Part shown: piece by piece, positions 1 to 64,000 of the stretch | Layout: every line of letters begins with the position of its first letter | Numbering within the stretch: position 1 is the first letter of the stretch | Assembly (NCBI RefSeq): GCF_003574735.1 | Contig: NZ_QORW01000007.1 | Coordinates: 1 to 64,000 of the forward strand | DNA length: 64,000 nucleotides | Reading direction: 5' to 3' | Source of the DNA: Dongia deserti | GTDB taxonomy: Bacteria; Pseudomonadota; Alphaproteobacteria; Dongiales; Dongiaceae | Position numbers and translations under genes: made by a program | Notes under the pieces: generated by a model | Database searches by the model: none | Told to the model about the DNA's origin: nothing | What the model saw: the letters and a program-made list of their open reading frames with translations, nothing else

Positions 1-113
1 CGATGGAAGTGCACCTGATCGCGCCGATCGCGATGGACGAGGGCCTGCGCTTCGCGATCCGCGAAGGCGGCCGAACCGTCGGCGCCGGCGTCGTCGCCAG
101 CATCATAGAGTAA
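1..113 (+). CDS. tuf: Elongation factor Tu, C-terminal end (partial)
   Basis: Only the last 36 codons are present; the gene enters from the left edge, in frame from base 3. The translated end contains [15 protein letters not shown], the hallmark C-terminal strand of EF-Tu domain III. EF-Tu is the GTPase that delivers aminoacyl-tRNA to the ribosome. It lies 27 bp before rpsJ, the usual str/S10 junction in proteobacteria. Confidence 0.95.
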
Positions 114-140
114 AGGGCCTAGGGCCGAAGGATCTGAACA

Positions 141-455
<315 letters not shown>

Positions 456-467
456 GGGGCGGCTTCG

Positions 468-1160
468 ATGCGTACCGGATTGATCGCCCAGAAGATGGGC
501 ATGACCAGGATCTTCGCGGAGGACGGCAGCCACGTGCCCGTCACCGTGCTGAAGGTCGACACCTGCCAAGTCGTCGATGTTCGCACCGAGGACAAGCATG
601 GCTACAACGCCGTGCAGCTCGGAGTCGGCAAGGCGAAGGTGAAGAACGTCTCCAAAGCCGAGCGCGGCCGCTTCGCGAAGTCGAAGGTCGAGCCAAAGGC
701 CAAGGTGGCGGAGTTCCGCGTGTCGAAGGACGCGCTGCTCGAGGTCGGCGCCGAGCTGTCGGTCACGCACTTCGTGCCCGGCCAGTTCGTCGACGTCGTG
801 GGCACCACCATCGGCAAGGGCTTTGCCGGCTCCATGAAGCGTTGGAATTTCCGTGGCTTGCGCGCAACCCACGGCGTCTCGATCTCGCATCGCAGCCACG
901 GTTCGACCGGCAACCGCCAGGATCCCGGCCGCACCTTCCCCGGCAAGAAGATGGCCGGTCACCTGGGTGTCGAGCGCGTGACGACGCAGAACCTGGCTGT
1001 CGTTTCGACCGACGAGGCCGAGGGCCTGATCTTGATCAAGGGCGCGGTGCCGGGTCACGACGGCGGCTATGTGCTGATCAGCGATGCGGTGAAGCGCCAA
1101 GCGCCGAAGGGCCTGCCGTTCCCGGCGGCGCTCAAGGCCAAGGCTGAAGCGGCGGCCTAA
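468..1160 (+). CDS. rplC: 50S ribosomal protein L3
   Basis: 230 aa. L3 binds 23S rRNA near the peptidyl-transferase centre. The central loop [20 protein letters not shown] (about residues 144-163), including the Gln methylated in enteric L3, identifies the family. A short Ala/Lys-rich tail ends the protein. The ATG follows a GGGGCGG-type site. S10-operon gene order supports the call. Confidence 0.98.
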
Positions 1161-1178
1161 GGACAAGGACGAGCAGTC

Positions 1179-1808
1179 ATGAAACTGAAGGTCACGGACA
1201 TCAGCAACAAGGCGGTCGGCGAGGTCGAGATCGACGACGCCGTGTTCGCCGACATTTTCGGCCGCACCGTGCGCAAGGACATCCTGGCGCGCGCCGTCAA
1301 CTGGCAGCTCGCGAAGCGCCGGGCCGGCACGCACAAGACCAAGGAGATCGGCGAGATCTCCGGCACGACCAAGAAGCCGTACAGCCAGAAGGGCACGGGC
1401 AACGCCCGCCAGGGTTCGCTGCGCTCGCCGCAGTTCCGCGGCGGTGCGACCATCTTCGGTCCCGTCGTGCGCAGCCACGCGCACGACCTGCCGAAGAAGG
1501 TGCGTAAGCTGGCGCTGAAGCACGCGCTCTCGGCCAAGCACAAGGACGGCAAGCTCATCGTTTGGGGCGAGACCAAGGCCAACGGCAAGACCAAGGAGCT
1601 GGTCGGCCAGTTCAAGAAGCTGGGCTGGAACTCCGTCCTGGTGATCGACGGCCCCGAGGTGAATGAGCAGTTCGCCAGGGCCGCGCGCAACATCCCGAAC
1701 GTGGATGTGCTGCCGCAGCAGGGCGCCAATGTGTATGACATCCTCCGCCGCGACACCCTGGTCCTGACCAAGGGCGCGATGGAGCATCTGGTGGAGCGAC
1801 TGAAATGA
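1179..1808 (+). CDS. rplD: 50S ribosomal protein L4
   Basis: 209 aa, the usual size. L4 lines the peptide exit tunnel with an extended loop; the loop is visible as [20 protein letters not shown] at about residues 67-86. The enteric L4 represses its own S10 operon, but no matching leader can be recognised here. The stop overlaps the start of rplW (ATGA), suggesting translational coupling. Confidence 0.98.
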
Positions 1809-2137
1809 GCCGCGCGCGTCCGATGAAGAAGCCGGTCGTCAACCTGAGCCAAGCGGAGATGTACGACATCATCCGCCGGCCGGTGGTGACCGAGAAGAGC
1901 ACGATGGGCTCCCAGTACAACCAGGTCACGTTCCGGGTTCCGCTCGATGCGACCAAGCCGGAGATCAAGGCGGCGGTCGAGGGCGTGTTCAAGGTGAAGG
2001 TGACCGCGGTGAATACCCTGCGCAGCCAAGGCAAAGTCAAGCGTTTCCGCGGCTTTATCGGCAAGCGCAATGACACCAAGAAGGCAGTCGTGACTCTGGC
2101 CCAGGGCCAGACCATCGACGTCACGACGGGAGTGTAA
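1805..2137 (+). CDS. rplW: 50S ribosomal protein L23
   Basis: 110 aa. L23 sits at the exit-tunnel mouth and docks trigger factor and SRP. The family start [13 protein letters not shown] is at about residues 19-31, and [14 protein letters not shown] follows. The ATG overlaps the rplD stop by 4 nt; a second ATG at 1823 would give a 104-aa protein and cannot be excluded, but it has no clear ribosome-binding site. Confidence 0.95.
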
Positions 2138-2140
2138 GCG

Positions 2141-2962
2141 ATGGCTTTGAAGACTTTTAAGCCGACCTCCGCGGGCATCCGCCACGTCATCATCGTGGAC
2201 CGGTCGGACCTGCACAAGGGCAAGCCGGTCAAGGAGCTGACCGAGGGCCTGAAGAAGAGCGGCGGCCGCAACAACTACGGCCGGCTGACCGCCTTCCGGA
2301 AGGGCGGCGGTCACAAGCGCCGCTATCGCCTGATCGACTTCAAGCGCCGCAAGTTCGACGTGGCGGCGACGGTCGAGCGCCTGGAATACGATCCCAACCG
2401 CACGGCCTTCATCGCGCTGGTGAAGTACGAGGATGGCGAGCTCAGCTACATCCTGGCGCCGCAGCGTTTGAAGGCGGGCGACGTGGTCGTCTCCGGCGAG
2501 CGTGTGGACGTGAAGCCGGGCAACGCGATGCCTCTGAAGAGCATCCCGGTCGGCACGATCGTGCACAATGTCGAGCTGAAGCCCGGCAAGGGCGGCCAGA
2601 TGGCCCGCGCCGCCGGCGCCTTCGTCCAGCTCGTGGGCCGCGACCAGGGCAAGGCGCTGCTGCGCATGTCCTCGGGCGAAGTGCGCATGGTGCAGGCGGA
2701 CTGCATGGCGACAATCGGCGCCGTCAGCAATCCGGACAACCAGAACACCACGCTCGGCAAGGCTGGCCGCGCGCGCTGGTTGGGCATCCGCCCGTCGACC
2801 CGCGGCATCGCCATGAACCCGGTCGATCACCCGCACGGTGGCCGCACCAACGGCGGCATGCACTGGGTCACGCCCTGGGGCATTTCGACCAAGGGGAAGA
2901 AGACTCGTCGTAACAAGAAGACGGACGGCCAGATCCTGCGCCGCCGTCACGCGAGCAAGTAA
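2141..2962 (+). CDS. rplB: 50S ribosomal protein L2
   Basis: 273 aa, full length. L2 is required for subunit association and peptidyl-transferase activity. The signature [15 protein letters not shown] (about residues 224-238) contains the conserved histidines near the catalytic centre. It lies 3 bp after rplW in standard S10-operon order. Confidence 0.99.
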
Positions 2963-2974
2963 GGAGATCACTCG

Positions 2975-3253
2975 ATGGCTCGCTCGGTTTGGAAAGGTCC
3001 GTTCGTGGATGGCTATCTGCTGAAGAAGGCGGAAGCTTCGCGCGGTTCGGGCCGCAATGAAGTGATCAAGACCTGGTCGCGGCGCTCGACGATCCTGCCG
3101 CAGTTCGTGGGTCTGACGTTCGGCGTGCATAACGGCCAGAAGTTCCTGCCCGTGCTGGTGACCGAGAACATGATCGGCCACAAGTTCGGCGAGTTCGCGC
3201 CCACGCGCACGTTCACCGGCCATTCCGCCGACCGCAAGGCGAGGAGGGAGTAG
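2975..3253 (+). CDS. rpsS: 30S ribosomal protein S19
   Basis: 92 aa, a typical S19. It forms a head complex with S13 that contacts the A and P sites. [16 protein letters not shown] at the start and [16 protein letters not shown] near the end are characteristic. A GGAG site lies upstream of the ATG, and rplV follows 2 bp after the stop. Confidence 0.98.
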
Positions 3254-3255
3254 CC

Positions 3256-3645
3256 ATGAGCAAGGCAAAGACGCCGCGCGCGCTCAAGAACACGGAAGCG
3301 ATGGCCAGCGCTTCGGTCATCCAGGTCAGTCCGCGCAAGGTCAACCTGGTTGCGCAGATGATCCGCGGCCTCGGCGCGCAGCCGGCGCTGTCGGCGCTGA
3401 CGTTCTCGAAGCGCCGCGCCGCCAACGACGTGAAGAAGGTGCTGCAGGCGGCGATCGCGAATGCGGAGAACAACCATTCGCTCGACGTCGACCGCTTGGT
3501 GGTGGCCGAGGCATATGTGGGCCGCAGCCTGAAGCTGAAGCGCTTCCATGCCCGTGCCCGCGGCCGCGGCGCGCGCGTCACCAAGACCTGGAGCAACATC
3601 ACCGTGGTCGTGCGCGAACGTGCCGATCAGGAGGAGAAGGCGTAA
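3256..3645 (+). CDS. rplV: 50S ribosomal protein L22
   Basis: 129 aa. L22 reaches into the exit tunnel with a beta-hairpin, the site of macrolide-resistance changes in other bacteria; here that region reads [14 protein letters not shown] at about residues 95-108. An N-terminal extension of about 15 residues precedes the core. The stop TAA shares its last A with the rpsC start (TAATG). Confidence 0.98.
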
Positions 3646-4322
3646 TGGGACAGAAGGTCAATCCGATCGGCCTGCGCGTCGGCATCAATCGCACCTGGGA
3701 TTCACGCTGGTTCGCGGGTCGCGATTTCGCCAACCTGCTGCACGAGGACCTGAAGCTTAAGAAGTATCTGGCGGAGCGTCTGGGACAAGCCGGCGTGTCG
3801 CGGATCGTGATCGAGCGTCCGGCCAAGAAGGCGCGCGTCACGATCCACACCGCGCGCCCGGGCGTCGTCATTGGCAAGAAGGGAGCCGACATCGAAAAGC
3901 TGCGCGCCGACCTCGCCAAGATGACCGGCTCGGAGGTGAGTCTCAACATCGTCGAGATCCGCAAGCCCGAGATCGACGCCAAGCTGATCGCCGACAACAT
4001 CGGGCAGCAGCTGGAGCGTCGCGTCGCCTTCCGTCGCGCCATGAAGCGCGCGGTCCAGTCGGCGATGCGCCTCGGCGCCCTCGGCATCCGCATCAACTGC
4101 TCCGGCCGGTTGGGCGGGGCGGAAATCGCCCGCATGGAGTGGTACCGCGAAGGCCGCGTGCCGCTGCATACGCTGCGCGCCGAGATCGATTTCGGTGAAT
4201 CGACGGCCAAGACGACCTACGGCACCTGCGGCGTGAAGGTCTGGGTGTTCAAGGGTGAGATCATGGCTCACGACCCGATGGCCCTCGACAAGCGGGCCAT
4301 GGAGCATCAGGCGGCGCGCTGA
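3645..4322 (+). CDS. rpsC: 30S ribosomal protein S3
   Basis: 225 aa. S3 binds the mRNA entry path. The N-terminal [13 protein letters not shown] and the type II KH-domain [10 protein letters not shown] (about residues 76-85) are clear, as is the C-terminal domain with [10 protein letters not shown]-like [13 protein letters not shown]. Translationally coupled to rplV by the one-base TAATG overlap. Confidence 0.98.
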
Positions 4323-4354
4323 GGCGCATCGCCGAAGAATAAGGACGAAGGAAC

Positions 4355-4771
4355 ATGCTTTCGCCAAAGCGAACCAAATTCCGCAAGGCGCACAAGGGCC
4401 GCATCCACGGCGATGCCAAGGGCGGCACCACGCTGAACTTCGGCGCCTATGGTCTGAAGGCGGTGGAGCCGGCCCGCATCACCGCGCGCCAGATCGAGGC
4501 CGCCCGCCGCGCCATCACGCGTCACATGAAGCGCGTCGGCAAGGTGTGGATCCGGATCTTCCCGGATGTGCCCGTCAGCCGCAAGCCGGCCGAAGTGCGC
4601 ATGGGCTCGGGCAAGGGCACGCCGGAATACTGGGTCTGCCGCGTGCATCCCGGCCGCATCATGTTCGAGATGGACGGCGTTCCCAAGGCGCTGGCGCACG
4701 AGGCGTTCGCGCTGGCGGCCGCCAAGCTGCCGATCAAGACGCGCGTCGTCGGCCGATTGGGCGATGAATAG
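4355..4771 (+). CDS. rplP: 50S ribosomal protein L16
   Basis: 138 aa. L16 organises the A-site region of 23S rRNA. The start [16 protein letters not shown] and the loop [13 protein letters not shown] (about residues 81-93) are diagnostic. A GGACGAAGGA stretch provides the ribosome-binding site. Confidence 0.98.
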
Positions 4772-4789
4772 GGCGCAGGAGAATTGAAG

Positions 4790-5155
4790 ATGGGTGCGGA
4801 AGAACTGCGCATGAAGACCGAGGATCAGCTGAAGACTGACCTCGCGAGCCTGAAGAAGGAGGCCTTCAACCTGCGTTTCCAGCAGGCCAACGGCCAGCTT
4901 GAGAACACCGCGCGCGTGCGCACGGTGCGGCGCGACATCGCGCGCATCATGACCTTCCTGGGCCAGAAAGCCGCCGCGGCGGCCGGCACCTCGAAGCCGG
5001 CGGCCGAGGCCAAGCCGGCGCCGAAGGCGAAGGCCAAGGCCAAGGTGAAGAAAGCGGCGAAGCCGAAGGCTGAAGCCAAGGCGAAGAAGCCGAAGACCGA
5101 GACGCCGAAGGCCAAGAAGGCGGCGGCCAAGAAGACCGCGAAGGCGAAGGCCTGA
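4790..5155 (+). CDS. rpmC: 50S ribosomal protein L29 with long Lys/Ala-rich tail
   Basis: 121 aa from the ATG at 4790. An upstream TTG at 4784 is in frame, but AGGAGAA (4777-4783) abuts it and is ideally spaced for 4790. Residues 1-63 are the two-helix L29 core ([20 protein letters not shown]), which binds 23S rRNA near the exit tunnel. Residues 64-121 are almost only Ala, Lys, Pro and Glu in short repeats, roughly doubling the usual 60-70 aa. The tail resembles a histone-H1-like basic disordered segment; its function is unknown. Confidence 0.93.
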
Positions 5156-5182
5156 GCGAAGGAAAGGGATTAGGAGCGAGAC

Positions 5183-5431
5183 ATGCCTCGGCGAGTGTTG
5201 CAAGGCACCGTGGTCAGCGACAAGAACGACAAGACCGTGATCGTCTCGGTCGAGCGTCGCGTCATGCACCCGGTCTATAAGAAGTTCATCCGTCGTTCAA
5301 AGCGCTATGCGGCGCACGACGAGGGCAATGTTCACAAGATCGGCGATACGGTTTTCATCCGTGAGTGCGCGCCGATTTCCAAGAGAAAGCGCTGGGAAGT
5401 GGTGTCGGAAGACGCTGCTGCCGGCCATTAA
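5183..5431 (+). CDS. rpsQ: 30S ribosomal protein S17
   Basis: 82 aa, normal length, OB-fold protein that binds 16S rRNA early in assembly. [21 protein letters not shown] and the motif [14 protein letters not shown] are typical. AGGAG lies 6 nt before the ATG. Confidence 0.97.
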
Positions 5432-5452
5432 AGAAGAAGAAAGGGTCCGGCC

Positions 5453-5821
5453 ATGATCCAGATGCAGACGAACCTGGATGTCGCCGATAATTCGGGCGCG
5501 CGCAGGGTGCAGTGCATCAAGGTGCTGGGCGGTTCGAAGCGCCGCACCGCGAGCGTAGGCGACGTCATCGTCGTCTCGATCAAGGAGGCGATCCCGCGCG
5601 GCAAGGTGAAGAAGGGCGACGTTCACCAGGCGGTGATCGTCCGCACGGCGAAGGAGATCCGGCGCGCCGACGGCACGTCGATCCGTTTCGACCGCAACGC
5701 GGCCGTGCTGATCAACAAGCAGGGCGAGCCGATCGGGACCCGTATTTTCGGCCCCGTGACGCGCGAGCTGCGCGCCAAGAAGTTCATGAAGATCATCTCG
5801 CTCGCGCCGGAAGTGCTGTAG
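5453..5821 (+). CDS. rplN: 50S ribosomal protein L14
   Basis: 122 aa, exactly the family length. L14 forms intersubunit bridges with 16S r[22 protein letters not shown] at the start and the C-terminal [18 protein letters not shown] identify it without ambiguity. First gene of the classical spc operon, though here continuous with S10. Confidence 0.99.
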
Positions 5822-5845
5822 GCCGAGACGGGAAAGGACCAGGTC

Positions 5846-6163
5846 ATGGCGACGAAGTTGAAAGTGAAGAAGGGCGACAAGGTGGTTGTGATCACCGGTC
5901 GCGACAAGGGCAAGCAGGGCGAGATCCTGAAGGTCTTCCGTGAGGAGAACCGCGTGATCGTGCAGGGCATCAACATGGCCCAGCGGCATCAGCGCCAGAC
6001 GATGCAGCAGGAAGGCGGCATCGTCCGGAAGGAGCTCCCGATCCACGCCTCGAACGTGGCGCTGATCGACCCCAAGACCGACAGGCCCACGCGTGTCGGC
6101 TACAAGATGGACGGCGAGCGCAAGATCCGCGTCGCGCGCCGCTCCGGCGAAGCTTTGGATTGA
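5846..6163 (+). CDS. rplX: 50S ribosomal protein L24
   Basis: 105 aa with an N-terminal KOW motif ([20 protein letters not shown], about residues 7-26). L24 is an assembly initiator for the 50S subunit. A GGACCAGGTC stretch precedes the ATG. The stop is followed 11 nt later by the rplE start. Confidence 0.98.
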
Positions 6164-6174
6164 GGGAGAGGCCG

Positions 6175-6717
6175 ATGGCTGCCCGTTTAAAAGAGCACTA
6201 CGAAAAGGTCGTGCGTCCCGCGCTGATCGAGGAGTTCAAGTACCAGAACCAGCTCGAGGCACCGCGCCTGGACAAGATCGTGATCAACATGGGTGTCGGC
6301 GAGGCGACCTCCGACTCCAAGAAGATCAATGCCGCGGTGGCGGAACTGGCCGCGATCGCCGGCCAGAAGCCGGTGATCACCAAGGCGCGCAAGTCGATTG
6401 CCACGTTCAAGCTGCGCGAAGGCATGAATATCGGCTGTAAGGTCACCCTGCGACGCGAGCGGATGTACGAGTTCCTCGATCGCCTGGTCAACATCGCGCT
6501 GCCGCGCGTCCGCGACTTCCGCGGCGTCAGCGGCAAGAGCTTCGACGGCCGCGGCAACTATACCCTGGGCCTCAAGGAGCAGCTGGTGTTCCCGGAGATC
6601 GACTACGACAAGGTCGACAAGGTTCGCGGCATGGACATCGTGATCTGCACGACTGCAAAGACTGACGCCGAGGCGAAGGCGTTGCTGAAGGGCTTCCAGA
6701 TGCCCTTCGTGGCCTGA
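6175..6717 (+). CDS. rplE: 50S ribosomal protein L5
   Basis: 180 aa from the ATG at 6175, preceded by GAGGGAGAGG; a TTG at 6160 in the same frame overlaps the rplX stop and gives five unlikely extra residues. L5 binds 5S rRNA and contacts P-site tRNA. The segments [13 protein letters not shown] (about residues 30-42) and [19 protein letters not shown] (about residues 109-127) are family signatures. Confidence 0.98.
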
Positions 6718-6737
6718 GCCTTAGAGGAGAGGACGAG

Positions 6738-7043
6738 ATGGCAAAGACCAGCTCAATCGAACGCAACAAGAAGCGCGAGCGCCTGGCGAAGCAATACGCC
6801 GCCAAGCGCGCGAAGCTGAAGGCGATCGCGGACAATGACAACCTGGCGATGGAGGACCGCTTCGCGGCCCGTCTGAAGCTGGCTGAAATGCCGCGCAATT
6901 CGTCGAAGGTGCGCATCAAACATCGCTGTGACCTGACGGGCCGCTCGCGCTCGGTCTACCGCAAGTTCCGCTTGTCGCGCATCGCGCTGCGGGAACTGGC
7001 CTCGACCGGCCAGATCCCGGGCATGGTCAAGGCAAGCTGGTAA
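6738..7043 (+). CDS. rpsN: 30S ribosomal protein S14 (zinc-free type)
   Basis: 101 aa, the long form of S14. Only one cysteine ([10 protein letters not shown], about residue 67) is visible, so this is the zinc-independent C-minus type; the short zinc form has a CXXC pair. The C-terminal [15 protein letters not shown] is typical. AGGAGAGGAC precedes the ATG. Confidence 0.98.
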
Positions 7044-7057
7044 GGAGGATCGGACCG

Positions 7058-7453
7058 ATGCCATTGAGCGATCCGTTGGGAGATATGCTGACCCGCATCC
7101 GGAATGCCCAGAAGGCGGGCATGTCCAGCTGCACGACGCCCGCTTCGAGGCTGCGCGCGAACGTGCTCGAGGTGCTGAAGCGGGAAGGCTATATCCGTCA
7201 CTACACCGTCGATCAGACCAATCCGGGCGGCGCGATTACTATCGAGCTCAAGTATCACGAGGGCTCGCCGGTGATCCGCGAGATTCATCGCGTGTCGAAG
7301 CCGGGCCGCCGGGTCTATTCGAAGATCGCGGACCTTCCGCGCTACTACAACGGGCTTGGTATTTCGATCCTGTCGACCCCGCGGGGCGTGATGTCGGAGA
7401 ACGACGCGCGTTCGGCGAACGTCGGCGGCGAAGTGCTGTGCCGCGTGTTCTAA
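7058..7453 (+). CDS. rpsH: 30S ribosomal protein S8
   Basis: 131 aa. S8 binds the central domain of 16S rRNA and in E. coli represses the spc operon by binding mRNA near rpl[19 protein letters not shown] at the start and [20 protein letters not shown] near the end are diagnostic. The AAGGAGG site is 7-8 nt before the ATG. Confidence 0.98.
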
Positions 7454-7463
7454 GAGGAACGAG

Positions 7464-7997
7464 ATGTCCCGCGTAGGCAAGAACCCGGTCACCATTCCGC
7501 AGGGCGTCACAGTCGACGTCGCCGGCGGCGTCGCGACCGTGAAGGGCAAGCTCGGCACGCTGAAGCTGCCGATCACCAAGGAAGTCGATGTCTCGGTCGA
7601 GGACGGCAAGGTTTGGGTGAAGCCGGTGGCTGACACCACTCCGTCGCGCGTCCTGTGGGGCACCACCCGCGCCAATCTGCGCAACATGGTCGAGGGCGTC
7701 AGCAAGGGCTACAGCAAGAATCTGGAAATCAACGGCGTCGGCTATCGCGCTGCGGTCCAGGGCAAGAACCTGCAGCTCCAGATGGGTTACAGCCACGACG
7801 TGAGCTATCCGATTCCGGAGGGCATCACGATCAAGTGCGAGAAGCCGACCGCGATCACGATCAGCGGTTTCGACAAGCAGAAGGTCGGCCAGGTGGCCGC
7901 CGAGATCCGTGCCGTGCGTCCGCCGGAGCCGTACAAGGGCAAGGGCATCAAGTACGACACCGAGACCATCCTGCGCAAGGAAGGCAAGAAGAAGTAA
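7464..7997 (+). CDS. rplF: 50S ribosomal protein L6
   Basis: 177 aa, two repeated domains. L6 binds helix 97 of 23S rRNA near the factor-binding site. The C-terminal signature [16 protein letters not shown] (about residues 153-168) is clear. An AGAGGAACGAG site precedes the ATG. Confidence 0.98.
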
Positions 7998-8006
7998 GGA
8001 ATGGCC

Positions 8007-8369
8007 ATGGCTAAGGCAAACAAGCTGTTCGAGCGGCGTCAGAATCGCGTCCGTGCGGCACTCCGGCAGAAGGCCTCGGACCGGCCGCGCCTGTCGGTGT
8101 TCCGCTCCTCGATGCACATCTATGTGCAGATTATCGACGACGCGCAGGGCACGACTCTCGCCGCGGCCTCGACGCTCGACAAGGAGCTGAAAGGCAAGCT
8201 GAAGACCGGCGCCAATCTCGATGCGGCGAAGGAAGTCGGCAAGCTGATCGCCGCGCGGGCCACTGCGAAGGGCGTCAAAACCGTGGCGTTCGACCGCGGC
8301 GGTTACAAGTATCACGGCCGCATCAAGGCGCTGGCCGACGCCGCCCGCGAAGGCGGCTTGGCGTTCTAA
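8007..8369 (+). CDS. rplR: 50S ribosomal protein L18
   Basis: 120 aa from the second ATG at 8007; TAAGGA directly abuts the first ATG (8001) but is 6 nt from the second, so 8007 is preferred. L18 binds 5S rRNA with L5 and L25. [20 protein letters not shown] and [22 protein letters not shown] (read across about residues 24-112) are typical. Confidence 0.97.
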
Positions 8370-8396
8370 GCGCCGATCCAGGAAGGATGTAGCTTT

Positions 8397-8972
8397 ATGG
8401 CAAAGGCAGAAAGAAGAGAACGGCGCGGCGATCGGGATCGGGAGCGCGAGCGCTCGGCCGAACCGGAGCTGATCGAGAAGCTGGTCGGCATCAATCGCGT
8501 CGCCAAGGTGGTGAAGGGCGGCAAGCGCTTCGGCTTCGCGGCGATCGTGGTGGTCGGCGACGGCAAGGGCCGCGTCGGTCACGGATCCGGCAAGGCGCGC
8601 GAAGTGCCCGAGGCCATCCGCAAGGCAACCGAGCACGCCAAGCGGCAGATGATCCGCGTTCCGCTGCGGGAGGGCCGCACCCTCCATCATGACGTGGTCG
8701 GCCACTATGGCGCCGGTAATGTGGTGATGCGCGCTGCGGATGCGGGCACCGGCATCATCGCCGGCGGCCCGGTGCGCGCGATCTGCGAGGCGCTCGGCAT
8801 CCACGACGTGGTGGCGAAGTCCGTCGGCACCTCCAACCCGCACAACATGATCAAGGCGGCGTTCGACGCCCTGTCGCGCAGCAACTCGCCCCGTTCGGTG
8901 GCAGCGCGCCGCGGCAAGAAGGTCAGCGAGATTATCGGCAAGCGCGGCGCGGACGCCGAGGTGCGCGAGTAG
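8397..8972 (+). CDS. rpsE: 30S ribosomal protein S5
   Basis: 191 aa. S5 shapes the mRNA entry channel and affects decoding fidelity. The double-stranded RNA-binding domain begins around residue 24 ([20 protein letters not shown]), and [16 protein letters not shown] (about residues 118-133) marks the C-terminal domain. The first 23 residues are an Arg/Glu-rich extension absent from E. coli S5. GGAAGGATG precedes the ATG. Confidence 0.98.
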
Positions 8973-8984
8973 GATGAGGCGAAC

Positions 8985-9170
8985 ATGTCCGGCAAATTGA
9001 AGATCACCCAGATCGGCAGCCCGATCGGCCGCAAACCCGGCCAGCGCGACACCCTGAGGGGTCTCGGTCTCGACAAGATGCACCGCAGCAACGAGGTGGA
9101 CGACACGCCGTCGATCCGCGGCATGCTGCGCAAGGTCGGTCATCTGGTGCGGATCGAACCAGCGAAGTAA
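8985..9170 (+). CDS. rpmD: 50S ribosomal protein L30
   Basis: 61 aa, the bacterial L30 size. [24 protein letters not shown] at residues 5-28 covers the family signature. It lies between rpsE and rplO, as in all spc operons that retain L30. Confidence 0.97.
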
Positions 9171-9209
9171 CGAACCCATGCCGCAGCTGCGGCGTGAGAG
9201 GATAAGATC

Positions 9210-9710
9210 ATGAAACTCAATCAGCTTTCCGACAATCCGGGCGCCCGCAAGAGCCGCATTCGCATCGGCCGCGGCATCGGCTCGGGCAAGGGCAAGACCG
9301 GCGGCCGCGGCGGCAAGGGCCAGACCGCGCGCAGTGGCGTCGCCATCAAGGGGTTCGAGGGCGGCCAGATGCCGCTCTTCCGGCGCCTGCCGAAGAAGGG
9401 CTTCAACAACATCTTCCGCGCCGATCTGGTGGAAGTGAATCTTGGCCGCCTGCAGGCGGCGATCGAAGCCAAGCGCCTCGACGTGAGCAAGACTGTGAGC
9501 GGTGCCGATCTGGTCGCCGCCGGCCTCGTCAGCCGGGTGCGGGACGGCGTGCGCCTGCTGGGCAAGGGCGAGCTCAAGACCAAGGTGACCATCGAGGTGG
9601 CGGGTGCCTCCAAGTCGGCGGTCGCGGCGGTCGAAAAGCTGGGCGGCTCTGTTATCGTGACGGCGCCCAAGCCCAAGAAGGAAGAAACCAAGGGGAAGGC
9701 CAAGGCCTAA
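9210..9710 (+). CDS. rplO: 50S ribosomal protein L15
   Basis: 166 aa. L15 is a late assembly protein of the 50S subunit. The Gly-rich start [20 protein letters not shown] (about residues 19-38) and [18 protein letters not shown] (about residues 50-67) are diagnostic. The C-terminus carries a short Lys-rich tail. The next gene, secY, follows after about 100 bp. Confidence 0.98.
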
Positions 9711-9813
9711 GGGCCGCGCGCTAGCGGTTACCCCATAGGTTTACCTGGGCTTGGAGTAGGCGGGCCGGAGATACCATATAGACTGCGGACCGCATTAAAG
9801 GAGTTTGCCCAAT

Positions 9814-11163
9814 ATGGCATCGGCCGCGGAACAACTGGCCTCCAGTATCAATTTCGGCGCGCTTTCCAAGGCCACCGAGCTCAAGCAGCGGATCTGGTAC
9901 ACGCTCGGCATCCTGATCGTGGCCCGGATCGGCACCTACATCCCGCTGCCGGGCATCGATCCGGTCGCGTTCCAGGCGATCTTCGAGCAGCATTCGGGCG
10001 GTGTGCTCGGCATGGTGGACATGTTCGCCGGCGGCGCGATCAGCCGCATGACCGTGTTCGCCCTTGGCATCATGCCCTACATCTCCGCCTCAATTATTAT
10101 GCAGCTCCTGACCTCCGTCTCGCCGACGCTGGAGCAATGGAAGAAAGAGGGCGAGAGCGGCCGCCGCAAGATCAACCAATGGACCCGCTACGGCACCCTG
10201 GCGCTGGCCCTGGCCCAGTCCCTCGGCATCGCTAACGGCCTGCAGAATATGTCAGGCCCGAGCGGCGGCGCCGTGATCGACCCAGGCGTCTTTTTCATTT
10301 TCACCACGGTCGTGACGCTGACCTGCGGGACGATGATCCTGATGTGGCTGGGCGAGCAGATCACCGCCCGCGGCATCGGCAACGGCATCTCGCTCATCAT
10401 CTTCGCGGGCATCGTCGCGCGCCTGCCGAGCGCGTTGGCCCAGGTTTTCGAGCAATTGCGCGCCGGATCGATCAGCCCGATCCTGGTCCTCGCCATCGCG
10501 GTGGGTGCGGTCGCGGTCATCACCTTTGTGGTGTTCTTCGAGCGCGCGCAGCGGCGCTTGATCGTCCAGTATCCTAAGCGCCAAGTCGGCAATCGCATGT
10601 TCGGCGGCGAATCCTCGCATCTGCCGCTGAAGCTCAACATGTCGGGCGTTATCCCGCCGATCTTCGCATCGTCGATCCTGCTGCTGCCGCTGACAGTCGC
10701 CAGCTTCTATTCCAACCAGGCGAACCTGCCGGAGTGGGTGCAGACCCTGATCCGCTGGTTCAGCCACGGCCAGCCGCTCTATATCGGCATGTATATGGCG
10801 CTGATCGTATTCTTCGCGTTCTTCTATACGGCCATCGTCTTCAATCCGGACGAAACGGCGGAGAACCTGAAGAAGAACGGCGGCTTCCTGCCGGGCATCC
10901 GTCCGGGCAAGAACACCTCGGAATATCTGGATTACGTGCTGACGCGGCTGACGGTCCTGGGCGCGGCCTATCTGTCCTTCGTCTGCGTGTTGCCCGAGAT
11001 CCTGATCTCGCAATACTCGGTGCCGTTCTATTTCGGCGGCACCTCGCTCCTGATCGTCGTGTCGGTTACGATGGACACCGTGTCGCAAGTGCATTCGCAC
11101 CTGTTGGCGCATCGGTATGAAGGTCTCATCAAGAAAGCCAGGCTGAAAGGACGTCGGGGGTGA
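9814..11163 (+). CDS. secY: Preprotein translocase subunit SecY
   Basis: 449 aa. SecY is the pore of the SecYEG inner-membrane translocon. The sequence shows about ten hydrophobic segments, an N-terminal [10 protein letters not shown], the cytoplasmic [12 protein letters not shown], and a C-terminal cytoplasmic tail. Start chosen at ATG 9814, 10 nt after AAAGGAG (9797-9803); a TTG at 9805 in frame is too close to that site. The 103-bp gap before it is the largest in the spc segment and could hold a promoter, though none is obvious. The stop overlaps the adk start (GTGA). Confidence 0.98.
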
Positions 11164-11816
11164 AGCTAATCCTGTTGGGGCCGCCAGGGGCGGGCAAGGG
11201 GACACAGGCAAAGCGACTTTATGACCGGCACAAGCTGGTGCAGCTTTCGACCGGCGACATGCTGCGGGCGGAGGTCGCTTCCGGCAGCGAACTGGGCAAA
11301 GAGGCCAAGCGGGTGATGGAGGCCGGCCAGCTGGTCTCGGACGAGATCGTCATCAACATCATCGACAAGCGGATTGACGCGCCGGACTGCAAGTCCGGCT
11401 TCGTGCTGGATGGTTTCCCGCGCACGGAAAAGCAGGCGATCGCCCTCGACGAGATGCTGACCAGGAAGGGTGGCAAGATCGACGGGGTGATCGAGCTGGC
11501 GGTGGATGAGGACGCGCTGGTTGAGCGCATCTCCGGCCGTTTCGCCTGCGCCAAGTGCGGCGCCGGCTACCACGACAAGTTCCAGCGGCCGAAGAAGGAA
11601 GGCGTGTGCGATGTGTGCGGCAGCACGGAGTTCACCCGCCGCAAGGACGACAATGCGGAGACGGTGAAGGCGCGGCTCAAGGCCTATCATGAACAGACCG
11701 CGCCGATCCTGCCGTACTACCGGAAGAAAGGGCTGCTGCAGCGCGTGGACGGCATGGCCGACCCCGATGCGGTCACCCAGGAGATCGAGAGAGTGCTTTC
11801 TCGGATCCGGCCTTAA
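11160..11816 (+). CDS. adk: Adenylate kinase with zinc-type LID domain
   Basis: 218 aa, starting with GTG that overlaps the secY stop. It interconverts ATP, ADP and AMP. P-loop GPPGAGKGT (residues 7-15), AMP-binding QLSTGDMLR and DGFPRT (residues 84-89) are present. The LID domain carries C130-x2-C133 and C150-x2-C153, the four-cysteine zinc site of the long LID form. The secY-adk-rpsM arrangement is common in alphaproteobacteria and Gram-positives. Confidence 0.98.
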
Positions 11817-11979
11817 GCTGCTGATTTTTCAGGCGAAACCGAGCTGGCATGAATTCGGCTTTCGCCATTGACGAGGGGGCGAATCGCAATATAATGCGCG
11901 CCTTCTCGATCGCCGGGGGCGACCGGGCCGACTGGCTTTGCCCTGATCGAACAAGAGCTTAGCTTTAAGGAGCAGCATC

Positions 11980-12354
11980 GTGGCGCGTATTGCGGGCGTC
12001 AACATTCCGACGCAGAAGCGGGTGATTATCGCCCTGACCTACATCACCGGCATTGGCCAAGCCAAAGCCAAAGAAATCGTCGCGAAGGTCGGTATTCCGG
12101 TCGAGCGGCGCGTGTCGCAACTGACCGACGCCGAGGTGGTTCGCATCCGTGAAGTCATCGACCAGGACTACACGGTTGAAGGCGACCTGCGGCGCGAAAC
12201 GGCGATGAACATCAAGCGCCTGATGGATCTCGGCTGCTATCGGGGCCTGCGCCACCGCAAGGGCTTGCCGGTCCGCGGGCAGCGCACGCACACCAACGCG
12301 CGCACCCGCAAGGGTCCGGCCAAGGCGATCGCTGGCAAGAAGAAGACGGCGTAA
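11980..12354 (+). CDS. rpsM: 30S ribosomal protein S13
   Basis: 124 aa, GTG start at 11980 with AAGGAG (11967-11972) ideally placed. S13 bridges to the 50S subunit and contacts P-site t[18 protein letters not shown] at the start and [20 protein letters not shown] near the end are unmistakable. The 163-bp gap after adk may contain a promoter for the alpha operon. Confidence 0.98.
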
Positions 12355-12381
12355 GGCCCACTCAAGGAAACGGAACGGATT

Positions 12382-12801
12382 ATGGCGAAGGCACCAGCAG
12401 CGGCATCGGGCGCGAGCGCCCCGGCGGGTCGCGTGAAGCGCCGCGAGCGCAAGAACATCAGCTCCGGCGTCGCGCACGTGAACGCGAGCTTCAACAACAC
12501 GATGATCACCATCACCGACGACCAGGGCAACACCATCGCCTGGTCCTCGGCCGGTGCGCTGGGCTTCAAGGGCTCGCGCAAGTCGACGCCGTACGCCGCT
12601 CAGGTTGCCGCCGACGCGGCCGCCAAGAAGGCCTCCGAACACGGCGTGAAGATCCTGGAGGTCGAGGTGAAGGGACCCGGCGCCGGCCGCGAGTCCGCGC
12701 TGCGCGCGTTGCAGGCTGCCGGCTTCACTATCACGTCGATCCGCGACGTGACGCCGATCCCGCACAACGGATGCCGTCCGCCCAAGCGGCGCCGCGTCTG
12801 A
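12382..12801 (+). CDS. rpsK: 30S ribosomal protein S11
   Basis: 139 aa. S11 lines the 30S platform and mRNA exit. [19 protein letters not shown] (about residues 33-51) and the C-terminal [18 protein letters not shown] are family signatures. The N-terminal 20 residues are Ala/Lys-rich. rpsD does not follow; it lies elsewhere in alphaproteobacteria. Confidence 0.98.
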
Positions 12802-12814
12802 TTGGGTTTGCTGC

Positions 12815-12833
12815 CCGGCCCCGACGGGGCCGG
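12815..12833 (+). other. GC-rich hairpin between rpsK and rpoA
   Basis: CCGGCCCC (12815-12822) and GGGGCCGG (12826-12833) form a perfect 8-bp stem with a GAC loop, 14 nt after the rpsK stop. Only a weak AGCTTTA follows, so it is not a canonical intrinsic terminator. It may act as a partial terminator, processing site or mRNA 3' stabiliser before rpoA. Confidence 0.5.
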
Positions 12834-12968
12834 AGCTTTATCCGGCCACCAGCGGGCTCGCGCCCCGCGCATGAATGTAACCGGCTGGCCGGTGCCTGAG
12901 TATCGAGGTTGAACCGGGCGAGAGCGATTGAATGGCTGCTCGCCCCTGATGCATGAAAGTCGAAAGCC

Positions 12969-13982
12969 GTGATTCAGAAGAACTGGACCGAACTGATTAA
13001 GGCCAACAAGAAGATCGATGGCGGCCACGACGCGAAGCGTTTCGCGACCGTGGTGGCCGAGCCGCTGGAGCGCGGCTTCGGTCTGACGTTGGGCAACGCC
13101 CTGCGCCGCATCCTGCTGTCGTCGCTGCAGGGTGCCGCCGTGACCGCCGTCCACATCGACGGCGTGCTGCACGAGTTCTCGTCGATCCCGGGCGTGCGCG
13201 AGGACGTGACGGACATCGTCCTCAACATCAAGCAGATCGCGCTGCGCATGGGCGGCGACGGGCCGAAGCGCATGCGCCTGCGCGCCCAAGGCCCGGGCGA
13301 AGTGAAGGCCGGCCAGATCGAGACCGGCCACGACATCGAGATCCTCAATCCGGACCTCGTGCTGTGCACGCTCGACCAGGGCGCGACGCTCAATGTCGAG
13401 TTCACGGTCAACAACGGCAAGGGCTATGTCGCGGCCTCGCAGAACCGTCCGGAAGACGCGCCGATCGGCCTCATCCCGGTCGATGCTATCTTCTCGCCGG
13501 TGCGCAAGGTTTCGTACAAGGTCGAGAACAGCCGCGTCGGCCAGGTGACCGATTATGACAAGCTGTCGATGCAATTGGAGACCAACGGCGCGGTGACGCC
13601 GGAGGATTCGCTTGCCATCGCCTCGCGCATCCTGCAGGAGCAGCTGCAGCTCTTCATCAACTTCGAAGAGCCGTCTGCCGCGAGCGAAGAGGCGAAGACG
13701 GTTGAGCCGCCGTTCAACAAGAACCTGCTGCGCAAGGTGGACGAGCTGGAGCTGTCGGTCCGCTCGGCCAACTGCCTCAAGAACGACAACATCGTCTATA
13801 TCGGCGATCTGGTGCAGAAGACCGAGGCGGAGATGCTGCGCACGCCGAATTTCGGCCGCAAGTCGCTGAACGAGATCAAGGAAGTGCTGGCCCAGATGGG
13901 CCTCCATCTCGGCATGGAGATTCCGAACTGGCCGCCTGAGAATATCGAAGAGCTGGCGAAGCGGCTGGACGAGCCGTTCTAA
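12969..13982 (+). CDS. rpoA: RNA polymerase alpha subunit
   Basis: 337 aa with GTG start (family N-terminus [12 protein letters not shown]-like). The N-terminal dimerisation domain has [20 protein letters not shown] (about residues 38-57). The C-terminal domain, about residues 255-335, with two helix-hairpin-helix motifs ([17 protein letters not shown] and [14 protein letters not shown]), contacts UP elements and activators. The ribosome-binding site is weak. It is separated from rpsK by 167 bp that include a hairpin. Confidence 0.98.
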
Positions 13983-14136
13983 GCCAAGGCGTTTGAACAT
14001 CGGGCCATGGTGGCCCACCCTGTCGTTCATGGTGCCCGGTCGCTGAGATTGGGCGCTGCGGCGGCGAGGGATCGCAACCGGTTTTTCGCGGACCTGATGA
14101 TCGGGCGAGCGAAGCCAAGAGGAGAGGAGAGCCGCT

Positions 14137-14571
14137 ATGCGTCACGCCGTTGCCGGCCGCAAGCTGAACCGCACATCATCGCACCGAAAGGCGATGTTCA
14201 ACAACCTGGCTGCTGCGCTGGTGAAGCACGAGCAGATCAAGACCACGCTTCCCAAGGCGAAGGATCTGCGTCCGATCGTCGAGAAGCTGGTGACGCTGGG
14301 CAAGAAGGGCGGGCTTTCAGCCCGCAGGCAGATCCTCGCCTCGATCAAGGACGAGAAGTTGGCGGACAAGCTGCTGACCACGCTCGCCGACCGATATAAG
14401 ACCCGCGCCGGCGGCTACACCCGCGTGCTGAAGGCGGGCTTCCGCTATGGCGACATGGCCTCGATGGCGATCATCGAGTTCGTCGACCGAGATCCGGCTG
14501 CCAAGGGGCAGGATTCCGGCCCGAGCCAGCAGAAGGCGGAAGAGGCCGAGGGCGAGGCTGCTACGGCTTAA
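14137..14571 (+). CDS. rplQ: 50S ribosomal protein L17
   Basis: 144 aa. L17 lies near the peptide exit tunnel. [20 protein letters not shown] at the start is the family signature. The C-terminal 25 residues are an acidic Glu/Ala/Gln-rich tail. AGAGGAGAG precedes the ATG. Last gene of the ribosomal run, followed by a strong terminator. Confidence 0.98.
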
Positions 14572-14591
14572 GGCCCGGTGGGATAGACCAC

Positions 14592-14627
14592 GCAAAAAGG
14601 GGCAGCCTTGTCGGCTGCCCTTTTTGC
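14592..14627 (+). terminator. Intrinsic terminator after rplQ
   Basis: A GCAAAAAGGGGCAGCC arm pairs with GGCTGCCCTTTTTGC across a TTGTC loop, with one bulged G. The T5 run in the descending arm gives a classical rho-independent structure ending the 27-gene ribosomal run; the A-run on the other side would let it also work on the opposite strand. Confidence 0.9.
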
Positions 14628-14700
14628 TACCATGTTGCTGCCATGAGAGCGGTTCTTCTCCCTCCCGCTGTAGGGCGGGTTGCCGCATATGAAGAGCGCG

Positions 14701-14730
14701 CTGTGATCCCCTCCCCAGTTTGGGGAGGAG
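14701..14730. repeat. GC-tract extragenic palindrome, copy 1
   Basis: CCTCCCCA (14710-14717) and TGGGGAGG (14721-14728) form an 8-bp stem around GTT. Similar C-run/G-run palindromes occur at 35135-35241 (two units) and 46669-46692, all intergenic. This copy ends 22 bp before the protease gene and could lie in its 5' leader. Confidence 0.6.
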
Positions 14731-14752
14731 AATGATGCTCTGGAGTGACTGA

Positions 14753-16153
14753 ATGCGGTTTTGGATTGCGCGGATCGGTCTCGTTATAGCTGCCTTCATC
14801 GCCGCCCCGGCGATGGCGCAGGATGCCGTTCCGACTTCGACCCAGCAAATCAACCTGACGTTCGCGCCCGTGGTGAAGATGGTGGCGCCAGCGGTGGTCA
14901 ACATCTACACCAAGAAGGTCGTGCGGCAGCAGGCGCTGTCGCCGTTCTTCGATGATCCGTTCTTCAAGCAGTTTTTCGGCGACCAGTTCAATTTTGGCCG
15001 CTCGCGCGAGCGCATTGAAAATGCGCTCGGCTCCGGCGTGATCGTGCAGGCGGACGGCCTCGTCGTTACCAACAACCACGTGATCGACGGCGCGGACGAG
15101 ATTCGCGTCGTGCTCAATGACGGCCGCGAGTTCGAAGCCAAGCTGGTCTCGCAGGAGGAGCAGATGGATCTGGCGCTGCTCCGCATGGAAAGCAAGGGCG
15201 CCAAGCTGCCGACGCTGGCCTTCCGCGATTCCGACGACCTCGAGGTCGGCGATCTGGTGCTGGCGATCGGCAATCCGTTCGGCGTGGGACAAACAGTCAC
15301 CAGCGGGATCGTGTCCGGCCTCGCTCGCACGCGCACCGGCATCAATGATTTCGGCTTCTTCATTCAGACCGACGCCGCGATCAATCCCGGCAATTCCGGG
15401 GGCGCGTTGGTGACGACGGACGGCAAGCTGGTCGGCATCAACACGGCGATCTTTTCCAAGACCGGCGGATCGATCGGCATCGGCTTTGCCATTCCCTCCA
15501 ACATCGTGCGCGCCGTCGTCGATGCGGAAGCCCAGGGCGGCAAGCTGGTGCGGCCGTGGCTCGGCGTGACCGGCGAGGCCTTGAGCGCCGAGATCGCGGA
15601 AAGCCTTGGCTTCGATCGGCCGGGCGGCGTGGTGGTGAAGGAACTCTTCCCCGGCGGGCCGGCGGACGAGGCCGGCATCAAGCCGGGCGACGTGCTGCTG
15701 GCCATCAACGGCCGCGACGTGTTGGACCCACAGGGCATGGCGTTCCGGCTCGCGACGTTGCGCATCGGCGACGAGGCGACGGTGACAGTCGTCCGTAAGG
15801 GCAAGCCGATGGCGTTGGCAGTGCAGCTCACGCCGGCGCCGCGCGAACCGGAGCCGGACGAAACAGTGCTGGACGGAGATCATCCTCTGACCGGCGCGCG
15901 CGTTGCCAATCTCTCCCCCGCCCTCGGAGAGGAGCTTTCGGTCAACGGTTGGAGAGGCGTCGTCGTCACAGGACTGAAGCGCGGTTCGTTCGCGCGCAAC
16001 CTCGGCATCCGGCCGGGTGACATCATCGCGCGCATCAATGGCGTGCAGATCCAAAACGTCAAGCAGTTGCGCCAGCTGGTGTCGGCCGAGCAGGACAAGT
16101 GGGCGCTAACGGTCGAGCGCGACGGCAAGGTCAAGACCGTCACGGTGCGATAG
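14753..16153 (+). CDS. Do-type periplasmic serine endoprotease (DegP/DegQ-like)
   Basis: 466 aa. A signal peptide ends at about residue 22 (APAMA-QDA), so the protein is exported. The trypsin-like triad is visible: His109 (TNNHVIDG), Asp139 (MDLALLRM) and Ser215 (GNSGGALV). Two PDZ domains follow at about residues 255-345 and 385-460, the second with the GIRPGDIIARING core. The long Q-linker of E. coli DegP is short here, closer to DegQ/MucD. Such proteases degrade or chaperone misfolded envelope proteins. It sits 14 bp before rarA. No heat-shock promoter was recognised. Confidence 0.93.
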   Translation: MRFWIARIGLVIAAFIAAPAMAQDAVPTSTQQINLTFAPVVKMVAPAVVNIYTKKVVRQQALSPFFDDPFFKQFFGDQFNFGRSRERIENALGSGVIVQADGLVVTNNHVIDGADEIRVVLNDGREFEAKLVSQEEQMDLALLRMESKGAKLPTLAFRDSDDLEVGDLVLAIGNPFGVGQTVTSGIVSGLARTRTGINDFGFFIQTDAAINPGNSGGALVTTDGKLVGINTAIFSKTGGSIGIGFAIPSNIVRAVVDAEAQGGKLVRPWLGVTGEALSAEIAESLGFDRPGGVVVKELFPGGPADEAGIKPGDVLLAINGRDVLDPQGMAFRLATLRIGDEATVTVVRKGKPMALAVQLTPAPREPEPDETVLDGDHPLTGARVANLSPALGEELSVNGWRGVVVTGLKRGSFARNLGIRPGDIIARINGVQIQNVKQLRQLVSAEQDKWALTVERDGKVKTVTVR

Positions 16154-16167
16154 GGAGAACCAGGAGA

Positions 16168-17472
16168 ATGTCGGGCCTGTTCGAAGCGCAAGCGCCGCGG
16201 CCACTGGCCGACCGCCTGCGTCCGCAGCGCCTGGAGGAGATCGTCGGGCAGGATCACCTGATCGGGCCAAATGCGCCGATTGGGCGCATGGTGGCGGCCG
16301 GGCAGATTTCCTCGATGATCCTGTGGGGGCCGCCGGGCTGCGGAAAGACCACGCTCGCGCGGCTGATCGCGGAAAAGGTCGAGCTGCATTTCGAGATGCT
16401 GTCGGCGATCTTCTCCGGCGTCGCGGACCTGCGCAAGATCTTCGACGCGGCGAAGCAGCGACGCATGATGGGCCGCGGCACGTTGCTGTTCATCGACGAG
16501 ATTCATCGCTTCAACCGCAGCCAGCAGGACGGCTTCCTGCCGCATGTCGAGGACGGCACCATCGTGCTGGTCGGCGCGACGACGGAGAATCCATCGTTCG
16601 AGCTGAATGCCGCGCTGCTGTCGCGCTGCCAGGTGTTCGTGCTCAACCGGCTGCACGAGACCGACCTCGAGACATTGCTGAAGCGCGCCGAAGAATTGAT
16701 GGGTTTTGCGCTCCCCCTGAATGGCGAAGCGCGCACTGCACTCATCGCGATGGCGGATGGCGATGGGCGCTATCTGCTCAATATGGCAGAAGAACTGTTC
16801 CGTCTGCCGCCTGACTTGATCCTGGATCCTGCTGCCCTCGCCAAGGCCGTGCAGAAGCGCGCGCCGCTCTACGACAAGGCGCAGGAAGGCCACTACAATC
16901 TCATCTCCGCGCTACACAAGTCGCTGCGTGGATCCGATACGGACGCCGCGCTCTATTGGCTGGCGCGCATGCTGGTTGGCGGCGAAGACCCGAAATATAT
17001 CGCGCGCCGGCTGGTGCGCTTCGCGGTCGAGGATGTGGGCTTGGCCGATCCGCAGGCGCTCACGCAAGCTTTGGCGGCGTGGGATGCCTATGATCGCCTG
17101 GGCTCGCCGGAGGGTGAGCTAGCGATTGCGCAATGCGTCATCTATCTAGGGACGGCGCCCAAGTCCAATGCCGCCTACGAAGCTTTGAGCGGCGCCAATG
17201 AGGCCGCACGCAAGACCGGATCGCTGATGCCGCCGAAGCATATCTTGAATGCGCCGACCCGGCTCATGAAGGAACTGGGTTATAGTAAAGGCTACGCGTA
17301 CGACCACGACACGGCCGAAGGCTTCTCAGGCCAGAACTACTTCCCGGAGGGAATGGCCCGCCAGCGCTTCTACAGGCCCGTGGAGCGGGGCTTCGAGCGG
17401 GACATCCTGAAGCGCATCGAATACTGGGACCGCCTGCGCGCGAAGAAGGGGCACGGGGAGCCCCAGGACTGA
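16168..17472 (+). CDS. rarA: Replication-associated recombination protein A (RarA/MgsA)
   Basis: 434 aa from ATG 16168, with GGGAG at 16153-16157; an in-frame start at 16099 would overlap the protease gene and lacks family similarity. AAA+ ATPase related to clamp loaders and RuvB that acts at stalled forks. Walker A GPPGCGKTT (about residues 54-62), Walker B LLFIDEIHRF (about residues 107-116), and the C-terminal MgsA tetramerisation region with FPEGMARQRFY are visible. Linkage to a Do-type protease is frequent in alphaproteobacteria. Confidence 0.95.
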   Translation: MSGLFEAQAPRPLADRLRPQRLEEIVGQDHLIGPNAPIGRMVAAGQISSMILWGPPGCGKTTLARLIAEKVELHFEMLSAIFSGVADLRKIFDAAKQRRMMGRGTLLFIDEIHRFNRSQQDGFLPHVEDGTIVLVGATTENPSFELNAALLSRCQVFVLNRLHETDLETLLKRAEELMGFALPLNGEARTALIAMADGDGRYLLNMAEELFRLPPDLILDPAALAKAVQKRAPLYDKAQEGHYNLISALHKSLRGSDTDAALYWLARMLVGGEDPKYIARRLVRFAVEDVGLADPQALTQALAAWDAYDRLGSPEGELAIAQCVIYLGTAPKSNAAYEALSGANEAARKTGSLMPPKHILNAPTRLMKELGYSKGYAYDHDTAEGFSGQNYFPEGMARQRFYRPVERGFERDILKRIEYWDRLRAKKGHGEPQD

Positions 17473-17477
17473 TTTGG

Positions 17478-17494
17478 GGCCCGATTTTCGGGCC
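17478..17494 (+). terminator. Possible terminator after rarA
   Basis: GGCCCGA and TCGGGCC form a 7-bp stem with a TTT loop, six nt after the rarA stop. The downstream sequence has only a weak T-rich patch, so termination here is tentative. Confidence 0.45.
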
Positions 17495-17658
17495 TATCCG
17501 GCTTCTTCTCCGTCATGCGAGAAATGCAGAATTGGCGGCTGTGGCATGCGCCGTTTGGACTTGTCCCGTTACAATGCCCTCGTTAGGGTCGCCGCTTGTG
17601 GCTGGACCAAAGCGGATGGGGCCAGTCGCAAACGGAAACCACAATTCAGGGTTCGGGG

Positions 17659-18315
17659 ATGAAGGACTATCTGTCGCCGGAGCGCCAAAAGGCTGCGTTG
17701 CTCACCATCGATGCTCAACGCGATTTCATTCTTCCAGGTGCACCGGCCACAGTGAGCGGAAGTAGCGCGGCCGCACCCCAGATGCGCCACCTGGTAGAAG
17801 CCTTCCGCGCACACCACGCGCCCATCATTCATATGGTACGGCTCTATCGCTGCAACGGCTCGAACGTCGATCTGTGCCACCGCGCGCTCATCGAAGCCGG
17901 CCAGCGTATTGTCATGCCGGGCACCCTCGGCGCCGAACTCATCGACGATCTGAAACCGACATGCGGGCTGCGCTTGCAGCCCGATCTGCTTCTGGACGGC
18001 AAGCTGCAGGAGATCGGCCCGAAAGAGTGGATCTGCTACAAGCCGCGACTTTCGGCATTTTTCCAGACCCCGGTCGAAGAGCATTTGAAGTCCCTCGATA
18101 TTTCCACCATCGTCATTTGCGGCACCGATTTCCCGGCTTCTCCACGCTCCACCGTCTACGCCGCCGCCAATCGTGATTTCCGGCTTGTCCTTGCCACCGA
18201 CGCCATTTCGGGCGCGACGGACGCAGGGCTCGATGAGATGGCGCAGATCGGCGCCTATCTGATGCCGACCGACCAGTTGTTGGAATGGCTCCCCCGCAAC
18301 CGGGCCGCGGCTTGA
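17659..18315 (+). CDS. Isochorismatase-fold hydrolase lacking the catalytic cysteine
   Basis: 218 aa from ATG 17659 (GTTCGGGG upstream); an in-frame start at 17596 is possible. Cysteine-hydrolase (isochorismatase/nicotinamidase) fold: LLTIDAQRDF gives Asp18, and KEWICYKPRLSAF gives Lys128. The usual nucleophile lies in a motif like NCPRxxxYxAxxRDFR; here it reads ASPRSTVYAAANRDFR, so the cysteine is replaced by Ser161. Either this is a pseudoenzyme, uses serine, or belongs to a diverged subgroup. Alone between rarA and rluC; substrate unknown. Confidence 0.8.
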   Translation: MKDYLSPERQKAALLTIDAQRDFILPGAPATVSGSSAAAPQMRHLVEAFRAHHAPIIHMVRLYRCNGSNVDLCHRALIEAGQRIVMPGTLGAELIDDLKPTCGLRLQPDLLLDGKLQEIGPKEWICYKPRLSAFFQTPVEEHLKSLDISTIVICGTDFPASPRSTVYAAANRDFRLVLATDAISGATDAGLDEMAQIGAYLMPTDQLLEWLPRNRAAA

Positions 18316-18346
18316 TTCCACCCGCCGTTCGTGCTGTCTCACGCCC

Positions 18347-19342
18347 ATGAGCGGCGTGCAGCAAATCGAAGTCAGACAAGAGGATGCCGACCAGCGGCTA
18401 GACCGCTGGTTCAAGCGGCACTTCCCGGCGCTTGGCCACGGCCGACTGGAAAAGCTGCTGCGCACGGGGCAGATCCGGCTCGACGGCAAGCGTGCCAAGG
18501 CCGCCGACCGCATCGAAGCGGGGCAGGTGGTGCGTGTTCCGCCGCTGGGCGAGGCCACCGAAAGGCCCAAGCAGCCGCAGCAGCGTCGAGCCAGCGCGGC
18601 GGATGATCGCTGGGCGAAAACGCTGCAGAAGGCCGTGCTCTACAAAGACGACGACGTGCTGGTAATCGACAAGCCAGCGGGGCTTGCGGTGCAGGGCGGC
18701 ACCAGTCTTTCCACCAGCGTCGACGACCTCCTGGATGCGTTGCAGTTCGATGCCAAGGAGCGGCCGCGCCTGGTCCACCGCCTCGACCGTGACACCAGCG
18801 GTGTGCTGGCACTGGCGCGCAATGCCAAGGCGGCGCAGCGTCTGACCGAATCCTTCCGTCACAAGGATGCGCGCAAGGTCTATTGGGCTGTCGTCGTCGG
18901 CGTGCCGGAGGTGCGCGGCGGCCGCATCGACGCGCCGCTGCAGAAGGCCGGCGGCAAGGGCGCCGAGCGCGTGCATGTCGATGAGGAAGGCAAGCGTGCG
19001 GTCACCGAATTCGCGGTCATCGAGCGCGCGGGCAAGAAGGCGGCCTGGCTGGCGCTGATGCCGGTGACGGGCCGGACCCACCAGCTGCGCGCCCATTGCG
19101 TCGCGCTGGGGACGCCGATCCTGGGCGATGGCAAATATGCGGGTGCCGCTGCGTTTCTCGCGAAAGAGAATCTGGCGCGGCAGCTCCATCTCCACGCGCG
19201 GCGGCTGCGCATTCCGCACCCGACCGGCAAGGGCTGGATCGATGTGACCGCGCCCTTGCCGGAGCATATGCGCAAGACCTGGTCCTTCTTCGGCTTCGCC
19301 GCGAAGCCGGAGAAGGACCCGTTCGGCGAGCGAAACACGTGA
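18347..19342 (+). CDS. rluC: RluC/RluD-family 23S rRNA pseudouridine synthase
   Basis: 331 aa. An N-terminal S4 RNA-binding domain (about residues 8-66) is followed by the RsuA/RluA catalytic domain. The motif RLVHRLDRDTSGV supplies catalytic Asp147, and GRTHQLRAH is motif III. RluC converts U955, U2504 and U2580 in E. coli 23S rRNA; subgroup (RluC rather than RluD) is judged from the S4 domain and alphaproteobacterial context. Followed 4 bp later by a HAD phosphatase, probably one transcript. Confidence 0.9.
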   Translation: MSGVQQIEVRQEDADQRLDRWFKRHFPALGHGRLEKLLRTGQIRLDGKRAKAADRIEAGQVVRVPPLGEATERPKQPQQRRASAADDRWAKTLQKAVLYKDDDVLVIDKPAGLAVQGGTSLSTSVDDLLDALQFDAKERPRLVHRLDRDTSGVLALARNAKAAQRLTESFRHKDARKVYWAVVVGVPEVRGGRIDAPLQKAGGKGAERVHVDEEGKRAVTEFAVIERAGKKAAWLALMPVTGRTHQLRAHCVALGTPILGDGKYAGAAAFLAKENLARQLHLHARRLRIPHPTGKGWIDVTAPLPEHMRKTWSFFGFAAKPEKDPFGERNT

Positions 19343-19346
19343 CGTG

Positions 19347-20039
19347 ATGCTCAGCGACATCCCACATCGTCTGTTCGTGTTCGACTGCGACGGCACGCTG
19401 GTCGACAGCCAGCACAACATCGTCGCGGCGATGGCGGCGGCCTGGGCACGCTATGACCTGCCGGCGCCGGCCGCCGGCGATGTGCGACGCATCGTCGGTC
19501 TGACGCTGGAGATCGCGATCGCGCGCCTGCTGCCCGAGGGAGACGACGTCAAGCATCGCGCGCTGGCGGCGACCTACCGCGAGATCGTGCACGAGCTGCG
19601 CATGGGCAACGCACAAGGCATCGCCGAGGAGCCGTTGTTCCCCGGCATCCGCGAGCTGATCGAAGCATTGGCCGCGCCGGAGATCTTCCTGGGCGTCGCC
19701 ACGGGAAAGAACCTGCGGGGGTTGGAGCACACGCTGACGGTGCATGGACTGCGCGATCGGTTCCACACGCTGCAGACCGCTGACGTTTGCCGCAGCAAGC
19801 CGGACCCGGAGATGGTGCTGCGCGCGATGCATGAGACCGGCATGCAGGCCGCGGCGACCGTGGTCATCGGCGATACCAGCTTCGACATGGAGATGGCCCG
19901 CTCAGCCGGTGCCACAGCCATCGGCGTCGCCTGGGGCTATCACGAGATCGCGGAGCTCACCGAGGCCGGCGCGCACGCCATCATCTACCAGCCGGCCGAC
20001 TTATTGGCTGAATTGCGGCGGCTGGTGCCTGCGGCGTAG
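19347..20039 (+). CDS. HAD-superfamily hydrolase (phosphoglycolate phosphatase-like)
   Basis: 230 aa from ATG 19347 (GTG 19344 is an equal alternative). HAD motif I FDCDGTLVDS gives nucleophile Asp13 and acid/base Asp15; the small alpha-helical cap follows; motif II VATGKN and motifs III/IV KPDPEM and IGDTSFDMEMA are all present. Subfamily IA, closest to Gph/PPase types. Physiological substrate cannot be assigned. It directly follows rluC, an association often seen in alphaproteobacteria. Confidence 0.88.
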   Translation: MLSDIPHRLFVFDCDGTLVDSQHNIVAAMAAAWARYDLPAPAAGDVRRIVGLTLEIAIARLLPEGDDVKHRALAATYREIVHELRMGNAQGIAEEPLFPGIRELIEALAAPEIFLGVATGKNLRGLEHTLTVHGLRDRFHTLQTADVCRSKPDPEMVLRAMHETGMQAAATVVIGDTSFDMEMARSAGATAIGVAWGYHEIAELTEAGAHAIIYQPADLLAELRRLVPAA

Positions 20040-20069
20040 AATGGCCTGGGGACGCCGGAGGTTCGGCGC

Positions 20070-22106
20070 ATGAGATTAAAGATCATCCTGACCGGGATCG
20101 GGCTCGCTCTGGTGGCGCTCGTGGCCCTGGCTTTCACGGTCGTGATGGCCACCGATTTCAACGACTATCGCGACCTGGTGCAGCAGCGCGTGAAGGCGGC
20201 GACCGGCCGGGACCTGGTGATCGCCGGCAATATCGACGCATCCTTTTCGCTCTCGCCCCGCTTATCTGCCAAGCAGGTGAGCTTTCGCAACGCGCCCTGG
20301 AGCGACATACCGCAGATGGCGAGCCTCGACGAAATCGAGGCCGAGATCGCGGTGTTGCCGCTGTTGACCGGGCTGATTCGCATCAAGGAGGTCGTGCTGC
20401 GCGGCGGCCAGGTGGTCGTCGAGACCAACAAGGAAGGCGTCGGCAATTGGGTTCTTAATCTCGGGCCGCAGACGAATCCGGAGAGCGCTAGCACCAATGC
20501 CAGCGGACTGCCGAAGATAGATCGCATGACGATCGAGGATGTGACGCTGCTCTATCGGGACGGCGAGACCGGCGGCAAGCAGACACTCGCGGTCAAGCGC
20601 TTTGCGGCAGAAGATGCGCCCGGTGCTGGAATCAGGATCGCGATGAAGGGCGCCTGGAACGACCGGCCGCTGGAATTGGCGGGCACGATCGGCGCTCCGC
20701 GTCAGTTCACCGAGGGGCCGTTGCCCCTCAATCTCGACGGCAAGCTCAGCGACGTCGCGCTGACATTGCGCGGCGAGGTTGGCGACCCGACGACCTTTTC
20801 CAATCTCTCGCTGGAGGTGGAGAGCGCTGGCCCATCCCTCGCGGCCCTGGGCGACATCTTCGGAATCGAACTGCCGAACTCCGCGCCCTACACGCTCGAG
20901 ACGCGCGTCAGCGGCGACGCGGGCAAGTTCACCTTCTCCGATGCCAAGGCGAAGGTGGGCGGTTCCGACGCGGCCGGCAACATCGTTCTCGACACGTCGC
21001 TGGACGTCACGGAGTTGACGGCGACGCTGGCGTCGCAGCGCCTCGATTTCAAGGATCTGGGACTCGACGAGGGTGGGGGAACGGCGACCTCCAACAGCGA
21101 CGGCAGGCTGTTCTCCGCCGAGCCCTGGCCGCTCGACTGGCTCAAGGACATCAATGGTGATGTCACCTGGCCGGTCGGAACGCTGGTGCGTGGCGGGGCC
21201 AGTGCGAGCGACGTTGCCTTGGCGCTCGGAGTGAAGGATGGTACGGCGACGCTCAAATACGTGAAGGCACACATCGAAGGCGGCACCATCAACGGCAATG
21301 GGACCCTGAAACCGGGAAAGGGCAGCCCCATCCTGGCGATCAAGCTCGGCGCCAATGGCATCCAGTCTGCTCCGCTTCTGAGCATGATGGGATTGGAGGA
21401 TGTGCTGACGGTCGGGCGCGTCAACATGAACATGGATGTGAATGGCCCTGCCACATCCTTGCGCAGCCTGATGGCGGGGCTGAACGGCAAAGCTTCGTTC
21501 GTGACCGGCGAGGGCGAGGTGCGCAACAGCTTTGCGCGCCTGCTGCTCGCCAACCTGTTCGGGTTGCTGACACCTTCCGGAGACAACGGCTCGCGCATCT
21601 CCTGCATCGCCGGCAATTTCGACATCAAGCAGGGCATCGCCAGCACGCGTGGCACCGTGGTCGATACGCCCGGCGCAACGGTGGTGGGCGCTGGCAACAT
21701 CGACCTGCGCAGCGAGCGCATCGACATGCGCGTCGATCCGAAGTCGAAGAACCTGAACCTCAGCGCCATCGCCGTGCCGATGCGCGTGACGGGACCGCTC
21801 GCCAGCCCGAACGTGCTTCCCGATCCGGTCGCGACGGTCGGCAACACGGTCAATTTCGCGACCGGCACGGTCAACGTTGTGACCCTCGGCATCTTCGGCG
21901 CGATCACCGGGCTGGGAAAGGGCGAGAACCTCGGCGAAAATCCGTGCGCGACCGCGCTCAACAACGCCCTCACCGGCAAGTCGAAGCAATCGACCGGCGA
22001 GAAGGTATTGCAAGGCGTGGGCGGGGCGGCTCAGGGCATCGGCGAAGGTGCCGCCGACGTGCTAAAGGGCGTGGGCGAAGGGATTGGTAATCTGTTTGGG
22101 CAATAG
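20070..22106 (+). CDS. AsmA-family protein
   Basis: 678 aa. One N-terminal membrane anchor (about residues 5-27, hydrophobic ILTGIGLALVALVALAF) followed by an AsmA N-terminal domain and a long beta-rich periplasmic region with a C-terminal AsmA-like domain (FDIKQGIASTRGTVVDTPGA). AsmA-like proteins are thought to form lipid-transport bridges or affect outer-membrane biogenesis. The C-terminal 50 residues are Gly-rich. GGAGG lies 9 nt before the ATG. A second AsmA-like protein (YdbH type) is at 56615-59113. Confidence 0.9.
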   Translation: MRLKIILTGIGLALVALVALAFTVVMATDFNDYRDLVQQRVKAATGRDLVIAGNIDASFSLSPRLSAKQVSFRNAPWSDIPQMASLDEIEAEIAVLPLLTGLIRIKEVVLRGGQVVVETNKEGVGNWVLNLGPQTNPESASTNASGLPKIDRMTIEDVTLLYRDGETGGKQTLAVKRFAAEDAPGAGIRIAMKGAWNDRPLELAGTIGAPRQFTEGPLPLNLDGKLSDVALTLRGEVGDPTTFSNLSLEVESAGPSLAALGDIFGIELPNSAPYTLETRVSGDAGKFTFSDAKAKVGGSDAAGNIVLDTSLDVTELTATLASQRLDFKDLGLDEGGGTATSNSDGRLFSAEPWPLDWLKDINGDVTWPVGTLVRGGASASDVALALGVKDGTATLKYVKAHIEGGTINGNGTLKPGKGSPILAIKLGANGIQSAPLLSMMGLEDVLTVGRVNMNMDVNGPATSLRSLMAGLNGKASFVTGEGEVRNSFARLLLANLFGLLTPSGDNGSRISCIAGNFDIKQGIASTRGTVVDTPGATVVGAGNIDLRSERIDMRVDPKSKNLNLSAIAVPMRVTGPLASPNVLPDPVATVGNTVNFATGTVNVVTLGIFGAITGLGKGENLGENPCATALNNALTGKSKQSTGEKVLQGVGGAAQGIGEGAADVLKGVGEGIGNLFGQ

Positions 22107-22109
22107 TTC

Positions 22110-22817
22110 ATGTTGAGTGCGCCGCGCCGGTTCTACAAATCTGCCACTGTCACCCCCGTCGAAGGCGGCTGGAGCATTCTGCTGGACAGCAGACCGCTGC
22201 GTTCTCCCGCCAAACGTCCGTTCGTGGTGCCGACGGGGACGCTGGCTGCCGCCATCGCGGAAGAATGGCAGGCGCAAGGCGAGCAAATCGTGCCGCGTTC
22301 CATGCCGCTGATGCAATTCGCGGCCACTGCGATCGACAGGTTGGCTGATGATCGCGGCGCGCTGATCGAGGAGACCGCCGGCTACGGGCGCAGCGATGTC
22401 GTCTGCTATCGCGCCCATGAGCCGGCGTCCCTGGTGCGGCGGCAAGAGGAATTGTGGCAACCGCTGATCGCTTGGGTTGCGGAGCGCTACGACATCGCGC
22501 TCAACGTCACCGCCGGGATCGTCGCGGTGGAGCAACCGCCTCATACGCTGGCGACCTTCCGCCGCGTGCTGGAGGCGTGCGATCTCTTCGCGTTGACTGC
22601 GCTGGCCGCAGCGACCAGCGCCGCGGGATCGCTGGTCATCGCGCTGGCACTGGCCGAGGACCGCCTCAGCGCCGAGGAGGCGGCCGATGCCGCGCTGCTC
22701 GATGAGCTGTTCCAGGCGGAGAAATGGGGCAGCGACCCCGAGGCCGAGCGGCGCCGCGAGGCAATCCGCGCCGATCTTGCTGCCGCAAAACGATTCCACG
22801 CGCTCTCCCGCCGGTAA
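22110..22817 (+). CDS. ATP12-family F1-ATPase assembly chaperone
   Basis: 235 aa. RRFYKSATVTPVEGGWSILLDSRPLRSP at the N-terminus, read in pieces, and EWQAQGEQIVPRSMPL match ATP12, which in mitochondria shields the alpha subunit during F1 assembly. In bacteria the family is essentially confined to alphaproteobacteria, supporting the taxonomic placement. It begins 3 bp after the AsmA stop with no clear ribosome-binding site of its own, implying coupling. Confidence 0.92.
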   Translation: MLSAPRRFYKSATVTPVEGGWSILLDSRPLRSPAKRPFVVPTGTLAAAIAEEWQAQGEQIVPRSMPLMQFAATAIDRLADDRGALIEETAGYGRSDVVCYRAHEPASLVRRQEELWQPLIAWVAERYDIALNVTAGIVAVEQPPHTLATFRRVLEACDLFALTALAAATSAAGSLVIALALAEDRLSAEEAADAALLDELFQAEKWGSDPEAERRREAIRADLAAAKRFHALSRR

Positions 22818-22925
22818 CATATTGAAATGATTGGCTCTTCGGCTTGCTGGTCGATCGCGTGGCTTCGTGCTATGTGAGGCCGCCTTGCAATGCAACAAAA
22901 AATGCCGGCTGACGGTCACACGATG

Positions 22926-22941
22926 GCCGGTCACAACCGGC
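22926..22941. promoter_or_regulatory. Inverted repeat upstream of pccB
   Basis: GCCGGT-CACA-ACCGGC, a 6-bp inverted repeat 34 nt before the carboxyltransferase start in a 158-bp gap. Spacing suits a regulator site or leader hairpin; no regulator is identified. Confidence 0.3.
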
Positions 22942-22975
22942 ACCAGAAGATCAGGGACAGGGAGCGGGACGGGGG

Positions 22976-24508
<1,533 letters not shown>

Positions 24509-24545
24509 TGATGTTGAACGAAATTGAATCGCCTTACTCTCCTTC

Positions 24546-24645
24546 GTCATGGTCGGGCTTGGTCCGACCATCCACGAGCTTCGCGGGGCAGCACCGAACG
24601 ATAGTAGGCAAACTCGTGGATGGTCGTGCCAAGCACGACCGTGAC
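24546..24645. repeat. Long imperfect inverted repeat between pccB and pccA
   Basis: Arms 24546-24581 and 24610-24645 (36 nt each) are inverted copies matching at 31 of 36 positions by eye. Each arm holds its own smaller hairpin (GGTCGG...CCGACC; GGTCGTGC...GCACGACC). The form resembles the palindromic extragenic repeats common in alphaproteobacterial genomes. It fills most of the pccB-pccA gap and would be transcribed. Confidence 0.85.
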
Positions 24646-24682
24646 GGGTGGGGGCGTGCTGACAGCGCGCATCAGGGTGGCC

Positions 24683-26668
24683 ATGTTCAGTAAAATCCTG
24701 ATCGCGAATCGCGGCGAGATTGCCTGCCGGGTCATCCGGACGGCGAAGGCCATGGGCATCAAGACAGTCGCAGTCTATTCCGAGCCCGACGCCGATGCGC
24801 TGCATGTGCGCGAGGCGGATGAGGCGGTGGCGATTGGGCCGGCAGCGGCGGCGCAGAGCTATCTTGCGATCGAGAAGATCATCGCCGTCTGCAAACAGAC
24901 CGGCGCCGAGGCGGTCCATCCCGGCTATGGGTTTCTCTCTGAGAACCGCAAGTTCGCGGCGGCGCTGAAAGAGGCCGGTATCGTTTTCATCGGGCCCGAT
25001 GCACATGCGATCGCCGCGATGGGCGACAAGATCGAATCCAAGAAGCTGGCCAAGGAAGCGGGCGTCAACTCCGTGCCCGGCTATCTCGGCGTCATCAAGG
25101 ACGCCGAGGAGGCGGTGAAGATCGCCAAGGAGATCGGCTATCCGGTCATGATCAAAGCCTCGGCCGGCGGCGGCGGCAAGGGTATGCGCATCGCGCGCAA
25201 CGATCAGGAGACACGCGACGGCTTCCGCTCCGCCAGCAGCGAGGCGCGCTCCAGCTTCGGCGATGATCGCGTGTTCATCGAGAAGTTCGTCGAGGAGCCG
25301 CGCCATATCGAGATCCAGGTCCTGGCTGACGGCCACGGCAACTGCATCTATCTCGGCGAGCGCGAATGTTCGATCCAGCGCCGGCACCAGAAGGTGATCG
25401 AGGAGGCACCGAGCCCTTTCCTGGATGAAAAGGCGCGCCGCGCGATGGGCGAGCAGGCGGTCGCGTTGGCGAAGGCCGTGCACTACAAGTCGGCCGGCAC
25501 CGTCGAATTCATCGTCGATGCCAAGCGCAATTTCTATTTCCTGGAAATGAACACGCGCCTGCAAGTCGAGCATCCGGTGACCGAGATGGTGACGGGGCTC
25601 GATCTGGTCGAGCAGATGATCCGCATCGCGGGGGGCGAGAAGCTCAAGATCAAGCAGTCGGATGTGAAGCTGAACGGCTGGGCGATCGAGGCGCGGGTCT
25701 ATGCCGAGGATCCGCTGCGCAACTTCCTGCCCTCTACCGGACGCCTGGTCCGCTACCGCGAGCCCGCGGAGGGACCGGCGGTGCGCGTCGACAGCGGCGT
25801 CTACGAAGGCGCCGAGATCAGCATGTTCTACGATCCGATGATCGCCAAGCTGGTGACCCATGGCGAGGACCGGCCCTCCGCCATCGCCGCGATGTGCGAG
25901 GCGCTGGATTCCTTCTATATCCGCGGTCTTGGCCACAATATCGGGTTCCTGTCGGCACTCATGGCGCACCCGCGCTTCCGTGCTGGGCGGCTGACCACCG
26001 GCTTCATCGCCGAGGAATTCCGCGACGGTTTCCAGGGCGTCCATCTGCCCGAAGAGGCCAGAGGCGACATCGTCGCCGTGGCAGCGGTGGTGCACCAGAG
26101 CTATGCCCGCCGGGCGGTCTCGAGCGCGCCGCGCTTCAAGAACGCCGCGCCCGTCGCCAATGGCAAGTGGGTTGTGAAGATCGGCAAGGAGCAGCACGAG
26201 GTCACGGTTGTTGAGACCGCGATGGGCCATGCGGTGATCGAAGGCAAGCGCAGCCGGGAGCTGGTGAGTGCCTGGCAGATCGGCGACCCGATCTATCGCG
26301 GCCGCGTCGACAACCGGCCCATCATCGTACAGATGGAGCGTGACGGCATCGGCTATCGCATCGCTCATGGCGGCGCGCAACTGAAAGTACTGGTGCTGGC
26401 GCCCCGTGCGGCGAAATTGGCCGGCCACATGCTGGAAAAGACGCCGCCCGACATGTCGAAATACCTGCTGTCGCCGATGCCCGGCCTGCTGGTTGCCATC
26501 GCGGTGCAGGAGGGACAGGATATCAAGGCGGGGCAGGAACTGGCCGTGGTCGAGGCGATGAAGATGGAAAACCTGCTTAGGGCCGAGCGCGACGGCAAGG
26601 TCGCGAAGCTGCACGCCAAGGCTGGCGACAGCCTCTCCGTCGACCAGGTGATCGTCGAGTTTGCGTGA
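24683..26668 (+). CDS. pccA: Acyl-CoA carboxylase biotin carboxylase/biotin carrier subunit (propionyl-CoA type)
   Basis: 661 aa from ATG 24683; an upstream in-frame start at 24620 lies within the repeat and is rejected. Biotin carboxylase domain, about residues 1-447 (MFSKILIANRGEIACRVIRT; ATP-grasp KASAGGGGKGMR; EMNTRLQVEHPVTEMVTG). A linker/BT domain follows, then a C-terminal biotinyl domain with VEAMKMENL, biotinylated at Lys627. Together with PccB it carboxylates propionyl-CoA to methylmalonyl-CoA. acyP follows 7 bp later. Confidence 0.93.
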   Translation: MFSKILIANRGEIACRVIRTAKAMGIKTVAVYSEPDADALHVREADEAVAIGPAAAAQSYLAIEKIIAVCKQTGAEAVHPGYGFLSENRKFAAALKEAGIVFIGPDAHAIAAMGDKIESKKLAKEAGVNSVPGYLGVIKDAEEAVKIAKEIGYPVMIKASAGGGGKGMRIARNDQETRDGFRSASSEARSSFGDDRVFIEKFVEEPRHIEIQVLADGHGNCIYLGERECSIQRRHQKVIEEAPSPFLDEKARRAMGEQAVALAKAVHYKSAGTVEFIVDAKRNFYFLEMNTRLQVEHPVTEMVTGLDLVEQMIRIAGGEKLKIKQSDVKLNGWAIEARVYAEDPLRNFLPSTGRLVRYREPAEGPAVRVDSGVYEGAEISMFYDPMIAKLVTHGEDRPSAIAAMCEALDSFYIRGLGHNIGFLSALMAHPRFRAGRLTTGFIAEEFRDGFQGVHLPEEARGDIVAVAAVVHQSYARRAVSSAPRFKNAAPVANGKWVVKIGKEQHEVTVVETAMGHAVIEGKRSRELVSAWQIGDPIYRGRVDNRPIIVQMERDGIGYRIAHGGAQLKVLVLAPRAAKLAGHMLEKTPPDMSKYLLSPMPGLLVAIAVQEGQDIKAGQELAVVEAMKMENLLRAERDGKVAKLHAKAGDSLSVDQVIVEFA

Positions 26669-26675
26669 ACAACCA

Positions 26676-26960
26676 ATGGCCGACCGCAAGATCGTTCATG
26701 TGCTCATTTCTGGCAGCGTCCAGGGCGTCTGGTTCCGCGCTTGGACTGTGCAGGAAGCGAAGGTGCGCGGTCTCGACGGTTGGGTGCGTAACCGGCGCGA
26801 CGGCAGGGTGGAAGCGGTATTCGCCGGCCCGGCTGCGCGCGTCGACGAAATGCTCCTGGTCTGCCGCAGCGGTCCGCCGGCAGCGGAGGTAGAAGACGTG
26901 CATACGACACCGCACAGCGACGATCCCGGTGCGGGCTTCCGGAAGCTGGCGACCTATTGA
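26676..26960 (+). CDS. acyP: Acylphosphatase
   Basis: 94 aa. Hydrolyses acyl phosphates. The signature GSVQGVWFRAWT contains catalytic Arg21 and GWVRNRRDGRVEAVF contains Asn39, both intact. Start at ATG 26676; the in-frame upstream GTG-type start at 26661 overlaps pccA. Probably co-transcribed with pccA. Confidence 0.92.
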   Translation: MADRKIVHVLISGSVQGVWFRAWTVQEAKVRGLDGWVRNRRDGRVEAVFAGPAARVDEMLLVCRSGPPAAEVEDVHTTPHSDDPGAGFRKLATY

Positions 26961-26981
26961 TTCACTCGAAATCACCCAAAT

Positions 26982-27692
26982 ATGCGATTCAAGAAGCTCT
27001 ACCGGCGCCATCTGCGCTATCCGCTCTGGCGATTGCGCCATCCCTTCACGCCATACGAGACCTACTACGCCTGGGTCGTGACCCGAAAGCTGAAGGACGG
27101 GCGCGGGCATCCCGCCATCGGTCCGACCGCGAGGGCGGCGCGCGGGCAGCGGGAGATGATCGACGTGCTTCTGCGGCATGGATTGCAGCCGCACCACACC
27201 TTCGTCGATTACGGTTGCGGCAGTTTGCGCCTGGGCAAGCCGCTGGTCGAATTTTTGGAGTGCGGAAGATTCTGGGGCCTGGACCTCGCGCAGGAATTCC
27301 TCGACGAGGGCATCCGCTATATCGGATCAGACCTCAATCACCTGAAGCAGCCAACTCTTCGCGTCATTGATGATGCCGGCCTTGCCGCAGCAAAATCCGC
27401 GCGGCCCGATTTCATCGGTGCATGGCATGTCTGCGGCAAGATCCCGGACCATATCCTCGATGGCTTTTTCCGCAAAGTCCTGGGCCTGATGCATGTAGGC
27501 ACGCAGGTCTTTCTGCAATTCGAGGACAGCGGCAAGCGCGAGCAGCTGCACGGGCTGGCCTGGTCGCTGCCGGAAGAGACGATGATCGCGGCAGTGAAGG
27601 GCATCGATCCGAAGCTGACCGTCGACATCTTTCAGCTCAGCAAGCGCCGCCACCGCAACATGCGCTACCTCTGCGCCCACATCCGCTATTAG
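26982..27692 (+). CDS. Class I SAM-dependent methyltransferase-fold protein
   Basis: 236 aa. A basic N-terminal stretch (RFKKLYRRHLRYPLWRLRH) precedes a Rossmann core with motif I VDYGCGSLRLGKPLVEFL (about residues 72-89) and acidic GLDLAQEFL after the next strand. No residues fix a substrate. It lies 21 bp after acyP, so it may be on the pcc transcript. The N-terminus could bind membranes or RNA. Confidence 0.75.
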   Translation: MRFKKLYRRHLRYPLWRLRHPFTPYETYYAWVVTRKLKDGRGHPAIGPTARAARGQREMIDVLLRHGLQPHHTFVDYGCGSLRLGKPLVEFLECGRFWGLDLAQEFLDEGIRYIGSDLNHLKQPTLRVIDDAGLAAAKSARPDFIGAWHVCGKIPDHILDGFFRKVLGLMHVGTQVFLQFEDSGKREQLHGLAWSLPEETMIAAVKGIDPKLTVDIFQLSKRRHRNMRYLCAHIRY

Positions 27693-27710
27693 GAAGGATC
27701 ATTGCCTCGA

Positions 27711-28064
27711 TCATCCCAAAAGGAAGCGGATGAGCGTTGGCTCGATCTGCCGCCACATCACGGCCATCATCGTCAAGGCGGTTGCGATTCCCATCATGTA
27801 AAGCGTCGGTCGGACAGGCCGAGTTCGTGATCGGAAGCTCTGCCACCCAACCCACACCCAAGCACTGGCCACGATCACGACCGCGAGGGCGGTAACCCAG
27901 GCAAGCGCGCCCGCGAGCAAAGCGATGACGCTTCCGAACCCGGCAAGCGCCACGGCGGGGAGCGCAAAAGGTAGAACGCAGCATGCGGCGCACGTCGCCG
28001 CTCCTGTCGCGGCGGTCATTGCAAAGGCACTGGCCGCTTTCGCCGGCACTTTTTGCTCTGGCAT
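27711..28064 (-). CDS. MerC/MerT-like small membrane protein
   Basis: 117 aa from ATG 28064 (GGAAG site); GTG at 28079 is an alternative. About three hydrophobic segments: residues 10-40, 44-70 and 89-107. The first contains TCAACCVLPFALPAV, a cysteine pair like those that carry Hg(II) in MerT, MerC and MerF inner-membrane transporters. The second gene of a divergent MerR-controlled pair, 27 nt after the Cys-rich gene. Mercury or other soft-metal uptake or tolerance is inferred; mercuric reductase (merA) is not in the window. Confidence 0.7.
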   Translation of the reverse strand: MPEQKVPAKAASAFAMTAATGAATCAACCVLPFALPAVALAGFGSVIALLAGALAWVTALAVVIVASAWVWVGWQSFRSRTRPVRPTLYMMGIATALTMMAVMWRQIEPTLIRFLLG

Positions 28065-28091
28065 GAGATGGTCTTCCACGGGCGGCAGGGC

Positions 28092-28436
28092 TCAGCAGCA
28101 GCCGCAGTCGGCGCGAGCTTCAGCCGATGACAGGAACTGGCCGAGCAACATGTCGGCAGCGTCCCGAGCGCGCTCCGGAGCCCTGATCGTGAGCCGGACC
28201 TCACCCGGCTGCTCATCGAGGTCGAAGCTCAGGAATGCGCAGCACTCTTGCTCCGTCCGCACCATCTCGCGCACGCGTTGCGCGGCCTCGGCGGCATAGA
28301 CAAGCTCCAGTTCGAGATCGCGACGCTCGTGGCGCCGCAAGGCGTCGCGGGCGAGGTCGTTGATCCATGCAAGACGGGCCTTGTAGTCGCCCGGTGTCAG
28401 CGTACAGGCTATCGGTGTGCTTTCGACATTCGGCAT
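28092..28436 (-). CDS. Small Cys-rich protein of a MerR divergon, function unknown
   Basis: 114 aa from ATG 28436, with GAGGTG 7 nt upstream; GTG 28445 is possible. No export signal. Visible features: an N-terminal PIACTLTPGDYKARL, a helical middle, EQECCAFLSFDL with a Cys pair (about residues 64-75), an RLTIRAPE strand, and a terminal CGCC. I recall related short proteins with an ECC/QCC-F motif near metal-resistance genes but know no assigned function. The four or more clustered cysteines suggest metal handling. Confidence 0.7.
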   Translation of the reverse strand: MPNVESTPIACTLTPGDYKARLAWINDLARDALRRHERRDLELELVYAAEAAQRVREMVRTEQECCAFLSFDLDEQPGEVRLTIRAPERARDAADMLLGQFLSSAEARADCGCC

Positions 28437-28500
28437 ATCAATCACCTCTGTTTGTGCCGGTCACGTCCGTTGGAGGTTGACCGGCCGTGGTTATTGCGTT

Positions 28501-28531
28501 TGTGTAGCCCTTCAAGTCACTTGAAGTTCAA
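28501..28531 (-). promoter_or_regulatory. MerR-type promoter and operator for the 28436-27711 genes
   Basis: On the minus strand, TTGAAC (28531-28526) and TACACA (28506-28501) are separated by exactly 19 bp, the lengthened spacer of MerR-activated promoters. The spacer holds the perfect 17-bp palindrome CTTCAAGT-C-ACTTGAAG (28510-28526), whose outer base pair touches the -35. A plus-strand candidate promoter for the regulator, TTGACC (28477-28482) with TTGTGT 17 bp on, would end against this operator, allowing autorepression. Confidence 0.8.
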
Positions 28532-28555
28532 GAGGCAAATTCGGGAATTTGCACG

Positions 28556-28966
28556 ATGCCCAGCTTGAGGATCGGAGCCTTGGCGGAACGGGCGGGCACA
28601 AATGCACCAACCATCCGCTATTACGAGGAGATCGGACTGTTGCGGCCGGCGGATCGGGAGGTAGGCGGTCAACGGGCTTATGGCGAGGAGGACGTAAAAA
28701 GGTTGACGTTCATCCGCCGCTGCCGTGATTTCGGCTTTTCGATTGAGCAAGTGAGATCGCTCGTGGCGCTCGTTGAGGATCGCGAGCGGTCCTGCATGGA
28801 AGCGCGCGACCTGGCGCAGGAGCATTTGGCCGCCGTGCGCGCGAAATTGGACGAGCTGAAAGGCCTGGAGCGTAGCGTCGTCAGCTTCATCGCGAGCTGC
28901 GATGCATCCTGCGCAGGCGGTCCTGGTCCCGACTGCGCGATCCTCGACGACTTGACGAAACCCTGA
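28556..28966 (+). CDS. MerR-family metal-responsive regulator
   Basis: 136 aa. Winged helix-turn-helix at residues 4-70 (IGALAERAGTNAPTIRYYEEIGLLRP), then the dimerisation helix with Cys80 (RSCMEARDLAQEHL), then FIASCDASC (Cys115, Cys119) and PDCAIL (Cys127). The 80-to-115 spacing equals that of MerR Cys82-Cys117, and a third cysteine follows at about the right place. This suits Hg(II), but Zn/Cd/Pb sensors of the family share the first two. Diverges from the two small minus-strand genes it probably activates. Confidence 0.88.
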   Translation: MPSLRIGALAERAGTNAPTIRYYEEIGLLRPADREVGGQRAYGEEDVKRLTFIRRCRDFGFSIEQVRSLVALVEDRERSCMEARDLAQEHLAAVRAKLDELKGLERSVVSFIASCDASCAGGPGPDCAILDDLTKP

Positions 28967-29038
28967 TGGACGCCCTCGCGCTCTCCGGCCTGTTCTCCGT
29001 GACGATGACACGAGCAGGTGGTGAAGCAATCGAAGCGC

Positions 29039-29686
29039 TTACTGCGCGGCGCTCTTGAGATCGCTTTCGAATATTTCCTCGAACGCAGCGCGCAGGGCCA
29101 TGTCGAACTCGGCCATCGAGATGATGTAGCCCAGCCGCGCGAGGGAAGTGACGCCCAGGTTCTGCTCCTGGACGCCGCAGGGCACGATGCCGGCGAAATG
29201 GCTGAGGTCGGGATCGACGTTGATCGCGATGCCGTGGTACGTCACCCAGCGCCGCACGCGAACACCGATGGCGGCGATCTTGTCCTCGCGCCCGTCCTGC
29301 GCGACCCAGATACCGACGCGCCCGTCACGCCGCTCGCCCGTCACGTTGAAACGCGCGAGGGTGAGGATGATCCATTCCTCGAGATTGCGCACGAAGCGGC
29401 GCACGTCCGGCCCGCGTTCCTTCAGGTCCAGCATCACATAGGCCACGCGCTGGCCCGGTCCGTGATAGGTGTACTGGCCGCCACGCCCGGCCTCATAGAC
29501 CGGAAACTGGCCGGGCAGCAGCAGGTCGCCGGCCTTGGCGCTGGTGCCGGCCGTGTAGAGGGGAGGGTGCTCGAGCAGCCAGACGAGCTCCGGCGCGCCA
29601 CGGGTGCGGATGGCCTCCACCCGCGCCTCCATGGCGCCCAACGCTTCCTCATAGGCCACCAGCCCCTCGGAAATCTGCCATTCCAT
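29039..29686 (-). CDS. lipB: Octanoyl-[acyl-carrier-protein]:protein octanoyltransferase LipB
   Basis: 215 aa. Transfers octanoyl from ACP to lipoyl domains, the first step of lipoate synthesis. The motif [15 protein letters not shown] (about residues 69-83), Lys136 ([13 protein letters not shown]) and thioester-forming Cys170 (GIVPCGV) are intact. Convergent with the MerR gene and divergent from the tRNA-Leu. Confidence 0.95.
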
Positions 29687-29798
29687 TGATTATCTAAGCC
29701 TTTGGGGCCCTTTCCGCGCTTGATCGCTGGGTCCCGATTTGCTATTCCCCCGGTCGGCTTCTGACAAGGACTACGGCCCGCCTTTCGGGGGCTCTGAT

Positions 29799-29883
29799 GC
29801 GGTCGTGGCGGAACTGGTAGACGCGCAGCGTTGAGGTCGCTGTGGGGCAACCCGTGGAAGTTCGAGTCTTCTCGACCGCACCA
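29799..29883 (+). tRNA. tRNA-Leu (anticodon GAG)
   Basis: 85 nt including an encoded CCA end. Acceptor GCGGTCG pairs with CGACCGC; D arm GGCGGAACTGGTAGACGC; anticodon stem CAGCG/CGCTG with loop TTGAGGT, anticodon GAG; a long class II variable arm GGG-CAA-CCC region; T arm with GTTCGAGTC. Identity and boundaries were folded by eye. No integrase or duplicated 3' end is seen downstream. Confidence 0.95.
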
Positions 29884-30013
29884 GCCTAAGCACCCTGCCT
29901 AGCCATAACGCTCTGAAAGAACTGGGAGAATCCGGCCGGAGCAGCCGGACGGCGACTTTCATTGGCGGCGCCGATGGCTATAATCCGCCGGATTCGGACG
30001 GGCAGGGGACCTT

Positions 30014-32320
30014 ATGGCAGACGATTCCAAGAAGGCCGGCGACGATCTGAAGGCCGGCGCACTCGAGTATCACCGCCAGCCGCGGCCCGGTAAGCTGGCC
30101 ATCGTCGCCACCAAGCCGCTGGCCAGCCAGCGCGACTTGGCCTTGGCCTATTCCCCTGGCGTCGCCGCCGCCTGCGAGGCCATTGTGGCCGACCGCAATG
30201 CCGCCGCGGAAGTCACCAGCCGCGGCAACCTGATCGCCGTCATCACAAATGGCACCGCTGTGCTGGGCCTCGGCGCGATCGGCCCGCTGGCCGCCAAGCC
30301 GGTCATGGAAGGCAAGGCGGTCCTGTTCAAGAAATTCGCCGATCTCGACGTGTTCGACATCGAGATCAACGAGACCGATCCCGACAAGCTGGTCGATGTA
30401 ATCGCCAGCCTGGAACCGACCTTCGGCGGCATCAACCTGGAAGACATCAAGGCGCCGGAATGCTTCGAGGTCGAAAGCAAGCTGAAGGCGCGCATGAAGA
30501 TCCCCGTCATGCACGACGATCAGCATGGCACGGCGATCATCGTGGCGGCGGCCCTGCTGAACGGTCTGGAGGTCGTCGGCAAGCGCATCGACCAGGTGAA
30601 GCTGGTGGCATCCGGCGCGGGCGCGGCGGCCCTGGCGTGCCTTGATCTGCTGGTCGATCTCGGGCTCAAGGTCGAGAACATCACCGTCACGGACATTGTC
30701 GGCGTGGTCTATGAGGGCCGCACCGAACAGATGGACCCGCGCAAGGCGCGTTATGCTAAGAAGACCAACGCGCGCACCTTGGCCGACGTGATCCCCGGCG
30801 CCGACATCTTTCTCGGCCTCTCCGCGCCGCGCGTGCTGACACCGGAGATGGTGCAGCAGATGGCGCAGCGTCCCCTGATCTTCGCGCTCGCCAACCCGAC
30901 GCCGGAGATTCTGCCGGAAGAGGCGAAGGCGGTGAGACCAGACGCCGTGATCGCGACCGGCCGCTCGGACTATCCGAACCAGGTCAACAATGTGCTGTGC
31001 TTCCCCTTCATCTTCCGCGGCGCGATCGATGTCGGCGCGACAGCGATCAATCAGGAAATGAAGATCGCCTGCGTCAAGGCGATCGCCGATCTCGCAAAGG
31101 CCGAAGCCTCCGACATTGTCGCCAGCGCCTATGGCGGCGAGACGCCGGCCTTCGGTCCTGACTACCTGATCCCGCGGCCGTTCGATCCGCGCCTCATCGT
31201 ACAGATCGCGCCGGCAGTCGCCAGGGCGGCGATGGACAGCGGCGTTGCGACGCGGCCGATCACCGACTGGACGGCGTATCACGACCGGCTGAACCAGTTT
31301 GTGTTCCGCTCCGGCCTGCTCATGAAGCCCTTGTTCGAGCGCGCGCGGCACGACTGCAAGCGCGTGGTCTATGCCGAGGGCGAGGAAGAGCGCGTACTGC
31401 GCGCCGTCCAGACGGTGGTGGACGAGAAGCTGGCTCAGCCGATTTTGATCGGGCGGCGCGGCGTGGTGGAGCGACGGATCGAGAAGCTCGGCCTGCGCAT
31501 TCGCGAGGGCAAGCATTTCGCCCTGGTCGATCCCGAGAACGATCCACGCTACAACGAATATTGGACGTTCTATCACAGCCTGACCGAGCGCAAAGGCGTG
31601 GCGCCGGACGATGCGCGCACCATCGTGCGTACGCGCAACACGGTGATTGGCGCGCTGATGGTGCGCAAGCGCGAGGCCGACGCGCTGCTGTGTGGCACGG
31701 TCGGGCGCTTCCACTCGCATCTGGGGCACGTCAGCGACTGCCTGGGCAAGGCGCCGAGCGTGATTGGCTTCTCGACCTTGACCGCACTCATCCTTCAGGC
31801 CGGCACGGTCTTCATCACCGATACCGAAGTCAAAGTTGATCCGACCGACGACGAGATCGCGGAAATGACCGTGCTTTCGGCCGAGGCGGTGCGGCGCTTT
31901 GGCATTGCACCCAAGGCGGCCTTGCTGTCCCATTCCAATTTCGGCACGTCCAACGAAGCCAGCGCGCGCAAGATGCGGCGCGCCCTTGGCCTCATCCTGC
32001 AGCGCGACCCAGAGTTAGAAGTAGAGGGCGAGATGCGGGCCGATAGCGCCTTGTTCGAGGCGTTGCGTGAGCGCCTGTTCCCCAATTCGCGCCTCAAGGG
32101 CAAGGCGAACCTGCTCATCATGCCGTCGCTTGACGCTGCCAACATCGCGCTCAACCTGCTGCGCGGGCTGGGCGAGGGTCAGACCATCGGGCCGATGCTG
32201 CTGGGCTGCGCGCGGCCGGCGCACATCCTGTCCCCTGCCGTCACAGTGCGCGGCATCATCAACATGACGGCCATCGCCGCGGTTGAGGCCCAGGACCGCA
32301 AGCCGCATGGCCGGGCCTGA
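30014..32320 (+). CDS. maeB: NADP-dependent malic enzyme with phosphotransacetylase-like C-terminal domain
   Basis: 768 aa, the length of MaeB. Decarboxylates malate to pyruvate. The malic-enzyme half (about residues 1-430) has [34 protein letters not shown] and [15 protein letters not shown]. The C-terminal half (about residues 430-760) is phosphotransacetylase-like, thought to be regulatory rather than catalytic. AGGGGAC precedes the ATG. The next gene, mgtE, overlaps its 3' end by 14 nt. Confidence 0.95.
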
Positions 32321-33722
32321 AACCCTCAAGCCCGAGGACGAGGACCGCCCGCGCGTCGATAAGGCCGACGAGGAAGAGTTCTACGGACCGTCAGAGGAAT
32401 TGCTGGAGAATGTCTCCGCCGCCCTGGCAGAGAGTGACATTCCCCAGGTCGAGGCGCTGATAGAGGATCTGCACCCGGCAGACGTCGCCGACCTCATCGA
32501 GCATCTCGAGCCTGAAGAGCGCAGGCTGTTCGTCGACATCACCCGCCATGTGATCGAGCCGGAGACCATCTCGCATCTCGATGAGACGGTGCGTGAGGAG
32601 GTCGTCGATCAACTCGGCCCGCAGGCGCTAGCCCAGGTGGTGAGCGGCCTCGACACAGACGACGCGGTCGAGCTGCTGGAGGATCTGGAGCCGGAGCAGC
32701 AAGAGCAGGTGCTGCAGAGTGTTCCCGCCGAGGATCGCGTGCTGCTGCAGCAGAGCCTCACTTTCCCGGAGGACAGCGCCGGTCGCCTGATGCAGCGCGA
32801 GCTGGTGGCGGTCCCCGCGCATTGGACGGTCGGCGAGACGATCGATTTCCTGCGCGCCGAGAAGGAGTTGCCGGACGATTTCTATAACCTGTTCGTGGTG
32901 GATGCGATGCACAAGCCGGCTGGCTCTGTGCCGCTGTCCCGCGCCATGCGCTCCCCACGCGCGACCAAGCTCACGGACATCATGGAAACGGAGCTGCGCC
33001 CGGTGCCGGCGGACATGGACCAGGAGGCGGTCGCCTATCTCTTCCGGCAATATGCTCTGGTCTCGACGCCTGTAGTTGACGAGGCAGGACGGCTGATCGG
33101 CGTCGTGACAGTGGACGACGTGGTCCGCGTGATCGACGAAGAAGCGGAGGAGGACCTGATGCACATCGTCGGCGCGTCCGATACGGACTTTCACGCGCCG
33201 CCGCTCATCATCGCCTGGCAGCGCGTGCGCTGGCTGGTCGTCACATTGATCAATACCATGATCGCCGCCACGGTCATTTCGCAATTCCAGGAAACGATCC
33301 GGCACACCGTCGCGCTGGCGGTACTGATGCCGATCGTGGCTGCGATGGGTGGCAATGCCGGCGTGCAGGTGATCACCGTAACGGTGCGCGCTCTGGCGAC
33401 GCGAGATATCACGCCGCAAAGCAACCTGCTGCGCATCATTGGCAAGGAGTTGATCGTCGGCTTCCTCAACGCCTTGGTGTTCGCCGCGATCCTTGGCGTG
33501 ATCGCGGCCTGGTGGTTTGGTCACGTAGAGCTGGGCTATGTCCTGGCCGGCGCCATGATTTTCAACATGGTGTGGGCGGGAATGGCCGGTACGCTCATCC
33601 CGCTGGTGATGGATCGCCTGGGGATCGACCCCGCGATCGGGGCGGGACCGTTCCTCACCACCACGACCGACGTGCTCGGCTTCTTCTCCTTCCTGGGTCT
33701 CGCCACCTTGTTCCTGGTTTAG
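32307..33722 (+). CDS. mgtE: Magnesium transporter MgtE
   Basis: 471 aa from ATG 32307, overlapping maeB by 14 nt; an earlier in-frame start at 32283 is less likely. Cytoplasmic N-domain of acidic Leu-rich repeats (about residues 30-145: LHPADVADLIEHLEPEERR), a CBS pair (about 150-270), then five membrane segments with MPIVAAMGGNAGVQ, the pore motif. MgtE gates on cytosolic Mg2+. The stop codon overlaps the first base of a palindromic element. Confidence 0.95.
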   Translation: MAGPETLKPEDEDRPRVDKADEEEFYGPSEELLENVSAALAESDIPQVEALIEDLHPADVADLIEHLEPEERRLFVDITRHVIEPETISHLDETVREEVVDQLGPQALAQVVSGLDTDDAVELLEDLEPEQQEQVLQSVPAEDRVLLQQSLTFPEDSAGRLMQRELVAVPAHWTVGETIDFLRAEKELPDDFYNLFVVDAMHKPAGSVPLSRAMRSPRATKLTDIMETELRPVPADMDQEAVAYLFRQYALVSTPVVDEAGRLIGVVTVDDVVRVIDEEAEEDLMHIVGASDTDFHAPPLIIAWQRVRWLVVTLINTMIAATVISQFQETIRHTVALAVLMPIVAAMGGNAGVQVITVTVRALATRDITPQSNLLRIIGKELIVGFLNALVFAAILGVIAAWWFGHVELGYVLAGAMIFNMVWAGMAGTLIPLVMDRLGIDPAIGAGPFLTTTTDVLGFFSFLGLATLFLV

Positions 33723-33975
33723 AGCATAGTCCGCTTAGCCAGACGCATTCTGACGGAGCGATTTTCGGCCAGGGGAGGAAGAGGCCGCAGATCGTAGTGG
33801 GTCTACGGGCAAGGCCTCTGACGCGGCCCTGGCCGAGGGGCGCCCGTCCCTTCGGGTTCGCCGGTGGCGATCCGCGGGCGTCAGGCCGCTTGGCCGTAGT
33901 CCCACTACGGCCAAGCGGCCTGACTACCGGCTGCCACCGGCGAACAGAATGCGCCTGGCTGAGTGGACTATGCTC
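33722..33975. repeat. 254-bp nested palindromic element with 31-bp terminal inverted repeats
   Basis: Fills the mgtE-RidA gap. Outer arms 33722-33752 and 33945-33975 are inverted copies (28 of 31 match). Inside lies GTTCGCCGGTGGC (33856-33868) with its exact complement at 33933-33945, and a perfect 21-bp-arm hairpin, 33880-33900 with 33904-33924, around CCC. The left half contains a diverged inverted copy of that hairpin (about 33792-33824) and TCGGCCAGGG/CCCTGGCCGA (33765-33774, 33827-33836). No ORF inside. Looks like a MITE-like or clustered-REP element. Confidence 0.85.
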
Positions 33976-34025
33976 TCGGAGGCGTGGCAGGATGTTGGTC
34001 TCCCGTCAGAGATCAGGAATCGACC

Positions 34026-34409
34026 ATGTCCCGCCAGCTCATCTCCTCCGGCTCCAAGTTCGAGGCTGAAGCCTGCTACTCCCGCGCGGTGGTGGACGGC
34101 GACTTTGTGTTCGTCTCCGGCACCACGGGGTTCGACTATGCGACCATGACGATCTCCGCCGACGTTGCGGAGCAGACGCGCCAGACTTTCCGCAATATCG
34201 AAGCCGCGCTGCAGAAGGCCGGCTCCTCGCTGAAGGACGCGGTGCGGGCAACCTATTACGTCGTCAATGCAGATGATTGGCCGAAGATCTATGCGGTGTT
34301 CAAGGAGTTCCTGGCGGACTCGCGCCCCGCCGCGACCGCGATCATCTGCGGCCTGGTCGATCCGCGCATGAAGATCGAGATCGAAATCACTGCACGCAAG
34401 AGATTATAG
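34026..34409 (+). CDS. RidA/YjgF-family protein
   Basis: 127 aa from ATG 34026. RidA proteins deaminate reactive enamines/imines produced by PLP enzymes. The active-site Arg100 (DSRPAATAII) and the C-terminal MKIEIEITA with Glu118/Glu120 are present. Upstream in-frame starts lie in the palindromic element. The SDR gene begins 2 bp downstream. Confidence 0.88.
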   Translation: MSRQLISSGSKFEAEACYSRAVVDGDFVFVSGTTGFDYATMTISADVAEQTRQTFRNIEAALQKAGSSLKDAVRATYYVVNADDWPKIYAVFKEFLADSRPAATAIICGLVDPRMKIEIEITARKRL

Positions 34410-34411
34410 AG

Positions 34412-35098
34412 ATGCATACCGGCACCGTCCTGATCACTGGCGCCAACCGCGGGCTTGGGCTCGAGTTCGCCCGGCAGTATGTTGCGGATGGCTGGCGCGT
34501 CATCGCCTGTTGCCGATCGCCCAACGATGCGCCGGAACTCAAGAAGCTGGGCAAGCATGTGGAGGTGCACGCCCTCGACGTTACGTCACAGGAGTCGATC
34601 CAGCATCTCGCGAAGGTACTGAAGGGGACGCCGGTCGATGTGCTCATCAATAATGCCGGGCTTCATGGTGATCGGCGCGCGTTCGGCGAAACGGATATCG
34701 AACTGTGGAAGCAGATCTTCGCGGTGAACACCATCGCGCCATACCAGGTACTGTCGGCGTTGCTGGACAATGTCGTCGCCAGCACGCAGAAGAAAGTGGT
34801 CAACATCACGAGCAAGGTGGGCTCGATTGGCGACGGGCCAAGCGGCGGCTCCTATGCCTATCGCAGCTCGAAGACGGCCCTCAACACCGTGATGGTGAAT
34901 GCCGCGCACGAGCTGAGGAACCACGGCGTTACCATCCTGTTGCTCCATCCCGGCTGGGTGCAGACCGACATGGGCGGGCCGAGCGCTCCCGTCAGCATCG
35001 AGCAGAGCATCGCCGGCATGCGGCGCGTCATCGACAAGGCAACCCAGGCCGAGACCGGGCATTTCTACGATTACACAGGCAGGCAGCTTCCCTGGTGA
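34412..35098 (+). CDS. Short-chain dehydrogenase/reductase
   Basis: 228 aa. Rossmann cofactor motif TGANRGLGLEFA (about residues 8-19), NNAG (about 85-88), catalytic Ser in VNITSKVGSI and Tyr-x3-Lys in AYRSSKTAL. The sniffer/C-factor-like subgroup is suggested by TGANRGLG and the HPGWVQTDMGG ending. Substrate unknown. Paired with RidA (2-bp gap). Confidence 0.85.
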   Translation: MHTGTVLITGANRGLGLEFARQYVADGWRVIACCRSPNDAPELKKLGKHVEVHALDVTSQESIQHLAKVLKGTPVDVLINNAGLHGDRRAFGETDIELWKQIFAVNTIAPYQVLSALLDNVVASTQKKVVNITSKVGSIGDGPSGGSYAYRSSKTALNTVMVNAAHELRNHGVTILLLHPGWVQTDMGGPSAPVSIEQSIAGMRRVIDKATQAETGHFYDYTGRQLPW

Positions 35099-35134
35099 GG
35101 TTATCGCATATGATGCGTGACGAACGGGCAGTCC

Positions 35135-35241
35135 CCTTCCCCCAAGCTGGGGGAAGGCTGGGGTGGAGGAAGCGAGCGAAGGTTCCTGCCAGCAGAAACG
35201 CGGCTTCCCCCTCCCTTACCCTCCCCCGTGTCGGGGGAGGG
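35135..35241. repeat. GC-tract extragenic palindromes, copy 2 (two units)
   Basis: Unit one: CCTTCCCCCA (35135-35144) with TGGGGGAAGG (35148-35157), loop AGC. Unit two: CCCTCCCCCG (35219-35228) with CGGGGGAGGG (35232-35241), loop TGT. Both have perfect 10-bp stems and belong to the same C/G-run family as 14710 and 46669. They lie before the acyl-CoA dehydrogenase gene. Confidence 0.8.
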
Positions 35242-35282
35242 GATCGCAGCTCGCGGGCGGACGGAGCCGGAGGAGACGTTGC

Positions 35283-36425
35283 ATGATCCTGACCGAAGAG
35301 CAGCAGCAGATCGTCGACATGACGCGCGACTTCGCGGAGAGCGAGCTGAAGTCGCATGCGGAGGAGTGGGAAGCGGCGGGCTACATCCCCGACGAGATCG
35401 TCAAGAAAATGGGCGAACTCGGCCTCATGGGCATGCTGGTGCCGGAGGAATGGGGCGGCGCCGGCGTCGACTACGGCACCTACGCGCTGGTGGTGGAGGA
35501 ACTGGCAGCAGGCGATGGGTCGGTCAGCACGTTGATGAGTGTGCATACCTCGGTCGTGTGCCTGCCGATCCTCAATTTCGGCACGCAGGCACAGAAGGAG
35601 CGCTTCCTGCGGCCGCTCGCGACCGGCGAGATGGTGGGAGCCTTCTGCCTAACCGAGCCGGGCGCAGGCTCGGACGCCGCGGCGATCAAGACCCGTGCTG
35701 TCCGCGAGGGCGAGTCCTACGTGCTGAACGGTAGCAAGCAGTTCATCTCCAACGGCAAGCGGTGCGGCGTCGCGCTGGTGATCGCCGTCACTGATCCCGC
35801 GGCGGGCAAGAAGGGCATCAGCGCCTTCCTGGTGCCGCAGGGCACCAAGGGCTTCGACGTCGCGCGTCTGGAGAGCAAGCTCGGCCAGCGCGCCTCCGAC
35901 ACGGCACAGCTGGTCTTCCAGGATTGTCGCATTCCTGCCGACCTGCGCCTCGGCGCGGAAGGCGAGGGCCTGAAGATTGCACTCGCCAATCTGGAGGGCG
36001 GGCGCATCGGCATCGCGGCGCAGGCGATCGGCATGGCGCGTGCCGCGTACGAGGCAGCTCTGGCCTACGCCAAGGAGCGCAAGACTTTCGGCAAGACCAT
36101 CGCCGAGCATCAGGCCGTCGCGTTCCGCCTAGCTGACATGGCAACGCAGATCGAGGCGGCGCGCGCGCTGACCCAGCATGCCTGCGCGATGCGGGCCGGC
36201 GGTCAGCGTGCACTGAAACATGCGGCGATGGCGAAGCTGTTCGCGACCGAGATGGCAGAGAGGGTCTGCTCCGACGCCATTCAGATTCATGGCGGATACG
36301 GCTATCTCAAGGACTTCGGCGTGGAGCGCATCTATCGCGACGTGCGCGTAACCAAGATCTACGAGGGCACCAGCGATATCCAGAAGATCATCATCTCTCG
36401 CGAGCTGCTGGAGCGTGGTGCATGA
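35283..36425 (+). CDS. Acyl-CoA dehydrogenase
   Basis: 380 aa from ATG 35283; longer in-frame starts run through the palindromes. FAD flavoenzyme of fatty-acid or branched-chain oxidation. AFCLTEPGAGSDA (FAD-binding loop), the C-terminal RKTFGK and IQIHGGYGYLKDF, and catalytic Glu361 in KIYEGTSDIQKI are intact. Glu at this position fits short/medium-chain types. Its stop overlaps the next start (ATGA). Confidence 0.93.
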   Translation: MILTEEQQQIVDMTRDFAESELKSHAEEWEAAGYIPDEIVKKMGELGLMGMLVPEEWGGAGVDYGTYALVVEELAAGDGSVSTLMSVHTSVVCLPILNFGTQAQKERFLRPLATGEMVGAFCLTEPGAGSDAAAIKTRAVREGESYVLNGSKQFISNGKRCGVALVIAVTDPAAGKKGISAFLVPQGTKGFDVARLESKLGQRASDTAQLVFQDCRIPADLRLGAEGEGLKIALANLEGGRIGIAAQAIGMARAAYEAALAYAKERKTFGKTIAEHQAVAFRLADMATQIEAARALTQHACAMRAGGQRALKHAAMAKLFATEMAERVCSDAIQIHGGYGYLKDFGVERIYRDVRVTKIYEGTSDIQKIIISRELLERGA

Positions 36426-37027
36426 ATGGCGCGCCGATCGAGTTCTATTTCGACTTCTCCTCGCCCTACGGCTATCTCGGCGCCCAGCGCATCGATACGA
36501 TTGTTGCTGAGTTCGGGCGCACGGTGACTTGGCGGCCGATCCTGCTGGGCGCGATCTTCAAGATCACGGGCCAGGCGCCGTTGGTCAGCCAGGTCATGCG
36601 CGGCCCCTATGCCGCGCGCGACATGGCGCGCAGCGCCCGCAAGCTCGGCGTCACGTTCGCCCTGCCCGAGGCGTTTCCGTTCTCATCGGTCTATCCCTGC
36701 CGCGTATTCTATTGGCTGAATAGCCACTCGCCGGACGCGGCGAAGAAATACGCGCGCGCCGTCTATCATGCTGCGTTCGCGGAGGGAAAGCCGCCGGCGG
36801 AACCGCAAGCGGCAGCCGACGTGGCCGTCGGCCTGGGCCATGATCATGCCGCAGTGCTGGCCGGCATGCAGGATGCCGCTATCAAGGAACGCCTGCGTAC
36901 GGAAGTGCAGCAGGCCATGGACAAAGGCGTGTTCGGCTCGCCCTTCGTGATCGTCGATGGCGAACCCTTCTGGGGCAATGATCGCCTCGGCGAAGTCCGC
37001 GAATGGCTGCAGACGGGCGGGTGGTAG
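36422..37027 (+). CDS. 2-hydroxychromene-2-carboxylate isomerase-like (kappa-GST family)
   Basis: 201 aa. DsbA/kappa-class GST fold: IEFYFDFSSPYGYL gives the catalytic Ser13/Ser14, and GVFGSPFVIVDGEPFWGNDRL is the conserved C-terminal motif. In naphthalene catabolism the enzyme isomerises HCCA with glutathione, but most homologues have unknown substrates. Translationally coupled to the acyl-CoA dehydrogenase. Confidence 0.88.
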   Translation: MNGAPIEFYFDFSSPYGYLGAQRIDTIVAEFGRTVTWRPILLGAIFKITGQAPLVSQVMRGPYAARDMARSARKLGVTFALPEAFPFSSVYPCRVFYWLNSHSPDAAKKYARAVYHAAFAEGKPPAEPQAAADVAVGLGHDHAAVLAGMQDAAIKERLRTEVQQAMDKGVFGSPFVIVDGEPFWGNDRLGEVREWLQTGGW

Positions 37028-37138
37028 CGGCCGCCGAACCTGGACCTTGGATCAAGTTCGGCTGTTCGCGTTGTTCATACGATCGCGGATCGGGTTACGC
37101 TCCTTGCCTCGATAGGCGCAGTGCAAGGGAGCGGAACG

Positions 37139-37464
37139 ATGGCGGTCTATGTAATCGCGGACATCAAGGTGACCGACGAGTCGTGGATTCCGGACTATGC
37201 GAAAGCGGTCCACGAGATCGTGCACAAGCATGGCGGCAAGTATCTCGCGCGCAGCGCCAATGTGAAGACGCTGGAAGGCAAGCCGCTGGATACCACGCTG
37301 ATTGCGATCTTGGAGTTTCCGAACGAGGAAGCGATCAGGCCTTTGCGTCGGATCCGGCCTACGCGCCCTATGCCAAGATGCGGCAGGACGGCAGCGACAG
37401 CCGATTCCAAATGATCGACGATACCGACGCGGCGGGGACCATTCCCCACCTGCGCAAGGATTGA
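37139..37464 (+). pseudogene. Frameshifted DUF1330-like gene
   Basis: From ATG 37139 the reading frame gives a DUF1330-like start (MAVYVIADIKVTDESWIPDY ... KYLARSANVKTLEGKPLDTT ... ILEFPNEEAI). After about 37332 the family ending is instead found one frame earlier (AFASDPAYAPYAKMRQDGSD to the stop at 37464). Restoring one missing base before AGGCC joins the two. Either a one-base deletion has broken the gene or it is a sequencing error. Intact homologues are about 95-110 aa. Confidence 0.8.
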
Positions 37465-37468
37465 TTGA

Positions 37469-38422
37469 TTACGCGCCGCTCAGCACCCTGGCATACACAT
37501 CCGTGTCGACGTTACCGCCGGTCAGGATGAGGCCGACCTTGCCCGCCTTGCGCGCTGTGTCCTTGAGCGCGGCGGCGAGCGGCGTGGCGCCCGCACCTTC
37601 GGCGACGTTGTGCGTATCCGCGAAGTAGGCGCGCATGGCGGACTTTATTTCGCCCTCGGTAACGCAGATCACGCGGGATGCGCCGCGCCAGACGATCTCC
37701 AGCGCATCCTCGACCGGCACGCGGCACGCAACGCCGTCAGCGATCGTATCGGCGCTGTTGGTCGAGATAGCCTTCCGCGCTTCGAAGGAGAGGGAATATG
37801 CGGCGGCATCCTCCGCCACCACGCCCACGATCTCGGTCTTGAGCCCAAGCGCATCACGTGCCTGGATGGTGGAGCAGATGCCGGAGCCCAGGCCGATCGG
37901 CACATAGATCGTCGCGAGGTCCGGGACGGCGCGCATCAGCTCCCAGCCGTAGGTCGCGACACCCTCCAGCAGCCAGGGATGGAACGAACGCACGAAATGG
38001 AGCTTGCGCTCTTCGGCGATCGCGTGCGTGGCCTCGTAGGTGGCCTGGAAGTCGTGGCCGGTCTCGATCAACTCCGCACCATAGGCGCGCATCGCCGCGT
38101 TCTTGGACCGGCTGTTGCCGTACGGCACCGTGATGACGCAGGGCAGTCCGAACTGCCGCGCGGCAAACGCGATGCTCTGGCCGTGGTTGCCGCGGGTGGC
38201 CGCGATCACGCCGCGGATGGCGGGCTGCTCCTGCCGGAGCCGGGCGATATAGGTGAGCCCGCCGCGCACCTTGAAGGCGCCGGTCGGCAGGTGGTTCTCG
38301 TGCTTGACCCAGGTCTCGGCGCCCACGCGCTCGGACAGCAGGGGCCAGCAAATCTGCGGGCTCGATCCGATCGCACCATGAACCAGGGCGGCGGCCGCCT
38401 CGATCTGCTGCGTGGAAGACAT
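37469..38422 (-). CDS. PLP-dependent threonine/serine dehydratase-like enzyme
   Basis: 317 aa, fold type II PLP enzyme without a regulatory ACT domain, so the catabolic or hydroxyaspartate/diaminopropionate type. TGAFKVRGG gives the Schiff-base Lys51; PIGLGSGICSTIQ is the phosphate-binding loop; ATRGNHGQSIAFAA is the substrate loop. Annotated homologues include threonine dehydratase and hydroxyectoine-utilisation EutB; the exact substrate is unsettled. Converges on the DUF1330-like pseudogene. Confidence 0.85.
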   Translation of the reverse strand: MSSTQQIEAAAALVHGAIGSSPQICWPLLSERVGAETWVKHENHLPTGAFKVRGGLTYIARLRQEQPAIRGVIAATRGNHGQSIAFAARQFGLPCVITVPYGNSRSKNAAMRAYGAELIETGHDFQATYEATHAIAEERKLHFVRSFHPWLLEGVATYGWELMRAVPDLATIYVPIGLGSGICSTIQARDALGLKTEIVGVVAEDAAAYSLSFEARKAISTNSADTIADGVACRVPVEDALEIVWRGASRVICVTEGEIKSAMRAYFADTHNVAEGAGATPLAAALKDTARKAGKVGLILTGGNVDTDVYARVLSGA

Positions 38423-38427
38423 GCCTT

Positions 38428-38934
38428 CTATTCCGGCTGCGGCACGAAACTGCGCGCTTCGGCTAGAGCGGCTTCGATCTGCTGGGCGCTCAGGTGCTTG
38501 GCAAGGTCGTCCCGCGCGATGGCGATGCGGGCTGCATCCTTGGAATCCAGGTGCTGGCTGCTGGCCAGGACCAGCCAGCGGTAGGAGGCCGCCTTGTCCT
38601 GCGGAACGCCCTGGCCATGGCCATAGATCACCGCCAAGCCCAGCATCGCATCGGCATTGCCCTGCCTCGCCGCCCGTTCATACCACTGGCGAGCCTTGGT
38701 GAAGTCCGCCGCGGTGACCTTGCCCCAATGATAGAAACCGGCAAGCTCGTACTGCGCCTCTGCATCCCCGGCCTCGGCCAGTTCCTTGAGATATTGGAAT
38801 GCGTCGAACGAGCGCTTTTCAGCCATCGCCTGGCGCACGTCGTCCATCGTCACGGCATAGGCCGGCACCGCCACCAACAATGGCGCCGAGGCGCCGCCAA
38901 GCAGCGCCAGGCAAATCGCAATACGGACCAACAT
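38428..38934 (-). CDS. Exported Sel1-repeat protein
   Basis: 168 aa from ATG 38934 (ATG 38952 is an in-frame alternative). Signal peptide of about 25 residues ending near PAYA. Two to three Sel1/TPR-like repeats are readable: AGDAEAQYELAGFYHWG, ARQGNADAMLGLAVIYGHGQGV. Such repeats mediate protein contacts in the periplasm. Starts 5 nt from the dehydratase gene on the same strand, so probably not functionally linked despite closeness. Confidence 0.8.
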   Translation of the reverse strand: MLVRIAICLALLGGASAPLLVAVPAYAVTMDDVRQAMAEKRSFDAFQYLKELAEAGDAEAQYELAGFYHWGKVTAADFTKARQWYERAARQGNADAMLGLAVIYGHGQGVPQDKAASYRWLVLASSQHLDSKDAARIAIARDDLAKHLSAQQIEAALAEARSFVPQPE

Positions 38935-39016
38935 GACCCTCGACCGTCTCACCCCATCGCCGCGCCAAATCGGCGCGCCGTAGTCTTAATGGCTCCGACG
39001 GCCGCTGTCGAACCGG

Positions 39017-39286
39017 TCAATGCGTCGCGGTCGGTAAATTGAACTCGCCCGTGCGGATGATCTCGACCAGGTCGCGCACAAACTCGGCGGTCGTCTCCTG
39101 CCCGTGAGCGGCGACCAGCGCGAACAAGGCCGCGGAGATCGACATGGTGCCGATCGTGTCGAACGGGATGCCGCGGTCGGCCGCGTCCTGCCAGAAGGTG
39201 TTGAACATCTCGAAGCAGGCAACGCGCTGTTCAGCGTCCGTCATCGGGCGCTGGTCTTCAAGGGCTTGAGCGAGAGCGGGTAGCAT
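39017..39286 (-). CDS. Hypothetical protein (89 aa)
   Basis: 89 aa from ATG 39286 with a perfect AAGGAG site 8 nt upstream, which rules in this start over the longer 39343 reading. No signal peptide or membrane segment. Sequence is helical, with FEMFNTFWQDAADRGIPFDTIG and a hydrophobic ISAALFALVA stretch. I do not recognise the family. Confidence 0.7.
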   Translation of the reverse strand: MLPALAQALEDQRPMTDAEQRVACFEMFNTFWQDAADRGIPFDTIGTMSISAALFALVAAHGQETTAEFVRDLVEIIRTGEFNLPTATH

Positions 39287-39426
39287 TGGGGTAATCTCCT
39301 TGGTTCTTCTAACCAGGGAGCCTCGTCGCAAGCTCTGTGCCATTCCGTCAATGAAAAGATATCTTGTAAAATCAATCTAATAAGTCCGGCGGCTTGAAAA
39401 CTGGTTCGGCAAATTTTGCCGAGCAC

Positions 39427-41019
39427 TTAGGTCAGAAACGGTGCATCCTCTCGCACCTCGATCAGGGTCGGCCCCCTGGCCGAGAACGCCGCCACGACCG
39501 CATCCTTTAGGGCCTGCAGGCTGCCCGGGCGGACCGCGTCCGCACCGAAGGCGCGGGCCAGCGCCAGGTAGTCGGGGTTGCGCTGACGTACGCCGAGCTC
39601 CGGGATGTCGCGCGCGTTCATGCCTTGGGCGATCTGGCCGAAGGCGTCGTTGTTCCAGACCAGGACGGGGAGGGGAAGGCCTAGCTCCACGGCGGTTCCC
39701 AGTTCTTGCATCGTGAACAGGAACCCGCCATCGCCTACGATCGCGATGGTCGGGCGGTCCGGGCAGGCTATCTTGCCGCCGATCGCCGCAGGCATGGCAT
39801 AGCCCAGGGTTCCGAAGCCGAGCGGATGGAACCAGCGCCGCGGCACCTCGCAGGGGAAGTAGAAGTTGGCCGTGTAGGCAATCTGGGTCATGTCGGTGAA
39901 GACCTGTCCGTCTGCCGGCAGAGCGGCCCGCACGGCGTCGAGCACGGCGACGTGCCTCTTCTCCAGTGGCTGGAGATCCTCTGCATTGGCAGCGCGGATC
40001 CGGGCGATGCGTGTCCCGTCCGGCTTGCGGCCCCCGCGGATGCGCTCGGTCAGGGCTGCGAGAGTCGGTCCTGCATCGGCGAGCAACGCGATACTTGGCG
40101 GATAGTCGCGCGTGAGGGTCGGGGCATCGATGTCGATGCGGATCAACTTGCCGCGAAAGGTGAGTGATCCGCTCCAATGGTCTGTTTCTGCAAGTTCTGT
40201 CCCGACTGCGATCACCAGATCGGAGTCTGCCAGCGCCTGCTGTGTGGCCTCGCTTTGCAGGCTGGAACTCAAGGTCGCCGGATCGGAATCGGCGATCACG
40301 CCCTTGCCGGCGGTGGTCGTCACCGCGACCGCGCCGGACTTGCGCAGGAAGGCGCGTGCCTCCGCCTCGCAGTCGGCACAGCCGCCGCCGAAAATGACCA
40401 TCGACCGCTCCGCCGCGTCGATCAGCTTGGCCGCCGCTTCGATGTCCGGTCCCTTCGGCTGCGGCCGGCTCGCGCGCCGGCGCTGCACATCGGTCACGGC
40501 AGCTGGCGCGCGCAGCATATCGAGGGTGAGGTTGAGGACAGCAGGTCGCGCACGGCCGGCCTCGAACAAGCGGAATGCATCCGCCATCGCGTCGGGCAGT
40601 TCCGCTGGGTCGCGGATGGTGCGCGTGAGGCCGGTCAGCGGCTGGATCGCGGCCTGCTGGTCCGTGATCTCGTGCAATCGCCCCCGGCCTTTGCCGAGAT
40701 CGCTGCTGTCATTGACGCTGGCCAGCACCAGGACCGGCACGGAATCCGAGTAGGCCTGGCCGATCGGTGTCGCCGCGTTCATCAGGCCTGGGCCGGTGAT
40801 CAGGCAGCAAACGCCGGGCCGGCCGGAGGCGCGGGCATAGCCGTCCGCCATGAAGCCCGCGCCCTGTTCATGCCGTACGCCGATATGGCGCATCTTGCGA
40901 TCGGCGATGCCGCGATAGAGTTCCAAGGTGTGGACGCCCGGAATCCCGAACACCGTGTCCACTCCATATGCCTCCAGCAGGGCGATCGCCGCGTGCCCGC
41001 CAACCTGATTGGAACGCAT
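39427..41019 (-). CDS. Thiamine-diphosphate decarboxylase (acetolactate synthase/AruI-like)
   Basis: 530 aa. N-terminal pyrimidine-binding domain with catalytic Glu51 (RHEQGAGFMADGYARA), a central domain, and C-terminal ThDP/Mg domain with GDGGFLFTMQELGTA ... WNNDAFG. Homologues of this compact type are often annotated as 5-guanidino-2-oxopentanoate decarboxylase (AruI), which acts after arginine transamination or oxidation. The start has GAGGAAAA upstream. Single gene, divergent from the AEC transporter. Specific substrate is an inference. Confidence 0.8.
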   Translation of the reverse strand: MRSNQVGGHAAIALLEAYGVDTVFGIPGVHTLELYRGIADRKMRHIGVRHEQGAGFMADGYARASGRPGVCCLITGPGLMNAATPIGQAYSDSVPVLVLASVNDSSDLGKGRGRLHEITDQQAAIQPLTGLTRTIRDPAELPDAMADAFRLFEAGRARPAVLNLTLDMLRAPAAVTDVQRRRASRPQPKGPDIEAAAKLIDAAERSMVIFGGGCADCEAEARAFLRKSGAVAVTTTAGKGVIADSDPATLSSSLQSEATQQALADSDLVIAVGTELAETDHWSGSLTFRGKLIRIDIDAPTLTRDYPPSIALLADAGPTLAALTERIRGGRKPDGTRIARIRAANAEDLQPLEKRHVAVLDAVRAALPADGQVFTDMTQIAYTANFYFPCEVPRRWFHPLGFGTLGYAMPAAIGGKIACPDRPTIAIVGDGGFLFTMQELGTAVELGLPLPVLVWNNDAFGQIAQGMNARDIPELGVRQRNPDYLALARAFGADAVRPGSLQALKDAVVAAFSARGPTLIEVREDAPFLT

Positions 41020-41165
41020 GCACTTTTCCTCGTCGGATTGCCAACTTAGCCAAAGCTGTGTACAGCTTGCTGGCGATTATCGTAGGGCGAATGTCGGGGG
41101 TGCGGCAATCGTCCTTCCTGTGCCATAAGCGAGGGGCCTCATCGTGACTCCGGGGGAAAGGGTTC

Positions 41166-42044
41166 TTGCTCAGTCAATTGAGTGCGGTGGTCCTGCCGGT
41201 ACTACTGGTTGCCGGCATCGGGTTCACCTGGGCCAAGATGGGACGCCGCTTCGACAGCGTGTTCCTCACCGATATCGCGACGAATATCGGCACGCCGTGC
41301 CTGGTGGCCCACGCGCTGATGACACTGGAAATCGCGCCCAAGGCCATCGCGGAGATGGGCGTGGCAGTGTTGACGGCCGTCGCCGGCTTCCTTGTGCTCG
41401 GCTTCATCGTGCTGCGCGTCCTCAAGCTCTCGATCAATTCCTATCTGCCGGCACTGACCTTCCCCAATACCGGCAATATGGGCCTGCCGCTCGCCTTGTT
41501 CGCGTTCGGGCAGGAAGGGCTGGCCTTGGCCGTGGTCTATTTCAGCTGCACGGTCACGCTGCAGTTCACCCTGGGTATCTCGCTGTCGGCCGGCAACCTG
41601 TCGCTCTCGCGCCTCGTTCGCACGCCGACGATCTATGCCGTCGTGATCTCGATCGTTCTGCTGGTGCTGGGCATACAGCTGCCGACCTGGATCGAGAACA
41701 CGATCGGCGTCCTGGGCGACATCACGATCCCAATGATGCTGCTGATCCTGGGCGTCTCGCTGGCGCAGCTGAAGGTGAACGAACTGGGGCGCAACCTGCT
41801 GCTCTCCATCGTGCGGCTGGCGGGTGGGTTCCTGATCGCGCTGGTGGTGGTCAATGTCTACGAGCTGCCGCCCACCGCGGCGGGCGTCCTCATCATCCAG
41901 AGCGCGATGCCGGTCGCTGTGTTCAACTTTCTGTTCGCGCAGTATTACGGCCGCGCCCACGCCGACGTAGCGGCTATGGTGGTGATCTCCACCGCGCTCT
42001 CGTTCCTGACGCTGCCGCTGCTCGCGTATTTCGTCCTGCACTGA
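41166..42044 (+). CDS. AEC-family transporter
   Basis: 292 aa with a TTG start at 41166 and GGGGGAAAGGG upstream. Ten hydrophobic segments typical of the auxin-efflux-carrier family, with TFPNTGNMGLPLALFA (about residues 97-112), the conserved helix break, and PMMLLILGVSL later. Bacterial members export or import malate, malonate and other acids; substrate unknown. The CocE-like hydrolase follows 7 bp later. Confidence 0.85.
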   Translation: MLSQLSAVVLPVLLVAGIGFTWAKMGRRFDSVFLTDIATNIGTPCLVAHALMTLEIAPKAIAEMGVAVLTAVAGFLVLGFIVLRVLKLSINSYLPALTFPNTGNMGLPLALFAFGQEGLALAVVYFSCTVTLQFTLGISLSAGNLSLSRLVRTPTIYAVVISIVLLVLGIQLPTWIENTIGVLGDITIPMMLLILGVSLAQLKVNELGRNLLLSIVRLAGGFLIALVVVNVYELPPTAAGVLIIQSAMPVAVFNFLFAQYYGRAHADVAAMVVISTALSFLTLPLLAYFVLH

Positions 42045-42051
42045 GGGTGCC

Positions 42052-44070
42052 ATGCAGGTGGTGACAGAGTTCCCGCGGCGCATCCGCTGCGTCGACAACC
42101 TGTGGATTCCGATGGCCGACGGCGTGCGGCTGGCGGCGCGGATGTGGCTGCCCGAGAATGCCGACGCCGATCCGGTGCCCGCGATCCTCGAATGCTTGCC
42201 CTACCGCAAACGGGATGGCCTGAAGACGCGCGATGAGGAGATGCATCCCTATTTCGCCGGGCACGGCTACGCCTGCCTCCGCATCGATCTGCGCGGCACC
42301 GGCGATTCCGAGGGGCTGCCCGACGACGAATACACGCCTGCGGAGCAGGCCGATCTGATCGCCGCCATCGCCTGGGTCGCGGAGCAGAGCTGGTGCTCGG
42401 GCAAGGTCGGGATGATGGGAATCTCCTGGGGCGGCTTCAATGCGCTCCAGGTGGCGATGCACCGGCCGCCAGCCTTGAAGGCCATCATCACCGTCTGCGC
42501 ATCGGACGACCGCTACAACGACGATGTGCATTACATGCAGGGCTGCCTGCTGCACGACAATTTCGCCTGGTCCTCGGCGATGTATGCCTTCGTCTCGCAG
42601 CCGCCCGATCCGGCGGTGGTCGGCGAACGCTGGCGCGACATGTGGCTCCAGCGCCTCCAGCACTACAAGTATCCGGCGCGCATCTGGTACGCCCACCAGC
42701 GCCGCGACGACTATTGGCGCCAGGGCTCGGCCTGCGAGAACTATGACGCGATCGAATGCGCCGTGTTCGCGATCGGCGGCTGGGAAGACGGCTATTCCAA
42801 CGCGGTCGGGCGCCTGGTGGAGAGGCTGAAGGCGCCCTGTCTCGGTTTGGTCGGGCCATGGGGCCATGCTTATCCCAACAAGGCACTGCCCGGCCCGGCG
42901 ATCGGCTTCCTGCAGGAGGCGCTGCGCTTCTGGGATCACTGGCTGAAGGGCCGCGACACCGGCCTGATGGCCGAGCCGAAGCTGAAAGCGTGGATGAACA
43001 CGTCGCATGCGCCGGATCCCTGCGCGGCGTTGCGGCCCGGCCGCTGGATCGCCCATCGCGACTGGCCGGCGCCGCGTATTGCGATGCAGGACTTCTGGCT
43101 TGGTCCGCGCGGGCTTGAGGCAACACAGCAATCCGATGCACCCCTTTGCACCAAATCACCCCAGAATACCGGCGCCATGACGGTCGAATGGTGCTCCTAT
43201 GGCGGCAGCGACGGCGACTTCCCGGACGATCAACGCACCGATGACGGCTGTTCGCTCTGCTTCGATACCCTGCCGCTCGATGCACCGCTGGCATTCTTTG
43301 GCACGCCGCGCCTGCACTTGACGTTTTCGGTTGACCGGCCGGTGGCCAAGATCTGCGTCAGGCTCAATGATGTCGCACCAGACGGCACATCGACGCGCAT
43401 CACCTACACCCTTTTCGGGCTCAACCATGCCTGGGACGAGGCCAATCCGATCGCGCTGGAGCCGAGGAAGATCTATCGCGCCACCATCCCACTCAACACG
43501 ATCGCCTATGAGGTCTCGGCCGGCCACCGCTTACGCGTGGCGATCTCCACGGCCTGCTGGCCGCAGCTTTGGCCCGGGCCTGAAGCGCTCACGCTCACGG
43601 TCCATGTGCATGACAGCCGGCTGGCGCTACCAGTGCGGCCGCCGCATCCGGAGGATTCGGATCTGGGTCCTTTCGATCCGCCTGCCAAATCGGCGCGGGA
43701 GCCCTACACCATCACGCGCGCGGATGACTGGCGCCGCACGATTACGCGCGACGTGGCGACTGGCGCGACCGAGCTGGTGATGGTGAAGGACAGCGGCGGG
43801 ATCCGTTATGACGATATCGACTGGCGGCTGGATTGCGGCGCCATCGAGCGCTATCGCATCCGACCCAACGATCCGCTGTCGGCCGAAGCGGATTGCGTCT
43901 ATCACCACGAACTGTCGCGAGGCGACTGGGTTGCGCGCAGCGTCACGCGGACGACCCTGAAGGGCGACGCGACGCATTTCCATTTCACCGCGACGGTGGA
44001 CGCCTATCTCAACGGCGAGCGAATCTTTTCCGACCAGGATGTCTTTTCCATCCCGCGGGATTTCATGTAG
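42052..44070 (+). CDS. CocE/NonD-family hydrolase
   Basis: 672 aa, X-Pro dipeptidyl-peptidase/cocaine esterase family. The alpha/beta hydrolase domain has Ser125 (GISWGGFNAL), Asp246 (GGWEDGYSNA) and His272 (GPWGHAYP), followed by the jelly-roll domain PepX_C (about residues 320-540). An extra about 130-residue C-terminal domain lengthens it beyond the about 570 aa of CocE. No signal peptide, so cytoplasmic. Substrate is an ester or amide of unknown type; pairs with the AEC transporter. Confidence 0.88.
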   Translation: MQVVTEFPRRIRCVDNLWIPMADGVRLAARMWLPENADADPVPAILECLPYRKRDGLKTRDEEMHPYFAGHGYACLRIDLRGTGDSEGLPDDEYTPAEQADLIAAIAWVAEQSWCSGKVGMMGISWGGFNALQVAMHRPPALKAIITVCASDDRYNDDVHYMQGCLLHDNFAWSSAMYAFVSQPPDPAVVGERWRDMWLQRLQHYKYPARIWYAHQRRDDYWRQGSACENYDAIECAVFAIGGWEDGYSNAVGRLVERLKAPCLGLVGPWGHAYPNKALPGPAIGFLQEALRFWDHWLKGRDTGLMAEPKLKAWMNTSHAPDPCAALRPGRWIAHRDWPAPRIAMQDFWLGPRGLEATQQSDAPLCTKSPQNTGAMTVEWCSYGGSDGDFPDDQRTDDGCSLCFDTLPLDAPLAFFGTPRLHLTFSVDRPVAKICVRLNDVAPDGTSTRITYTLFGLNHAWDEANPIALEPRKIYRATIPLNTIAYEVSAGHRLRVAISTACWPQLWPGPEALTLTVHVHDSRLALPVRPPHPEDSDLGPFDPPAKSAREPYTITRADDWRRTITRDVATGATELVMVKDSGGIRYDDIDWRLDCGAIERYRIRPNDPLSAEADCVYHHELSRGDWVARSVTRTTLKGDATHFHFTATVDAYLNGERIFSDQDVFSIPRDFM

Positions 44071-44079
44071 GGCGGAAAG

Positions 44080-44739
44080 CTACTTCAGGGGAACGGCGGT
44101 CGCCGGCAAGGACTCGCCGAAATGGGCGAGCAGGGCAGGCACCATCTGCTGCATCGATGAATCGACGTTGACTTGCAGGCTGTCACGTTCGATCTGCCCG
44201 CGCCAGACATAGAGGCCGGACTTGCGGTCATAAACCGACAGGCTGACGCGCAGCAGATGACCGCCACGTTGAACCTCGACCGGTGACAGGAACGCGCCTC
44301 TCGTATTGTCGAAGAAGTTGCCTTGTGTCAGCGGATCGCCGGCCGCGCTCTTTTCGGAGTTGGTGTACTGGTCACCGCGGACCGACCCTTGCGTCGCGCG
44401 CGGCGCGTTCTGCTCCTGCCCGACACCACGTACGAGCACGGCGGTAACGTCGAGTGCATAGGGCGCGTCGCGCGAAATGGTGTAGCCGCCCTGCTTCAGC
44501 GTGCCGCTGGTCAACTCGACGGCATCACTTGCGAGCTCGGTGCTTAGGCCGGTCGAGACGTCCAAGGCAGTGCCGGCGGGGATTTGCGTGTAGCTGGTTG
44601 CGGTCGCGATCGCGATGGCATTGGAGTCAATCGACGCCTGCTCCAGGTCCAACGGCGCGTCCTGCGCCAACGCCGGCTGCCACAGCAGCAGCGCCAATGC
44701 CGAACAGGCCAGAAGGGTCCGCGTCAGTCGCATGCTCAT
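44080..44739 (-). CDS. Exported protein of unknown function
   Basis: 219 aa. Signal peptide of about 25 residues (LACSALALLLWQPALA-QDA). The mature part has no membrane segment; a C-terminal SLSVYDRKSGLYVWRGQIERD stretch is reminiscent of DUF4136-like outer-membrane-associated proteins but the match is weak. Convergent with the CocE-like gene (9 bp). Confidence 0.65.
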   Translation of the reverse strand: MSMRLTRTLLACSALALLLWQPALAQDAPLDLEQASIDSNAIAIATATSYTQIPAGTALDVSTGLSTELASDAVELTSGTLKQGGYTISRDAPYALDVTAVLVRGVGQEQNAPRATQGSVRGDQYTNSEKSAAGDPLTQGNFFDNTRGAFLSPVEVQRGGHLLRVSLSVYDRKSGLYVWRGQIERDSLQVNVDSSMQQMVPALLAHFGESLPATAVPLK

Positions 44740-44794
44740 AAACCTAAATGTAGGTACCTTAACCGTCGATTACCAAGGGTAACGTACGGCCACA

Positions 44795-46045
44795 TCAATA
44801 TCGTCCATAACGATACAGGCGGGTGTCGAGTTCCGTCGCCCTGCCCATCATTTGATCAGCGAGCAGGCGCGCCGAGCCGCAGCACATGGTCCAGCCGAGA
44901 TAGCCGTGACCGGTGTTAAGCCACAGATTGCGCACAGAAGTTGGCCCGATATAGGGCGGCCCATCGGGTGTGGCCGGACGGAGACATGCCCAATGTTCCG
45001 CACGATCGAGGACGATGCCGTCGCGAAACAATTCGCGGCCGGTCGCTAGAATTTTCGTGAAATTCTCGGGGCTATAGCTCGTGTCGTAGCCGCCGACCTC
45101 GGCAACCGACGTCATGCGGACGCGATCGCCCAGCCGCGCGAACGCGACCAGAGTGCCCTCGTCGAGCCCGCCGGTACGCGGCGCTTGCTCCGGATCACCG
45201 ACTGGCGCCGTGATGGAATAACCTTTGACCGGATAGATGGGCAGATGCAGACCGGCGCGGCGCGCCAGTTGCGGCGAATAACTGCCGGCTGCCAGAACAA
45301 AGGCATCGGCCTTGATGGGCCCGCTGGCAGTCTTCAAGGCTGTCACGCGATCGCCTTCGAGGTCGAGCCCGTCGATCGTGGTGGAGAGGCGAAAGGTGAC
45401 GCCGCGCGCCTTGCAGACCTCGGCCAGAGCCTCGGTAAAGCGCCGGGCGTCGCCCACCTCGTCCGACGTGCCGTGCATGGCACCGACGAACTTGGAGCAG
45501 GCGTGCGCGAGGCCGGGCTCGATTGCCACCACCTCGTCCCAGGAGATCGGCTTGATCGCCGCGCCGACTTCGCGCAGCAGCGCTAGGTTCCTGTCGTTCA
45601 GCTCCAACTCATGGCGGTCGCGGAACAGGTAGAGGACCCCTTGGGAGCCACGCTGCCAGCTGATGCCAGTTTCGCGCGTAACCTTGTCAGTTTCCGCCAT
45701 GCTGTAGAAACACAGCCTGGTCTTGGCGAGGGTGTTGGCGCGGTGCCGGCCGGGCGTGCAATGGCGCAGGAAGCGCAGGCCCCAGTCGAGCAACTGGCTG
45801 TTCATGTGCGGCTTGAAACGCAAGCCGCTGTCGGCCTGCCACAGCGACTTCAGCAGCAGCCAGGGCGCGCTGGGCGCTGCCCAGGAGAACGAATGATTCG
45901 GGGTCAGCAGGCTGGCATTGGCAAAACTGGTTTCCCGCGCCGGGCCTGATTGCCGGTCGAGCACCAGGATTTCGTGGCCTTCCTTGGCCAGGTAATAGGC
46001 GGACGCCACGCCTAGCAGGCCGGCGCCGATGATCGCGATGCGCAT
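44795..46045 (-). CDS. dadA: D-amino acid dehydrogenase (DadA family)
   Basis: 416 aa. FAD-binding GAGLLGVASAYYLAKEGHE at residues 7-25, a DAO fold, and the C-terminal GHGYLGWTMCCGSARLLADQ stretch typical of DadA. Oxidatively deaminates D-amino acids and passes electrons to the respiratory chain. No alr racemase alongside, so the substrate range is not defined by context. Confidence 0.88.
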   Translation of the reverse strand: MRIAIIGAGLLGVASAYYLAKEGHEILVLDRQSGPARETSFANASLLTPNHSFSWAAPSAPWLLLKSLWQADSGLRFKPHMNSQLLDWGLRFLRHCTPGRHRANTLAKTRLCFYSMAETDKVTRETGISWQRGSQGVLYLFRDRHELELNDRNLALLREVGAAIKPISWDEVVAIEPGLAHACSKFVGAMHGTSDEVGDARRFTEALAEVCKARGVTFRLSTTIDGLDLEGDRVTALKTASGPIKADAFVLAAGSYSPQLARRAGLHLPIYPVKGYSITAPVGDPEQAPRTGGLDEGTLVAFARLGDRVRMTSVAEVGGYDTSYSPENFTKILATGRELFRDGIVLDRAEHWACLRPATPDGPPYIGPTSVRNLWLNTGHGYLGWTMCCGSARLLADQMMGRATELDTRLYRYGRY

Positions 46046-46148
46046 GGGGTGAAGACGGTCGGCAGTTGAGCAGGTTGTTGAACGCGGCGCAAGACTGCCA
46101 TAATCGGGGTGGAACCGATATGGGAATCACAATCACGCTGGAGCCGCC

Positions 46149-46652
46149 ATGCACTGTCTTCGTGCTACCCGCCCGCTTTTGCCATCCGCTTTGCTCGCCG
46201 CCGTGATCTTCGGAGCCTGGGTGACCGGATGGTCTCCCGCGGCCAATGCGCAATCCCAGGCGCCGGCCGGCCCAGCAATGACACCGGACGAGATTGCGGC
46301 GTGCCTGTGCCAGAAAGAGGTGCTGGATCAGCAGCAATCGAACGTGGACACGCAGGGCGCACTGCTGCAGGAGCGCCAGCGGGAGCTGACCAACCTGGAC
46401 ACCCAGATCAAGCAGCAGGCGGCGCGGACACCCTCGACCGACGTTGTCGGCCAGCAGGTGCTGCAGGACCTGATCGCGCAGCAGATCGCGCTCAGGAACC
46501 TGATCCAGCTCCAGATCCGGCCGGCCTACAATCAGCAGCTCAACCAACTGCGGCAGACGATCGAGACCTACAACGTCCAGTGCACCACGCGGCCGCGTTA
46601 TGTACTCGACGTGGAAAAGGCGCAGCAGAACCTGGTCTGCCCGAAGCCCTAA
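46149..46652 (+). CDS. Exported coiled-coil protein of unknown function
   Basis: 167 aa. N-terminal signal of about 34 residues (AVIFGAWVTGWSPAANA). The mature region is Gln-rich with predicted coiled coil (VLDQQQSNVDTQGALLQERQ, RELTNLDTQIKQQAA). Three cysteines (CLCQ, QCTT, VCPK) could form disulphides. Homology not recognised. Divergent from dadA. Confidence 0.7.
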   Translation: MHCLRATRPLLPSALLAAVIFGAWVTGWSPAANAQSQAPAGPAMTPDEIAACLCQKEVLDQQQSNVDTQGALLQERQRELTNLDTQIKQQAARTPSTDVVGQQVLQDLIAQQIALRNLIQLQIRPAYNQQLNQLRQTIETYNVQCTTRPRYVLDVEKAQQNLVCPKP

Positions 46653-46668
46653 CGGTCCCAATCGTGCT

Positions 46669-46692
46669 CCCTCCCCCGCAAAGGGGGAAGGG
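46669..46692. repeat. GC-tract extragenic palindrome, copy 3
   Basis: CCCTCCCCC (46669-46677) faces GGGGGAAGGG (46683-46692) around GCAAA, with one unpaired A. Same family as 14710 and 35135. Sits between the convergent ends of the coiled-coil and ACT-domain genes, where it may also terminate transcription. Confidence 0.6.
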
Positions 46693-46714
46693 AAGCCTCT
46701 TGGGAATGTGGGAG

Positions 46715-47242
46715 CTACACCTGCTCCCAGCGGCAGGAGAGGTTCATCTGGCCGGCGGTGTTGGCGACGGTTGCCATGCAGACGGCTTCCTTGCCCTTGG
46801 GCACGGAGATCGACATCCGCAGCAGGAAGCGCGCTCCGCTCGCGCCCGGCACGCTCTCGGAATTGAGCTCTACGATGTTCGCGCCGATCTGTCGGAGGGC
46901 CTCACTGAGCCGCGCGATCAGGCCGGGCGAATCATCGCCGGTGATCTCGATCCGGTGCGTGATGTAGGCGGACGGGTCGTGTGTCTCGCGGTAGACGAAG
47001 GGCGCGACGGAAAGCTCGGCGCCCCGCAGCACCGGCATCGATCGAAGGTCTTCCTCCACGTCAGGGATGGTGACGTCCGGCGGCAGCTTCGCGACCAGAG
47101 TGAACTTCGCGCCGCTGCCCAGCACAGCAAAGGTCGTGTCACCCAGGTTGATGCCGAGCTCATAGAGCCGCCCGGTGACATCCGCGATCAGGCCGGCGCG
47201 ATCTTCGCACATGATGGAGACAAGGGCGGTTTGGGTCGCCAT
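46715..47242 (-). CDS. Double-ACT-domain protein (GcvR-like)
   Basis: 175 aa from ATG 47242, with AAGGAG 8 nt upstream. Two ACT domains (about residues 4-80, SIMCEDRAGLIADVTG; and 94-170, ITGDDSPGLIARLSEALRQIG), the architecture of GcvR, a repressor cofactor that senses glycine. No DNA-binding domain. It is 17 bp downstream of a glycine/sarcosine-oxidase-like gene, supporting a link to glycine or amino-acid metabolism. Confidence 0.82.
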   Translation of the reverse strand: MATQTALVSIMCEDRAGLIADVTGRLYELGINLGDTTFAVLGSGAKFTLVAKLPPDVTIPDVEEDLRSMPVLRGAELSVAPFVYRETHDPSAYITHRIEITGDDSPGLIARLSEALRQIGANIVELNSESVPGASGARFLLRMSISVPKGKEAVCMATVANTAGQMNLSCRWEQV

Positions 47243-47259
47243 GGCTAGATCTCCTTTGC

Positions 47260-48438
47260 TCACACGACATTGGCCTCGCGGATCGCCTGGCCGTTCAGTA
47301 CTCGATCATAGCCGAAGCGCCGCAGATCCAATGTGCGATACTCCCCGAAGGTCACGAGCTCGCTGAGCGCGCGCCCGATCGCGGGTGATTGCTGAAGCCC
47401 ATGGCCGGAGAACCCGTTCGCCATCAGAAAGTTCGGCACGTGCGGCGCCGTGCCGATAATGACGTTCTGATCGAGGGTGTTGTAGTCGTAGTGACCGGCC
47501 CAGGCGCGGATCAGCTTGATCGCCTCGAAGGCCGGCACGCGGTGGGCAAGGGTGGGCCAGATCACCTCCTCGAACAGGCTGTAGTCGAGTTCGAAGTCCG
47601 TGCTGTCGGGATCGTTGGCTTCTTCCGGCGAGACGCCGCAGACGAAGTTGGCGCCCTCAGGCCGCACCCACACGCCGGTCGGATCGATGGTGAGCGGAAC
47701 GTCGGTCAGCTCTTCGCGGCAATCGAACACATAGACCAGGCGCTTGCGCGGCCTGACCGGCAGATCAAGGCCGATCCACGCCGCGATGCGCCAGGCATTG
47801 ATACCCCCGCAATTGATGACCGCGCCGCATCCGATCGTCTCGCCGGAGCGCAGCGAAACCGAAGTCACGCGGTTCTGCGAGACGTTGATGCCCGCGACCT
47901 CTTCCTGGATATAAGTCACGCCGAGTGAACGCGCCTTGCGCCGGAACGCCTGCAGCAGGCTGTAGGGATCGAGCCAGCCCTCGTTGCGTGGGCCGAAGCT
48001 GCCGCCCGCCAGATCGCTGCAGTTGAGCCAAGGGAAGGTGGCGGCTAGTTCGTTGGGCGTCAGCAAACGTGTCTCGGCGCCGAGTTGATGCTGCAGCTGC
48101 TGGTTGGCAATCAAGGTGCGCAGGCCCGCGCCGGTCGCCAGGAAGAGATATCCGCCTTCATGGAACTGCAGGCTCGGCGCCTCGCCTGCGACCGTCAGGT
48201 ACTCGGCAGCCGACTTTATGAAGGAGGCGCCGAACGACGAAATCAGCACGTTCTCGGGCGTCGAGAATTGCTGCCGGATACCGCCGGCCGAGCGTGGCGT
48301 GGCGGCTTCGGCATACGTGGGATCCCGCTCGACAACAGCTATACTTCCGCCAAACGCTTCCTCTGCAGCCAGGAAATAGGCCGCTGAGGAGCCGATGACG
48401 CCGCCGCCGACGATCACTACGTCGAATTTTCTCGACAT
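47260..48438 (-). CDS. FAD-dependent amine/amino-acid oxidoreductase (DAO family)
   Basis: 392 aa from ATG 48438; a longer in-frame reading to 48600 has no family similarity. FAD motif VVIVGGGVIGSSAAYFLA, the DAO-family VIGTAPHVPNFLMANGFSGHG near the C-terminus, and GGYLFLAT. Glycine/sarcosine oxidase or dehydrogenase-like. Transcribed into the ACT-domain gene. Confidence 0.85.
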   Translation of the reverse strand: MSRKFDVVIVGGGVIGSSAAYFLAAEEAFGGSIAVVERDPTYAEAATPRSAGGIRQQFSTPENVLISSFGASFIKSAAEYLTVAGEAPSLQFHEGGYLFLATGAGLRTLIANQQLQHQLGAETRLLTPNELAATFPWLNCSDLAGGSFGPRNEGWLDPYSLLQAFRRKARSLGVTYIQEEVAGINVSQNRVTSVSLRSGETIGCGAVINCGGINAWRIAAWIGLDLPVRPRKRLVYVFDCREELTDVPLTIDPTGVWVRPEGANFVCGVSPEEANDPDSTDFELDYSLFEEVIWPTLAHRVPAFEAIKLIRAWAGHYDYNTLDQNVIIGTAPHVPNFLMANGFSGHGLQQSPAIGRALSELVTFGEYRTLDLRRFGYDRVLNGQAIREANVV

Positions 48439-48507
48439 TCCATAACCCAGCTTTAGCCGATTGGTTTCATTGGATTGTTGTGCCCCGTCGTCCACCTGGG
48501 CCGCGTG

Positions 48508-48531
48508 GGTGGCAGCACAGGAACTGCCACC
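48508..48531. promoter_or_regulatory. Inverted repeat in a divergent intergenic region
   Basis: GGTGGCAG (48508-48515) and CTGCCACC (48524-48531), perfect 8-bp arms around 8 nt, lie midway between the DAO-family gene and the Gre-family gene. Position suits an operator; identity unknown. Confidence 0.35.
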
Positions 48532-48602
48532 GGATTCCTTTGACCCGCAACCAAATCTGATGGAGTGTATTGGGATATGAGGTCCGCAACATTGGGTCAA
48601 GC

Positions 48603-49103
48603 ATGAGCCGCGCTTTCGTCAAGGAAAACGACGAGCAGGGCAATGAGCTTCCGGAACGGCCGCAAAGTCCGTATCCGAACCACATTACGCCTGCCGGTTT
48701 CGACGCGCTCCACCAGCAGCTTCAAGCGCTGGAGGAGGCGCATAAGCGCATGGTCGAGCCGGTCGGCAACGAGCTGATCGACCAGGATGCGAAGCATGCG
48801 CTGGAGCGCGATATCCGCTACGTCCAGGATCGCATCGCACGGGCGATCGTGATCGACCCGGCGGCGCAGCCGAAGGGTCGCGTGGCCTTCGGGGCCACCG
48901 TCGAGACCGAGGATGAGGAAGGCACTCGCCGCAAGTTCCAGATTGTGGGTGAGGATGAGGCGGATGCCGCAGTCGGCAAGCTCTCGTGGGTTTCGCCGCT
49001 GGCTCGCGCCTTGACCGATGCCAAGGTAGGGGATGTCGTCATCTGGAAGCGGCCGGCGGGCGATCTGGAACTCGAGATTCTCTCGATCGCCTTTCCGACT
49101 TAG
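48603..49103 (+). CDS. GreA/GreB-family transcription factor, diverged
   Basis: 166 aa from ATG 48603. An N-terminal helical coiled coil (about residues 35-85, HITPAGFDALHQQLQALEEA) is followed by the FKBP-like Gre C-terminal domain (about 95-166, GRVAFGATVETEDEEG ... VGKLSWVSPLARALTDAKVGD). The usual acidic tip signature (GDxSENxxY) that stimulates RNA cleavage is not recognisable. It may compete for the RNA polymerase secondary channel rather than act as a cleavage factor. Confidence 0.85.
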   Translation: MSRAFVKENDEQGNELPERPQSPYPNHITPAGFDALHQQLQALEEAHKRMVEPVGNELIDQDAKHALERDIRYVQDRIARAIVIDPAAQPKGRVAFGATVETEDEEGTRRKFQIVGEDEADAAVGKLSWVSPLARALTDAKVGDVVIWKRPAGDLELEILSIAFPT

Positions 49104-49179
49104 CGCACGCAAAAATGCCGGCGCGCCAGAGAGCGCGCCATTGCGCTCGTGAATTTCATGACAAGGCAGGCCACCCCGT

Positions 49180-49204
49180 GCTGTCCGATCCCCAATCGGA
49201 CAGC
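49180..49204. terminator. Perfect hairpin between convergent genes
   Basis: GCTGTCCGAT (49180-49189) and ATCGGACAGC (49195-49204) form a 10-bp perfect stem with CCCCA loop in the 169-bp gap between the Gre-family gene and cspA, which converge. No T tract on either side. A second GGCGCGC/GCGCGCC stem lies at about 49118-49138. Probably a bidirectional terminator. Confidence 0.5.
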
Positions 49205-49272
49205 GTGACTGCCTCCCCGCCGTGACTTCCATTCGTCGCTAAGGTCGCGCCCGGCTGCCCGCCGGGACAGTC

Positions 49273-49614
49273 TTAGCGCGGCTCGTATCCGCCGCGCGGG
49301 CCCCCGCCGCCCGGACCACGACCACCACCGCCGAACGGACGGCGCTGGGGAGGACGGCGCGGTGTTGCGGTGCTGGTGTCGAGCGTAATCACGCGCGTCA
49401 CCTGAACGCCCTTGCGGCCTTGGCCAACTTCGCAATGGATCGTTGCGCCTTCCGGAGCGTCCTGCAGGCCGGCATCCTTCAACGCCGAGATATGAAGGAA
49501 GACGTCAGGTGCACCGTCGGCGGGCGTAACGAAACCAAAACCCTTTTCCGGATTGAACCACTTGATGCGGCCCCGCAACTCACTCGCGGAACCGCCTTGA
49601 TTTTGATCGGACAT
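49273..49614 (-). CDS. Cold-shock protein with C-terminal Gly/Arg-rich tail
   Basis: 113 aa from ATG 49614. The cold-shock domain spans about residues 12-78: GRIKWFNPEKGFGFVTP (RNP1) and DVFLHISAL (RNP2). It binds single-stranded RNA or DNA. The last about 35 residues are Pro/Arg/Gly-rich, ending in RGG-like repeats, an extension uncommon in 66-70-aa CspA proteins but known in CSD-RGG proteins of some bacteria and eukaryotes. Converges with the Gre-family gene. Confidence 0.93.
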   Translation of the reverse strand: MSDQNQGGSASELRGRIKWFNPEKGFGFVTPADGAPDVFLHISALKDAGLQDAPEGATIHCEVGQGRKGVQVTRVITLDTSTATPRRPPQRRPFGGGGRGPGGGGPRGGYEPR

Positions 49615-50002
49615 GTCCAACTCTCAGTCGAAGAACCCCACGCGAGCGCTCCAACACCCCGGCCCACCGCAGACGATCGGCCCCTTAGCTGCAACGCCAT
49701 GGTTAGCATGGGGCCGATTTGCGACAAAAAGCAAGCCCGATTGGGGGGCAAAACAGGAACTGGAAGGCCAATTCGAGGTTTAGGAGCCGCTCTTCATGCG
49801 TTGTGTTCGCCGGTTTTGGCGAGCATCGGCAACCACATAGCCCCTGCACGCGATTGGCTCGAATGCACGCTAAATGCGGCTGGCGCTTGGCGGATCAAGT
49901 CGGTTCTGGCAAGCATGGGCAGGCCCCGATCCGACGCTCAGGCAGGCGGACGGCGGGGCGAACTGGAGCGGCAGGCGACCGATCGTGAGGGGGAAAGGCA
50001 TT
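49615..50002. other. 388-bp divergent intergenic region upstream of cspA
   Basis: Contains no convincing gene. It must carry the promoters of the cold-shock gene (-) and the hydrolase (+). An inverted repeat, ATCGGCCCC (49676-49684) and GGGGCCGAT (49710-49718), lies 62-104 nt upstream of the cold-shock start and could be part of a structured 5' leader as in known cold-shock mRNAs. No other clear feature. Confidence 0.5.
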
Positions 50003-50830
50003 TTGGGTTCCGTGCTGAGCGTTCTCATCGCCGTCGGAGCGATGTATCTGACGGTCCTCGGCTATCTATGGGTCACCCAGCGCAGCCACGTCTTCCGCCC
50101 CGGGATCGGGCCGCTCGACCTCATCAACTCCACCGTGGCCTCCTACATGAGCGAGGAGACGATCCGCACCACCGACGGACTGGCCCTGACTGCGTGGTAC
50201 GCGCAGGCCCAGCCTGGGCAACGGACCATCGTCTATATCCACGGCAATGCCGGAACGCTCGGCGATCGGCATGGGCGCGTGCAGCCCTATCTCGAACGGG
50301 GCTTCGGTTTGCTGCTGGTCGGCTACCGCGGCTATGGCGGCAATCCGGGTGAGCCGACGGAGACCGGCCTCTACGAGGATGGCCGCGCGCACCTGGACTG
50401 GCTGGCGCAGCAGGGCGTCAAGGACGATCAGCTGGTCCTCTATGGGGAGTCTCTCGGCGCCGCCGTCGCCACCCAAATGGCGATCGAGCGCAGGGTTGGG
50501 GCCCTCGTGCTGGAAGCACCGTTCGCTTCGATCCTGCTGTCGGCGCGTGCACGCTTTCCCATGTTCGCGTTCGACTGGCTGATCAAGGACAAGTTCGCCA
50601 ACATCGAAAAGATCGACAAGGTCAATGCGCCGCTGTTCGTGATCCATGGCGCGCGTGACTGGGTCACGCCGCAGCGCTTCGGCCGCATGGTGTTCGAGCG
50701 CGCGCGAGAGCCGAAATCGGCGCTGTGGCTGGAAGAAGCGGGCCACAACAACCTGGTGCAGTTCGGCATGATCGAGGCGGTGATGCGGTTCCTCGACGGG
50801 CTTCCGCCGCCGGGGTCAAAAGGCAGCTGA
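50003..50830 (+). CDS. Alpha/beta hydrolase, membrane-anchored
   Basis: 275 aa from TTG 50003, preceded by AGGGGGAAAGG; GTG 49985 is an alternative. One N-terminal membrane helix (LSVLIAVGAMYLTVLGYLW). Oxyanion HGNAGT, nucleophile YGESLGAA, acid HGARDWVTP and base EAGHNNL are all present. ABHD13/BEM46-like subgroup. Faces the SufU-like gene tail to tail with overlapping 3' ends. Confidence 0.85.
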   Translation: MGSVLSVLIAVGAMYLTVLGYLWVTQRSHVFRPGIGPLDLINSTVASYMSEETIRTTDGLALTAWYAQAQPGQRTIVYIHGNAGTLGDRHGRVQPYLERGFGLLLVGYRGYGGNPGEPTETGLYEDGRAHLDWLAQQGVKDDQLVLYGESLGAAVATQMAIERRVGALVLEAPFASILLSARARFPMFAFDWLIKDKFANIEKIDKVNAPLFVIHGARDWVTPQRFGRMVFERAREPKSALWLEEAGHNNLVQFGMIEAVMRFLDGLPPPGSKGS

Positions 50831-51235
50831 GGCCGCGCGTTTCAAGGCCTCGAACGGCAACAGCACGCAATCACGCCGGCTCTTGGCGCCGTGCACGGGG
50901 CGGAAGATCTCGAGACATTGCCAGCGCGGCTCCAGCCCACCGCCCTCTGCCATCAGCTTGCGCGCGGCCTGGGTGATGGCGTCCAGCTCGTCCTTGCTGT
51001 TGCCGCGGCAGAACTCGGCGATGGTGGCTGCTGCCGCTTCGCACAGTAGGCAGCCGCGCACATGGTGGGTGATGGTCTCGATATGCCCGTCTTTCACCGC
51101 CAGATCGAGCGTGACGCGGTCGCCGCATAGCGGGTTGTCCACCGTCGCGCTGCTCGTGGCATCGGGCAGGCGGCCCTTGCCGAAGGCGGCGCGTGCCCGG
51201 TCGACCAGGGCCTTGTGATAGAGCGCTTCACTCAC
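50816..51235 (-). CDS. SufU/IscU-like iron-sulfur scaffold-type protein
   Basis: 139 aa. Conserved ligands: Cys37 (NPLCGDR with Asp39), Cys62 (RGCLLCEAAA) and Cys123 (RRDCVLLPFEAL), in the SufU pattern; Cys65 is extra. SufU-type proteins scaffold Fe-S clusters or shuttle sulfur from SufS. Its start overlaps the molybdopterin gene by 8 nt and it ends the cox-maturation run, suggesting a role in supplying the [2Fe-2S] subunit or sulfurating the Mo site. Overlaps the 3' end of the convergent hydrolase. Confidence 0.82.
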   Translation of the reverse strand: MSEALYHKALVDRARAAFGKGRLPDATSSATVDNPLCGDRVTLDLAVKDGHIETITHHVRGCLLCEAAAATIAEFCRGNSKDELDAITQAARKLMAEGGGLEPRWQCLEIFRPVHGAKSRRDCVLLPFEALKRAASAAF

Positions 51236-52850
51236 CGGATTGATCCCGCTTCAAGGTGCGATACGCCTCTGGCGTGTCGATATCGAGAAAGATGCCGGCA
51301 TCCTCGGATTCGATCTCCGTCACCAGCTCCGCGTGCTCACCGATCAGATGACGCGCGCCGACATCGCCGTGCAAGTCCATCATCTCGCCGAAGAAGCTGC
51401 GATCCCAAAGGACCGGGTTGCCGCGCTTGCCCTGGAAGGACGGAACGATGATGGCGCGTCCTTCGGTCGGATTGAAGGCGGCGATCATGCGGCGGATAAG
51501 GGTGCCGCCGACCCGCGGCATGTCGCCCAGCAGAATGAGCGCAGCATCGATGTCGGCGGACAGGGCCTTGAGGCCACAGCGCAACGAAGCGCTCATGCCA
51601 TCCGCATAATCGGGGCAGGGGACGACGCGCACCGTCTGCTCGGCGAGCGCGGCGCGCACCTCTGTCTCCTGATGACCAGTGACCACGACAATTTCCGCGA
51701 GGTCCGCGGCCAACGCATGCTCCACGACCCGCGTCACGATCGGCTTGCCATCGTCGTCCATCAGCAGCTTGTTGGCGCCCATGCGGCTGGAGCGGCCGGC
51801 TGCCATGACGAGGCCGGCAACGCGCGGGCGCCGCGCCTCTGGACGAGGGCGGGATTCCCGCGGCTGCGGCCGGGCCGGAATCTCGTTGAGCAGGCCGCCC
51901 GCTCCCATGCGGCGCAGGTCGCGCGCGGTCACCGGGATATCGGCCATCAGGCGCTGCAACACCCAGTCGAACCCGTTCAGCTTCGGCGTGCGCGCGCAGC
52001 CGGGCAGGCCGATCACCGGCTTGCCGCCGATCTCGCCCAGCAGGATGAGATTGCCGGGATCGACCGGCATGCCGAACTGCAGCACCGTGCCGCCGCCCTG
52101 TTCGATCGCGCTGGGAATGACATCGCGCCGGTCGATGATGGCGGAGCCACCCATCACCAGCACGATGCTGGCGCCGTCTGCGAGCGCGCTCTTGATGACC
52201 GAGCTCAAGGCTGCGGGCTCATGCGGTGCGCGCAGGTCGGCGGCTTCGCCGGTACCCATCGCGGCAAGGCGACGGTTCGTGATGGCGACCGTCTTGTCGA
52301 GCAAGCTCGGCTTCAGCGCCGCCAGCTCAGTCTGGATCAACGCGACCTTGCGCGGCCGGAAAGCGTGGAATGTCAGGACCGGCTTGTGCCGCGCGACGGC
52401 AAGGCAAGCGTCCAGCTGCGCGCGCTTCACCGCGAAGGGGATGATCTTGACGGTTGCCGCCATCTGATCCGGCTCCGTCGCGGCATAGTCCGCGAGGGTT
52501 GCCAGCGTGATGGCCTCATCCACTTCGTTGATCGCATCGACTTGTGCCGCATCGACGCGCAGGATGCCGCGCTCCCGCGCATAGATGTTCACGCGCCCTG
52601 TGAACGGCGCCTCCACGCGCAAGCCATCCGTCGCAAGCAGTGTGCCGAGCGCCGCCGCCGCCGCATCTTCGCCGATATCGTCAGCCTCGAGCCGCGCGAC
52701 GGTGATCGTGCGGCGGCCGGACCTCTTTAGCACGTCGATATCGGCAGCGCTGAGCACCCGGCCTTTCTTGAAGGCGACCTCGCCGTTGCGCACCGCATGC
52801 GCCAGGATGGCGCCGGTGCAGTCCGCGACGGGCAGATCGGCGAAGATCAT
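51228..52850 (-). CDS. Fused molybdopterin-binding (MoeA-like)/MocA-like nucleotidyltransferase
   Basis: 540 aa. N-terminal two-thirds resemble MoaB/MoeA-type molybdopterin-binding domain (LVMGGSAIIDRRDVIPSAI, GCARTPKLNGFDWVL). The C-terminal about 200 residues are a MobA/MocA-like transferase with AAGRSSRMGANKLL and ILLGDMPRVGG. MocA makes molybdopterin cytosine dinucleotide for the xanthine dehydrogenase family, exactly the cofactor a CoxL-type enzyme needs. Overlaps the genes on both sides by 4 and 8 nt. Confidence 0.85.
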   Translation of the reverse strand: MIFADLPVADCTGAILAHAVRNGEVAFKKGRVLSAADIDVLKRSGRRTITVARLEADDIGEDAAAAALGTLLATDGLRVEAPFTGRVNIYARERGILRVDAAQVDAINEVDEAITLATLADYAATEPDQMAATVKIIPFAVKRAQLDACLAVARHKPVLTFHAFRPRKVALIQTELAALKPSLLDKTVAITNRRLAAMGTGEAADLRAPHEPAALSSVIKSALADGASIVLVMGGSAIIDRRDVIPSAIEQGGGTVLQFGMPVDPGNLILLGEIGGKPVIGLPGCARTPKLNGFDWVLQRLMADIPVTARDLRRMGAGGLLNEIPARPQPRESRPRPEARRPRVAGLVMAAGRSSRMGANKLLMDDDGKPIVTRVVEHALAADLAEIVVVTGHQETEVRAALAEQTVRVVPCPDYADGMSASLRCGLKALSADIDAALILLGDMPRVGGTLIRRMIAAFNPTEGRAIIVPSFQGKRGNPVLWDRSFFGEMMDLHGDVGARHLIGEHAELVTEIESEDAGIFLDIDTPEAYRTLKRDQSGE

Positions 52851-53548
52851 CGGGTGGACTGGCCGTGGCGCGCAGCGGTCAGTTGCGCCAGGACGGAGAT
52901 GGCGATCTCGGCCGGCGATTTCGCGCCGATGGCAAGGCCTGCAGGGCCGTGGATGCGGGCAAGCGTGGCCTGATCGAACCCAGCCTCGGTGAGGCGCTGC
53001 AGCCGCGCCGCATGGGTCTTCTTGCTGCCGAGCGCGCCGATATAGAAAGCCCTTGAGCGCAAGGCGCGATCGAGCGCGGGGTCGTCGATCTTGGGGTCGT
53101 GTGTCAGTGTCACGACGGCGCTACGCTCATCGAGCCTGATCGCATCGAGCGCCTCGTCCGGCCAATCGTGCCGCAGCGTCACGCTGGGAAAACGCTCGCC
53201 GGTCGCGAATGCGCGGCGCGGATCTACCACGATGACTTCGTAGCCGGCCAGTGCCGCCATCGGCGCCAATGCCTGAGTGATATGGACCGCGCCAACAACG
53301 ACGAGGCGCGGGTCAGGCACGCGCGCCTGCACGAACAGGGGGCGGCCTTCGATCTCGATCTCGCCGGACCGGTTGGCGGCGAGCGCCTCCGCGACGGCGG
53401 CCTGTTGGGCCGGAGAAAGGCTGAGGGATGGGGCTTCGTTGCCGGCTTCGAACAGGGCCTGCTGATGGCTGCCGAGATCCGTGACCAATGCGATCGGCCG
53501 CCGTTCGGTCTTGGCCGTAACGAGGCGCGAAAGGTCGCTGGCCTTCAT
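52847..53548 (-). CDS. XdhC/CoxI-family protein, Rossmann half
   Basis: 233 aa. C-terminal XdhC domain with VVVGAVHITQALAPMAALAGYEVIVVDPR (read in parts) and YIGALGSKKTHAARLQRL. XdhC binds sulfurated Mo cofactor and delivers it to the apo-enzyme. The N-terminal XdhC_CoxI domain is encoded separately just upstream. Four-base overlaps on both ends indicate coupling. Confidence 0.88.
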   Translation of the reverse strand: MKASDLSRLVTAKTERRPIALVTDLGSHQQALFEAGNEAPSLSLSPAQQAAVAEALAANRSGEIEIEGRPLFVQARVPDPRLVVVGAVHITQALAPMAALAGYEVIVVDPRRAFATGERFPSVTLRHDWPDEALDAIRLDERSAVVTLTHDPKIDDPALDRALRSRAFYIGALGSKKTHAARLQRLTEAGFDQATLARIHGPAGLAIGAKSPAEIAISVLAQLTAARHGQSTR

Positions 53549-53868
53549 TCCAGCCGCTCGACATAGACCTGCAGCTTGCCGCCGCAGGCAAGGCCGACTT
53601 CCCAGGCCTGCTCGTTCGTCACGCCGAAATCGAGCAGGCGCGGCTTGCCGTCGGCAATCGCATCCAGCGCCTCGCGCACCACCGCGCCTTCGATACAGCC
53701 GCCGGAGACGGAGCCGACCATCGCGCCGCTGCCGTCGACCACCAGCTGGCTGCCCGCCGGTCTGGGTGAGGAGCCCCAGGTGCTGGTGACCGTGGCGATC
53801 GCCACGTCGCGGCCGTCCTTTTTCCAGTTAAGTGCGGTTTGCAGAACGTCTTCTTCCTGATGCGTCAT
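53545..53868 (-). CDS. XdhC/CoxI-family protein, N-terminal half
   Basis: 107 aa. XdhC_CoxI domain with TVTSTWGSSPRPAGSQLVV and GSVSGGCIEGAVV, the conserved Cys loop thought to hold sulfur. This domain and the next gene's Rossmann domain form one protein in classical XdhC; here they are split with a 4-nt overlap. Confidence 0.88.
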   Translation of the reverse strand: MTHQEEDVLQTALNWKKDGRDVAIATVTSTWGSSPRPAGSQLVVDGSGAMVGSVSGGCIEGAVVREALDAIADGKPRLLDFGVTNEQAWEVGLACGGKLQVYVERLE

Positions 53869-55085
53869 GCCGCCACCTTTGAACGCGATTCCTGGCCGCG
53901 CGAGCCCAGTTCGCTCAGCGCCGCCGCCAGATCCTGCATGCTTTGAAGATTGTGGATCGGCCTGAAATCGTCAACGTGCTTGATCATGGCTTTTGCGCCC
54001 TGGGCCTGGGGACGATAAGCCTCATAACGAAGAAGGGGATTAAGCCAGATCAGCCGTCGGCAGCTCTTGTGCAGCCGCTCGATCCCCTCCTCGAGGCCCA
54101 CGGCCCCCTCCCGGTCCAGCCCGTCGCTGATCAAAAGGACCAGCGCCCCCTGGCCCAACACTCGCCGGGACCAGCGCCGGTTGAACTCCGCCAGGCAATG
54201 GCCGATGCGGGTGCCGCCGGACCAGTCCGGAACGTTTTCGGAGATCCGGTCCAGCGCCACGTCGACGTCGCGGTGGCGCAGATGGCGCGTGACGTTGGTG
54301 AGGCGCGTACCGAACAGGAAGGAGTGGACGCGGTCGCGGTCGGTCGTCAGCGCGTGAATGAAGTGCAGCGCCAGGCGCGAATAGCGGCTCATGGAGCCGG
54401 AGATATCGCACAGCACGACCAAAGGCGGGCGCCTGCGGCGGCGCGACTTGAACTGCAAGGGGATGATGTCGGGATCACGCAGCCCGGCGCGGAGTGTCGC
54501 GCGCATATCGACGCGATGGCCGCGCGTATCATGCTTGAAGCGGCGGGTCGCCACATTCTCGACCGGCAGGCGCATGCGCGCGATCGCCTTCTTTGCCGCC
54601 TCGATTTCGGCGAGGCTCATCTTCTCGAAATCCATCTTCTGCAGCAACTCGCGGCTGGAGAAGGTGAGGGCGGCATCGACCTCCACCTGTTCCTGATCTG
54701 GCTCGCGCGCTTCGCCTTCCTGGCCCGCCTGGTTGCCGCGTAGGGCGTCGGCGACGCGCGGGCTGATCTCCTGATGGCTCGCGTCGATCTCCTCGCCGCG
54801 GAAGGAGGGCAGCATTAGCGTCATCATGCGTTGCAGGAACTGCGGGTTGCGCCAGAAGATGTGGAACGCCTGGTCGAAGATCTCGCGCTGCTCGCGCCGC
54901 TGCACGAACACAGCGTGCAGCGTCCAATAGAAGTCCTCGCGATCGCCGATGCCGACTGCCTTGACGGCTTCCACGGCGTCGATCGCCTTGCCGGGGCCGA
55001 CCGGCAGGCCGGCGGCGCGCAAGGCGCGCGCGAATTGCATGATGTTCTCGGATAGGCGGCTAGTCGCTTCGGGCCCGGCAACCAT
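53865..55085 (-). CDS. coxE: VWA-domain protein CoxE
   Basis: 406 aa. C-terminal von Willebrand A domain with MIDAS DISGSMSRYS (about residues 225-233), TRIGHCLAEF and ISDGLDR. Pairs with CoxD, the AAA+ ATPase that sulfurates and matures the CuSMo or Mo-S site in carbon-monoxide dehydrogenases. The middle contains an acidic Gln/Glu-rich linker. Overlaps the XdhC N-terminal gene. Confidence 0.9.
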   Translation of the reverse strand: MVAGPEATSRLSENIMQFARALRAAGLPVGPGKAIDAVEAVKAVGIGDREDFYWTLHAVFVQRREQREIFDQAFHIFWRNPQFLQRMMTLMLPSFRGEEIDASHQEISPRVADALRGNQAGQEGEAREPDQEQVEVDAALTFSSRELLQKMDFEKMSLAEIEAAKKAIARMRLPVENVATRRFKHDTRGHRVDMRATLRAGLRDPDIIPLQFKSRRRRRPPLVVLCDISGSMSRYSRLALHFIHALTTDRDRVHSFLFGTRLTNVTRHLRHRDVDVALDRISENVPDWSGGTRIGHCLAEFNRRWSRRVLGQGALVLLISDGLDREGAVGLEEGIERLHKSCRRLIWLNPLLRYEAYRPQAQGAKAMIKHVDDFRPIHNLQSMQDLAAALSELGSRGQESRSKVAA

Positions 55086-55093
55086 CTGCTGCC

Positions 55094-56011
55094 CTAGCGC
55101 CGCGCGGCGGCCATCTCCGCGCGCACTTCTTCCAAGATCTTGGCGGCCTCGCTACCGCGGATGCGCGCGATGTCGTCCTGGTACTTGAGGAGGGCGCCGA
55201 GCGAATGGTCGATCGAATCCGGCGTCAGGGTCACTTGATCCAGCTGCACCAGGGCGTCGGTCCAATCGATGGTCTCCGCCACGCCAGGCAGCTTGAAGAG
55301 ATCTCGCCCGCGCAGCTTCTGCACGAAGGCCACGACCTCGCGCGACAGATCCATGCTGGCGGCCGGCAGGCGCGCGCGCAGAATTTCCAGTTCGCGTTCC
55401 GCATTCGGATAATCGACCCAGTAGTAGAAGCAGCGGCGCTTCAGCGCGTCGTGGATCTCGCGCGTGCGGTTGGAGGTGATGACGACGATCGGCGGCTCGC
55501 CCGCCTTGATGACGCCGAGCTCGGGGATGGTCACCTGGAAGTCGCTGAGCAGCTCCAGCAGGAACGCCTCGAACGGCTCGTCGGTCCGGTCCAGTTCATC
55601 AATCAGCAGCACCTTCGGCCCGCTGGCTTCGCTTTCCAGCGCCTGGAGCAAAGGGCGCTTGATCAGGAAGCGCTCGGAAAAGATGTCCGCCGCGATCCGC
55701 TCCTTGGAGTCGATGTGCGCCGCCTCGGCGAGGCGGATCTCTAGCATCTGCCTGGGATAGTCCCACTCATAGACGGCACTCGCGACGTCGAGGCCCTCGT
55801 AGCATTGCAGGCGCACCAATGTCCGGCCGAGCGTGGTGCTGAGCACCTTCGCGATCTCGGTCTTGCCGACGCCCGCCTCGCCCTCGAGGAATAAGGGCCG
55901 CTTCAGCTTCAAGGAAAGAAAGACGGCAGTCGCTAGGCTGCGATCGGCGATGTAGTGGCCTTGCCGTAGAAGGGTGAGGGTCTCCTCGATGTTCCGCGGG
56001 ATCGCCGCCAT
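55094..56011 (-). CDS. coxD: MoxR-type AAA+ ATPase CoxD
   Basis: 305 aa. Walker A GEAGVGKTEI (about residues 44-53), Walker B VLLIDELDRTDEPF, sensor TSNRTREIHDALKRRC. MoxR ATPases act with VWA partners; the partner is directly downstream (8 bp). Known CoxD reconstructs the molybdenum active site of form I CODH. Confidence 0.92.
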   Translation of the reverse strand: MAAIPRNIEETLTLLRQGHYIADRSLATAVFLSLKLKRPLFLEGEAGVGKTEIAKVLSTTLGRTLVRLQCYEGLDVASAVYEWDYPRQMLEIRLAEAAHIDSKERIAADIFSERFLIKRPLLQALESEASGPKVLLIDELDRTDEPFEAFLLELLSDFQVTIPELGVIKAGEPPIVVITSNRTREIHDALKRRCFYYWVDYPNAERELEILRARLPAASMDLSREVVAFVQKLRGRDLFKLPGVAETIDWTDALVQLDQVTLTPDSIDHSLGALLKYQDDIARIRGSEAAKILEEVRAEMAAARR

Positions 56012-56021
56012 CCATCCGTCC

Positions 56022-56372
56022 TTACTTCTTCACCCAATTGCCAGAGGAATCCATGTAGTACCAGCCCGGCTTCACGCGCTCCTTGATCGTCTTCTCGCCG
56101 GCGATCGCGCCCACCTGCTCCGCCGGCACGTTCTCCTTCTTGGCGAGTTCCTGGTATTTTAGCAGGCGTTGCGCGTTGATGGATTGAACGAGTGATTTGA
56201 CGCTCGCCGGCGCATTGGGGTCGACCAGGCCAAGGAGCCCATCCGGCCGCTCGCCGACCAGACCGGCGGCGCGCGCCTGGTCCAGGGACTCGGCCATGGC
56301 CGGCGCCGAGAACAGCATCGCCAGTGCCATGAGCAACCCGCCCAGCAGCGATTTGATCTTGAAGCTCGTCAT
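56022..56372 (-). CDS. ydbL: YdbL-like periplasmic protein (DUF1318)
   Basis: 116 aa. Signal peptide to about residue 27 (LFSAPAMA-ESL). The mature part matches DUF1318: DQARAAGLVGERPDGLLGLV and an NAQRLLKYQELAKKEN helix. In E. coli ydbL follows ydbH and ynbE and affects the YdbH-YnbE bridge. Ten bp before coxD on the same strand. Confidence 0.88.
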   Translation of the reverse strand: MTSFKIKSLLGGLLMALAMLFSAPAMAESLDQARAAGLVGERPDGLLGLVDPNAPASVKSLVQSINAQRLLKYQELAKKENVPAEQVGAIAGEKTIKERVKPGWYYMDSSGNWVKK

Positions 56373-56384
56373 CGCGGTGCTCCG

Positions 56385-56603
56385 TTAGAACAGATCGGGA
56401 TTATTTTGCAACAACGTCTCGACGTCGCGGTCCACTTTGACGCGGACCTCCTGCTCGATCTTGACATTGAGGTTGATCACGATCGGCTTGTCCGGGGCCT
56501 CGACCTTCACGGTCGGGGTGCAACCCGCCAGGGTTGCGGCGGCCATGCCGCCGATCAGGCAGGGGAGCAGGACGCGCGTTCGGCGTGGATGAAGTAGTCG
56601 CAC
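56385..56603 (-). CDS. ynbE: YnbE-like outer-membrane lipoprotein
   Basis: 72 aa. Lipobox LAGC (Cys28), then PTVKVEAPDKPIVINLNVKI, the YnbE core. In E. coli YnbE oligomerises with the C-terminus of YdbH as an envelope-spanning lipid bridge. Between ydbH and ydbL with 11-12 bp gaps. Confidence 0.9.
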   Translation of the reverse strand: MRLLHPRRTRVLLPCLIGGMAAATLAGCTPTVKVEAPDKPIVINLNVKIEQEVRVKVDRDVETLLQNNPDLF

Positions 56604-56614
56604 AGCGGGGCCCT

Positions 56615-59113
56615 CTATTGCAGCTCGTTCAACCGTTCTTCGATGATAGAAGGCAGGCGGTACCCCGCCAAGCCCTTGCGCAGAACCTCATCCAGTTTCC
56701 CGGATAAGTTGAGATTAAATTCGACTGGATAGCCGTTGTAGAAACTAGGGTTGCTGCCGGCTATGTGCAAGCCCAGCTCGGCATCGCCGGTCAGCTTTCG
56801 GTTCAGGCTCACGATCAATTCCTTGTAATGGAAGTTTGACAAAGCCTGCAACGCCAGTCCGACCGAATCGCCTGCGCTGCTCAAGGCCGCCGGCGCTTGG
56901 GCAGGATCGTAGCGCAGAATTCCCGGCGCTTCCGCCGCGAACTTCGCGTTGTCGACGATAATGCCGTTGGGAAACAAAGTGATGGGTGCCGTGCCGGAAA
57001 TCGCGCCTTCGCCGCTGAGCCCCGCCACGCCTGTGATCTTGAACAGCTCGCTGACGGAAAGTTGATCGATGTTGAGAGTCATTCTCTGTCCAGCCGCGTT
57101 CAGCGCGATCGTGGTCGGCGCGATGCTGGCACGGCCACCCGCCATTTGCAGACGGCCCTCGGCAATCTGCAGCTGTGGCCCGTGCAATTCGAATCGGAGC
57201 AGGGCGTTGGTCATTGGCAAGCCGGTAACGAGCTGCTCGATCGCCAGGACCTGATTTGGCCGGGTCGAAACCGGCCAAGGCTCGTCAATCTCGATCACGC
57301 CGTTCAGGTTCTGAAACAGCACGGGGCCGCCCTGTCCCGTCAGCCCTTCGAGACCCAGCTTCACGTCGGCCTTCGCCTTGCCCTTCGACCAGGTGACCGG
57401 GCCTGCCAACCGCACGCTGCCTGAGAAATCGCGGAGATAGCTCTTCGCACGCGGGAACAGGTCCGCCGGCTGCAGCCCGTCCGGCTTGAAGGTGATCGGC
57501 CCCATATCGAGATTGGCGACATAGTCGCGCGTGTTGAAGTTGCCGGTCAGCTTGATGCCGCCGAGCTTCACGCCGCCGCCGGCGCCGGTGATAGCGTTGA
57601 GCTGCGCCGCAAGCTTGCCCGCATTGATGCGCCCGGTCCCGTTGAGCGTGAAGGTCGGTAGGCCGTAGCCCGCGTCCAACGAGCTGACACGCAGCTCGCC
57701 TTCGATCGCCTCACCCTTGCCGGACAGCTTGATAAGCGCATTGGTGGCCGAGACACCGCGCGCCTTGTTTGCAAGGGAGATCTTGGAGCTGGCCATGTGC
57801 CACGTGAGGCCGGCTTCGTTGCTCTCGACCACCGCGTCGAGTGCCGGAATGCGCAGATCGACAGTCTCGCCCCAGGACTTGGCGCTGAGTGCGATGGCGC
57901 CGGTGATTGCAGCTGCGTTCCAGGTGCCCGTCCGTGTATCCATGCGGAACGCGGTGCTGTCGCTCGTCAGCTTCACCGAGCCGCCGCCGATCGTCGTGCT
58001 CTTCGCCGTGTCGGAAATTCCCTTGTGCGCGATCTGGCCCTCGGCGGACAGCGCGGTGGCCAGCACGCCGTTCACTAGCGTCATATGCACGGGCGCGGTG
58101 ATCTGCGGCTGGCGCACCTGCCAGCCAGAAAGCGCGAAGCTCTCATCCGACGCGCTGATCGCGGCGTTCAGGTCCAGCGCCAGCTTGCCGGCCGACAAGG
58201 CGACCGTGGCCGCGCCGTTCGCCTGCGCCGTCGCCTTGGGCGACAAGCCGCCACTGAGCTCCAGCACGATGTTGTCGATGTCGAGCGGCAGATGCGTGGA
58301 GCGGATCTCCGCAGACAATGTGCCGGAGAGCGGCGCCGCAAGCAGGCCGTTTCGGATCTGGTTGAGGCGCAGCGAGAAAGACAGAGGCTTGGTTCCGGGC
58401 GTTGGCTCGATGCCGGCGGTGACCTCGTCGAGACGCAGGCTGGCTTCGACGGTTCCCTCCTGCGGCGCGATCTCCGGGGCGAAGGCCCACAGCGGCGATT
58501 GCGGGGCGAGCGCGATCTGCACATCGCCGGTCATGATCGGCTCGTCGAACGCGCTCGATATATCGATCTTCGCCGCGGCCTTCGTATGTCCGGCTGGATC
58601 GGTCGCCGTCAGATCGAGCGCCAACGCGCCTTGGCCCAAACGTGCCGAACCGCCGATGGCCACTCCACCCATCGGCGTCTCCAGCGCCAGATCGAGCCGG
58701 TCAACGGAAATGACCTCCGGCAACGCGGTGTCGGATGCCGCCGCGCCTTCATCGCCACGTTCCATCAGCGGCTGCAGGTCGCCCAGCGTGACGGTGCCGC
58801 CTTCAATCCGGCCGTGGGCGTATGCTGTCCCGACGCTAACCGCCTTGAGGTGACCCGGGAGGTCGTATTCCAACCGGATGTCGCTGGCTTCGAACGGCGC
58901 GTTCCGGCCCACCCTGACATGGGCGATGCTCGCTGACGATGTATCGATCTCGCTCACGGCGATGGTCAGCGGCACGCCGTAGGTGCGCTCGACATAGGTG
59001 GAGATGACGGCTTCGGCTAGCGGATTGCGCCAGATGACTGCCGCGCCCGCCGCTACGACTAGCAGGATGAGCAAACCGAACAGCCCGAGGCTGACGACAG
59101 TGCGGCGGCGCAT
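56615..59113 (-). CDS. ydbH: YdbH-like AsmA-family protein
   Basis: 832 aa from ATG 59113 (GAGGG upstream); a longer in-frame reading to 59203 begins with an unlikely basic segment. N-terminal membrane anchor (LGLFGLLILLVVAAGAAVIW) and a long beta-rich periplasmic domain ending in a DUF-like YdbH C-terminal stretch (FNLNLSGKLDEVLRKGLAGY). YdbH, TamB and YhdP are redundant phospholipid transporters in E. coli. First gene of the minus-strand run. Confidence 0.88.
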   Translation of the reverse strand: MRRRTVVSLGLFGLLILLVVAAGAAVIWRNPLAEAVISTYVERTYGVPLTIAVSEIDTSSASIAHVRVGRNAPFEASDIRLEYDLPGHLKAVSVGTAYAHGRIEGGTVTLGDLQPLMERGDEGAAASDTALPEVISVDRLDLALETPMGGVAIGGSARLGQGALALDLTATDPAGHTKAAAKIDISSAFDEPIMTGDVQIALAPQSPLWAFAPEIAPQEGTVEASLRLDEVTAGIEPTPGTKPLSFSLRLNQIRNGLLAAPLSGTLSAEIRSTHLPLDIDNIVLELSGGLSPKATAQANGAATVALSAGKLALDLNAAISASDESFALSGWQVRQPQITAPVHMTLVNGVLATALSAEGQIAHKGISDTAKSTTIGGGSVKLTSDSTAFRMDTRTGTWNAAAITGAIALSAKSWGETVDLRIPALDAVVESNEAGLTWHMASSKISLANKARGVSATNALIKLSGKGEAIEGELRVSSLDAGYGLPTFTLNGTGRINAGKLAAQLNAITGAGGGVKLGGIKLTGNFNTRDYVANLDMGPITFKPDGLQPADLFPRAKSYLRDFSGSVRLAGPVTWSKGKAKADVKLGLEGLTGQGGPVLFQNLNGVIEIDEPWPVSTRPNQVLAIEQLVTGLPMTNALLRFELHGPQLQIAEGRLQMAGGRASIAPTTIALNAAGQRMTLNIDQLSVSELFKITGVAGLSGEGAISGTAPITLFPNGIIVDNAKFAAEAPGILRYDPAQAPAALSSAGDSVGLALQALSNFHYKELIVSLNRKLTGDAELGLHIAGSNPSFYNGYPVEFNLNLSGKLDEVLRKGLAGYRLPSIIEERLNELQ

Positions 59114-59244
59114 GCAGGATGGACCCTCGTCGCGACGGGCGCAGTCTAGCGGGCTCACGCTCCGCCGCAAAGGAGGCTTGCCGGCTCGGTGCGCGGCCAG
59201 CAAGATGAGCCGTTCCGTTGAATCGAGGCGAGCGGCTGCAACGC

Positions 59245-60759
59245 ATGAAACTGGGAATTTGGGTCGGAGCGCTGGGCCTTGCGTGCCTCGCCGGCCTTTC
59301 GGGAGCGGACCATGCGCAGGCCGACCCTGGCAAGCTGGCGCGAGCCGATTGCTGGTTCAAAGCGCCGGACAAGATCACCACCCGATGCTATCGCTTGCGC
59401 GTTCCGGAAAGCCGTGCGGGACGCAGCGAGGTGACCCTCGAGCTGCCGGTGGTTGTCATCTCGGTTGCCGAAACGCGAAGGCGGGAAGATCCTGTCGTCT
59501 ACCTCGCCGGCGGACCGGGTGACGGCGCGTGGCTGGATTCTGACCGAATTGATTTCTGGTGGCAGTTTGTCGCCGACAATGCCTGGGTGAATGAGCGCGA
59601 TCTGGTGCTGATGGATCAGCGCGGGACAGGGCTCACCGCCCCGCGCATGGATTGCCCGGAGCAGGAAATTGTGCAGATCCGCTCCCTGAGCTTTGGGCTC
59701 AACCGCAACGCAGCGCGCGAGGCATGGGTCAAGGCGGCTGCGGATTGCCGCGTGCGTATAGAGAAGGAGGGGCACGATCCGCTTTCGTATACCAGCAGAG
59801 ATAGCGCCACCGATCTGCACGATCTGATGGGTGCGCTGAAGTTGCAGCAATGGAACGTCTATGGCCTGTCATACGGCACACGCCTGGCGCTGACCTATGC
59901 GCGCGACTATCCGCACGATGTGCGCAGCCTGATTCTGGATTCGGTCTATCTGCCGGAATCCGCCTTCCTGGAGGATGACGCCTGGCGCACGGATCGCGCC
60001 TTCCGCGTGCTGTTCGAAGGCTGTCGCCGCTCGCTCAACTGCGATCGCTGGTATCCGAACCTCGAGCAGCGCTTGCGGGCACTCGTCGACAAGCTCAACA
60101 AGACGCCGATCGAGCGCGAGGTGGAGCTGGAAAGCGGAAAGAAAGCCAAGGTGGTGGTGACGGGGGAGCTACTGCTGAACTACCTGTTCCAGAACATGTA
60201 CAACCGGTCCGGCATCGAGACCGTCCCGCAGATCATTGACCTGTTCGAGAAGGGATCCCCTGCCGCCGTCACCAACGAAATCGGCTATCTCGCGGATCTC
60301 TATGTCGACCGGCCCGACTGGGGAGATGCGCTAAGCCTGTCGATCGATTGCCACGAGGAGGTGCCGTTCAATGACTTGGCGAAGTTACGGCGGGACTATC
60401 TGCGCTATCCGCTGCTGAAGAGCTTTGCGGATGATGGTTCCTGGGGCGTCGCCTGCGTCAAATGGCCGATGGGTCCCCTCGATCCAGTGGAGAATCAGCC
60501 GATCTATTCAGACGTGCCCACCTTGTTGCTGACCGGCCTCTATGACCCCATCACGCCGCCGCAATACGCCCGGCTGGCAGGCAGCCGCCTCATCAACAGC
60601 TTCTATTTCGAGTTCCTGAGCGTCGGCCATGACGTGTTGAGCAACGAGACCTGCGCCGGCGAGCTGGCCAAGCAGTTCCTGGATGACCCCACGCGCATGC
60701 CGGGCCATGCCTGCCTCGGACGCCTGAAACCGCCCGAGTTCCGGCCGCCGGCCCGATAA
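59245..60759 (+). CDS. Exported alpha/beta hydrolase (S33/TAP-like peptidase)
   Basis: 504 aa from ATG 59245; TTG 59218 in frame is less likely. Signal peptide of about 25 residues (LACLAGLSGADHAQA). Oxyanion YLAGGPGDGAW, DQRGTGLT, nucleophile GLSYGTRLAL, acid LTGLYDPITPPQYA and base SVGHDVL fit the tripeptidyl/prolyl aminopeptidase TAP family. Divergent from ydbH and tail to tail with the diguanylate cyclase. Confidence 0.87.
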   Translation: MKLGIWVGALGLACLAGLSGADHAQADPGKLARADCWFKAPDKITTRCYRLRVPESRAGRSEVTLELPVVVISVAETRRREDPVVYLAGGPGDGAWLDSDRIDFWWQFVADNAWVNERDLVLMDQRGTGLTAPRMDCPEQEIVQIRSLSFGLNRNAAREAWVKAAADCRVRIEKEGHDPLSYTSRDSATDLHDLMGALKLQQWNVYGLSYGTRLALTYARDYPHDVRSLILDSVYLPESAFLEDDAWRTDRAFRVLFEGCRRSLNCDRWYPNLEQRLRALVDKLNKTPIEREVELESGKKAKVVVTGELLLNYLFQNMYNRSGIETVPQIIDLFEKGSPAAVTNEIGYLADLYVDRPDWGDALSLSIDCHEEVPFNDLAKLRRDYLRYPLLKSFADDGSWGVACVKWPMGPLDPVENQPIYSDVPTLLLTGLYDPITPPQYARLAGSRLINSFYFEFLSVGHDVLSNETCAGELAKQFLDDPTRMPGHACLGRLKPPEFRPPAR

Positions 60760-61704
60760 CTACGCCTGCTTCAGCTCGTCCGTAGTGATCACGCGGTTCC
60801 GACCGCGGCGCTTGCCGACGTACATCACCTCGTCTGCGGCATGCAGCAGGCCATTGGCGCTCGTGGCATCCTGAGGGCAGAGGGCAATGCCGATCGTGGC
60901 GCCGATGGCGAGGTCGGTGCCCGGAGCGGAAACCGTGAGTTGGAGCTCCTGCCGGACCCGCTCGGCGACAGTGATCGCAACTTCGCGCGCCTCTTCCGGC
61001 GGGATCTCCACGATCACCGCGAATTCATCGCCGCCGAGACGGGCGGCGAAATCGTCGTGCCGCATCGCCGCACCGAAAGTGCCGGCGACCTGCTGCAGCA
61101 GGCGATCGCCCGCCTCATGGCCGAGCGTGTCGTTCACATCCTTGAAGCGGTCGAGATCGATGAACAGCAAGGCGATGGTCGATCCGCTGCTCGCGGCGTA
61201 CTCGACCCGCCGCTTCAGCTCCCCCTGGAAGGCGAGCCGGTTCGGCAGCCCGGTCAGCATGTCGTGGCTGGCGAGATAATCGCTGTGCTGCTTCTGCTCG
61301 GCCAATTCCTCGGCCAACTCGACCGATTGCGAGGCTTGGCCTTCCAGCGCCGAATGTGTCATTTCCAGATCGGCGAGGAAGCGCTTCAGCTCCTCTTCGC
61401 GCGCCTCGGCGTCTCTTTTGAAGGCCTCGTGCATCGTGCGCTCGCAAGCCAGCTCCGTCTCCAGAGCATGGAGGCGCACCTCGCGCGGATCAGGGGCGGC
61501 GAGGTCCAAGTCGGCGATGGAACTGCGACGCAGCAGCAGGACGCCAGCCGCTGCGCCGGCAAAGGCGCCAGTAACGCCGGCCATCACCGGAAACGTGTCA
61601 TGCATCGCCACTGCCAGCACAGCGCTGACAATGGCGCTGACCACGGGGACCAGCGTCTCGCGCGTACTTGCAGATGAGGCGAAGTCTGTTTTCGAGATGA
61701 CCAT
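60760..61704 (-). CDS. Diguanylate cyclase (GGDEF) with membrane anchor
   Basis: 314 aa from ATG 61704 (GGGGAAAC upstream). Two hydrophobic segments (about residues 20-57), a coiled coil (about 80-140) and a GGDEF domain with GGDEF at 224-228. The allosteric I-site RxxD (RHDD, 215-218) sits five residues before it, so c-di-GMP product inhibition is expected. No EAL domain. Signal received unknown. Confidence 0.92.
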   Translation of the reverse strand: MVISKTDFASSASTRETLVPVVSAIVSAVLAVAMHDTFPVMAGVTGAFAGAAAGVLLLRRSSIADLDLAAPDPREVRLHALETELACERTMHEAFKRDAEAREEELKRFLADLEMTHSALEGQASQSVELAEELAEQKQHSDYLASHDMLTGLPNRLAFQGELKRRVEYAASSGSTIALLFIDLDRFKDVNDTLGHEAGDRLLQQVAGTFGAAMRHDDFAARLGGDEFAVIVEIPPEEAREVAITVAERVRQELQLTVSAPGTDLAIGATIGIALCPQDATSANGLLHAADEVMYVGKRRGRNRVITTDELKQA

Positions 61705-61794
61705 GTTTCCCCAAAACACAGTACGACCGAACGACGCGATCATACTAACCCATAAGTATTAAGGAAAGACGTAACGGCTATCTTCGGGTGTGAG

Positions 61795-61830
61795 AAAATA
61801 AAAAAGGGCGACTTCTCTCGAAGCCGCCCT
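61795..61830 (-). terminator. Intrinsic terminator after the Mo-hydroxylase genes
   Basis: On the minus strand the stem GGGCGGCTTC/GAAGTCGCCC (61830-61805, TCTC-complement loop, one mismatch) is followed by TTTTTATTTT. It lies 27 nt beyond the coxM-like stop and would end that transcript. Confidence 0.85.
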
Positions 61831-61856
61831 AATTACGAGGAAAATTGTCTTTAATT

Positions 61857-62651
61857 CTACGAAGCGGCTGCCACAGCGCGCGATGCCATTACGGAGATGA
61901 GATGCGCGCGATACTCGGCCGTGGCGTGCAGATCGCTATTCAGTCCGTCGGCACTCAGCTTCACCGCCTTCACCGCGTCCGGCGTGAAGTTCGCGCTGAG
62001 CGCGCCCTCCAATTCCTTAGAGCGATAGGCGCACGGACCGGCTCCCGTCACCGCGACACGTATGCCGCCGCTCGTCCTGGCAACGAACACGCCGACGATA
62101 GCGTAGCGCGAGGCTGGGTTCGCGAACTTGGAATAGCCTGCTTTCTCCGGCTTCGGAAAATGGATGGCGGTGATGATCTCGCCATCCTGCAACGCCGTCT
62201 CGAACATGCCCTTGAAGAAGTCGTCGGCCTTGATCTCCCGCTTGTTGGTGCGGACTGTTGCGCCCAAGCCGAGCACGGCGGCCGGGTAGTCCGCAGCCGG
62301 ATCGCTGTTGGCGACCGAGCCGCCCATGGTGCCGCGATTGCGCACCAGCGGATCGCCGATCCCGCTGGCCAGTACAGCTAGGGCGGGGATCGTTTTCCGC
62401 ACGTCCGTCGAACGCTCGACGTCTGCATGCGTGGTCATGGCGCCGATGGTGATGCCGCCGCTCTCGACTTTTATGCCCTTGAGTTCGGCAATGCCGCCCA
62501 GGTCGATAAGGTCGCTCGGCTGCGCCAGCCGCTGCTTCAAGGTCGGGATCAGGGTCATCCCGCCCGCGACGATCTTCGCTTCGTTTTTGCCCGCGAGCAG
62601 CCCGGCGGCGTCCGCCGCGGAGGCCGGCCGGTGATATCCGAAATCATGCAT
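61857..62651 (-). CDS. FAD-binding (medium) subunit of a CoxM-type molybdenum hydroxylase
   Basis: 264 aa. FAD-binding PCMH-like domain with VAGGMTLIPTLKQRLA and RNRGTMGGSVANSDPAADYP (about residues 105-124), both typical of CoxM/XDH medium subunits. Passes electrons from the [2Fe-2S] small subunit to acceptor. Fourteen bp downstream of the large-subunit gene. The small subunit (CoxS) is not in the window. Confidence 0.9.
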   Translation of the reverse strand: MHDFGYHRPASAADAAGLLAGKNEAKIVAGGMTLIPTLKQRLAQPSDLIDLGGIAELKGIKVESGGITIGAMTTHADVERSTDVRKTIPALAVLASGIGDPLVRNRGTMGGSVANSDPAADYPAAVLGLGATVRTNKREIKADDFFKGMFETALQDGEIITAIHFPKPEKAGYSKFANPASRYAIVGVFVARTSGGIRVAVTGAGPCAYRSKELEGALSANFTPDAVKAVKLSADGLNSDLHATAEYRAHLISVMASRAVAAAS

Positions 62652-62665
62652 GATCCGTCCTCCCC

Positions 62666-64000
62666 TTATTCCGCCGCCACCTTGGCGGATGCGCTGTGGA
62701 TCGCCTGCCAGACCTTGAGCGGTGTTGCCGGCATCGAGATGTCCTCAACGCCGAGCGGCGAGAGGGCATCAAGCACCGCATTGATGACCGCCGGCGGTGA
62801 GCCGATGGCGCCTACTTCGCCGACGCCTTTGGCGCCGAGCGGATTGTGCGTGCACATCGTGGATTGCGTCGCCACCTTGAAATTCGGCAAATCGTCCGCG
62901 CGCGGCATGCAGTAGTCCATCAGCGAGCCCGTCAGGAGCTGGCCCGATTCCTCGTCATAGACGCAGTTCTCGAGCAGCGCTTGGCCTATGCCTTGTGCGA
63001 CGCCGCCATGGACCTGGCCCTCGACGATCATCGGGTTGATGACGCGGCCGATGTCATCGACCGCGGTGAAGTTCACGATCTGGGTGACGCCGGTGTCGGG
63101 ATCGACCTCCACCTCGCAGATGTGACAGCCGCCCGGATAGGTGAAGTTGAGCGGATCATAGAACGCCGTCTCTTCGAGGCCCGGCTCCAGCTCGGTAATC
63201 GGATAGTTGTGCGGTACATACGCAGTGAGGGCAACGGTGCCCCACGGCACGTTCTTGTCGGTGCCGGCCACGGTGAAGGTGCCGTTCTTGAACTCGACAT
63301 CCGCAACCGATGCTTCCATCAGGTGCGCCGCGATCCGCTTGGCCTTGGCGACGATCTTGTCCATTGCCTTGACCAGGGCGGAGCCGCCGACCGCCAGCGA
63401 GCGTGAGCCATAGGTGCCCATGCCGAAGGGGATCTTATTGGTGTCGCCATGCGACACTTCGACATTCTCGATGGGGATGCCGAGGGTGTCGGAGACAAGC
63501 TGAGAGAAGGTGGTCTCGTGGCCCTGTCCGTGGCTGTGCGTACCAGTGAACACGGTGACGGAGCCCGTCGGATGCACGCGGATCGAGCCGCACTCGTAGA
63601 GGCCGGCACGGGCGCCGAGGCTGCCCACTACCGCCGACGGCGCGATGCCGCAAGCCTCGATGTAGGTGGAGATGCCGATGCCGCGCAGCTTGCCGCGCTT
63701 TTTCGCGTCCGCCCTGCGGCTCTCGAAGCCCGCCCAGTCGGAGGCCTTCAGCGCCGCCTCCAGCGTGGCGAAATAGTCGCCGCTGTCGTACTGCAGGGCG
63801 ACCGGCGTCTGGTAGGGGAACGCGTCTCGCGGAATGAAGTTCTTCCGGCGGATTTCCACCCGGTCCATCTTCATCTCGCGCGCCGCTTTGTCGACCAGCC
63901 GCTCGAGCAGATAGGTCGCTTCGGGACGGCCGGCACCGCGATAGGCGTCGACCACGACGGTGTTTGTGAACACCGCTTTCACTTCGGCATAGATTGCCGG
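62666..64000 (-). CDS. Molybdenum hydroxylase large subunit, CoxL form II type (partial)
   Basis: Open to the right edge; at least 444 residues are present, and the frame continues upstream of 63982 without a stop (residues PAIYAE precede VKAVF). [14 protein letters not shown] is the active-site loop of form II CoxL-like enzymes, unlike form I true CODH (AYRCSFR). [17 protein letters not shown] and [20 protein letters not shown] are Mo-cofactor contacts. CO oxidation is therefore unproven; the substrate may be an aromatic or N-heterocycle. Confidence 0.92.

Follow-up and report, generated by a model that had tools for sequence, protein, structure and literature searches.

Organisation of the locus

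The stretch of DNA analysed here (the window) comprises 64,000 nucleotides, with a GC content of about 64%, from Dongia deserti, whose genome measures 6.13 Mb in 51 contigs. A first-pass annotation had proposed, at 27711-28966, a MerR regulator facing a two-gene unit, and the three open reading frames (ORFs) were confirmed at these positions. The features of the locus are disposed as follows:

28556-28966, plus strand: MerR-family regulator of 136 aa, from ORF reading and matches to PF13411 and PF09278
28501-28531, minus strand: promoter/operator of X and Z, MerR type, with TTGAAC, 19 bp containing the dyad CTTCAAGTGACTTGAAG, and TACACA
28092-28433, minus strand: X, cysteine protein of 113 aa (ATG start), from ORF reading, with a C-terminal CGCC
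27711-28064, minus strand: Z, MerT-like membrane protein of 117 aa (ATG start), with CAACC in helix 1
27693-29038, no strand: interval between the methyltransferase gene and the lipB-like gene, holding MerR, X and Z, with approximate insertion edges

Alternative GTG starts upstream would extend X to 117 aa and Z to 122 aa, and Z has an ATG of its own, preceded by GGAAGA. The unit is flanked on one side by an acylphosphatase gene and a methyltransferase gene and on the other by a gene at 29039-29686 which, from its sequence, we take to be lipB-like, with a tRNA-Leu lying beyond it at 29799-29883. The absence of merA and merP had been pointed out, and in fact MerP, MerA and MerT queries gave no match (E 1e-4) within 7 kb on either side of the X start, while exporter, thioredoxin and reductase queries gave none within 7 kb of the unit. 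The combination of merP and merA with merR and merT that characterises a mer operon is not found in this unit.

The X-Z promoter, which the first-pass annotation had located correctly, reads on the minus strand (28531-28501) as TTGAAC, a 19-bp spacer TTCAAGTGACTTGAAGGGC and TACACA, with the dyad spanning the spacer. This corresponds to the placement of MerR-type operators in spacers of 19-20 bp, as given in PMC9909328; a sigma-70 scan restricted to spacers of 16-18 bp returned no promoter in the region, which is what a MerR promoter would lead one to expect. The operator survey took in 44 loci: that of the window, seven from plasmids, 35 named ones from genomes and the IMG/VR contig L059. A motif, TTGNNCYTCAAGTTACTTGA, derived from these same loci was recovered, with four mismatches allowed at most, in 40 of them and missed in L030, L040, L054 and L057. 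Of those 40, 38 have TA at a spacing of 19 bp, and the motif background was 2/96 control stretches taken from the same loci. Locus L006, identical in sequence to L037, was excluded from the clustering and operator sets.

The methyltransferase-lipB interval measures about 1.35 kb in the window, versus about 205 bp and 136 bp in the congeners G002 and G001, respectively, and in a third congener, G003, it spans about 0.9 kb and holds another ORF (L128:613-1467), which by eye is arylamine N-acetyltransferase-like. X was absent from searches of these three congeners, of which G001 is 68% complete. Judged by gene content, the interval thus appears to be a spot of variable cargo near tRNA-Leu. No repeat pair bracketing the unit was found, and the five proteins scanned at the locus showed no likeness to mobile elements.

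The X family and its conserved company

The core motif of X is (PI)ACTL...R...ExxCCAFLxF[DE], frequently followed by a C-terminal CGC or CGCC. Among 31 members (alignment A5), Ala9, C10, L12, E61, C64, C65, F70 and P86 are invariant; since the genome scan pattern demanded CCAFLxF, the invariance of C64 and C65 was partly selected, while that of C10 and E61, which the pattern did not demand, was not. No significant match was obtained for the 31 members in Pfam (best E 0.012), which also revealed no MerP-type heavy-metal-associated domain in X, and none for the window X in NCBIfam or PHROGs; the best hit of the X profile against PDB sequences had an E of 0.55. X is, as far as these collections reach, a protein family without a name.

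The AlphaFold2 model of the window X (pLDDT 77.6) predicts a helix-strand-strand-helix-strand-strand-helix order, and in the model of a natural X-Z fusion (L023) the block means for residues 11-100 lie at 90-98, with the pTM of 0.48 for the X-Z structure model leaving the domain arrangement unfixed. Foldseek returned no match for X with E <= 0.001, and the similarity of the X model to AhrC, of ArgR-C/DCoH-like fold (VIA Z 8.5, rmsd 2.5, 78 aligned), is of a level that VIA rates as common, a comparison that excludes no fold. By description alone, X can be likened to ArsD-type metallochaperones, which are small and soluble, have vicinal cysteines and end in a CC tail; their motif order, compared in the same way, differs from that of X.

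Searches recovered X from 12 plasmid records (17 when a fused relative served as query), from 36 genome contigs, 35 of them holding X at E 1e-4, and from one IMG/VR contig; the phage collection yielded no record. The remaining contig, L058 (Bacteroides; 33% identity over 42 query residues), was counted as a miss. Profile scans that included the D. deserti genome itself detected X in 9 of 385 genomes of the class and in 2 of 398 genomes of the phylum. The family is rare and its occurrence patchy, with members ranging from Rhizobium, Paracoccus and Cupriavidus to Mycobacterium and Rhodococcus. A weak match in G007 (L005, E 7e-4) was dropped, as the region reads by eye as aroB/aroK-like genes. 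Additionally, a distant branch of X (L003, L004 and L016-L022) is accompanied by a MerR type of its own, with a CECLKLSDC-like end, and often by a membrane protein with one cysteine (CALPP/CELP), with YnfA in some cases.

Of the 36 named genome loci, 33 have a MerR gene no more than 1 kb from X; in the other three, X is 56 bp from a contig end (L030), 1.7 kb from a contig end (L040) or a doubtful match (L058). The class and phylum scans relied on the X profile rather than on the CCAFL pattern; there, MerR was present within 300 bp of X in 10/10 loci, the window locus included, and the same loci held a cysteine-bearing membrane segment in eight cases (the exceptions being L015 and L018) and YnfA in five. 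The first-pass annotation had named the lack of a conserved neighbourhood in related genomes beforehand as one finding that would refute its proposal, but such conservation was found in these counts as well as in the 40 of 44 loci with the operator. Because the MerR-X-Z set is conserved across distant genomes, its recurrence exceeds chance.

Of the 36 named loci, 31 pair X with a hydrophobic CxxCC segment or a close variant of it. The segment precedes X in fused form in 10 loci and separately in 7, and it follows X in fused form in 4 and separately in 10, the last being the layout of the window; no such segment was found in L030, L040, L042, L057 and L058. X and Z form a single ORF in L023, L024 and L036 (Bradyrhizobium, Gluconacetobacter) and also in the IMG/VR contig L059. 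The product had been described as a soluble Cys-rich protein of 114 aa: a cysteine protein it is, with 113 aa, but its relatives are fused to a membrane segment in 14/36 loci, which would place X at the membrane. In two Brevundimonas loci (L027, at about 7800, and L028, at about 3860), a second small membrane ORF with CAVCC follows Z.

X was also identified as the C-terminal half of MerR itself on plasmids of Rhodococcus opacus, R. pseudokoreensis and R. ruber (L119:4566-5297, L120:4518-5297 and L121:4506-5297; three plasmids examined of the four listed). These MerR-X fusions keep C10, E61, C64 and C65 (by eye), and fusion to a regulator would place X in the cytosol. The R. pseudokoreensis plasmid carries, in addition, a separate small CAVCC protein. 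This three-way exchange among X, MerR and a membrane segment is the strongest clue to function. The description of the locus as a minimal unit holds in that it is a conserved MerR divergon, yet this layout is one among several of a wider module, which comprises CxxCC-X, X-CxxCC and MerR-X fusions and elsewhere includes YnfA, thioredoxin-CcdA or ACR3-like permeases.

The regulator and the membrane protein compared with known metal-handling proteins

The window MerR scored 71.3 bits against PF13411 (cut-off 21.6) and 64.9 bits against PF09278 (cut-off 25.4), and it carries the helix-turn-helix (HTH) and DNA-binding domains by which membership of the MerR family is recognised. However, it fell below the NCBIfam equivalog cut-offs for CueR (107.5 of 147.4 bits, the best), CadR-PbrR (99.2 of 151.45 bits), MerR (97.4 of 150.85 bits) and ZntR (88.7 of 167.95 bits). 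Since none of the metal equivalog cut-offs was reached, it appears to be a MerR metalloregulator outside all modelled metal classes.

Its cysteines are C80, C115, C119 and C127. Among the regulators adjoining X (42 loci with MerR, from which 41 ORFs were obtained, L009 giving none), the alignment showed C80, C119 and C127 in 41/41 and C115 in 39/41; the regulator of L054, which lacks C115, was closer to another MerR query. The MerR-like cysteine spacing that had been proposed stands for C80-x34-C115, while C115-x3-C119-x7-C127 departs from it in having one cysteine more and a lengthened loop. According to PMC9909328, the residue contributed by the other protomer (Cys82 in MerR, Cys77 in CadR, a serine in CueR) is the main determinant of +1/+2 selectivity. 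C80 occupies the position of the cysteine in MerR and CadR, and C115 and C127 correspond to the two loop-end cysteines of the known metalloregulators. The window protein shares with MerR, CadR/PbrR, ZntR and CueR the HTH and DNA-binding domains and a promoter with a 19-bp spacer, but differs from them in the additional conserved C119 within the C-x3-C-x7-C loop.

The signature CAGGPGxDC of this regulator was present in 2 of the 385 class genomes, the D. deserti genome and one out-of-frame chance match in a recJ-like gene, so that the scan is without power as an independent test of co-occurrence. In L026 (104-1763), thioredoxin and CcdA directly follow another MerR of this type, too closely for X to fit in between, and this second set is situated some 3-4 kb away from the contig's X gene.

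The first-pass annotation had compared Z to both MerC and MerT, and the likeness held well for MerT and less so for MerC. Z carries CAACC within a hydrophobic segment, in helix 1. In hhalign comparisons, 13 Z sequences (L033, in the wrong frame, was left out) matched 11 MerT sequences with a probability of 84% (E 7.6e-6, 91 columns) and 10 MerC sequences with a probability of 39%, against 0.6% for Z versus YnfA and 3.3% for MerT versus MerC as controls. The fused N-terminal CxxCC segments matched Z at 90%, over 14 columns round the motif only, and did not match MerT (4.3%). In single-sequence searches, none of five Z proteins exceeded a Pfam cut-off, the window Z matched no family up to E 0.01 and thus did not reach the PF02411 cut-off by which MerT is recognised, and the Z of L009 scored 20 of 130 bits against the NCBIfam model MerT_RC607. 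For MerC (PF03203), the best relative, that of L026, scored 19.1 of 27.6 bits, and there were 0 matches in the D. deserti genome.

The helix-1 vicinal cysteines typical of MerT are found as CxxCC in 12/13 Z and as CAVC in L059. In contrast, a second pair of cysteines, towards the cytosol, is present in 11/11 MerT and 0/13 Z, three of which have one stray cysteine. In the MerT model outlined in PMC5715351, Hg(II) moves from Cys24/25 in helix 1 to Cys76/82 at the cytoplasmic face, and the pair in the first helix is required for transport. Under the positive-inside rule, the arginine-rich loop RSRTRPVR of Z may be read as cytosolic, which would fit a MerT-like topology. Like MerT (PF02411), Z is a small membrane protein that has cysteines in helix 1 and whose unit diverges from a MerR gene, but Z has CxxCC for CC, no second pair and no adjacent MerP or MerA, and it is fused or coupled to X. 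MerC, MerE and MerF resemble Z as small cysteine-bearing mer membrane proteins, for MerE and MerF a likeness by description alone (PMC5715351).

Other loci related to arsenic and mercury were sought in the D. deserti genome. A second divergon (L068:3273-4662, contig C33 of G000) has MerR facing MerT, MerP and a GDCCVxC protein, and the C33 gene was the only one recovered by a PF02411 search of the genome. No MerA exceeded the cut-off (best 359.8 of 454.45 bits), and an ACR3-ArsR-ArsC locus is located elsewhere. Therefore, the divergon is not the sole locus related to As or Hg in this genome.

Possible function of the unit and competing readings

In the sequence, a MerR with four conserved cysteines, a MerR-type promoter and the MerT-like Z come together, and X is joined both to MerR and to the membrane protein by gene order and by protein fusion. 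The reading to which we would give about an even chance is that this divergon, switched by MerR, serves a soft, thiol-loving metal or metalloid, and that X and Z form in it a MerT-like relay without MerP or MerA. A metal bound to MerR, by C80' of one protomer and C115, C119 and C127 of the other, would twist the 19-bp-spacer promoter and switch on X and Z. Z would present the thiols of its CxxCC inside the membrane, as MerT does with Cys24/25, and X, in the cytosol, would replace through C10, C64-C65 and the CGCC tail both the cytosolic cysteine pair absent from Z and the downstream acceptor. X would hold the ion and could then hand it on to MerR, or at other loci to an exporter (ACR3-like, YnfA), instead of MerA; the relay may serve either uptake for sensing or removal of the metal. 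Since Z lacks the cytosolic pair of MerT while X is probably cytosolic and coupled to Z, the simplest interpretation would be that X acts as a second thiol site. More tentatively, X may found a new domain family, cytosolic and metal(loid)-accepting, whose members plug interchangeably into membrane CxxCC segments, at either end, and into MerR sensors. Served by a four-cysteine class of MerR, it would provide a further route for a soft metal besides the yardstick systems MerP-MerT-MerA and ArsD-ArsAB. As to the metal, As/Sb(III) would be our first guess, short of an even chance, with Hg(II) or an organomercurial somewhat behind and any other metal placed level with the latter; no MerR-class sensor for As/Sb(III) is apparent in the open-licence literature at the level of titles and abstract openings.

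The neighbours of X were counted over 35 loci, some of them shortened by contig ends. An ACR3-like permease lies within 2.5 kb of X in 4/35 loci, the other ars genes sought in 2/35 within that distance and in 5/35 anywhere in the locus, and MerT/MerP in 1/35 and 2/35, respectively. As such neighbours are few, the link to a metal comes mostly from family resemblance. On annotated plasmids, an 'arsenic resistance protein' is found near X in two cases and ArsH, ArsN2 and ArsR in another, and further neighbours comprise a merRTPA set, a redoxin and bile-acid symporters, in one case together with ArsR and in another with a GDCCVxC protein; in four annotated plasmid loci, no ars or mer genes were present within about 4-5 kb of X.

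A unit of this form had been said not to be known as characterised, and in agreement with this no published description of MerR-X-Z was found in the open-licence literature by title and abstract opening, which is weak evidence of absence because X has no searchable name and only open-licence papers were covered. The proposed relay would give the unnamed X family a clear functional setting and singles out C10, E61, C64, C65 and CGCC of X and C80, C115, C119 and C127 of MerR as residues of interest, with the X-Z promoter as a ready-made reporter promoter. It would also account for 'hypothetical protein' genes beside plasmid MerR genes, some of them near arsenic or mercury genes, and could provide a sensor for a metal class outside the range of the known MerR proteins.

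A different role for X, which we consider unlikely, is that of a co-sensor or modulator of MerR, which would load metal onto the regulator, strip it off or report metal at the membrane, with resistance given by exporters (ACR3-like, YnfA) and the window keeping the sensing part only. It is suggested by the three Rhodococcus plasmids, where the MerR-X fusion is followed downstream by YnfA or by a relative of ACR3-like/bile-acid symporters, and by YnfA being the commonest extra neighbour of X, within 2.5 kb in 18/35 loci versus 0/35 at 4-7 kb. However, X is joined to the CxxCC membrane segment in 14 of 36 loci and in the others it forms a separate gene next to MerR; in the window, with no exporter match within 7 kb, it sits under the MerR promoter as an output.

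Rather more doubtful is a thiol-redox unit, in which X-Z would be an oxidoreductase re-reduced by periplasmic thioredoxin and CcdA, and MerR would sense thiol or electrophile stress. Thioredoxin, with a signal-peptide-like start, and CcdA are in fact encoded downstream of X within 2.5 kb in 7/35 loci and on three plasmids, and the GDCCVxC and redoxin neighbours point in the same direction, but the pair was not found within 2.5 kb in the other 28 of 35 loci nor near the window unit. Additionally, Z resembles MerT, and MerR retains C80, C115 and C127, the metal-sensor set delineated in PMC9909328.

The resemblance of Z to MerT and the mer genes near X in some loci could also be expected from a reduced, ordinary mer unit for Hg uptake, a merR-merT remnant in which X would be a degenerate MerP or a substitute for NmerA. 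This is improbable, considering that Pfam detected no MerP-type domain in X, that the cysteines of X are conserved rather than degenerate, and that the genome has a separate MerR-MerT-MerP-GDCCVxC unit and no MerA over the cut-off.

The MerT-like relay is likewise to be preferred to a single X-Z selenoprotein, in which the UGA ending X would be read as selenocysteine (CGCC-Sec) into Z: the TGA is in the Z frame with no intervening stop (window 28092-28079), X and Z are one ORF in L023, L024, L036 and L059, and tRNA-Sec (76.1 bits) and SelB (451.1 bits) adjoin on contig C23, but this reading is very improbable, since the RNA past the UGA shows no folding advantage over shuffled sequences (z of 0.11 over 50 nt and -0.53 over 65 nt) and has no Rfam match over the gathering score, the fused relatives have no cysteine at the stop position (by eye), and Z has its own start codon. 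The in-frame TGA between X and Z was treated as chance or as a split fusion because no stable hairpin follows it, CGCC-TGA also ends X where Z is out of frame (L027, L029, L031 and L032), and TGA is the commonest stop codon of X, used in 32 of 44 loci.
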